This document shows positions 1 through 36,211 of a stretch of 36,211 nt of DNA, piece by piece. Both the position numbers and the translations under genes were made by a program. Origin of the DNA: Acidimicrobiales bacterium (GTDB lineage: Bacteria; Actinomycetota; Acidimicrobiia; Acidimicrobiales; Aldehydirespiratoraceae); the NCBI GenBank assembly GCA_029263235.1, contig JAJCXW010000092.1:1-36211 (forward strand), in the 5' to 3' direction. The notes beneath the pieces are model-generated. The model was not told the origin of the DNA and made no database searches. It saw only the letters and a program-made list of their open reading frames with translations. The first letter of the stretch is position 1. Each line of letters begins with the position of its first letter.

Positions 1-954
1 GCCGGCGCCCGCCCCATGGTCCCCGACACCCCTGGTCTCTCCACCGTCGGCTACCACACCTCCGACACGATCATGCGTCTCGACGAGCTGCCCGAGAGAT
101 TGCTGGTGCTGGGCGGCGGCTACATCGCCACCGAGCTGGGCAATGTGTTCGGATCCTTCGGGTCGAAGGTCACGTTCCTGGTGCGCAGCAACGCTCTGCT
201 CCGCAACGAAGACGACGACGTGAGCAAGCGATTCACCGAGATCTACCGCCACAAGTTCGATCTTCGCTGCATGACCCAGGTCCTCGCCGCCCGACGGGAG
301 GGCGACGAGATCGTGCTCGAGATATCCCAGGGCGGCGTCCACGAAGAGCTACGCGGCGATGAGTTGCTGGTGGCCACCGGTCGAGTCCCCAACGCCGACG
401 ATCTCAACGCCGCGGCCGGGGGTATCGAGGTCAACTCCCGCGGCTACATACCCACCGACGACCAGATGCAGACCAACGTTCCGGGCGTCTGGGCGCTCGG
501 CGACATCACCAATCCGTTGCAGCTCAAGCATGTCGCCAACTACGAAGCCAGGATCGTCTCCCACAACGTCAGCTACCCGGACGACCCTCGAACGATCGAC
601 GGCCGGCTCGTTCCCCACGCCGTCTTCGGCCATCCGCAGGTCGCGAGCGTCGGTCTCACCGAACGCGAGTGCCACCAGCAAGAGATTCGCCATGTCTCAC
701 ACATCCAATCGTTCAGCTCGGCCGCCTACGGCTGGGCCATGGAGGACACCCAGAGCTTCGTGAAGGTGATCGCCGATCCCGGCACCCGGCTGCTATTGGG
801 CGTCCACATCATCGGCCCTCAGGCTTCCACGCTCATACAGCAGATGGTTCAGGCCATGACGTTCGGACAGACCGTCGATGAGATCGCCTCCGGCCAATAC
901 TGGGTCCATCCGGCCCTGCCCGAAGTCTTGGAGCAAGCCCTACTCGAGCTCTGA
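1..954 (+). CDS. mtr: Mycothione reductase / dihydrolipoamide dehydrogenase-like FAD-NAD(P) disulfide oxidoreductase, 5' truncated by window edge
   Basis: Frame open from base 1; VLGGGYIATELGNVFGSFGSKVTFL Rossmann motif, ATGRVPN, WALGDI, C-terminal HPALPEVLEQALL dimerisation segment. Confidence 0.8.
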   Translation, partial: AGARPMVPDTPGLSTVGYHTSDTIMRLDELPERLLVLGGGYIATELGNVFGSFGSKVTFLVRSNALLRNEDDDVSKRFTEIYRHKFDLRCMTQVLAARREGDEIVLEISQGGVHEELRGDELLVATGRVPNADDLNAAAGGIEVNSRGYIPTDDQMQTNVPGVWALGDITNPLQLKHVANYEARIVSHNVSYPDDPRTIDGRLVPHAVFGHPQVASVGLTERECHQQEIRHVSHIQSFSSAAYGWAMEDTQSFVKVIADPGTRLLLGVHIIGPQASTLIQQMVQAMTFGQTVDEIASGQYWVHPALPEVLEQALLEL

Positions 955-2565
955 GCGAGTCATCTCCTCAGCAATGGCCCGGGCCCACTTGTAGTCCGGC
1001 TTGCCGTTGGGGCTGCGCATGACCTCCGGCACGCGAAGCACGTGCTTGGGTGTCTTGTAGGCCGCGATCCTGGTCCGGGTGTGGCTCACGAGATCGGACT
1101 CGGAGATCTCGTGGCCGGCCTCGATGCTCACCACTGCTGTGACCGCCTGACCCCATCGGTCGTCGGGCAGCCCCACCACATTGGCGTCGCGAACCGAAGG
1201 ATGCGACTTCAGCGCCTCCTCCACCTCCTCGGGGTAGATCTTCTCGCCCCCAGAGTTGATGCAGACCGAACCTCGCCCGAGCAAGGTGATGGTGCCGTCG
1301 TTCTCGACGGTGGCGTAGTCGCCGGGGATCGACCAACGCTTGCCGTCGATGGTCGGGAACGTTTCGGCGGTCTTGGCCTCGTCGCCGAAATATCCGAGCG
1401 GGATCGCTCCCCCGTTGGCGAGCCTTCCGACCTCTCCGGAGCCAGGCACCACTGCCCGGCCCTCGTCGTTGAGGACCACGGTGTTGGGACCGAGAGTGAA
1501 TCGTGCGGTGGTGGTCGTTCCCGTCTCGCGACGTGATACCTGAGCGGCGAACCCGACGGCTTCGCTCGACCCGAGGGTGTCGAGCAGCGTCATGTTCTTG
1601 TGGGCGAGAAAGGCCTGCTTCGACTCGCTCGACCACATGACGCCCGACGAGAGGATCTGATAGAGGCTCGACAAGTCGTGGGGCCGACCAGCATCGACTG
1701 CGGCATCGAGCGCGGCGAGCATCGGCCGGGCGAAGGCATCACCGACGATCGTGAGCATGGTGAGGCGAAGATCAGCGACCGCCGTCCAGAGCTCATCGGC
1801 ATCGAAGCTCCGATTGGTCAGGGTCGCCACCATCCCGCCCTGGGTCAGGAACTGCAGAGCCGAGATGCCGGAGGTTCCGTGCATCAGAGGTGCCGCTGCC
1901 AGCAGACGGGTCACTCGACGCCTCTCGTGTAACTCGACCGCTGCCGCCACCGCTTCTTCGACCGTGGTGGGCACATCGCGGTCGATCACCGAGTAGTGGG
2001 CCGACATGTTTCCGATAAGGTCGCGGTGCTGCCACATGACGGCCTTGGGATTGCCGGTGGTGCCACCCGTGTAGAGGAACCAGAGATCGTCGCCCGAACG
2101 TTGGATTCGTGGGGCCGGGTCATGACCAGCCAGCAGATCCTCGTAGCCGACAGCACCGTCGACCACTTCGTCGCCTCCCACCTGCACCAGAAGACGCAGA
2201 TCCGGGCATCGACCGCGGACCTCGAGGACGCGGTCGGCGAGGCTGTTATCGAAGAACAGCACCGACGCCTCGGCGTTGTTGAAGAGATACGCCAGCTCGT
2301 CGGCGAGATAGCGATAGTTGACGTTGCAGGGAACGGCACGATTCTTGAACGCCGCAAACTCGGCCTCCAGATACTCGAACCCGTTGTAGAGACACAGAGC
2401 TACCTTCGAGTCGCGGCCGGCGCCGTGTTGGAGCATGGCTTCAGCAAGTCGGGCAGCCCGGTCGTCGAACTCGGCCCAAGTGTGCGAGTTGGTTCCGTGG
2501 GCCGCTGCATCGGCGTCGGGACGGGCGTCGGCGATGCCTTCCCAGATGCTCGCGAAGTTGATCAT
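940..2565 (-). CDS. Acyl-CoA synthetase (AMP-dependent synthetase/ligase family)
   Basis: 541 aa; LYTGGTTGNPKAVMW P-loop, GRGSVCINSGGEKIYPEEVEEAL, C-terminal YKTPKHV...PNGKPDYKWA; SD AGGAG before ATG. Confidence 0.9.
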   Translation of the reverse strand: MINFASIWEGIADARPDADAAAHGTNSHTWAEFDDRAARLAEAMLQHGAGRDSKVALCLYNGFEYLEAEFAAFKNRAVPCNVNYRYLADELAYLFNNAEASVLFFDNSLADRVLEVRGRCPDLRLLVQVGGDEVVDGAVGYEDLLAGHDPAPRIQRSGDDLWFLYTGGTTGNPKAVMWQHRDLIGNMSAHYSVIDRDVPTTVEEAVAAAVELHERRRVTRLLAAAPLMHGTSGISALQFLTQGGMVATLTNRSFDADELWTAVADLRLTMLTIVGDAFARPMLAALDAAVDAGRPHDLSSLYQILSSGVMWSSESKQAFLAHKNMTLLDTLGSSEAVGFAAQVSRRETGTTTTARFTLGPNTVVLNDEGRAVVPGSGEVGRLANGGAIPLGYFGDEAKTAETFPTIDGKRWSIPGDYATVENDGTITLLGRGSVCINSGGEKIYPEEVEEALKSHPSVRDANVVGLPDDRWGQAVTAVVSIEAGHEISESDLVSHTRTRIAAYKTPKHVLRVPEVMRSPNGKPDYKWARAIAEEMTRSELE

Positions 2566-2668
2566 TCACTCTCCTGCTCGATCGGCTGCGTAGCCTAGGA
2601 CTCAGCCGGGCACGGTCGAAATGCCGTCCGGATAGATTGCATGCACAACAACGAAAGCCGGGCATCCC

Positions 2669-4384
2669 ATGGACCCAGTACCAGGATCGCTTGGACCCTC
2701 CCAGCGGGACGAGTCCATCAACAAACTCAAGTCCGAACACTTCGATGTTCTCGTCGTGGGTGGCGGAATCACAGGGGCGGGCTGCGCCCTCGACGCGGCC
2801 ACTCGAGGCCTCAACGTCGCCTTGGTGGAGCAGCGAGACCTCTCCTCTGGAACCTCGAGTAGGTCATCGAAGCTGATCCACGGCGGGCTCCGATACCTCG
2901 AGCAGTTCGACTTCGCGTTGGTGCGCGAGGCACTCCGCGAACGTGGACTGCTGGCCCACACCGTCGGACCGCACCTGATCCGACCGATCTCGTTTCTCAT
3001 CCCGCTCACATCACGAATCTGGCAGCGCGTCTATTTCGGTGCCGGAGTGTTGCTCTACGACCTGCTGGCCCTGAGCAGCAAGCACCCCTTCGCCCGACAT
3101 CGCCACCTCAGCCGCCGGGCCGCGCTGGAACTCATGCCCGGCCTGAAGTCGTCCTCGCTGATCGGCGGCATCATCTACCACGACGCCCAGGTCGACGATG
3201 CCCGCTACACCGTCGCAGTGGCCCGCACCGCCGCACGCCACGGGGCGGTCGTGGCCACCAGCACCGAAGTTGTCGGCCTCACCCTCGCCGACGGCAAAGT
3301 TGTCGGAGCAAAGCTCCGCGATGTCGAGACCGGCAACTCCTTCGATGTCAGCGCCACCAAGGTGATAAATGCCACCGGTGTCTGGATCGACCAGATCCAG
3401 GACATGGCGGGTCCGGCCGGAATCAAGGTCGAGGCCGCCAAGGGAGTCCACATCGTCGTTCCGGGCCACTGCATCGACGGCAACACGGGAGTCGTTGTCC
3501 GTACCGACAAGAGCGTCCTGTTCATCATTCCCTGGGGCAACCAGTGGCTGTTGGGCACCACCGACACTGCATGGCATCTCGATCGGAATCATCCCGCGGC
3601 CTCGGGCGCCGACATCGACTACCTGCTCGAACAGGCCAACACCGTTCTGCAACGCCGTCTCACCGCCGATGATGTGGTCGGTGTGTTTGCCGGACTACGT
3701 CCGTTGATTGAGGGCACCGACGACGACACCACGAAGCTGAGCCGAGAGCACGCCGTGGCCGAGGCCACCCCCGGACTCATCTCGATCGCCGGAGGAAAGC
3801 TCACGACCTACCGGGTTATGGCGGCCGATGCCATCGACCGAGCGGCCGAGGGTCTCGGGCGTGCCGTGCCTGACTCCCGCACCGCTGAGGTTCCTCTAAT
3901 CGGTGCCGACGATTGGGACCAGTGGAAGGATTCCGCTGCCGAGCTGGCGTCCGCGCACGAACTTGATGCCGTCCTCGTCGAGAGACTTCTCTGGCGTCAT
4001 GGATCGCGAATCGCCGATGTGCTGGGTATCGCGGAGTCCGACACCGACCTCAAGGAGGTCCTGCCGGGTGGTCGCTACCTCGCAGCCGAGGTGGTGCACG
4101 CTGTTCGACACGAAGGAGCACTCCACCTCGACGACGTCCTGGCTCGCCGCATGCGGATCTCGTTCGAGAACGAGCAACGCGGCATCGGCGTGGCCGACCA
4201 CGCGGCGGCCCTGATGGCAGCCGAGCTCGGCTGGAGCACCGACCGGATGCTTCACGAAGTAGCGCTCTGGACCGACCGGGTCACGGCCGAGCGAATCGCC
4301 AACACGGCACCCGACGACGATGCGGCCGACGCGGCCCGGCGAGAGGTCACCGACGCCCGACGCATCGTCGACATCGAATCGTGA
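2669..4384 (+). CDS. glpD: Glycerol-3-phosphate dehydrogenase (FAD-dependent)
   Basis: DVLVVGGGITGAGCALDAATRGLNVALVEQRDLSSGTSSRSSKLIHGGLRYLEQ is typical of GlpD; 571 aa. Confidence 0.93.
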   Translation: MDPVPGSLGPSQRDESINKLKSEHFDVLVVGGGITGAGCALDAATRGLNVALVEQRDLSSGTSSRSSKLIHGGLRYLEQFDFALVREALRERGLLAHTVGPHLIRPISFLIPLTSRIWQRVYFGAGVLLYDLLALSSKHPFARHRHLSRRAALELMPGLKSSSLIGGIIYHDAQVDDARYTVAVARTAARHGAVVATSTEVVGLTLADGKVVGAKLRDVETGNSFDVSATKVINATGVWIDQIQDMAGPAGIKVEAAKGVHIVVPGHCIDGNTGVVVRTDKSVLFIIPWGNQWLLGTTDTAWHLDRNHPAASGADIDYLLEQANTVLQRRLTADDVVGVFAGLRPLIEGTDDDTTKLSREHAVAEATPGLISIAGGKLTTYRVMAADAIDRAAEGLGRAVPDSRTAEVPLIGADDWDQWKDSAAELASAHELDAVLVERLLWRHGSRIADVLGIAESDTDLKEVLPGGRYLAAEVVHAVRHEGALHLDDVLARRMRISFENEQRGIGVADHAAALMAAELGWSTDRMLHEVALWTDRVTAERIANTAPDDDAADAARREVTDARRIVDIES

Positions 4385-4400
4385 CGGCCACCACCAGACC

Positions 4401-5129
4401 ATGATCGAGGTCGCTGCGGTCACCCGCGATCAGATGATCGAGGTCGATCGCCTGATGATCGACCAGGCCGGCATGAGCCTGCTGCAGATGATGGAGAACG
4501 CCGGACGGGCTCTCGCTGAGTTCGTCATGGGGCAAGACCAGCCGGATCGGGCGACCGTGGTGGTCGGACGTGGAGGCAACGGTGGCGGAGGGCTGGTCGC
4601 GGCTCGCCATCTCTCCAACCGGGGTGTCGCCACCGAGGTGGTACTCACGTCGCCACCCGAGAGCTTCGAGGGAGTGCCGGCCCATCAGCTGACTGCTCTC
4701 TCGATGACCTCCGCGACTCTGGCCGACATGCCCACCGCTGGGACCGACGTGGTGGTGGACGCCATCATCGGATACTCACTCCAGGGGCCACCCCGCGGAC
4801 AGGCCCACGACCTCATCGAAGCAATCAACTCCAGCGACTCCCCTGTCGTCTCGCTTGATGTCCCAAGTGGTGTCGACTCCACCAGCGGCTTCACTCCGGG
4901 AGTCGCCGTGATGGCCGACTCCACCCTCACTCTCGCTCTGCCCAAAGTCGGCTTGGGTCTGTCGCCCAACACCGGACGGCTCCATCTCGCCGACATCTCC
5001 GTTCCTGTCGGCGTCTACCGGCAGATAGGGGTCGACGTGCCCGCCGATCTCTTCTCCGGGTCTCAGATCATCGAGATCGATCCCGGTGATCGCAGCAAAA
5101 TCCCTCAGCATCCCGACAGAGAGTCGTAA
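4401..5129 (+). CDS. YjeF N-terminal domain protein (NAD(P)H-hydrate epimerase-like), no dehydratase domain
   Basis: [26 protein letters not shown]...[19 protein letters not shown]...[15 protein letters not shown] at 4401 chosen as start, 16 nt after glpD stop. Confidence 0.8.
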
Positions 5130-5139
5130 GCTCGCTTCG

Positions 5140-6243
5140 ATGTCGAGCACATTCGGGACCCTTCTCAGACTGTCCACCTTCGGCGAATCCCATGGCGGTG
5201 GCGTCGGGGTCGTGGTCGACGGTTGCCCCCCACGACTGGCTCTCGACGAGGCCGACATCCAGCGCGATCTCGATCGCCGTCGACCCGGCCAGAGCAGCCT
5301 GGTGACTCAGCGCGACGAGGCCGACCGCGCTCGCATCATCTCCGGGGTCTTCGGAGGATTCACCACGGGAACCCCCATCGCAATCGTGGTCGACAACGAG
5401 GACCACAACAGCAAGGCCTACGACCATCTCCGCGATGTCTACCGGCCATCCCATGCCGACTTCACCTACGACGCCAAGTACGGCTTCCGCAACTGGCAGG
5501 GAGGTGGCCGCAGTTCAGCTCGTGAGACCATCGGACGCGTCGCCGCCGGAGCCATCGCCCGCAAGCTCCTGCGCGAGGCCTGTCGGATCGAAGTGCTGGC
5601 ATGGGTGTCCAGCGTCCGCGATATCGACGCCGAGGTCGATTTGGCCGCTGTGTCGCTCGAAGAGGTCGAGACCGACCCGACCAGATGCCCCGATCCCGCA
5701 GCAGCAGCCCGAATGACCGAGGCCATCGAACTGGCCAGGCGAGATGGCGATTCTCTCGGCGGAGTGGTCACCTGCGTGGCTCGTGGGGTGCCGGCCGGCC
5801 TCGGTGAACCGGTGTTCGACAAGCTCGACGCCGACCTAGCCGGTGCTCTCATGTCGCTCCCGGCCTCCAAGGGCATCGAGATAGGCAGCGGTTTCGGCGG
5901 AACCTTGTTGAGCGGCCTCACCCACAACGATCCGTTCACGACCGGTCCCGATGGGGTCGGCACGACCTCCAATCGCAGCGGAGGAATCCAAGGCGGAATC
6001 TCCAACGGCCAGGACCTCACGATGCGGGTCGCCTTCAAGCCCACCGCCACGATCTCCAGCGAGCAGCAGACGATCACCCGCGGCTCTGAGCCCACTGTGC
6101 TCGCCGCCCACGGTCGCCACGATCCTTGCGTCTTGCCTCGCGCTGTTCCCATGGTCGAGGCCATGGCCCTGCGGGTGATCGCCGACCATTGGTTGCGTCA
6201 GAAGGCCGTCGACGTTCTTCCGCCGCTCACTGAGTTGCCCTGA
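5140..6243 (+). CDS. aroC: Chorismate synthase
   Basis: [57 protein letters not shown]; start moved to ATG 5140. Confidence 0.96.
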
Positions 6244-6250
6244 GCAACGC

Positions 6251-6490
6251 TCAAGCAGCCGCGGGGTTGCAGATGCACAGTGGCCGCTCGGCGAATCCGA
6301 GTGCCGCGGCAAGGGCCGCGGCCTGAAGTTCGAGTTCGGCGGCGCGACGGCGATAGGTGGTCGACAGCGGGGTGCGGATGCCGGTGGCAGTGAGTCGCAG
6401 GCCGGCGGCGCGTGATCTGAGCGCACCTAGTGTTGTGGATGGATCTCGGGTCCAGCGGACATCACCGGTCGGAGCAGTTCTTGGGTCCAT
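6251..6490 (-). CDS. Small hypothetical protein (79 aa)
   Basis: Strong SD (AAGGAGAACCGCC-ATG) directly upstream; fills the gap between aroC and gcvT; no family recognised. Confidence 0.6.
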   Translation of the reverse strand: MDPRTAPTGDVRWTRDPSTTLGALRSRAAGLRLTATGIRTPLSTTYRRRAAELELQAAALAAALGFAERPLCICNPAAA

Positions 6491-6615
6491 GGCGGTTCTC
6501 CTTCATGGATCGTCTCGTGCCCAGCTACAACCGGTCCACCCGGTCGACCCTTCCAAGTACGATCGAAAGCGACTCAACGAGAACGATTGACGGCCCGAAT
6601 CGGAACCGAGCCGAA

Positions 6616-7689
6616 TCAGCTCTTGTGGAACGGTGGGGCGGTCACGGTTGCTTTGACGTCGGTTCCGCGAACATCGATCGTGACCTCGGCGCCGTCTTCC
6701 GTGCCGGCCTCGAGAAACGCCAGAGCGATTCCCTTGCCGAGAACGGGTGAGAAGTTGCCGCTGCTGATCGTCCCGATCTGGCGGCCGGCGAGGCTTACCA
6801 CCTGATCGGAGCGAGGCGGTCGGCGACTCTCGACAACGATGCCTCTGAGAGTTCGGGAGGGGCCGGCGTCGGCCTCAGCTTGCAGCGCTTCCTTGCCACG
6901 GAACTCGCCCTTGTCGAATCGTACGACCCATCGAAGTCCGGCCTGCAGCGGTGTGATGCCGGCCCCGAGTTCGTGGCCGTGGAGAGGTAGACCCGCTTCG
7001 AGCCGGAGGGTGTCGCGGGCACCGAGACCGGCGGGCGCTATGCCGGCGCTCAACACCATGTCCCAGATTCGGGTCGCGTCGGTGATCGGCATGGCGATCT
7101 CGACACCGGCTTCTCCCGTGTAGCCCGTCCCGGCCACCGTCACCGCCACTCCGTCGATCTCGACCTCGGCCACATCGAATCGTTTCACCGCTGCTGCCCG
7201 CGGTGCCACAGCCGCCAGGCGCGACTTGGCCTCCGGTCCCTGGACTGCAATCACAGCTCGGGTGCTGGTGACATCGGTGATCTCGGGAACCAGGGGCCCT
7301 TCCGACAAAGCAGCGACGACTCTCGAGGTGTTGGATGCGTTGGGCATCACGTCGAAACGGTCCTCAGAGATCCACCAGATGATGATGTCGTCGAGGACCG
7401 ACGCATCAGCAGCATCGAGAAGGTGGGTGTATTGCGCTCTGCCAGGATGGATTCGGTTGAGGTCGTTGGTGAAGGCCCACTGGAGGGCGTCGAACGCACC
7501 TTCTCCGCTGACTCTCACCGTTCCGAGGTGTGAGACATCGAACACGACCGCTGCTTCTCGACAGGCGACGTGTTCGGCCAAGGTCCCTTCGGGATACGAC
7601 AGCGGCATCTCCCAGCCACCGAAGGGAACCATCTTGGCGTCGAGCTTCAGATGGGATTCGTGTAGGGGCGAGCGGCGATATTCGGACAC
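6616..7689 (-). CDS. gcvT: Aminomethyltransferase (glycine cleavage T protein)
   Basis: SPLHESHLKLDAKMVPFGGWEMPLSY, FDVSHLGTVRVSG, GARDTLRLEAGLPLHGHEL; GTG start with GGAG upstream. Confidence 0.93.
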   Translation of the reverse strand: MSEYRRSPLHESHLKLDAKMVPFGGWEMPLSYPEGTLAEHVACREAAVVFDVSHLGTVRVSGEGAFDALQWAFTNDLNRIHPGRAQYTHLLDAADASVLDDIIIWWISEDRFDVMPNASNTSRVVAALSEGPLVPEITDVTSTRAVIAVQGPEAKSRLAAVAPRAAAVKRFDVAEVEIDGVAVTVAGTGYTGEAGVEIAMPITDATRIWDMVLSAGIAPAGLGARDTLRLEAGLPLHGHELGAGITPLQAGLRWVVRFDKGEFRGKEALQAEADAGPSRTLRGIVVESRRPPRSDQVVSLAGRQIGTISSGNFSPVLGKGIALAFLEAGTEDGAEVTIDVRGTDVKATVTAPPFHKS

Positions 7690-7747
7690 AGTTACTCCAT
7701 ACGATCAGGGTGAGTCTCGTTGCTGTTGCCGGCCCGATAGGGGCGGT

Positions 7748-8071
7748 TCACGCAGCGTGTGACAGACCGTACTTCAGCCCAAGCCGTTCGACATCTCGGC
7801 GATAGAGCAGCTTGACCCTCACGTCGGGGCGCTGCTGTTCGAGCATTCTGATCTTGCGATGCTTGCGGGTGACGAGCGGCTGACGCAGGGTCGTCACCTC
7901 GACGTACATGTCGAAGTCGGAGAGGAAAAAGTCTGGGGTGAAGGCACAGGTTGGGTTGCCCTCGTCGTCGGATTCGAGCACGAAGGTCGTGGGCTCGTAC
8001 TCCCAATTGATGCCGTAGCTGTCGAACAACGCGGCTATCTCGCGTTCGGAGGGGTGAGCGAATTGGCTCAT
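7748..8071 (-). CDS. PD-(D/E)XK-like (restriction endonuclease-like fold) small protein
   Basis: NWEYEPTTFVL...FTPDFFLSDFDMYVEVTT...KHRKIRMLEQQRPDVRVKLLYRRD resembles PD-x(n)-ExK nuclease cores. Confidence 0.6.
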   Translation of the reverse strand: MSQFAHPSEREIAALFDSYGINWEYEPTTFVLESDDEGNPTCAFTPDFFLSDFDMYVEVTTLRQPLVTRKHRKIRMLEQQRPDVRVKLLYRRDVERLGLKYGLSHAA

Positions 8072-8078
8072 CGTGGGA

Positions 8079-8561
8079 TCAGGCCTCGCCGACGGCCTTG
8101 CGCCGCATTTCGAGTGGTTCGCCGGCAGCCGGAGTGGAGCGATCGGGGAACATCTCGACGATCCGAGTGTCGACTTCCTCCTTCACCGCGGCGAGCGGCA
8201 ACACGTTGAGCACACCCTGGCCGTTTTGAAGAATGTCGATCAGCTCGGCGCCGGTGTTGACGAGAACGGAACGTGAGCCGTCGATCACGAGATTAGCGGA
8301 GGCGATGTCCTCGCCGAGATTCTCGCGGACGTACTTGAACACTCGCCGGACCTGCTCGAGTCGGATACCGGCGTCGAGCAGGCTCTTGATGACCTTGAGT
8401 TCGAGGAGGTCGCGGTAGCTGTATTCGCGACGACTTCCGCTGCCACGGGCCTCGGTGAGCGACGGCCGCACCAGATCGGTGCGGGCCCAGTAGTCGAGCT
8501 GCCGGTAGGTGATGTCCACGATCTCGGCTGTGCCCTTGCCGCTGAAGCCTTGTTCGTTCAC
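8079..8561 (-). CDS. MerR-family transcriptional regulator (Rv1830-like by motif and synteny)
   Basis: EIVDITYRQLDYWARTDLVRPSLTEARGSGSRREYSYRDLLELKVIKSLLDAGI HTH; GGGGAGA SD before GTG. Confidence 0.87.
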   Translation of the reverse strand: MNEQGFSGKGTAEIVDITYRQLDYWARTDLVRPSLTEARGSGSRREYSYRDLLELKVIKSLLDAGIRLEQVRRVFKYVRENLGEDIASANLVIDGSRSVLVNTGAELIDILQNGQGVLNVLPLAAVKEEVDTRIVEMFPDRSTPAAGEPLEMRRKAVGEA

Positions 8562-8606
8562 TGATCGTCTCCCCGATCTATTGACACCGGCGAAATTACG
8601 TCGATG

Positions 8607-8648
8607 TCACCTAGGTGAGAGGATACGACTGCTCCGCGCGGAGGTCAA
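8607..8648 (-). promoter_or_regulatory. Predicted merR promoter with two perfect 12-bp palindromes
   Basis: Minus strand TTGACC (8648-8643), 17 nt, TATCCT (8625-8620); CTCCGCGCGGAG at 8632-8643 and TCACCTAGGTGA at 8607-8618. Confidence 0.6.
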
Positions 8649-8735
8649 CGATCCGGCCCAAGAACTTCGCGCGGTGGGCGCGAACGTGCGCGCGCTCCGC
8701 CCTCGGTGATGAACAGTCCGATGCCGGTCTTGGTC

Positions 8736-9167
8736 TCAGCGACCGGTGGTTATGTAGTCCTCGAGATGACGCCGCTCGTCTTCAAGTTGTGCTAGCCGAG
8801 CCTTCACGACATCTCCGATGCTCACCAGGCCGACCATCTCGCCATCGGTCAATACCGGAAGGTGGCGGATACGACGATCGGTCATCAACACCATCAGATC
8901 GGCGATGTCGTCGGTCATGGCACATGACACAACGTCGCGAGTCATGAGATCGGTGACAATCGTCGTGAGAGTGTCGCCCTCGCGATCGAGACTCCTGACG
9001 ATGTCGCGCTCACTCAGAATGCCGTCGACGTGCTTTCCATCGGCCGACACAACCAGCGCGCCGAACGAGAGTTCCGCGAGTGTCTTCACCGCGTCGGCAA
9101 CCGTGGCTGACGGCTCGAGCGTGACGACCTCCGCGCCCTTACTTCTGACGATGTCGCTCACCTTCAT
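8736..9167 (-). CDS. CBS-domain-pair protein
   Basis: MKVSDIVRSKGAEVVTLEPSATVADAVKTLAE...GILSERDIVR...DLMTRDVVSC...RHLPVLTDGEMVGLVSIGDVV. Confidence 0.9.
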   Translation of the reverse strand: MKVSDIVRSKGAEVVTLEPSATVADAVKTLAELSFGALVVSADGKHVDGILSERDIVRSLDREGDTLTTIVTDLMTRDVVSCAMTDDIADLMVLMTDRRIRHLPVLTDGEMVGLVSIGDVVKARLAQLEDERRHLEDYITTGR

Positions 9168-9261
9168 GGCATTCCCCTTGTTCGCCTGTGCGCAGACACT
9201 GTTTCAGATTTGGCGCACCTTGTGAAGGGCGTCACGCGACCAGAGAGTCGGCCCGGTGGGT

Positions 9262-9759
9262 CTACTCCTCGAAATCCTCAGGTGAAATCGACTCGATGAA
9301 CTCCTTGAACTGCTCCACCACTTCCTCGGACTCACCCTCTTCGGCATCGTCGTCGGCGCCCTCCATATAGCCGACTTCGTCGATCACGACGTCGTCCATG
9401 AATATGGGAGTGCCGGTGCGGGCCGCGATCGCAATAGCGTCGGATGGTCGGCTCGAAACCGCGAAGTGCTCCTCACCTCGGACCATGTGGAGCTCGGCGA
9501 AAAAGGTCTTCTCATTGAGATCGGTGACCACCACCTTCTCGACATCGACCTGGAGTTCATCGAAGATCTCACGGATCAGATCGTGGGTCATGGGGCGGGG
9601 TGTCTCGACCTCATCGAGTGCCAGCGCGATGGCGGTGGCCTCGGGGGCGCCAATGAATATCGGGACCAGTCGGCCGGCGTCGGAACGCTCCCGCAAAAGC
9701 AGGACCGGCACGTTGGACGGCATCTCGACTCGGACCCCTACAAGCTCCATTTCCTGCAT
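9262..9759 (-). CDS. Bifunctional nuclease family (DUF151) protein, Rv1829-like
   Basis: LVPIFIGAPEATAIALALDEVETPRPMTHDLI...AVSSRPSDAIAIAARTGTPIF. Confidence 0.92.
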   Translation of the reverse strand: MQEMELVGVRVEMPSNVPVLLLRERSDAGRLVPIFIGAPEATAIALALDEVETPRPMTHDLIREIFDELQVDVEKVVVTDLNEKTFFAELHMVRGEEHFAVSSRPSDAIAIAARTGTPIFMDDVVIDEVGYMEGADDDAEEGESEEVVEQFKEFIESISPEDFEE

Positions 9760-9768
9760 GGAAACAGA

Positions 9769-10332
9769 CTACGACACGTACAGGGCCTCGACATAGGCGT
9801 CCGGGTCGCTCGCCAACACATCGACATCGACGGAGGCCAACATTCTCAGGTTGCGATAGCGACCGTGATAGTCGAGGCCATAGCCGACGACGAACTCGTC
9901 GGGGATCTCGACACCGATGTGATCGAGTTGAACCGGCACCATTCTCGCCGAGGGTCGATCGACGAAGGTGCAGATGCTCAGCGAGCGCGGTGAGCGGCGA
10001 CTGAACTCTCCCCACAGGAATCCGGAGGTGAGCCCGGTGTCGACGATGTCTTCGACAATCACGACTTCGCGGTCGGTGATGTCGATGTCGAGGTCCTTCA
10101 ACAACCGGACCCGGCCGGTGCCCCGCTCGTATTTGGTGATGGCGAGAAAGTCGACGACCGACCGGATGCTCATCGCCCGCGACAGGTCGGACAGAAACGG
10201 CACGCTGCCCCGCAACACCGCCGCCAACACCACCCCGTCGTGGTACTTCTCGGACAGCTCGGCCGCGAGGCGGGCGACCGCCGACTCGACTCCCTGCTGA
10301 TCGAGAACGACCCTGTAGTCCGGGGAAGTCAC
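9769..10332 (-). CDS. hpt: Hypoxanthine phosphoribosyltransferase
   Basis: VVLAAVLRGSVPFLSDLSRAM; PRPP motif VVIVEDIVDTGLT; DEFVVGYGLDYHGRYRNL. Confidence 0.93.
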   Translation of the reverse strand: MTSPDYRVVLDQQGVESAVARLAAELSEKYHDGVVLAAVLRGSVPFLSDLSRAMSIRSVVDFLAITKYERGTGRVRLLKDLDIDITDREVVIVEDIVDTGLTSGFLWGEFSRRSPRSLSICTFVDRPSARMVPVQLDHIGVEIPDEFVVGYGLDYHGRYRNLRMLASVDVDVLASDPDAYVEALYVS

Positions 10333-11150
10333 TGATCCCTCAGATGACGACCCAGGCTGCGTCGGAGTATCGACCTCTGAATGGTCTCGCCGAGAGTCAC
10401 GAGATCGCCGAGTTCGGAGCGGGCCAAGGCAGCCTCGTCGCCGTTGCGCTGGGCTCGAGCCCCCAAGAGCTGCTCGAGCATCCCGGCCTGTCGTTCGGCC
10501 GCAACCTTGAACATCCGTAGATGGCGAGGCTGGACACCTTGGTTGTTGAACGTTGCCGCGGCTCTGGTGACGATCAGCGCTTCATGGTCGTAGACCACGG
10601 CATCGTCGATCTCGACCGCGCCGATGAGGCCGAGTCGATTGAGCTCATCGATGAAGGCGATCTCCACTCCTGCGGCATCAGCCAATTCGCCCGGGGTGAG
10701 GCTCACCGAACCCGAGACTTCGACCAGAGGGCCATCGGCAGTTTTCGGCTTCGACCGGGCGGAAGACGGCTTTGACTTGGGCACCGGCGACTGGTCGTCG
10801 GCCGAGGGTTCCGATTCTGGATCGGCATCATCGTCGGCTCTGGAAAACAGTGTGGGTTCACGCAGGCGGGCCGGCAGATCCCGCGGATCGACTGCACTGT
10901 CGGGATCGCCGGAATCGAGCCGACGCTTGATCACCTTCAACGGGAGGAAGTTGTCGCGCTGCTGCTCGAGAATCCATCGCAGGCGATCTACATCGGTCTC
11001 GAAGAACTTCCGGTATCCGGAGGGCGTGCGCTCCGGGGAGATCAGACCCTGGCTCTCTAGGAACCTGATCTTCGAAATTGTGATGTCGGGGTGTTCCTCT
11101 TTCAACAGTCCCAAGACTTCGCCGATTGATCGATGTTCGGGGTCAGCCAT
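10329..11150 (-). CDS. ftsR: MerR-family regulator, FtsR/Rv1828-like
   Basis: SIGEVLGLLKEEHPDITISKIRFLESQGLISPERTPSGYRKFFETDVDRLRWIL; adjacent to GarA-like FHA gene and gcvH as in mycobacteria. Confidence 0.8.
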   Translation of the reverse strand: MADPEHRSIGEVLGLLKEEHPDITISKIRFLESQGLISPERTPSGYRKFFETDVDRLRWILEQQRDNFLPLKVIKRRLDSGDPDSAVDPRDLPARLREPTLFSRADDDADPESEPSADDQSPVPKSKPSSARSKPKTADGPLVEVSGSVSLTPGELADAAGVEIAFIDELNRLGLIGAVEIDDAVVYDHEALIVTRAAATFNNQGVQPRHLRMFKVAAERQAGMLEQLLGARAQRNGDEAALARSELGDLVTLGETIQRSILRRSLGRHLRDQ

Positions 11151-11168
11151 GTGCCCGCTCCATCGGAC

Positions 11169-11642
11169 TCATACGGGAGCAGTCCCGTGGGCGAACACCA
11201 GCTTGTATTTGCCGATCTGCACCTCGTCGCCGTCGGCCAGATCAATCTTGTCGACGATCTTGCGGTTGACGTAGGTTCCGTTGAGAGACCCGACATCGCA
11301 GACCGTGTAGCGACCGGCCACGTGTTGAACTTCGGCGTGTCGGCGCGACACAGTGATGTCGTCGAGGAAGATGTCGCTCTCGGGGTGGCGTCCGATGCAC
11401 ACCAACTCGGTGTCGAGGGCATAGCGGGCACCGGTCTTCGGCCCCTGTAAGACCAGGAACAGGGCTTGATCGATCCGGAACGAAGAACGGTCGATGTCGA
11501 CCAAGGGCCCGGGGTCGCCGCCGTCGATCACGGCATGGCTGGTGGTGATCTCAGCCGGAGCCAGCTCCGCTCCACATGAAGAGCAGAAGTGAGCCGACGA
11601 CGGATTGCGATGACCGCACTCGGGACACGGGGCCTCGGACAC
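11169..11642 (-). CDS. garA: Zinc-ribbon plus FHA domain protein, GarA-like
   Basis: N-terminal CPEC...CSSC; FHA core CIGRHPESDIFLDDITVSRRHAEVQ...VGSLNGTYVN. Confidence 0.85.
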   Translation of the reverse strand: MSEAPCPECGHRNPSSAHFCSSCGAELAPAEITTSHAVIDGGDPGPLVDIDRSSFRIDQALFLVLQGPKTGARYALDTELVCIGRHPESDIFLDDITVSRRHAEVQHVAGRYTVCDVGSLNGTYVNRKIVDKIDLADGDEVQIGKYKLVFAHGTAPV

Positions 11643-11644
11643 CT

Positions 11645-12031
11645 CTATGCACCGCCCTCGATCAGCGCCTGATAGCCGGCGGCGTCGAGCAACGTGTCGA
11701 TCTCCGAAGGTGAGGACATCTCGATCTCACAGATCCAGCCTTCCCCGTAGGGGTCGGAATTGATCAGCTCTGGGGTGTCGTCGAGTTGGTCGTTGACGGC
11801 CGCGATCTCGCCGCTGACCGGCGCATAGATGTCGGACACCGACTTGGTGGACTCCACCTCGCTGAACGACGAATTGGCCTCGACCGCTGTTCCGCTGGCG
11901 GGAACATCCACGAAGACCACGTCGCCGAGTGCGTCCTGGGCGTAGTCGGTGAGCCCGATGCGGACCCGGTTGCCTTCGGCCCGCACCCATTCGTGGTCAC
12001 TCGAGTACTTGAGATCTTCTGGAACGTTCAT
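11645..12031 (-). CDS. gcvH: Glycine cleavage system H protein
   Basis: SSDHEWVRAEGNRVRIGLTDYAQDALGDVVFVDVP...SEVESTKSVSDIYAPVSGEI (lipoyl-Lys motif). Confidence 0.96.
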   Translation of the reverse strand: MNVPEDLKYSSDHEWVRAEGNRVRIGLTDYAQDALGDVVFVDVPASGTAVEANSSFSEVESTKSVSDIYAPVSGEIAAVNDQLDDTPELINSDPYGEGWICEIEMSSPSEIDTLLDAAGYQALIEGGA

Positions 12032-12083
12032 ATGAGAGAAGCTAACCGATGGCGGAGCGGCTCAGGGAGCCGAACCAACAATC

Positions 12084-14573
12084 TCAGCCGCGAACCAGTT
12101 CTTCAATTCTTCGGGCGTACTCCGCGGCGAGGCGGTCGGCCGCTTCGGGCCGATCTGCCTCAGCCATCACGAGTGTGGTCGGCTCCTCGGGGTCGGGAAG
12201 TATGAGCGCCCATCCGTTGTCGTGATGTATCCGTATGCCATCGACCAGGTCGGTTCGACGATCCTTGGATTGCTCGACCATGACCCTCATCACCGCGCCT
12301 TTCTGTTCCCACGGCGTGATCACGTATTGGCTGGCCATGTGGACCGACGGAAGAGAATCGACGATCTGCGACAGCTTGCGTTCGTCGCGGGCCAGCATGT
12401 CGACGAGCGACGCGAACGTGGCGATCGCATCGAACGCCGGCATGAATCCGGGAACTATGTAACGCCCCGAGGTGTCGGCCGCCATGCATACGATCGGGTC
12501 GGCTGAGGCCGCCATGATCGCGGCGGACGAAGTGGAGGTTGTGATCACGGTGCCATTCAAGGACTCGACCATTTCGGCAGCATGGAGAGTGGCGGACACC
12601 GGGAGCACCACGCAGCCACCATCGAGATCCGGGCCCCTGATCGAGATGAGGGCCATCAGTGCCTGGGCGTCGGTGAGACAACGTCCGGTGTCGTCGACGA
12701 TGCCGAGTTGCTCCCCACCGGGGCTGAAGATGACCCCCAGCTCCGAACCCGAGGCGGTGACCAGGTCGGCCACCCGACGGGCGTGAGTGTGACGATCGAA
12801 CCCGGCAACTCCGGAAGTCGAGACGAAAGGATTGATCGCCATCACTTCGGCACCGAACTTCGACATCAGATTGGGCATCACGAACGACACCGCTCCAAAT
12901 CCGAAATCGGTGACCATCTTCATGTTGGCGGCGCGAATTCCCTTGAGGTCGATGATCGATTCGATGGCTGTTGCGTAGTGCTCAAGGGCGCGGGGGGCGT
13001 AGTCGATGTCGCCGATCTCCGCCGGGAACACCCGTCGGTAGTCCTCTCGACTGAGCAGTCGCTCGATCTTGCGGTGCCCGTTCTCGGCCATGTCGGAGCC
13101 GTCGGTCTCGACGAAGCCGATGATCACTGACTGTGGGTCCGATTCATCGAGACGGATGGTCACCGCACCGGCGATGGCGGGTCGGCGCGTCACGAACCGC
13201 GTGACCGGAAGCGGCGCGACTTCCAGATCCTGGACGGACACACCGGCCGCGTTGAGTCCGGCGTGGATGGCCCGTTTGAGCATGCGCGCCGACCGCGACG
13301 AATCGCGACTCGTGACGACAATCTCGCCTTGCTTCAGGGTCGAGCCGTAGGCCATCGCCAGTCGGGTCACCAGCTCCGGCGTGATGTCGACGTTGGATAG
13401 TCCCCGCACCCCGTCACGCCCGAACAGGCTCCTCGAACCTTTCGACTCCCACACGATCGAGGAGTTGATGGTGGCACCCGACTCGATCGTCTTGAACGGG
13501 TAGACCTTGACGTCGGCACCGATGGTGGCGTGCTCTCCGATGAAGCACTCGTCGCCGATCACCGCTCCCTCGTCGGTGCGGACACCGCGTCGGAGATCGC
13601 ACGCCCGTCCGATCACCGACCCTCGTAGATGTACCCCTTCGGCCAGATAGGTGTTCTCGGCCACGACAGTTCGTTCGAGGTCGGCTTCGGCTCGCACCCG
13701 GACGTTGGCACCGAGCACGGTGTAGGGACCGAGCTTCGCTCCTTGTTCGACCCGGCAGTTGTCACCGATGACGGCGGGGCCGGTGACGGTGGACTCCGGA
13801 TGGATCACGACGTTGTCTCCGACGAAAAGCCGCTCTCGTTGCTCGAACCCGTCGATCCGGATCGAGACGGTGCCATCGAGAATGTCGGTATGGGCACTGA
13901 CGTAGGACTCCAGGTTGCCGACATCTTCCCAGTAGCCATCGCAGATCGCCCCGAAGATGGGCTTCTCGTCCCTCAGTAGAGCCGGGAACACTTCGCCGGA
14001 GAAGTCGACGGGCCGACCCGGTTCGATGTAGTCGAAGATCCCCGGATCGAGAACGAAGATGCCGCTGTTGATGGTGTCGCTGAATACCTGGCCCCAACCC
14101 GGCTTCTCCAGGAAACGCTCGACCGACCCGTCGTCGTGGGTGATGACGATGCCGAACTCGAGCGGGTCGTCGACTCTGACCAGACCGATGGTCGCCATTG
14201 ATTGCTTGGCCTCGTGAAACTCAACAACCTGGGTCAGGTCGATGTCGGTGAGAACATCGCCGGAAATGACCAGGAACGGCTCATCGAGTTCGGCCATGGC
14301 ATTGCGCACCGAACCCGCGGTGCCGAGCGGTGTCTCCTCGATGGCGTAGACCATGCGCACACCGAACTCGGACCCATCGCCGAACCAATTCCGGATCACG
14401 TTGGGCATGAACGCCAGGGTCACAACGATCTCGTCGAACCCGTGGAGCTTCAGCAGATCGACCACATGTTCCATCATCGGCCGATTGGCGAGAGGCATCA
14501 TCGGCTTCGGAACGTTGGAGGTCAGCGGCCTCAGGCGGGTTCCCTCGCCGCCGGCCATGATCACTGCCTTCAT
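12084..14573 (-). CDS. Sugar-1-phosphate nucleotidyltransferase (mannose-1-P guanylyltransferase-like) fused to phosphomannomutase-like domain
   Basis: MKAVIMAGGEGTRLRPLTSNVPKPMMPLANRPMMEHV; left-handed beta-helix repeats; C-terminal PMM/PGM-like domain; 829 aa. Confidence 0.9.
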   Translation of the reverse strand: MKAVIMAGGEGTRLRPLTSNVPKPMMPLANRPMMEHVVDLLKLHGFDEIVVTLAFMPNVIRNWFGDGSEFGVRMVYAIEETPLGTAGSVRNAMAELDEPFLVISGDVLTDIDLTQVVEFHEAKQSMATIGLVRVDDPLEFGIVITHDDGSVERFLEKPGWGQVFSDTINSGIFVLDPGIFDYIEPGRPVDFSGEVFPALLRDEKPIFGAICDGYWEDVGNLESYVSAHTDILDGTVSIRIDGFEQRERLFVGDNVVIHPESTVTGPAVIGDNCRVEQGAKLGPYTVLGANVRVRAEADLERTVVAENTYLAEGVHLRGSVIGRACDLRRGVRTDEGAVIGDECFIGEHATIGADVKVYPFKTIESGATINSSIVWESKGSRSLFGRDGVRGLSNVDITPELVTRLAMAYGSTLKQGEIVVTSRDSSRSARMLKRAIHAGLNAAGVSVQDLEVAPLPVTRFVTRRPAIAGAVTIRLDESDPQSVIIGFVETDGSDMAENGHRKIERLLSREDYRRVFPAEIGDIDYAPRALEHYATAIESIIDLKGIRAANMKMVTDFGFGAVSFVMPNLMSKFGAEVMAINPFVSTSGVAGFDRHTHARRVADLVTASGSELGVIFSPGGEQLGIVDDTGRCLTDAQALMALISIRGPDLDGGCVVLPVSATLHAAEMVESLNGTVITTSTSSAAIMAASADPIVCMAADTSGRYIVPGFMPAFDAIATFASLVDMLARDERKLSQIVDSLPSVHMASQYVITPWEQKGAVMRVMVEQSKDRRTDLVDGIRIHHDNGWALILPDPEEPTTLVMAEADRPEAADRLAAEYARRIEELVRG

Positions 14574-14582
14574 GGGGCGACC

Positions 14583-15191
14583 CTAGTTGACTGCCGACCT
14601 ACCGTCGCGGAGAGCCTCTCGGGCGAGCGGCACATATTGGGCGGCCGACAGGTAGCTGTAGATCAGAGACGGTACGGCGATTATCCAGCCGGCCACCCTG
14701 AACCAGTCGTTGATGCTCACATCAGATGCTCCGGCCAACAAGAACGGGAACGCGAAGTAGAGGCCGAAGGTCGCGACCTTGCCCCACCATGTGACGTCGA
14801 TGCGTCGAGCACCCAATGCGCCTAGTACGAGGCCGGCGACAGCGACCAGCACCTCGCGGATCAGTGCCGCGATCACCAGCCACCACGGAACCGACCCATC
14901 GACACCGACGGCCAGCATTCCTGTGATCAGCACCACACGATCGGTGACGGGGTCGATGAGCTTGCCCATCTCGCTCACGACATTGAACCGGCGGGCCCAC
15001 CAACCGTCGACCCAGTCGGTGGCGCCGAGAAGCCCCCACAGCCAAGCTGCTTCGTATCGCTGGTCCTGGGAGAACAGGAGCCAGAGAAACACGGGAACTC
15101 CTGCCAGCCTCAGCACCGAGATCAGGTTGGGCACGGTGAGGATGCGATCCTCGAACACTCCGAGTTGCCGCTGCGGGTTCTCCTCGTCCAT
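14583..15191 (-). CDS. pgsA: CDP-alcohol phosphatidyltransferase (phosphatidylglycerophosphate synthase-like)
   Basis: CDP-alcohol motif DWVDGWWARRFNVVSEMGKLIDPVTD; several TM segments; start revised to ATG 15191. Confidence 0.88.
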   Translation of the reverse strand: MDEENPQRQLGVFEDRILTVPNLISVLRLAGVPVFLWLLFSQDQRYEAAWLWGLLGATDWVDGWWARRFNVVSEMGKLIDPVTDRVVLITGMLAVGVDGSVPWWLVIAALIREVLVAVAGLVLGALGARRIDVTWWGKVATFGLYFAFPFLLAGASDVSINDWFRVAGWIIAVPSLIYSYLSAAQYVPLAREALRDGRSAVN

Positions 15192-15198
15192 CGACGTC

Positions 15199-15208
15199 AG
15201 CCTACGAT
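15199..15208. promoter_or_regulatory. Overlapping divergent -10 elements between pgsA and HIT gene
   Basis: AGCCTACGAT: minus-strand TAGGCT (15204-15199) and plus-strand TACGAT (15203-15208) share TA; 7 nt to pgsA ATG, 6 nt to HIT GTG. Confidence 0.6.
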
Positions 15209-15214
15209 CTCTCT

Positions 15215-15643
15215 GTGCCAACCATCTTCACCAGGATCATCGACGGCGAGTTGCCGGCCCGTTTCGTGTGGCAGGACGACGCCTGTGTGGCGTTCCTTCC
15301 CTTGGAGTTGTTGAACCGTGGTCACGTTCTCGTGGTGCCACGCCTCGAGGTCGACCAATGGACCGATCTTCCTCCTGATGTGATTGCTCATCTCGCCACT
15401 GTCGCCCAGACCATCGGCAAGGCACAACTGGAGGCCTTCGGCCCGGCGCGAGTCGGGATGATGATCGTCGGGTTCGACGTGCCCCACGTTCACCTCCACG
15501 TGGTGCCGGTCGACGACCTCACACACTTCGACTTCCGGTCCGCCGACCGTCACCCCGACCCCGGCGACCTCGATGAAACCGCTCGGGTGCTGCGCTCCAC
15601 ACTTCGAGGCCAGGGGATCGGCGAGAGCGTTCCCGCCGACTGA
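15215..15643 (+). CDS. HIT-family (histidine triad) protein
   Basis: FTRIIDGELPARFVWQDDACVAFLPL...GHVLVVPR...VPHVHLHVVP. Confidence 0.93.
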   Translation: MPTIFTRIIDGELPARFVWQDDACVAFLPLELLNRGHVLVVPRLEVDQWTDLPPDVIAHLATVAQTIGKAQLEAFGPARVGMMIVGFDVPHVHLHVVPVDDLTHFDFRSADRHPDPGDLDETARVLRSTLRGQGIGESVPAD

Positions 15644-15644
15644 G

Positions 15645-16355
15645 TCAGTCGATCGGTTCGATCAGGTCGGGCCTGTTGTTCCTGACGTTGTTGACCTCAG
15701 TCGAGACCGTCTGAATACGAATCAGCTGCGACGGAGCTGGCGTGAAGAGCTGGCTCAGCGTCTCGGTGTCGTGGTTGTCGCTATCGAGCCAGGTGTCCCA
15801 GGCAGATGGAGGAAGCATCACCGGCATCCGGTCGTGCACCTCGGCGACCTTGTCGTTCGGCTCACCGGTGAGAATGGTGCAGGAGTGGAGTCGCATGGGC
15901 TCCCCGGAGTCATCGAGACGGCCGGGGTCGTTCCAGATCTCCCACAGCCCGGCGAAAGCAAACGGAGCGCCGTCGACCCGGCTCATGTACGTCGGCTGCT
16001 TGAACTTCGATCCTTCGATCTTCTTCCACTCGTAGAAGCCGTCGGCCGGGATGATGCAACGCCTCTTGGCGAACGGTCGCTTGAAGGAGTTCTTCTCGGC
16101 GATGGTCTCGGACCGGGCGTTGATCATCCGGTTGCCGATCTTGGGGTCTTTGGCCCAGAACGGCACGAGTCCCCAACGAAAGGCATCGATACGTCGGGAG
16201 GTGCCGTCGTGGTAGACCGCGAGAATGTCCTGACTCGGAGCAACGTTGTAGCTCGGTGGCCGACCACCGAACTCTTCATCGTCCGGTGGTGCCTCCGCAG
16301 CGAAATAGTCGGCCAGTTCCTCAGCGGACGTGGTGGAGACGAACCGCCCGCACAT
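15645..16355 (-). CDS. SOS response-associated peptidase (SRAP/HMCES/YedK family)
   Basis: MCGRFVSTTSAEELADYF (catalytic Cys2), NARSETIAEKNSFKRPFAKRRCIIPADGFYEW. Confidence 0.95.
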   Translation of the reverse strand: MCGRFVSTTSAEELADYFAAEAPPDDEEFGGRPPSYNVAPSQDILAVYHDGTSRRIDAFRWGLVPFWAKDPKIGNRMINARSETIAEKNSFKRPFAKRRCIIPADGFYEWKKIEGSKFKQPTYMSRVDGAPFAFAGLWEIWNDPGRLDDSGEPMRLHSCTILTGEPNDKVAEVHDRMPVMLPPSAWDTWLDSDNHDTETLSQLFTPAPSQLIRIQTVSTEVNNVRNNRPDLIEPID

Positions 16356-17416
16356 CAGGGACGAAGAACCTCGTCAGTGAGAGCACAGCTTCCGGATCGG
16401 CCCTCCCCGAAATCGAACAGCAGGCCGTCGCCCGCCGCGCCGCCGAAGGCCGGAACGACCACATCGGAGCCGGTGCCGACCGCGATGGTGCCCCTCACCG
16501 AGAGAATCTCGTAGCGGCTGCCGCCGTCGGAGATCGACTGGAGCCTGATGGCATCAGCGAACCCGGTGCCACCTTCAGGAAGTGGTACCTCTCCGTCGGG
16601 AACGCGCACATCGAGAGCCACCGCGTTGTTGCCCAGACAGCGGATCGTGGCCGACCGGCCAATGGGATCCTTGCAGTTGCCGTACCAGACGGTGTCGAGC
16701 GGCCGGAGATCGCCGGTGGAGACACTGGCCACCAGGCAGGCATCGGCGGTGAAGCCGGCCGGGCCGACGAAAGCGATCACCCCAACACCGCCGTAGGAGA
16801 AGACCGACGCCGAAATGGCACTCGGCGGGTAGAGGTAGTCGGCGAACGGCGCGGTGACAATTCGATCTTCTCGGGGGCCATCACCGGCTGCGATGGCGAC
16901 ATCGCGCGCCAGCGACACCGTGAGGCGAGGATCGGCGACCGGTGACCCCCCGACGATCGACCCGTCGGTGGTGGAGACCTCGGCGGCCGTGAACTTGAGG
17001 GTGCCGGAGGTACGGAGGTCGTTGTCGGCAAGGGATTGCCAACCCAGGTAGCCACCGATGCCGAGACCCGACACCACAACAAGTGCCACCACGAGGTTGA
17101 TGATCCGTTGTCGGCGTCCGTCCTTCAGAGCCGTCTCGACCTGATGCTCGTCGAGCTTCTCCTCGAGCGTGAGCGGACCGAACGCCTCGGAGGTGGCACC
17201 ACCCGCGAGCAGATCGCGCCAACGCGTCGCCGTCTCGGCCGGCATCCGGGCGAGGTAGGTCTCGAAAGCAGCCTGTTCGTTGCTTCCGAACAAGATGGTG
17301 AGGCTGTTGACTCGCGCGAATTCGACAGGATCGGCGTCTTCGACTGTCGGGCGTCCGTCGAGGACGAACTCGACGAATTGACGGGCCTCCCGGTCGGCAT
17401 CCTCAGCCGTCCACAC
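16355..17416 (-). CDS. Membrane-anchored hypothetical protein (cytoplasmic N-term, one TM, extracytoplasmic C-term)
   Basis: 353 aa from GTG; TM IINLVVALVVVSGLGIGGYLGW; TGATG overlap with SRAP start; N-terminus uncertain. Confidence 0.75.
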   Translation of the reverse strand: MWTAEDADREARQFVEFVLDGRPTVEDADPVEFARVNSLTILFGSNEQAAFETYLARMPAETATRWRDLLAGGATSEAFGPLTLEEKLDEHQVETALKDGRRQRIINLVVALVVVSGLGIGGYLGWQSLADNDLRTSGTLKFTAAEVSTTDGSIVGGSPVADPRLTVSLARDVAIAAGDGPREDRIVTAPFADYLYPPSAISASVFSYGGVGVIAFVGPAGFTADACLVASVSTGDLRPLDTVWYGNCKDPIGRSATIRCLGNNAVALDVRVPDGEVPLPEGGTGFADAIRLQSISDGGSRYEILSVRGTIAVGTGSDVVVPAFGGAAGDGLLFDFGEGRSGSCALTDEVLRP

Positions 17417-17647
17417 CGGTCCGGGCTCGGCTACAGGCAGCTGACGTTCGAGCGTGCCGGTGCGCAGGAAGCCGCCAACATCGGGGGGTGCGCCGTCCTG
17501 GTCTGCGCCGTCGTACCAATCATCGGGTGAATCCGAATGCGAATCGATGCCTTGAGGGTATTACGGCTGGTGTCGGGTCGCGGGTCGGCTCGCTGTGTTG
17601 CAGGCAGCATCCCTCCCCCGCCGCCGGGCGACAGGTCAGAATTGACT

Positions 17648-18250
17648 GTGCTTGACCTCGATCTGATCCTTGCCAGCTCGTCCCCGCGACGAATCGAACT
17701 CCTCGAACGACTCGAACTCGACTTCGGTACCGAGCCGGCCGATGTCGACGAGTCGGTGATCAGCGGCGAGTCACCTCACGACTACGTGGCGAGGCTGGCG
17801 ATGGCCAAGGGGCTCAGCTCGGCCCGAGCGGGCACCGTGGTGATTGCCGCCGATACGGCAGTGGTGGTCGACGGGTTGATCCTTGGCAAGCCCAACGACC
17901 TCGACGATTCGGCGCGCATGCTGCGACTGCTGTCAGGGCGCTCTCACGAGGTGGTGTCGGGGGTGGCCGTGATCGTGTCGAGACCCGAGGAGCCTCAGCG
18001 GTCGGCCTCGGCCATAGCAACCACCACGGTCCGGTTCGCCGAGATGACCGAGGATCGGATCAGCTGGTATGTCAAAACCGGTGAACCGACGGACAAGGCC
18101 GGCAGCTACGGACTGCAGGGTGCGGCCGCACTGTTCGCTGACGAGATCGGCGGCAGTTCCACGAATGTCATCGGACTCCCGATGCCGCTTCTCGACTCGC
18201 TGTTCGGCGAGTTGGGGCTCGATCTGCTCGACTTCAAGCGACCGGTCTGA
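17648..18250 (+). CDS. maf: Maf-like nucleotide pyrophosphatase
   Basis: LDLILASSSPRRIELLERL, VIAADTAVVVDG, YVKTGEPTDKAGSYGLQG; start likely GTG 17648. Confidence 0.92.
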   Translation: MLDLDLILASSSPRRIELLERLELDFGTEPADVDESVISGESPHDYVARLAMAKGLSSARAGTVVIAADTAVVVDGLILGKPNDLDDSARMLRLLSGRSHEVVSGVAVIVSRPEEPQRSASAIATTTVRFAEMTEDRISWYVKTGEPTDKAGSYGLQGAAALFADEIGGSSTNVIGLPMPLLDSLFGELGLDLLDFKRPV

Positions 18251-18295
18251 CCAACCGACGAGGCGACCCTCGCCGTCGTTCGTAACCTTGCAGGA

Positions 18296-19474
18296 GTGAC
18301 CACCGCTCCCCTTCACCATTCCGGGCCCCAGGACTCGGCCGACTCCACGGAGTTCGGCGCGCTCCGAATCGGCCCGGTGGAGGTGTGGCCTCCGGTCGTG
18401 CTGGCGCCGATGGCCGGTGTCACCAACGCTCCATTTCGTTCGCTGTGCCGACGCCATGGAGCTGGTCTCTACGTCAACCAGATGATCACGGCGAGGGCGA
18501 TCGTCGAGGGTCACCGCAAGAGTCTCAAGCTGGCGTCTTTCGCTCCCGGCGAGTCGCCACGAAGCATCCAGCTCTACGGAACCGAACCCGAGTCGATCGG
18601 CGAAGCCACCCGCATGCTCGTCGACGGCCAAGGGGTCGACCACATTGACATGAACTTCGGCTGCCCGATGAAGAAGGTGACCCGCCACGGCGGCGGTGCG
18701 GCTCTGCCGTGGAAACGAGAGCTGTATCGGTCGATCGTGGCTGCGGCGGTCGCTGCGGCCGGCTCCGTGCCGGTGACCGTGAAGTTCAGGGTGGGAATCG
18801 ACAGCGACACCCCGACCTTCGTCGATGCCGGACTGATCGCCGAAGAGGAAGGTTGCAGCGCGGTTGCGCTTCACGCCCGCACCGCCAACCAGCTCTACAG
18901 CGGCTCAGCCGACTGGACGAAGATCGCCGAGCTGAAGCAGGCCGTGAAGTCGATTCCCGTGCTCGGCAACGGCGACATCTGGGAAGCCGACGATGCCTTG
19001 GCAATGATGCGAGCCACCGGCGCCGACGGTGTGGTGGTCGGGCGAGGCTGTCTGGGCCGTCCATGGCTATTTCGTGATCTCGCCGATGCGTTCGGTGGAG
19101 TAGCTCTCGGGGCTCGGCCGAACCTGGGCGAGATCCTCGACGGGATGATCGAACACGCCGAGTTGCTGTGCGACTGGATGGACGAACCCAACGGCATTCG
19201 TGATTTCCGGAAACACACCGGCTGGTACCTGAAGGGATTCCCGATCGGCTCGAAGGTCAGACGCGACCTCAACCAGATCGGCTCGCTTGCTGCATTGAGG
19301 ACCGTGGCCGGCGAACTCGACCGTGATCTGCCGTTTCCGGATGGAGCGATGCGCCTGGTCCGAGGTCACCATGGCTCTCCGAAGCCGGTCCATCTCCCGG
19401 AGGGTTGGCTCGACGAGCGCGACGATCTCGTGAAGCTCTCGGCCCGAGCCGACGATCTGGTTTCAGGCGGCTGA
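18296..19474 (+). CDS. dusB: tRNA-dihydrouridine synthase
   Basis: VVLAPMAGVTNAPFRSLCRRHGAGLYVNQMITARAI, DMNFGCPMKKVTRHGGGAAL, VLGNGDIW, GVVVGRGCLGRPWLF. Confidence 0.94.
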   Translation: MTTAPLHHSGPQDSADSTEFGALRIGPVEVWPPVVLAPMAGVTNAPFRSLCRRHGAGLYVNQMITARAIVEGHRKSLKLASFAPGESPRSIQLYGTEPESIGEATRMLVDGQGVDHIDMNFGCPMKKVTRHGGGAALPWKRELYRSIVAAAVAAAGSVPVTVKFRVGIDSDTPTFVDAGLIAEEEGCSAVALHARTANQLYSGSADWTKIAELKQAVKSIPVLGNGDIWEADDALAMMRATGADGVVVGRGCLGRPWLFRDLADAFGGVALGARPNLGEILDGMIEHAELLCDWMDEPNGIRDFRKHTGWYLKGFPIGSKVRRDLNQIGSLAALRTVAGELDRDLPFPDGAMRLVRGHHGSPKPVHLPEGWLDERDDLVKLSARADDLVSGG

Positions 19475-20245
19475 GGTCGGAACCACCGGCACGATGATCG
19501 GTCCGGCATCGTCGTCGATCACCATCACCTTGGCCCCGAAGTGCTCCGAGATGTTGGCTTCGGTGAGAACCTCGCGGGCGTTGCCTCTCGCCACGACTGT
19601 TCCTTCGTTGAGTATCAAGAGATCGTCACCGTAGCGTCCGGCCATGGTGAGGTCGTGTTGAGTGGCCAAGATGGTCATGCCGGTCTCGGTTCGTAGTTCG
19701 TCGACCAGATCGAGGACTTCCTGCTGATGACCGAGGTCGAGGGCGCTGGTCGGTTCGTCGAGTAGCAACAGGCTCGCCTCTTGCGCCAGTGATCGAGCCA
19801 GCACCACCCGCTGACGCTCCCCTCCCGACAGCGAATTCACATCTCTAGTGGCGAAGGTCGTGAGATCGAGACGGTCCATCACGTCGCCCACAACGGCTCG
19901 ATCGCGACGCGATTCGCTGGCGAACACGCTGCGATGGGGAGTGCGCCCCAGCATCACGTAGTCGACCACGCCCATACCGGGCGGAATCACAGGAATCTGG
20001 GGAACCAGAGCGACGTTCAATGCGCGATCGCGGGCCGAGTGTTCATGCGATCCCTTGAACTCAACAGCTCCCTCGTAGTCGACACCTCCGACCACGGCTC
20101 GAAGCAGGCTGGTCTTGCCGGCACCGTTGGGGCCGACGATGGTCGTCCAGGTTCCCTCATCGAGTTCGAGATTCACTCCGTCGAGCACCCGCTCTCCGTT
20201 GTAGGAAACGGTGAGGTCGTCGACTCGAAGCACAGACGTCACCAT
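19463..20245 (-). CDS. btuD: ABC transporter ATP-binding protein (BtuD/FecE type)
   Basis: Walker A VGPNGAGKTSLL, signature LSGGERQRV, Walker B LLLLDEPTSALD. Confidence 0.85.
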   Translation of the reverse strand: MVTSVLRVDDLTVSYNGERVLDGVNLELDEGTWTTIVGPNGAGKTSLLRAVVGGVDYEGAVEFKGSHEHSARDRALNVALVPQIPVIPPGMGVVDYVMLGRTPHRSVFASESRRDRAVVGDVMDRLDLTTFATRDVNSLSGGERQRVVLARSLAQEASLLLLDEPTSALDLGHQQEVLDLVDELRTETGMTILATQHDLTMAGRYGDDLLILNEGTVVARGNAREVLTEANISEHFGAKVMVIDDDAGPIIVPVVPTSAA

Positions 20246-21312
20246 GTCTGCCTACTCGACGTGCGCAGTACCAGGACGAAGAACGGTGCTCCGACGAACG
20301 CCGTGACGACTCCGATTGGCAACTCGGCCGGGCTCACCATCGTGCGAGCGAGAAGATCGGCCAACACCATGAACGCCCCTCCCACCAGAATCGTCATGGG
20401 CAGGAGCGCTCGGTGGCCGACCCCTACCATCAGCCTGACGGCATGGGGCACGATGATCCCCACGAAACCGATCAGCCCGGTGACCGACACGGCGGCCGCC
20501 GCTCCCAGCGAAGCGGTGATCACTACTATCGCCCGTATCCGTCCCGGATCGAGCCCGAGGGTGGCGGCCTCTTCGTCACCCACCGACAAGACGTCGAGAG
20601 CTCGGCCGTATCGCAGGATCACGAGACAGGTGATCACGAAGTAGGGCGCCAACAGAGTGACCTCACCCCAACCCGAGGTGCCCAGACGGCCGAGGATCCA
20701 CGAGTAGACCTCGCGTATGACGTCGCTGTGGCGTTGCAGCACGTAGGTCTGGAGTGCGGTGAGGAAGCTGGCGACGGCCACCCCGGCGAGTATCAACGAC
20801 ACGGTCGACCGGCCGCCGATGTTGCCAGCGACGTATGAGATGGCGACGGCAACGAAAGCGCCGATGAACGCCGCCAACGGAACCGGAGCGACGATGCCGA
20901 TGCCGTTTCCCACGCCCGACACGATCGCGATGGTGGCGCCGAGGCCGGCACCGGCGGCGATGCCGAGCAGGTACGGGTCGGCGAGGGGGTTGCGAAAGGC
21001 GCCTTGATAGGCGGCGCCGGTGAGCGACAGCAGCGACCCGACCATCAGCCCGAGAACCACCCGAGGCAAACGGATCTTGGTGATGATCGCCGACTGGGCC
21101 GGACTCAGATCCGAAGAGCCATCGATGCCGGGCAGCAATCCGACGACCTCACGCAAGGAGTCGGACCAGCCGATCGATGCCGGCCCGACCGTGACACCCG
21201 CGACGACCGCGACGACCACCGCCCCGATTGCCGCGGCAAACCAGCCGAACGGGAAACGGGTCGCCTCGACGACGAACCGTTCCGCATCAGCCGACTCGCG
21301 CAGGGTGTCCAT
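20239..21312 (-). CDS. btuC: FecCD-family ABC permease (BtuC type)
   Basis: IRLPRVVLGLMVGSLLSLTGAAYQGAFRNPLADPYLLGIAAGAGLGA; VTGLIGFVGIIVPHAVRLMVG; start revised to internal ATG 21312. Confidence 0.87.
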   Translation of the reverse strand: MDTLRESADAERFVVEATRFPFGWFAAAIGAVVVAVVAGVTVGPASIGWSDSLREVVGLLPGIDGSSDLSPAQSAIITKIRLPRVVLGLMVGSLLSLTGAAYQGAFRNPLADPYLLGIAAGAGLGATIAIVSGVGNGIGIVAPVPLAAFIGAFVAVAISYVAGNIGGRSTVSLILAGVAVASFLTALQTYVLQRHSDVIREVYSWILGRLGTSGWGEVTLLAPYFVITCLVILRYGRALDVLSVGDEEAATLGLDPGRIRAIVVITASLGAAAAVSVTGLIGFVGIIVPHAVRLMVGVGHRALLPMTILVGGAFMVLADLLARTMVSPAELPIGVVTAFVGAPFFVLVLRTSSRQTW

Positions 21313-21313
21313 G

Positions 21314-22180
21314 TCAGGCCGGAACAGCGATCTTGGCCAGGGCCGCGGCGATGCTCTCGGCGAGTTCCACGATGCGAGGGCTCCATCTCGATGCCACATC
21401 GTCGTCGAGGGTCACGATGTCGCCGCTGACCACGCTCGAGATGGTGTCCCACCCGGGTCGGGCGGCCACCGTGGCCGCGCTTTCCCCGCTGTAGAGCGCG
21501 TCCGAGAGGAAGATCAGATCCGGGTCAGCGTCGATGATGTACTCGTTGCTGAGCTGAGGAAAGCCGAAGGACGAACCATCAGAGTCGGCGGCATCGGCGA
21601 TGTTGGACATCCCGAACAGGCCGTAGATCTCTCCGATGAAGGTCGACGATGTCGCCGTGTAGAGGGTGTTGTCGATCTCGTGGAAGAAGGTGATGCCGTC
21701 CCCAGCAGGGGTCTCGGCCACCAGGTCGGCCAACTCGGTCTTCATGCTCTCGACGAGATCGGCGGCCTCCTCTTCATGACCGGTAGATGACCCGAGCTCC
21801 TCGATCTGGGCATAGACATCGGCGATCGATGTGGCCGGGGCCTGGATGAGTCCGGCCACGCCGAGCTCTCCGAGACCGTCGATGAGGTCGCCCGGGTCGT
21901 AGCTGACGACCACCAGATCGGGGTCGTATCCCGCGATCGCTTCGACATTGGGCTGAAAGGCACTGAGGTCAGTGATCGGGGCGTCGGTCGGGAAATTCGA
22001 CAACGAGTCGACGCCCACGACCTGGTCGCCGGCTCCGATCTCGAAGAGGATCTCCGTGGCGGTCGGCGACAGCGACACGATCTGACGGGCATGACCGTCG
22101 GCCTCGCTTTCGGTGCCGCCCGCTCCGCAAGCGGTCGCCAGAGCGGCCGTTGCCATCAGGGCAATCATCGTATGTTTCAT
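21314..22180 (-). CDS. btuF: Periplasmic-binding lipoprotein (BtuF type)
   Basis: Lipobox ALATACGAGG; IVSLSPTATEILFEIGAGDQVVGVDSLSNFP; AGGAGG SD. Confidence 0.87.
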   Translation of the reverse strand: MKHTMIALMATAALATACGAGGTESEADGHARQIVSLSPTATEILFEIGAGDQVVGVDSLSNFPTDAPITDLSAFQPNVEAIAGYDPDLVVVSYDPGDLIDGLGELGVAGLIQAPATSIADVYAQIEELGSSTGHEEEAADLVESMKTELADLVAETPAGDGITFFHEIDNTLYTATSSTFIGEIYGLFGMSNIADAADSDGSSFGFPQLSNEYIIDADPDLIFLSDALYSGESAATVAARPGWDTISSVVSGDIVTLDDDVASRWSPRIVELAESIAAALAKIAVPA

Positions 22181-22199
22181 CGGTTGTACCTCCTGTGGC

Positions 22200-22390
22200 T
22201 CGAGGTTCAGGCACGAGCGACAGGGTCAACCGGTCGCACGAGCCGTCCCTTTTCCTCGAGGGTCGGTTCGTGAGCGTTCACCGGGAGGCGATCGGACTTG
22301 TTCGGCCACCGACTGGGTCGGGACCGACATCACCGCTGCGGGACAGCGCCGGATTCAAACCGGACTTCGCTCCTTGTGAACCCTTGGAGA
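22200..22390 (-). ncRNA. Cobalamin (B12) riboswitch upstream of btuF
   Basis: Minus strand AAGTCCGGTTTGAATCCGGCGCTGTCCCGCAGCGGTGATG matches the cobalamin aptamer core; B12-box-like GCTCACGAACCGACC downstream; boundaries approximate. Confidence 0.88.
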
Positions 22391-23464
22391 CTAGACCGTC
22401 AGGTCGTCGAGGCGGCCAATCGCGTCGGCAACAATGCGCGAGATCAGCTCATCGCAGGTCGGCAGGTCGTCGACTACTCCGACGCACTGACCAGTCGGGA
22501 GAATCCCGACTTCGACACGACCCTCCACCATTGCCGCGCGGGTGAGCATCGGGGCGTTGGCCGCCATCGCCATCTGTGACCACGAGAGTTCCTGGCTTCG
22601 TCTCATGGCCAACCCCTCCTTCACGAGGGCGGTGATCGGTGTGCCTGTGAGCTTCCGGAATCGGAGAGCGTTGAGGGCAGCCCGTGGGAATCGCGCCAAT
22701 CGGGACGACTCCAACTGCTCGACCATCGAGGTTCGGATCACCCTCTGGGGCGCACCGTCGATCGCTGTCGACACCACCGTGCCGGTTACCGGCGTGTCGA
22801 GATAGACCGCCTTGACCTCATCGGGCACCCGGCTCTCGGCGGTGAGCAGGAAGCGTGTGCCCATGGCGATGCCGTCGGTGCCCCACGCCAGAGCAGCCGC
22901 GAGGCCTCGCCCGTCGTGGAAGCCGCCGGCCGCGATCACCGGCAGATCGACGGCGTCGAGCACCTGAGGCACGAGCAGCGACGTTGGGATGGTGCCGGTG
23001 TGGCCTCCACCTTCGGCTCCTTGGCACAGCACCGCGTCGACACCCCATTCGGCGACCTTCTCGGCGTGGCGACGAGCCCCGATGGTGGGCATCACGACCA
23101 CACCACCATCCTTGAGTTTCTTCACCATGTCGGGTCGGGGGGCCTGAGCAAAGCTGGCGACCTTCACGCCCTCCGCGATCATGTGATCGACCCGCTCGGA
23201 TATGTCGGTGGCATCGGTTCGGAGGTTGATCCCGAACGGTCGGTCGGTGGCGTTCTTGATGCGGGAGACCGCGGCCTTGGTTTCATCGAGGGTCAAGGTG
23301 GCCGAGGCGAGAATGCCCAAACCACCCGCCTCGGCGGTGGCGACCACGAGCGATACACCCGCCACCCAGCCCATACCGGTCTGCACGATCGGGTACTCGA
23401 CACCGAACAGCGATGTCGCTCTCGTCTGCAGTCTGGGGTCGACCGGGCGTCGATCTGTGGCCAT
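22391..23464 (-). CDS. Nitronate monooxygenase (2-nitropropane dioxygenase family)
   Basis: FGVEYPIVQTGMGWVAGVSLVVATAEAGGLGILAS; GAEGGGHTG; PVIAAGGFHDGRGLAAALAWGTDGIAMGTRFL. Confidence 0.92.
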   Translation of the reverse strand: MATDRRPVDPRLQTRATSLFGVEYPIVQTGMGWVAGVSLVVATAEAGGLGILASATLTLDETKAAVSRIKNATDRPFGINLRTDATDISERVDHMIAEGVKVASFAQAPRPDMVKKLKDGGVVVMPTIGARRHAEKVAEWGVDAVLCQGAEGGGHTGTIPTSLLVPQVLDAVDLPVIAAGGFHDGRGLAAALAWGTDGIAMGTRFLLTAESRVPDEVKAVYLDTPVTGTVVSTAIDGAPQRVIRTSMVEQLESSRLARFPRAALNALRFRKLTGTPITALVKEGLAMRRSQELSWSQMAMAANAPMLTRAAMVEGRVEVGILPTGQCVGVVDDLPTCDELISRIVADAIGRLDDLTV

Positions 23465-23536
23465 GGCGTCACCTTAGGTGGAGTGGGTCTGACGCCGAGC
23501 ACTCGCTAGCTCCTGATCTGGATCTATGGTCGCTAT

Positions 23537-25213
23537 ATGAAGCTCAAAGGCTCGCAGATCCTGTCCGATCGCTACCTCAACAAGAGCACGGCCTTCACTC
23601 ACCGGGAACGAGAGGCCTACTGTCTCGACGGGTTGATTCCCCCGGTGGTCGAGGACATCGAAACCCAAGTCGGGCGGGTGCGGGCGGAGTACGACGCCAA
23701 GAACGCCGACCTCGAGCGTCACATCTTCCTGCGGGCGTTGCAGGAACGAAACTCCGTGCTGTTCTACGCGTTCGTATCGGAGAATCTCGAGGAGATACTG
23801 CCGATCATCTACACCCCAACGGTCGGGGTCTCGTGCCAGAAATGGTCTCGCACCTACCGGCGCGAACACGGCCTGTTTCTGTCGTGGCCACAGCGCCATC
23901 GGGCCGCCGAGATGATCGACAACGTCGTCGGCGATGGCGAGATCGACATCGTCGTGGTGACCGACGGCGAACGGATACTGGGACTCGGTGACCTCGGTGC
24001 CGGTGGCATGGGTATCCCGATCGGCAAGCTGGCTCTCTACACAGTTGCCGGTGGGGTTGATCCCAGCCGAACTCTTCCGGTGATCCTCGATGCGGGGACC
24101 GACAACGAAGAACTTCTCTCCGACCCGCTGTATCTGGGCTGGCGCCACCATCGTGTGCGCGACGTCGAGTACGACGAATTGGTCGATGAGTTCGTCAGCG
24201 CGCTTCGGGATCGCTTCCCATCGGTGCTGTTGCAATGGGAGGACTTCGCCCAGGGCAACGCCAACCGTCTCCTCGCCCGTCACCGCGAGAGGATCTGTTC
24301 GTTCAACGACGACATCCAAGGCACGGCCGCGATCACGGTTGCGGCGATCGCGTCGGGCCTCAAGACCGCTGATGTGCCGCTGGCCGACCTTCGATTGGTG
24401 GTGGCCGGCGCTGGTTCGGCCGGCACCGGAATAGCGAGCCAGGCGGTGCGGGCGCTCATGTCGGCCGGCTTGAGCGACCAGGAAGCTCACGACCGCTGCT
24501 GGCTCCTCGACCGCGACGGATTGCTCACCGACCGGATGGAAGGCCTACTCCCGTTCCAAGAGTCGTTCGCCAAGGACTGGGATGCGGTTGCAGATCTCGA
24601 CGACAATTCCGACGGGAAGATCTCTCTGCTGGAAGTGGTGCGCCACGCCTTGCCCCATGCCCTGGTCGGTGTGACCGGGCAGCCCGGCTTGTTCACCGAG
24701 GACGTGATCAAGGCCCAGGCGGCAGGCGTCGACCGTCCTATCGTGTTGCCGCTCTCCAATCCGACCATGCGAGCCGAGGCGATTCCGGCCGACGTGTTCA
24801 AGTGGACTGATGGCCGAGCTCAGGTCGGTTCGGGCAGCCCGTTCGATCCGGTGACGATCGGCACCACCGAGTATCAGACCTCACAGGTCAACAACATCTA
24901 CGTCTTCCCAGGCGTCGGACTCGGCGCTGTGGCCGTCAATGCCCGCAGGATCTCCGATTCGATGTTCACCACCGCCGCGACCGCCATCGGCGAACTCGAT
25001 CGAGGGGCTTCGGGGCCTCTCGGACCGCCGCTTCTTCCTCCGGTGTCCGACAGCCGTTTGGTGTCGCGTCATGTCGCCATCGCGGTGGCGAGATGCGCGG
25101 TGAACGAAGGGCACGCCGATCCTCTCGACGACAACGAGATCATCCGTCGCATCGACGCTTCGATGTGGTCGCCGGTCTACACGCCGCTGCCGACCGATGT
25201 CAGCGACTCGTGA
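23537..25213 (+). CDS. maeA: NAD-dependent malic enzyme
   Basis: YTPTVG, VVTDGERILGLGDLGAGGMGIPIGKLALY, FNDDIQGTAAIT, LPLSNPTMRAEA. Confidence 0.95.
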   Translation: MKLKGSQILSDRYLNKSTAFTHREREAYCLDGLIPPVVEDIETQVGRVRAEYDAKNADLERHIFLRALQERNSVLFYAFVSENLEEILPIIYTPTVGVSCQKWSRTYRREHGLFLSWPQRHRAAEMIDNVVGDGEIDIVVVTDGERILGLGDLGAGGMGIPIGKLALYTVAGGVDPSRTLPVILDAGTDNEELLSDPLYLGWRHHRVRDVEYDELVDEFVSALRDRFPSVLLQWEDFAQGNANRLLARHRERICSFNDDIQGTAAITVAAIASGLKTADVPLADLRLVVAGAGSAGTGIASQAVRALMSAGLSDQEAHDRCWLLDRDGLLTDRMEGLLPFQESFAKDWDAVADLDDNSDGKISLLEVVRHALPHALVGVTGQPGLFTEDVIKAQAAGVDRPIVLPLSNPTMRAEAIPADVFKWTDGRAQVGSGSPFDPVTIGTTEYQTSQVNNIYVFPGVGLGAVAVNARRISDSMFTTAATAIGELDRGASGPLGPPLLPPVSDSRLVSRHVAIAVARCAVNEGHADPLDDNEIIRRIDASMWSPVYTPLPTDVSDS

Positions 25214-25272
25214 TCCGAGGCTGAGTTCGGCGCTCTCGTTGGCGGCTCTGCCCGCAACATAGAGTGCCATTC

Positions 25273-26448
25273 ATGGTTGGAGATGGTTCAGTTGATGTGG
25301 TAATTGTGGGCGGCGGGATGGCCGGCGTATCCGTTGGATACTTCCTGGCCGAGAGTGGCATGAGCGTCGCTTTGGTGGAGGCCGAACCCACCCTCGCGTT
25401 CCACACCACCGGCCGATCAGCCGCCCAGTATCTGGAGAACTACGGCGACGATGTCGTTCGTCGGCTCACCGCTGCTGGACGCCCGTTCTTCGCCGAACCA
25501 CCCGAGCAGTTCTGCGACACCGAGCTGTGGTCTCCGAGACCGATGATGCGAATCGGTGGTCCCGAACTGGTGGACCACTTCCGCGCCGAGGTGACCGCGG
25601 CCCGGACCTTGGTCCCCTCGACCGAGTTCCTCGACGGAGCCACTGCCGTCGAACGCCATCCGGCCATACGACCCGAGTTGGTGGCCGGAGCAATCTACGA
25701 ACCCGACGCCATGGACCTCGACGTCGCCGGACTACATCAGCTCTTCGTGCGAGGGCTACGACATCACGGCGGGGCCATCCACGTCTCGAGCCCGGTGGTG
25801 GCGGCCGAGCCCTCCGGATCCGGCTGGCGGATCACCGCCGGCGATCTCGTCATCGATTGCGGGGTGGTGATCAACGCTTCCGGGGCTTGGGCCGATCAGG
25901 TCGCATCGATGGCCGGCGTCGAGCCGATCGGGCTGCACGCGCTGCGCCGCACCGCCTTCGTGGCCCGAGTCCCCGACCGGTTCGACCCGTCGACATGGCC
26001 GCTCACCGACTTCGAATCGCCCGAGCGCGGCATGGAGGTCTACTGCAAGCCCGAGTCCGGCGGCTTGCTGGTGTCGCCGGCCGACGAAACCCCTTCAGAC
26101 CCCTGCGACGCCCGCCCCGAGGAACTCGACATCGCTATGGCGATCGACCGAATCAACACGTGGACCACTCTCGACGTGCGTTCCGTGTCGAGCTCATGGG
26201 CGGGACTGAGGACGTTCACCGCCAACCGGTCGCTGGTGGCCGGGTTCGCCCCCGACGCCCCCGGGTTCTTCTGGCTGGCCGGCCAGGGTGGCTACGGAAT
26301 CCAGACCGCCCCAGGCCTCGGCCGAGCAGCCTCCGCGCTGATCCAGTCGGGTTCGCTACCCGCCGACATCGCCGACCGGGGCGTGACCCCCGAAGACCTG
26401 TCAGCCGACCGCCCCGAGCTATCCGGCGACCTCATCGCCGGTCACTGA
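25273..26448 (+). CDS. FAD-dependent oxidoreductase (DAO / glycine-D-amino acid oxidase family)
   Basis: VDVVIVGGGMAGVSVGYFLAESGMSVALVE; WAGLRTFTANRSLVAGFAPDAPGFFWLAGQGGYGIQTAPGLG. Confidence 0.9.
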   Translation: MVGDGSVDVVIVGGGMAGVSVGYFLAESGMSVALVEAEPTLAFHTTGRSAAQYLENYGDDVVRRLTAAGRPFFAEPPEQFCDTELWSPRPMMRIGGPELVDHFRAEVTAARTLVPSTEFLDGATAVERHPAIRPELVAGAIYEPDAMDLDVAGLHQLFVRGLRHHGGAIHVSSPVVAAEPSGSGWRITAGDLVIDCGVVINASGAWADQVASMAGVEPIGLHALRRTAFVARVPDRFDPSTWPLTDFESPERGMEVYCKPESGGLLVSPADETPSDPCDARPEELDIAMAIDRINTWTTLDVRSVSSSWAGLRTFTANRSLVAGFAPDAPGFFWLAGQGGYGIQTAPGLGRAASALIQSGSLPADIADRGVTPEDLSADRPELSGDLIAGH

Positions 26449-26474
26449 CGCTCTCTGTCACAACAGAAGACTGG

Positions 26475-27041
26475 TCACTGTTCCACACGGCGCCCGCGGC
26501 TTGTCCAAGTCGAGCTTGTCGTTAGGTATCCGACATCGAGAAGAATCAAGCCGGCAGCGGTGAAGAAGAGGAGCCTGTTGATTCCCGTCGCCGCGAGTTG
26601 CTGAGCTCCCTGAACCTCCGTAGCCAATGTCGTCGTGGGGGTTGGGGCCACGGTCGTGCTCGTCGTAGTCGTGCTCGTTGTAGTCGTGCTGGTGGTCGTA
26701 CTAGTCGTGGACGTGCTTGTCGTGGACGTGCTTGTCGTGGCCGTACCTGTACCGTCATCGCACCCGATGCCGTCGATGTCGCCATCCAGTCCGTAGGGGT
26801 CTACATTGGGAACCAGCACCGTTACCGGCTTCTGGGCCGTCGACAGGTCGTCACAGTTGAGGTCGCCACCGGCCAAGTTGGGCAGGCAAGGCGAATACGC
26901 AGGGTGGCAGTCCTGCTCCTGCGCAATGGGAGCAGCAGCTGCCACATCGGCCCTTCCGGCGGATAGTCCAACCGAAAGGATCGCCGATAACGCACCAGCC
27001 GCAACCAACAGAACTCGACTCTGGACACTCAGACGCCGCAC
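26475..27041 (-). CDS. Secreted Excalibur-like protein with Thr/Ser linker and LAATG sortase-type C-terminus
   Basis: Signal peptide VLLVAAGALSAILSVGL; DCHPAYSPCLP, DPYGLDGDIDGIGCDD; LAATG + hydrophobic segment + RGRR tail; GTG 27041 with SD GGGGGAG. Confidence 0.8.
   Translation of the reverse strand: MRRLSVQSRVLLVAAGALSAILSVGLSAGRADVAAAAPIAQEQDCHPAYSPCLPNLAGGDLNCDDLSTAQKPVTVLVPNVDPYGLDGDIDGIGCDDGTGTATTSTSTTSTSTTSTTTSTTTTSTTTTSTTVAPTPTTTLATEVQGAQQLAATGINRLLFFTAAGLILLDVGYLTTSSTWTSRGRRVEQ
26650..26750 (-). repeat. Low-complexity Thr/Ser codon repeat (linker)
   Basis: Two perfect tandem copies of GTCGTGGACGTGCTT at 26704-26733 plus a partial third, flanked by degenerate GTCGT repeats; encodes TSTSTTSTTTSTTTT. 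Confidence 0.8.
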
Positions 27042-27183
27042 ATTCTCCCCCTCATCGCCTTCGCCGCCAAGACAGTACTCGACCACTATCCGTAGTCAAT
27101 AGTTCGACCCCGGCGAGCCGTGGTGGTCCTTGTGTCAACGCTCACTTTGAAAGCCAAGGGAGAGTTGCCGGTAGGGTCCGCTG

Positions 27184-27564
27184 ATGGCTCATCGCTCTGC
27201 ACTTCTCGGACTAGCGCTCTTTGCGGTTGCTTCCTGCTCCGGCGGGGCAGGGTCTTCGGCGGGTACCGCCAGCCCGGCGATCGACGTGTTCGAGTACACC
27301 GCGGCCTTCGGTCTGGGGTCCTCCGATGCGGCATGGAATCTGGTCTCGAGCCGGTGCAAGGCGGTCGTCAACGAGGCCGAGTTCCGAGCGACGGTCACCG
27401 CAGCTGGGGAACTAGCAACAGGACTTGCGGCATCCAACATCTCCGTCGACATGGATGGCAGCACTGCTCTCGTCGACTACGACACCAACGATCCGTCTAT
27501 CGGCTCCTTCGTGGACCAGCCATGGATCTTGGAAGACGGTCGCTGGAGATGGGACGCCTGCTGA
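27184..27564 (+). CDS. Small secreted lipoprotein, NTF2/DUF4878-like
   Basis: MAHRSALLGLALFAVASCSGG lipobox; AAWNLVSSRCKAVVNEAEF...W.LEDGRWRWDAC. Confidence 0.7.
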   Translation: MAHRSALLGLALFAVASCSGGAGSSAGTASPAIDVFEYTAAFGLGSSDAAWNLVSSRCKAVVNEAEFRATVTAAGELATGLAASNISVDMDGSTALVDYDTNDPSIGSFVDQPWILEDGRWRWDAC

Positions 27565-27629
27565 GACAGGGCCATCACGCGGGCAGATCGCGAAGCTGGC
27601 GCCTATGGGTGCGTGACCAAGAACGGCAA

Positions 27630-27653
27630 AGATCCCTGCAGTGGCAGGGATCT
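27630..27653 (-). terminator. Hairpin just downstream of tRNA-Pro
   Basis: AGATCCCTGC-CACT-GCAGGGATCT, 10 perfect bp, followed on minus by TTGCCGTTCTT; starts 7 nt past the tRNA 3' end. Confidence 0.7.
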
Positions 27654-27660
27654 CGCGGAG

Positions 27661-27735
27661 TCGGGCTGAGAGGATTTGAACCTCCGACCTTCGGTCCCCC
27701 AGACCGACGCGCTAACCAAGCTGCGCCACAGCCCG
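27661..27735 (-). tRNA. tRNA-Pro (anticodon GGG)
   Basis: Acceptor CGGGCTG/CAGCCCG paired 7/7, discriminator A, anticodon arm TCGGT-CTGGGGG-ACCGA, T-loop GGTTCAAATCC; CCA not encoded. Confidence 0.95.
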
Positions 27736-27799
27736 TGACGAGTCGTGATCGTAGCGCAGGCTCAACGTTCTCCCACCGGCCGGGCGGCGCCGAATCAGG

Positions 27800-28009
27800 T
27801 CAGAAAGCCCAGATCACCAGCTGCAACAGGCGGTAGGCGAGATACACCGCGATCGACACGACCATCAGCTTGAAGTGCCACGGAGCCCTGTGGGGTACGG
27901 GGCTGATGTGCCCAGTACCTTCCACCGTCTCGCCGCACTGCGGACAGGTTCCGTCGTTGTTCAGCGATGTGGGGGTCCAGCTCTTCTCGCACGGCTCGCA
28001 CCACGGCAT
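27800..28009 (-). CDS. Small zinc-ribbon plus single-TM protein
   Basis: MPWCEPCEKSWTPTSL...GTCPQCGETV then KLMVVSIAVYLAYRLLQLVIW. Confidence 0.8.
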   Translation of the reverse strand: MPWCEPCEKSWTPTSLNNDGTCPQCGETVEGTGHISPVPHRAPWHFKLMVVSIAVYLAYRLLQLVIWAF

Positions 28010-28019
28010 TGGATTGTCT

Positions 28020-29099
28020 CTAATCGCGTCGAACCACGAGGATCGCCGTGTCGTCGTCGATGACGCCTCCGGCGAAGTCCTTGGCGGCGTCGAGCAGGGT
28101 CTTGCACAAGACCCCGGGTGCGGCGTTGAGGTCGCGTTCGGCGGTCTTGATGATGCGTTCCTCGCCGAACAGCTGGGTGTCTTCTCGGGCTTCGGCCAGA
28201 CCGTCGGTGTACATCACGACCGTGTCGCCGCTCGCCATTGGGATCTCACGTGAGAAGAACTGAGCTTTGGGGTCGAGCATCAGCAACGGACCGGTCGACC
28301 GCAACGGCATCACGCCCTCCTCCTTGAACAGAAATGCCGCCGGATGGCCAGCCGAGGCATATCTGAGAGTGCCGGCTTCGGTGTCGTAGACGATCACGAC
28401 GGCGGAGATGAACTCTTCGTCGCGGTCGCCGGCTGAGAGCTGTGCGTTGAGTTCCTCGAAGGCCTGGGCCGGATCGCGGAACTGACGGAGGAATACCCTG
28501 AGCAGGTACTTCGCCTGAAATGCGGTGATCGACGACTCAATACCATGACCTGCCACGTCGCCAATGACCGCGGCAACTCGGTGTGGTCCCACCCTGTGAA
28601 CGTCGAAGAAGTCGCCAGCCATCAGGCCCGAGCCGGCCTCGTAGACGCGGCCGATCTCGAAGCCACTGAAATCAGGTAGTTCCTCGGGGGCGAGTCGGGC
28701 CGCCCAGGCCTTCGGAGCCAGCTGTTCCTGCTCGAGGGCTTCGTCGGCTCGACGCTCGATGTCGTATCGGTTTCGGGCCATTCGAGCCTCGCGGCCCGAC
28801 AACCTCGACCACCACAGCGACGCCACGGCCGGGGCGGCGAGAATGGCCAGCACCATCGACATGTCGGGAGCGTCGACCAGGGCGAGAGTTCCCACGGCAA
28901 TCGCCAGCAGTCCGTAGACGCCGGAGGCGTGAGCTTCCTTGCGGAACGATGCGAAAGCCACCGAATGGGCCTCGGCACCGGACCCGGCATCGGTCTCGAT
29001 CAGCCTCACGACACGAAGCCGTAGACGAGCCGATCTGGCATACACAACCGACGAAGCCAGGCTAATTGCGGCGAGAACGCCGAGAACGATGGTGGTCAC
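28020..29099 (-). CDS. Membrane PP2C/SpoIIE-type (RsbU-like) serine phosphatase
   Basis: LMAGDFFDV, AAVIGDVAGHGIESS, YASAGHPAAFL, VMYTDGLAEAR, DDDTAILVVRR; N-terminal hydrophobic segments. Confidence 0.9.
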   Translation of the reverse strand: MTTIVLGVLAAISLASSVVYARSARLRLRVVRLIETDAGSGAEAHSVAFASFRKEAHASGVYGLLAIAVGTLALVDAPDMSMVLAILAAPAVASLWWSRLSGREARMARNRYDIERRADEALEQEQLAPKAWAARLAPEELPDFSGFEIGRVYEAGSGLMAGDFFDVHRVGPHRVAAVIGDVAGHGIESSITAFQAKYLLRVFLRQFRDPAQAFEELNAQLSAGDRDEEFISAVVIVYDTEAGTLRYASAGHPAAFLFKEEGVMPLRSTGPLLMLDPKAQFFSREIPMASGDTVVMYTDGLAEAREDTQLFGEERIIKTAERDLNAAPGVLCKTLLDAAKDFAGGVIDDDTAILVVRRD

Positions 29100-29153
29100 C
29101 TAACCCTCCTGGAAGAAGTTCGGGTCACGCGATGATAGCGGTGAGGACATCAC

Positions 29154-30458
29154 TCAATCGCTTCGCTTTCGTACACGTATCTTTATCGGCGTGGTTCCGA
29201 GGTCGAATGACTCCCGCAAATAGCGTTCGAGATACCGCAAATAGGTCCGTGGAACCTCCCGATTGGCAAACATCGTGAAGGTCGGCGGGTCGGTCGCACC
29301 CTGTGTGGCGTAGAGCACCCGAGCACCGTGGGGAGCGGGCTGCGCAGACTGGGCGGCACGAATGGCCTTGTTGACATCGCGGGTGGGAATCCTGGTTCGG
29401 TAGTCGCCGATGGCTTCCTGAAGCGACGGCCAGAGACGATCGACGCCCTTGCCGGTCAGCGCGCTGATGCGAAGAACCGGGGCACCACCCAGGAACGCCA
29501 GCTTGCGTTCCACATCGTCGGCGATCTTCTCTCGGCTCTCGGTGTTGAGGAGCTCCCACTTGTTGAGCAGGATCACCACCGGGCAGCCAGCGCCGTCGAC
29601 CCGTTCGGCCAATCTCTGGTCCTGATGGGTGATTCCCAAGGTCGAATCGATGATCAGCAGCGCCACATCCGACTTGTCGACAGCGTTGAGGGCCCGCACC
29701 AGTGAGTAGTACTCGGTGTCGGCGTCGATTCTCGACTTTCGCCGCATCCCGGCGGTGTCGACGAAACGAATCGGGCCCGTGTCGGTCTCGACGACGGTGT
29801 CGATGGCGTCTCGTGTGGTGCCGGGCATGTCGTGCACGACCGCCCTCTCCTCACCGATCAGCCGATTGAACAGAGTGGATTTACCGACGTTGGGTCGCCC
29901 CACCAACGAGACCGAGAACATGCGCTCATCATCGGAATCGTCGAAACTGGGGTCGGCGGCACTCTCGGGAAGGTGCGAGATCACCTCATCGAGCAGATCA
30001 CCGGTGCCCAATCCGTGAAGCGAGCTCACCGGATAGGGATCTCCCAGCCCGAGGCCCATGAGATCCCAGATCCCCGCCTCGTGGCTTTTGTCGTCGCACT
30101 TGTTGGCGACCACGATCACAGGAGTATCGAGACGCCGCAACATCATGGCCACCCGCTCATCGTCGGGGGTGGCCCCCACGATGGCATCGACCACCAGCAA
30201 CACCACATCGGCCTCGTTGATCGCAGTCTCGGCCTGTCGGCTCACCTTCTCGTCGAGATCGTCGCCGCCGACCATCCAGCCCCCGGTATCGATCAGAGTG
30301 AACCGGTAGCCGAGCCACTCACCCTCGACCTGCTTGCGATCACGGGTGACACCGGGGCGCTCCTCGACGATCGCCTCGCGTCGGCCGATGATGCGGTTGA
30401 CCAGCGTCGACTTGCCGACATTGGGTCGGCCCACCACGGCAACAATCGGCAGATTCAT
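29154..30458 (-). CDS. der: Ribosome biogenesis GTPase Der (EngA)
   Basis: Two G-domains: VVGRPNVGKSTLVNRIIG and LVGRPNVGKSTLFNRLIG; C-terminal KH-like domain. Confidence 0.97.
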   Translation of the reverse strand: MNLPIVAVVGRPNVGKSTLVNRIIGRREAIVEERPGVTRDRKQVEGEWLGYRFTLIDTGGWMVGGDDLDEKVSRQAETAINEADVVLLVVDAIVGATPDDERVAMMLRRLDTPVIVVANKCDDKSHEAGIWDLMGLGLGDPYPVSSLHGLGTGDLLDEVISHLPESAADPSFDDSDDERMFSVSLVGRPNVGKSTLFNRLIGEERAVVHDMPGTTRDAIDTVVETDTGPIRFVDTAGMRRKSRIDADTEYYSLVRALNAVDKSDVALLIIDSTLGITHQDQRLAERVDGAGCPVVILLNKWELLNTESREKIADDVERKLAFLGGAPVLRISALTGKGVDRLWPSLQEAIGDYRTRIPTRDVNKAIRAAQSAQPAPHGARVLYATQGATDPPTFTMFANREVPRTYLRYLERYLRESFDLGTTPIKIRVRKRSD

Positions 30459-31858
30459 GATGCCTCCAAGGCGGTACGCAACGCGGTGCCATCGGTGGCG
30501 ATGACCTCGACCCGACGGGGAAGGTCATCAACAGTGAGGCCATCGAGAAAGGTACCTCGACTCAGGCACACATCGGGCAGAAGATAGCGGTGGTCTTCGG
30601 GCTGATTTCTCAGCACGGTGGTCAGGTCGGCGCCGACCATCAACCCGCTGACCCCGATATTGCCGCCGAAGTAGTCGTTGGGCACCGGCAACACCCGCAC
30701 ATCGGTGCGATCCAGGCGATCGACAAGAGGTTTGATGACTCCAGCCCCGAGGGTGCCGGTGAGAATTGCCACGGGCGCATCCGATCTCGGTCTCACCGCC
30801 AGGGCCACGGGAGTGGACGAGGACTCTCCGGCAGACACCAGACCGCCCGGCGAATCGACCCTGGGTGCGCGGTAGCCGTCGGCGGGAGCGCCGTCGACCC
30901 ACGCGAAGAAACCGCTACGGGTTCCGGTCGGCTGCGCGACCGCGCCGGAGAACTCCAGTTCGAGAGTGCGGGCCATCCCGATTCCGTCCTCGTGCATCGG
31001 GAATCCTTCATACGAATCGGCGTCGGGGAACGGCATATCAGCCATCAGATAGTACTCGTCGGCCGCGAACACCATCCTTCTGCCGAGAGCCTCCAGGAAC
31101 GTGCGCTGCCAGAGGTCGATGGTCTCGACCACCCTCACCGCCTCGTCCCGGGTGTGGGGCCGCATGCGTTCCTGAGTGTTGAACCCGGAAACCCCCAGCG
31201 GCACGACGCACACCGATGCCAATTCGGGGAATCGCTCGAGAACCCCGGCCAGCGTGTCGTCCAACACGTCGGCATCGTTGAGCCCCGGACATACGACCAC
31301 CTGCCCGTGGACCTCGATGCCATAGTCGAGAAGTGCTCTGAGCCAGCGCAGCGACACCGCTCCCCGGCGGTTGCGGAGAATGTCGGCTCGAATCTCGGGG
31401 TCGGTGGCATGAATCGACACATGTAACGGCGACAACCGTTCGGTGATGACCCGTTCAAGGTCGAGCTCGGTGAATCGGGTCAGTGTGGTGAAATTTCCGT
31501 AGAGGAACGACAGCCGGTAGTCGTCGTCCTTGAGGTAGAGCGAACGTCGCATCCCTTTCGGGAGCTGATGTATGAAGCAGAACTCGCAGTGGTTGTCGCA
31601 GGTCTGCACCCGATCGAACACCGCGGCATTAACCTCCACACCCAGCGGCTCGCCGTCGCCCTTCACCACGTTGACCGTGCGGATCTCATCGTCGCGGGCG
31701 ACCACCAACTCGACCTCCGACGCATCGGTGAGCAACTGCCAGCGGATCACATCACGGGGAATCTCACCGCCGATGGTCTGGATCTCGTCGCCCGCGGCAA
31801 GTCCGAAACGCTGCGCCGGCGAGCCGGGCTCGACCGACACGACGAGGGGGAGAGACAC
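30455..31858 (-). CDS. DUF512 / PDZ-containing radical SAM FeS oxidoreductase
   Basis: PDZ VSVEPGSPAQRFGLAAGDEIQTIGG; CDNHCEFCFIHQLPKGMRRSLYLKDDDYRLSFLYGNFTTLTRF; start revised to GTG 31858; ATGA overlap with der. Confidence 0.92.
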   Translation of the reverse strand: MSLPLVVSVEPGSPAQRFGLAAGDEIQTIGGEIPRDVIRWQLLTDASEVELVVARDDEIRTVNVVKGDGEPLGVEVNAAVFDRVQTCDNHCEFCFIHQLPKGMRRSLYLKDDDYRLSFLYGNFTTLTRFTELDLERVITERLSPLHVSIHATDPEIRADILRNRRGAVSLRWLRALLDYGIEVHGQVVVCPGLNDADVLDDTLAGVLERFPELASVCVVPLGVSGFNTQERMRPHTRDEAVRVVETIDLWQRTFLEALGRRMVFAADEYYLMADMPFPDADSYEGFPMHEDGIGMARTLELEFSGAVAQPTGTRSGFFAWVDGAPADGYRAPRVDSPGGLVSAGESSSTPVALAVRPRSDAPVAILTGTLGAGVIKPLVDRLDRTDVRVLPVPNDYFGGNIGVSGLMVGADLTTVLRNQPEDHRYLLPDVCLSRGTFLDGLTVDDLPRRVEVIATDGTALRTALEAS

Positions 31859-31956
31859 CCGAGAAGGATACCGCCGGGGCATGTTCCACGACTCTGCGCC
31901 ACGCCGAGTTGGGCCTGTGGGTGCGTTTCATGCCTTTTCATGTATCCTCGCGCGTC

Positions 31957-31980
31957 ATGTTGCACGAGACGAACTCATGA
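31957..31980 (+). CDS. Possible 7-codon leader ORF (MLHETNS)
   Basis: ATG TTG CAC GAG ACG AAC TCA TGA; stop overlaps pseudokinase ATG (ATGA); TATCCT 8 nt upstream. Confidence 0.4.
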   Translation: MLHETNS

Positions 31981-33053
31981 GTGGAGTAACCCTCGAACGG
32001 CTCGAGGGTGCTCTGGTGGCCGCCAAGCAGTCGTCCGCTGCCGATCGCCTGCGGTCCGAAGCCGACACTCTCGGCCGGCTGCGGCACCCGGGAGTTGTCG
32101 AGCTGATCTCCTTCGAGCCCGGCCTCCCCGCCACCCTTCGAACGGTCTGGGCCGGTACCGACACCTGGGATCGTCAGCCCCCCGCCACCCGCGACACCAT
32201 TCCCGTTGCGTTGGCCGCCATCGCCACGACCCTCGCCGACATTCACGACGTGGGCCTCTGCCACGGAGCGCTCACACCCGACCATGTGATCGTCGGGCCC
32301 GGCGGCCGACCCGTACTGTGCGGGCTGGGCGACGCTGCGCCGGTCGACCCGGAGTCTCAACGCAACGACGTTTCGGGCCTGCTCGGCATCGTCGAGCACA
32401 TTCAACACACTGCCGACGACGACTGTCGGTCCGACCTACAGATGCTGGCCGATCACCTACGAGAGCCGAGCGCCGATCTCCGCACGTTCGTTCACTTGGT
32501 TGGAGAGACAACGGTCGAGCCCGACGTAGGCCAGGCCCGATGGAGACCGCCCACGAGAGCCGTCGCCGTTTCTGTCGCGGCCGTCCTCACGATCGTCACC
32601 GCCGCGATCGCACTGACCCGACCCAACCACCCGACGGCCGATCCAATAGCCGCTGCAGTCTCGGCAAGTCCCCTGCCAACACGACCACCCTCGCCCACCG
32701 TTGCCATCGTCGAGCCCTCCACTCCATCGACAACTCGGGCTGCTCGGGGCGACCCATCCGAGGCCTTCATCGACCACGACGGGCGTCGCTACAGCCTCGG
32801 CACCACCGGCGACATCACCGTGCTCGGCGACTGGGATTGCGACGGCGAGCCCACGCCGGCCTTGCTCCAGCCCTCCACCGGCCAGGTCGCGGTGTTCACA
32901 TCCTGGCCAGCCCCCGGCGGATCACTCGACCCGCAAGTGCTCCAGCCGGTGCTCGACGCGACCAGCCTTGCGGTCGAACGGGTCGGAGAATGCGACCTGC
33001 TGCGGGCCCACGGCAGCTACGGCTCAACCCTCATCGAAACGGAGAACCCATGA
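31977..33053 (+). CDS. Membrane pseudokinase with extracellular VCBS/FG-GAP-like segment
   Basis: Kinase-like GLCHGALTPDHVIVGPGGRPVLCGLGDAA with degenerate HRD/DFG; TM AVAVSVAAVLTIVTAAIAL; ITVLGDWDCDGEPTPALLQPSTGQVAVF. Confidence 0.75.
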   Translation: MSGVTLERLEGALVAAKQSSAADRLRSEADTLGRLRHPGVVELISFEPGLPATLRTVWAGTDTWDRQPPATRDTIPVALAAIATTLADIHDVGLCHGALTPDHVIVGPGGRPVLCGLGDAAPVDPESQRNDVSGLLGIVEHIQHTADDDCRSDLQMLADHLREPSADLRTFVHLVGETTVEPDVGQARWRPPTRAVAVSVAAVLTIVTAAIALTRPNHPTADPIAAAVSASPLPTRPPSPTVAIVEPSTPSTTRAARGDPSEAFIDHDGRRYSLGTTGDITVLGDWDCDGEPTPALLQPSTGQVAVFTSWPAPGGSLDPQVLQPVLDATSLAVERVGECDLLRAHGSYGSTLIETENP

Positions 33054-33736
33054 CCGGTCGCCCCAGCCTTATCAAATCGCTGCTCACCGCGGCGTTGTCC
33101 GCAGGCGTCGGGTGGTGGCTTTTGCGTCTTCCTCTCGGCTCCGCCACACCGGCAGATCTCCAGCCCGGTTCCCTGCTCGAGTGGTCGAGATCGATCGACA
33201 CCCTCACCGCGATATTCACGGTCGTGCGATCGGTTGGGGTGTTCTGTTCGGCCTACATCACGCTGGTCGCGCTCGTGGGCGCTCTGGTAGCGCTCTCCGG
33301 TAATGCCAGGAGCATCACGAGGGTCTGGGGCGCCGTCGCCACCAGAGGACTACGAAGCACCCTCGCCGTGGGTGTGATCACCGCCTGGGCCGTCTCCCCC
33401 GCAGTCGTCGCCGCCACCGACTCCACTCCGCCCCCGATCGTCCTGATCGACGTCGGACCGGCCACTCAACTTGAGCCAGGCCCCGTCCAGGTCACATCGG
33501 AATCATCGGTCGAATCTCCCCCGATCACCGAGAGCATCACCGACGACGTCTGGACCGTCGAGCCGGGCGATCACCTCTGGGGAATCTCACGATCGGTGCT
33601 GCGCCGCGACGGCACCGAACCCACGACGCGAGCCGTCAATTCTTATTGGCGTCGCCTCATCACCGAGAACCACAACGTGGTCGGCAACAACCCCGATCTC
33701 ATCCATCCGGGACAGGTCTTGCAGCTGCCCGGCTGA
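33050..33736 (+). CDS. Membrane protein with C-terminal LysM domain
   Basis: TM segments; VWTVEPGDHLWGISRSVL...ENHNVVGNNPDLIHPGQVLQLPG; ATGA overlap with upstream gene. Confidence 0.85.
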   Translation: MTGRPSLIKSLLTAALSAGVGWWLLRLPLGSATPADLQPGSLLEWSRSIDTLTAIFTVVRSVGVFCSAYITLVALVGALVALSGNARSITRVWGAVATRGLRSTLAVGVITAWAVSPAVVAATDSTPPPIVLIDVGPATQLEPGPVQVTSESSVESPPITESITDDVWTVEPGDHLWGISRSVLRRDGTEPTTRAVNSYWRRLITENHNVVGNNPDLIHPGQVLQLPG

Positions 33737-33758
33737 CAACACCTCGGGCCGATTCGGA

Positions 33759-34292
33759 TCAGACCTGGATGCTGAGCCCGAGATCTTCGAGGCGCGGGGC
33801 TGCACCATCGACACCGGTGCCGAGGATCGCGGCGAGGGCCTGCAGATCGTTGGACCGGATGGTGAGAACCCTGCCGTTGAAGTCCTGGCGCTGTACCTGG
33901 ATCATGGTGAGGTAGCGATTGAGCATCTCGGCCTCGGGGCCGGAGAGCTGCTCGAGACGGGTGAGATCGATCGTGATGGTGCGGGACTGGCGGGTCCCGA
34001 TCCGGTCGGTGAGATCGATGACCGGTTCGGCCGTACTCACCCCGAAGCTGGGACCCTCATCGTGGGGAAGGAGCTGGTCGACCGGCACGTTGTAGAACCG
34101 CGACAGCCGCTGCAGGCGGGGCACCGAAATGGCCCTCTCGCCTCGCTCGTATGCGCCGAGAACCGATGCCTTGAATTCCTGGGTCGAGGAGGCCTCAACC
34201 TCCTGAAGCGACAGACGCTTCTGGCGGCGAATCGCGCGCAGGCGTTCGCCCACGCGTTTGCTGTATTCCTGAGAGAAACCCGAATCTGGCAT
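33759..34292 (-). CDS. bldD: BldD-like XRE-family regulator with c-di-GMP-binding-type C-terminal domain
   Basis: YSKRVGERLRAIRRQKRLSLQEVE...YERGERAISVPRLQRLSRFYNVPVDQLLP; RQDFNGRVLTIRSND. Confidence 0.85.
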   Translation of the reverse strand: MPDSGFSQEYSKRVGERLRAIRRQKRLSLQEVEASSTQEFKASVLGAYERGERAISVPRLQRLSRFYNVPVDQLLPHDEGPSFGVSTAEPVIDLTDRIGTRQSRTITIDLTRLEQLSGPEAEMLNRYLTMIQVQRQDFNGRVLTIRSNDLQALAAILGTGVDGAAPRLEDLGLSIQV

Positions 34293-34366
34293 CTTGCACA
34301 CTTCCCCGGAGAGCTTGGTCACGTCGCGCACATCCAGCGATCGGTCGGTGACGCTAAGTGAGCGAC

Positions 34367-34395
34367 AGCCTAAACCAACCAAACGCGATGGGCAA
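34367..34395 (-). promoter_or_regulatory. Predicted bldD promoter
   Basis: Minus strand TTGCCC (34395-34390), 17 nt, TAGGCT (34372-34367). Confidence 0.5.
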
Positions 34396-34402
34396 TCGGA
34401 CC

Positions 34403-35104
34403 CTATTTCAGATTCACCAAGCCCTGGCGGATGGCAATCATCAAAGCTCCGGCGACAATCGACGCTGTCTCGGCCCGCAAGATCGGCTCCCCCACCCGCA
34501 CCTTGGGGACATCGGCCTGGCGCTCACGATCTGACCAGCCCCCCTCGGGTCCGACCATGATCAGACGCTGATCGCCAGTGATCGGTGCTCCAGCCATGTC
34601 GGCCATGGCGCACCCCGGCCGGATGACCGGTTCATCGAAGGTGGCTGCCGCCGTCACGGTCGGAAGCCAGGCTCGACGGCACTGCATGACGGCCTCCGCC
34701 GCCACCTTTCGAAGCCGATCGATCTTCTTGGCGGCGCGTTCCGGCTCCCAGGTGACAACAGATCGGTCTGCTGTGAACGGCACGATGAGGTCGACCCCCA
34801 CCTCCGTGAGCTTCTGCACCACGGTCTCGGGGCGACCGTCTTTGATCAAAGCGAACGCCACACCGATCTCATCGACGGGCTTCGGCACCATCCGAATCCG
34901 GCCGACCGGCTCCGGGATGTCGGCATAGACGCATGGCATCCATGCCCCCTGACCGTCACCGATCGTCAACGGATCACCAGCCCGCAGCCGTAGCGACTTG
35001 GTGAGATGACGGCGGTCGTCGTCGGCGAGAACAGGATTCTCGACATCGCCGACGAGCACATGAGGGCCGTGGGATCCGTCGGGCGGCGGATCGCCCTCCG
35101 TCAC
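34403..35104 (-). CDS. rsmE: 16S rRNA (uracil-1498-N3)-methyltransferase
   Basis: [52 protein letters not shown]. Confidence 0.93.
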
Positions 35105-36204
35105 GAGAACGTCGACTTGATCTTGGAGAAGAGACCCTGGTCCCTGTCGGCAACCGACTCGCCCCGCAACTCGGCCAGGCGCCGCAGCAGCGAATCCTGC
35201 TCGTCGTCGAGATCATCGGGCACTTCAACCATGAGCCTGACCCGCAAGTCTCCTCGGCCTCGACCCCTCACATGGGGGACGCCACGGCCCCGGAAACGGA
35301 TCTCCTGGCCCGGCTCGGCTGCACGCGGAATCGTCAGAGTCTCGGTGCCGTCGAGGGTCGGGTACTCGATCTCGGCGCCCAGCGATGCCTGCGTGAACGG
35401 GATGTGGAGCAGATGGACAAGATCGTCGCCCTCGCGGCGCAGAGTCGGATGGGGACGGACCCTCACATGGACGTAGAGATCTCCGTTGGGGCCACCACGA
35501 GGACCGGCAGCACCCCGACCGGTGAGCCTGAGAGTGGAACCGTCGTCGACGCCCGGAGGCACCTCGACCGAATAGGTCATGTCCTCGAGGGTGCGGCCCT
35601 GCGAGCCACAGGTCTGGCACGGCGTGGCGATGATCTCGCCGGCGCCGCCACAACTCGGGCACGCCGTGGCGGTGACCATCTGACCGAGGATCGACTGGCG
35701 GACCCTGCGCACTTGCCCGCTGCCGCCGCATTCCTCGCAGCCAACCGGCTTGGTTTCGGCTTCGGATCCTGATCCGTCGCACGATTCGCAACGGATAGCG
35801 GTGTGCACCTTGACCTCGCGCTGACCTCCGAACACCACGTCCTCGAGGTCGAGATCGACGTCGGCCTCGAGATCCTCACCCCTGAGCGGGCCTCCACGAG
35901 AGGTGGCGGCACCCCCAAACGGAGAACCCTGACCAAAGAAAGCCTCGAAGATGTCGCCCAGCCCGCCGCCGAAGGGATCGCCGGCCCCCGGGGTGTCGGT
36001 ACCGAAGCGGTCGTATCGCGCCCGACGCTCACGATCGGACAGCACCTCGTATGCCGCGCCGATCTCTTTGAATCGGGCCTCGGCCGCAGACTCTCCTGGA
36101 TTGACATCGGGATGGTGCTTGCGAGCCAGCTTCTTGTAGGCCCGCTTGATCTCCTCGTCGGTCGCGTCGCGACTGACTCCGAGCGTCTCGTAGTGATCTG
36201 ACAT
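35101..36204 (-). CDS. dnaJ: Chaperone DnaJ
   Basis: J-domain [34 protein letters not shown]; four CxxCxGxG-like repeats ([32 protein letters not shown]). Confidence 0.97.
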
Positions 36205-36211
36205 TTATTCC

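Follow-up and report, generated by a model that had tools for sequence, protein, structure and literature searches.

The gene at positions 31977 to 33053 (+) of the window, meaning the whole 36,211-nt stretch analyzed here (contig JAJCXW010000092.1 of assembly GCA_029263235.1, our genome G000), encodes a 358-amino-acid protein with an N-terminal kinase-like domain, one transmembrane (TM) helix, and an extracytoplasmic domain. The name PsK is used for it here. The best explanation of the evidence is that PsK, a membrane protein with a catalytically dead kinase fold, serves together with the adjacent LysM protein as an accessory module of the Tad/Flp (type IVc) pilus of Acidimicrobiales, with a job in anchoring or positioning. 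Taken as one statement, this explanation is given a probability of roughly 0.55. The start of the gene is conserved in orthologues and is secure, since in several of them a stop codon precedes it by only a few codons.

A kinase fold without catalytic residues

Is PsK a kinase homologue at all? When the protein is searched alone, Pfam returns only sub-threshold APH and Kdo matches, and the best match in the PDB is a kinase at 4.6e-4. The name of the MAD6 defence kinase also surfaced below threshold in Pfam/NCBIfam searches with PsK alone and was rejected, its curated score being far from reached. A profile built from 32 relatives matches a MAP-kinase-kinase-like protein (1.4e-14), PknB (2.5e-10), and StkP (2.9e-10) in the PDB. 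Pfam Pkinase is found at E<=0.1 in 23 of the 32 profile members, and a single named relative, L135, scores above the curated Pkinase cut-off. An AlphaFold model of PsK, built from seven sequences, places the elements in the order beta2-beta3-alphaC-beta4-beta5, alphaE, two short strands, alphaF, two more helices, and the TM helix, with pLDDT values of roughly 65 to 80 in the N-lobe, 75 to 95 in the C-lobe, and 22 to 48 in the linker. Foldseek searches with this model retrieve kinases at 5e-7. PsK thus has both the detectable homology and the fold that define a Hanks-type kinase, and the resemblance to Ser/Thr kinases that the original prediction read from the N terminus is borne out by the profile and structure comparisons it had called for. 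It was also right that the kinase-like part is short. The first element of PsK is beta2, with neither beta1 nor the glycine-rich loop present, and in the model its C-lobe is shortened and has neither activation segment nor alphaG.

The motifs quoted in that prediction (HGA, GLG, the TM segment, and GDWDCDG) are all present in the translation, and the catalytic losses it described extend far beyond this one protein. When relatives are aligned to the family profile (a few of the rows come from other pseudokinase-like groups), the HRD position, occupied in PsK by HGA at residues 96 to 98 (32262-32270, +), lacks the catalytic Asp in 59 of 63. At the DFG position, where PsK has GLG at residues 116 to 118 (32322-32330, +), the metal-binding Asp is absent from all 63 and is replaced by Gly, Ser, Ala, Asn, or Pro. 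No compensating Asp is seen in the aligned relatives, and the position of the catalytic-loop Asn, H103 in PsK (32283-32285, +), is His in 55 of 63. A compensating Asp or Lys elsewhere had been named as grounds for giving up the pseudokinase assignment. Two residues not mentioned at the time are retained, namely, the beta3 Lys K17 in a VAVK-like AAK (32025-32027, +; Lys in 49 of 55 relatives) and the alphaC Glu E28 (32058-32060, +; Glu in 55 of 58). Residues 27 to 47 of PsK read SEADTLGRLRHPGVVELISFE. The combination of HRD Asp, DFG Asp, and glycine loop that marks an active Ser/Thr kinase is found in neither PsK nor its relatives.

Could such a gene simply be decaying? The same degenerate pattern recurs in about 63 homologues, which is more than chance. 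Compared with the nearest orthologue (83% identical), PsK has an overall dN/dS of 0.25, with values of 0.06 for the N-lobe and 0.43 for the linker; the overall value and that of the N-lobe rule out a gene in decay. Judged from these comparisons, the kinase-like domain is maintained and noncatalytic, and PsK is almost certainly a pseudokinase. The well-conserved Lys and Glu, which lie in the N-lobe, the most constrained part of the protein, could also be read to mean that PsK binds ATP through K17 and E28 and acts as a weak or unconventional transferase (AMPylation, for example), in which case it would not strictly be a pseudokinase. With no glycine loop, no activation segment, and the metal-binding Asp gone from every relative aligned, that reading is very improbable.

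The outer domain and the LysM partner

Beyond the kinase-like part, a single TM helix is evident in both the AlphaFold model and the sequence at residues 195 to 212 (32559-32612, +). The N terminus would be inside and the C terminus outside, because the cytoplasmic flank is Arg rich (RWRPPTR) and the positive-inside rule applies. What follows is an extracytoplasmic beta domain of about 100 residues (258 to 358; 32748-33050, +), modelled with nine strands at a pLDDT of 86, so the predicted succession of TM helix and outer segment holds. The further suggestion that this segment resembles VCBS/FG-GAP repeats fared less evenly. The loop GDWDCDG at residues 284 to 290 (32826-32846, +) aligns as a DxDxDG motif of FG-GAP/VCBS-like type, and Pfam FG-GAP_3 is found at 4.5e-6 in 1 of 32 family members and below threshold in another relative. 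No such match is obtained with PsK itself, and the beta domain searched alone against PDB folds gives no significant match, the best being weak at E>0.1. A stand-alone Ca-binding FG-GAP propeller was considered and dropped, as the fold search lends it no support. Two cysteines of the domain, C288 (conserved in 63 of 73 aligned sequences) and C339 (58 of 58), probably form a disulfide.

The gene for the LysM partner lies at 33050-33736 (+) and encodes N-terminal TM segments, a linker, and a C-terminal LysM domain that scores above its Pfam cut-off (6e-5; 23.4 against 20.9 bits). The protein here is about 230 amino acids long. The stop of PsK and the start of the LysM gene share an ATGA. Most orthologues have the same 4-nt overlap, and by this arrangement the two genes are translationally coupled. 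The cooccurrence check proposed with the original prediction bears the pairing out, with the LysM partner present in 60 of the 84 PsK-bearing genomes in a sample of 200 from Acidimicrobiales (Fisher 1e-21, kinship ignored). The linker contains a short motif, LIDVGP in the window (33443-33460, +), whose family form, LxD[LIV]G[PS], is present in 20 of 27 partners and totals 30 copies, where shuffled sequences lead one to expect 0.19 (relatedness among the 27 not removed). From this enrichment it is a candidate binding motif. In genome G006 (L032) LxDLGP is repeated several times within the linker, and in families further removed the LysM linkers have [VI][ML]xR[LV]PD in its place.

Placement beside the Tad pilus genes

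What ties this pair to a pilus? Across the same 200 genomes, PsK is found in 84, the LysM partner in 69, and the cognate TadA in 79; PsK occurs together with the LysM partner in 60 and with TadA in 61 (Fisher 2e-16 for TadA and PsK and 9e-19 for TadA and LysM, with no phylogeny correction). In 34 of the 61 genomes with both genes, drawn from 12 families, PsK lies no more than 15 kb from tadA, where 0.5 would be expected, and in 23 of those 34 the two are on the same strand with 3.3 to 3.9 kb between them. All seven tad loci read have the order cpaB-tadZ-tadA-tadB-tadC-flp-tadE-tadE-tadG-PsK-LysM. In these loci, TadA (T2SSE), TadC (T2SSF), CpaB (RcpC), and a TadG-like gene are confirmed by Pfam and TadE falls just under the cut-off, while position and hallmark features, not Pfam, are the basis for naming TadZ, TadB, Flp, and the second TadE. 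Smaller arrangements exist as well: four genomes belonging to one family (L144-L147) have just TadZ-PsK, and G224 has TadZ-PsK-LysM. One of the former (G185, L144:7584-10034) has a single reading frame that passes from TadZ into PsK over a masked stretch; a natural fusion and a run-on could both explain it, and a fusion is not claimed. No secretin was detected in 60 of 61 relatives; the only match (G034:C100:6567-7040) is probably contamination.

The window's own family is arranged differently. At E<=1e-3, PsK homologues are found in 52 of the 61 relatives, some of them generic kinases. In this family the PsK-LysM pair sits between DUF512-Der and BldD-RsmE-DnaJ, whereas in other families tad genes take the place of the DUF512-Der block. 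On one side, across a 94-bp gap, the divergent gene at 30455-31882 (-) encodes a PDZ and radical SAM/DUF512 protein, assigned by Pfam and by synteny within the family; it resembles TIGR03279 while scoring well under that model's cut-off. On the other, the convergent conserved neighbor at 33759-34316 (-), whose start is uncertain, is a BldD-like regulator (Pfam BldD-like_C, 1e-18; synteny). A SpoIIE-type protein phosphatase gene (28020-29099, -) is also conserved near Der-DUF512-PsK in this family. The tad genes of G000 are on a separate contig (C161, L138). In the complete or long-contig genomes G011, G023, G024, and G029 the pair is 57 to 78 kb from tadA, and elsewhere it is further away or on another contig. 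The cooccurrence with Tad that is seen order-wide holds in the window's family too, with the pair detached from the locus. Within the family, the pair is intact in 23 of 24 genomes with the cognate TadA and in 3 of 13 without it (Fisher 8e-6, from a hand tally with no phylogeny correction). The presence of TadZ follows that of TadA. Among the genomes without the cognate TadA, those of genus g6 retain PsK but no LysM gene, PsK is broken in G025, and both genes are missing from G028 and G034. In G005, which also lacks it, an in-frame deletion fuses the PsK N-lobe to the LysM C terminus in a 134-amino-acid chimera (L054:4383-4787 and L104:1492-1896); this is either a natural deletion or an assembly error.

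Might the tad genes be no more than an accidental neighbor? The pair could be hitchhiking, caught between two conserved blocks, tad and BldD-RsmE-DnaJ, both of which flank it in several families, and after tad loss PsK remains beside the other block. Against this stand a same-strand operon with near-constant spacing in seven families, the persistence of PsK with TadZ in L144-L147 with no BldD in the stretch read, and the loss of the LysM partner along with Tad, and hitchhiking is judged improbable. PsK is likely to be part of the Tad module.

Its role cannot be confined to Tad, however, because PsK is kept in genus g6, and in 16 of the 200 genomes, where both LysM and Tad are missing; from genus g6 it is clear that PsK can survive the loss of Tad. 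This persistence fits another possibility, that PsK relays the status of the cell wall independently of pili. The LysM/beta side would read peptidoglycan, and the pseudokinase would recruit an FHA protein or a wall enzyme in the way that MviN recruits FhaA, with the tad adjacency being secondary. Its housekeeping neighborhood (DUF512, Der, BldD, RsmE, DnaJ) is consistent with such a role, as are the two PASTA kinases of G000, which could phosphorylate PsK, and the MviN-like pseudokinases with a discoidin-like domain that are its neighbors in the tree. A role limited to sensing the wall would not lead one to expect that the LysM partner tracks Tad or that one family keeps only TadZ and PsK, and this relay is considered unlikely, if less so than hitchhiking.

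The original prediction had offered a noncatalytic transmembrane scaffold or sensor. The kinase fold, the fixed Asp losses, the one TM helix, purifying selection, and the cooccurrence with LysM all argue for that description, and because of the link to the tad operon, "scaffold of a pilus machine" is more specific than "sensor."

Kinship and proposed role

Where did PsK come from? In the tree, the PsK proteins group in a single clade with 58 members and a support of 0.90 (the deep branches are weak). Active receptor kinases with the same general architecture and a GDWDCDG-type extracytoplasmic domain also exist (L050, L051, L044, L052, and L113), differing from PsK in that their HRD and DFG Asp residues are intact. 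Since these active kinases share the extracytoplasmic domain and PsK is a single clade, the sequences suggest that PsK descended from an active receptor kinase, of whose ancestor the five are probable living relatives. In G057 (L044/L121:1508-3175) the place beside tadZ/tadA, held in other genomes by the pseudokinase, is taken by a kinase that looks active (HCDVKPSN, SDFG) and has an extracytoplasmic domain of this type.

Among working systems, the nearest counterpart is EssB/YukC. This TM pseudokinase forms a core scaffold of T7SSb and interacts with other components from its own operon (PMC9600267). Like PsK, it has an N-terminal cytoplasmic pseudokinase domain with a degraded glycine loop and activation loop, one TM helix, an extracytoplasmic domain, and a place in the operon of a membrane machine (PMC9600267, PMC12599244); the orientation on the PsK side is taken from charge. 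The two differ in that the outer part of YukC is helical and that of PsK beta, in that PsK keeps the VAIK Lys whereas the YukC motif is partly missing, and in machine and partner, which for PsK are the Tad pilus and LysM. The closest actinobacterial pseudokinase is MviN (ActPs3), which recruits FhaA in Mycobacterium and shares with PsK degraded catalytic motifs, a deleted activation loop, and a link to the envelope (PMC12599244). PsK also has the C-terminal TM helix of ActPs3, the deletion being seen in its AlphaFold model. The canonical motifs of ActPs3 are reported to be completely degraded (PMC12599244), whereas PsK keeps the beta3 Lys and the alphaC Glu. MviN additionally carries a carbohydrate-binding domain and a flippase, and the tree puts MviN-like proteins in a clade of their own. 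A search for MviN-type pseudokinases among the relatives gave matches dominated by active kinases. Other orders of the class have a different pseudokinase (L107, L110, L112, L114, L115), with HGAI or similar, GGFG/GAFG, and a discoidin-like C-terminal domain resembling the C-terminal half of MviN.

The PASTA kinases PknB and StkP resemble PsK in having a kinase domain, one TM helix, and an extracytoplasmic domain, and they match its profile, but they are active and bear PASTA repeats; a kinase search of G000 recovered two PASTA kinases and did not pick up PsK at 1e-3. The LysM partner has its own counterparts, the long LysM proteins of actinobacterial tad loci, which we take to be BTAD-type. 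These also combine TM segments with LysM beside TadE-like genes (L122, L139), but they are around 1,000 amino acids long and have a long C-terminal part. To the extent that the family definitions could be checked, the PsK family matches none of the bacterial pseudokinase families of a 2025 review (PMC12599244), and no published description of a pseudokinase tied to Acidimicrobiales, the Tad pilus, or Flp was found in the open-access literature.

How might such a protein serve a pilus? For Caulobacter, modelling has placed CpaE, the homologue of TadZ, around the CpaF motor, and the secretin there is joined to peptidoglycan by a periplasmic protein. PsK probably serves as a structural scaffold and not as an enzyme, and a tentative, testable proposal, held at somewhat less than even odds, is that it bridges TadZ and the LysM/peptidoglycan side. 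The steps would be as follows. (i) PsK binds TadZ on the cytoplasmic side, and its single TM helix carries the link across the membrane. (ii) Outside, the disulfide-bearing beta domain binds the LysM protein, perhaps by way of the linker motif LxDLGP, and the partner in turn grips peptidoglycan with its LysM domain. (iii) The pair thereby holds the pilus platform under the wall and guides the fibre through it in a cell without a secretin. Both bindings, as well as the anchoring or positioning job itself, are what we infer, and the Tad-side role of PsK could be regulatory instead of structural. More speculative still, and doubtful as it stands, is the notion that PsK-LysM, with TadZ as its cytoplasmic dock, replaces, in a secretin-less actinobacterial lineage, the subcomplex for alignment and wall anchoring that is made of PilM-PilN-PilO or secretin-bound proteins in other type IV pili.

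Reviewers regard two points as open, namely, what holds the type IVc platform together and whether and how pilus machines are anchored in the thick wall of monoderms, which have no outer membrane (PMC6916266). The operon seen across the order, in which tad genes are joined by a membrane pseudokinase and a LysM protein, supplies named, testable candidates. If the proposal is true, PsK would be the second case, after EssB/YukC, of a pseudokinase that acts as part of an envelope machine.
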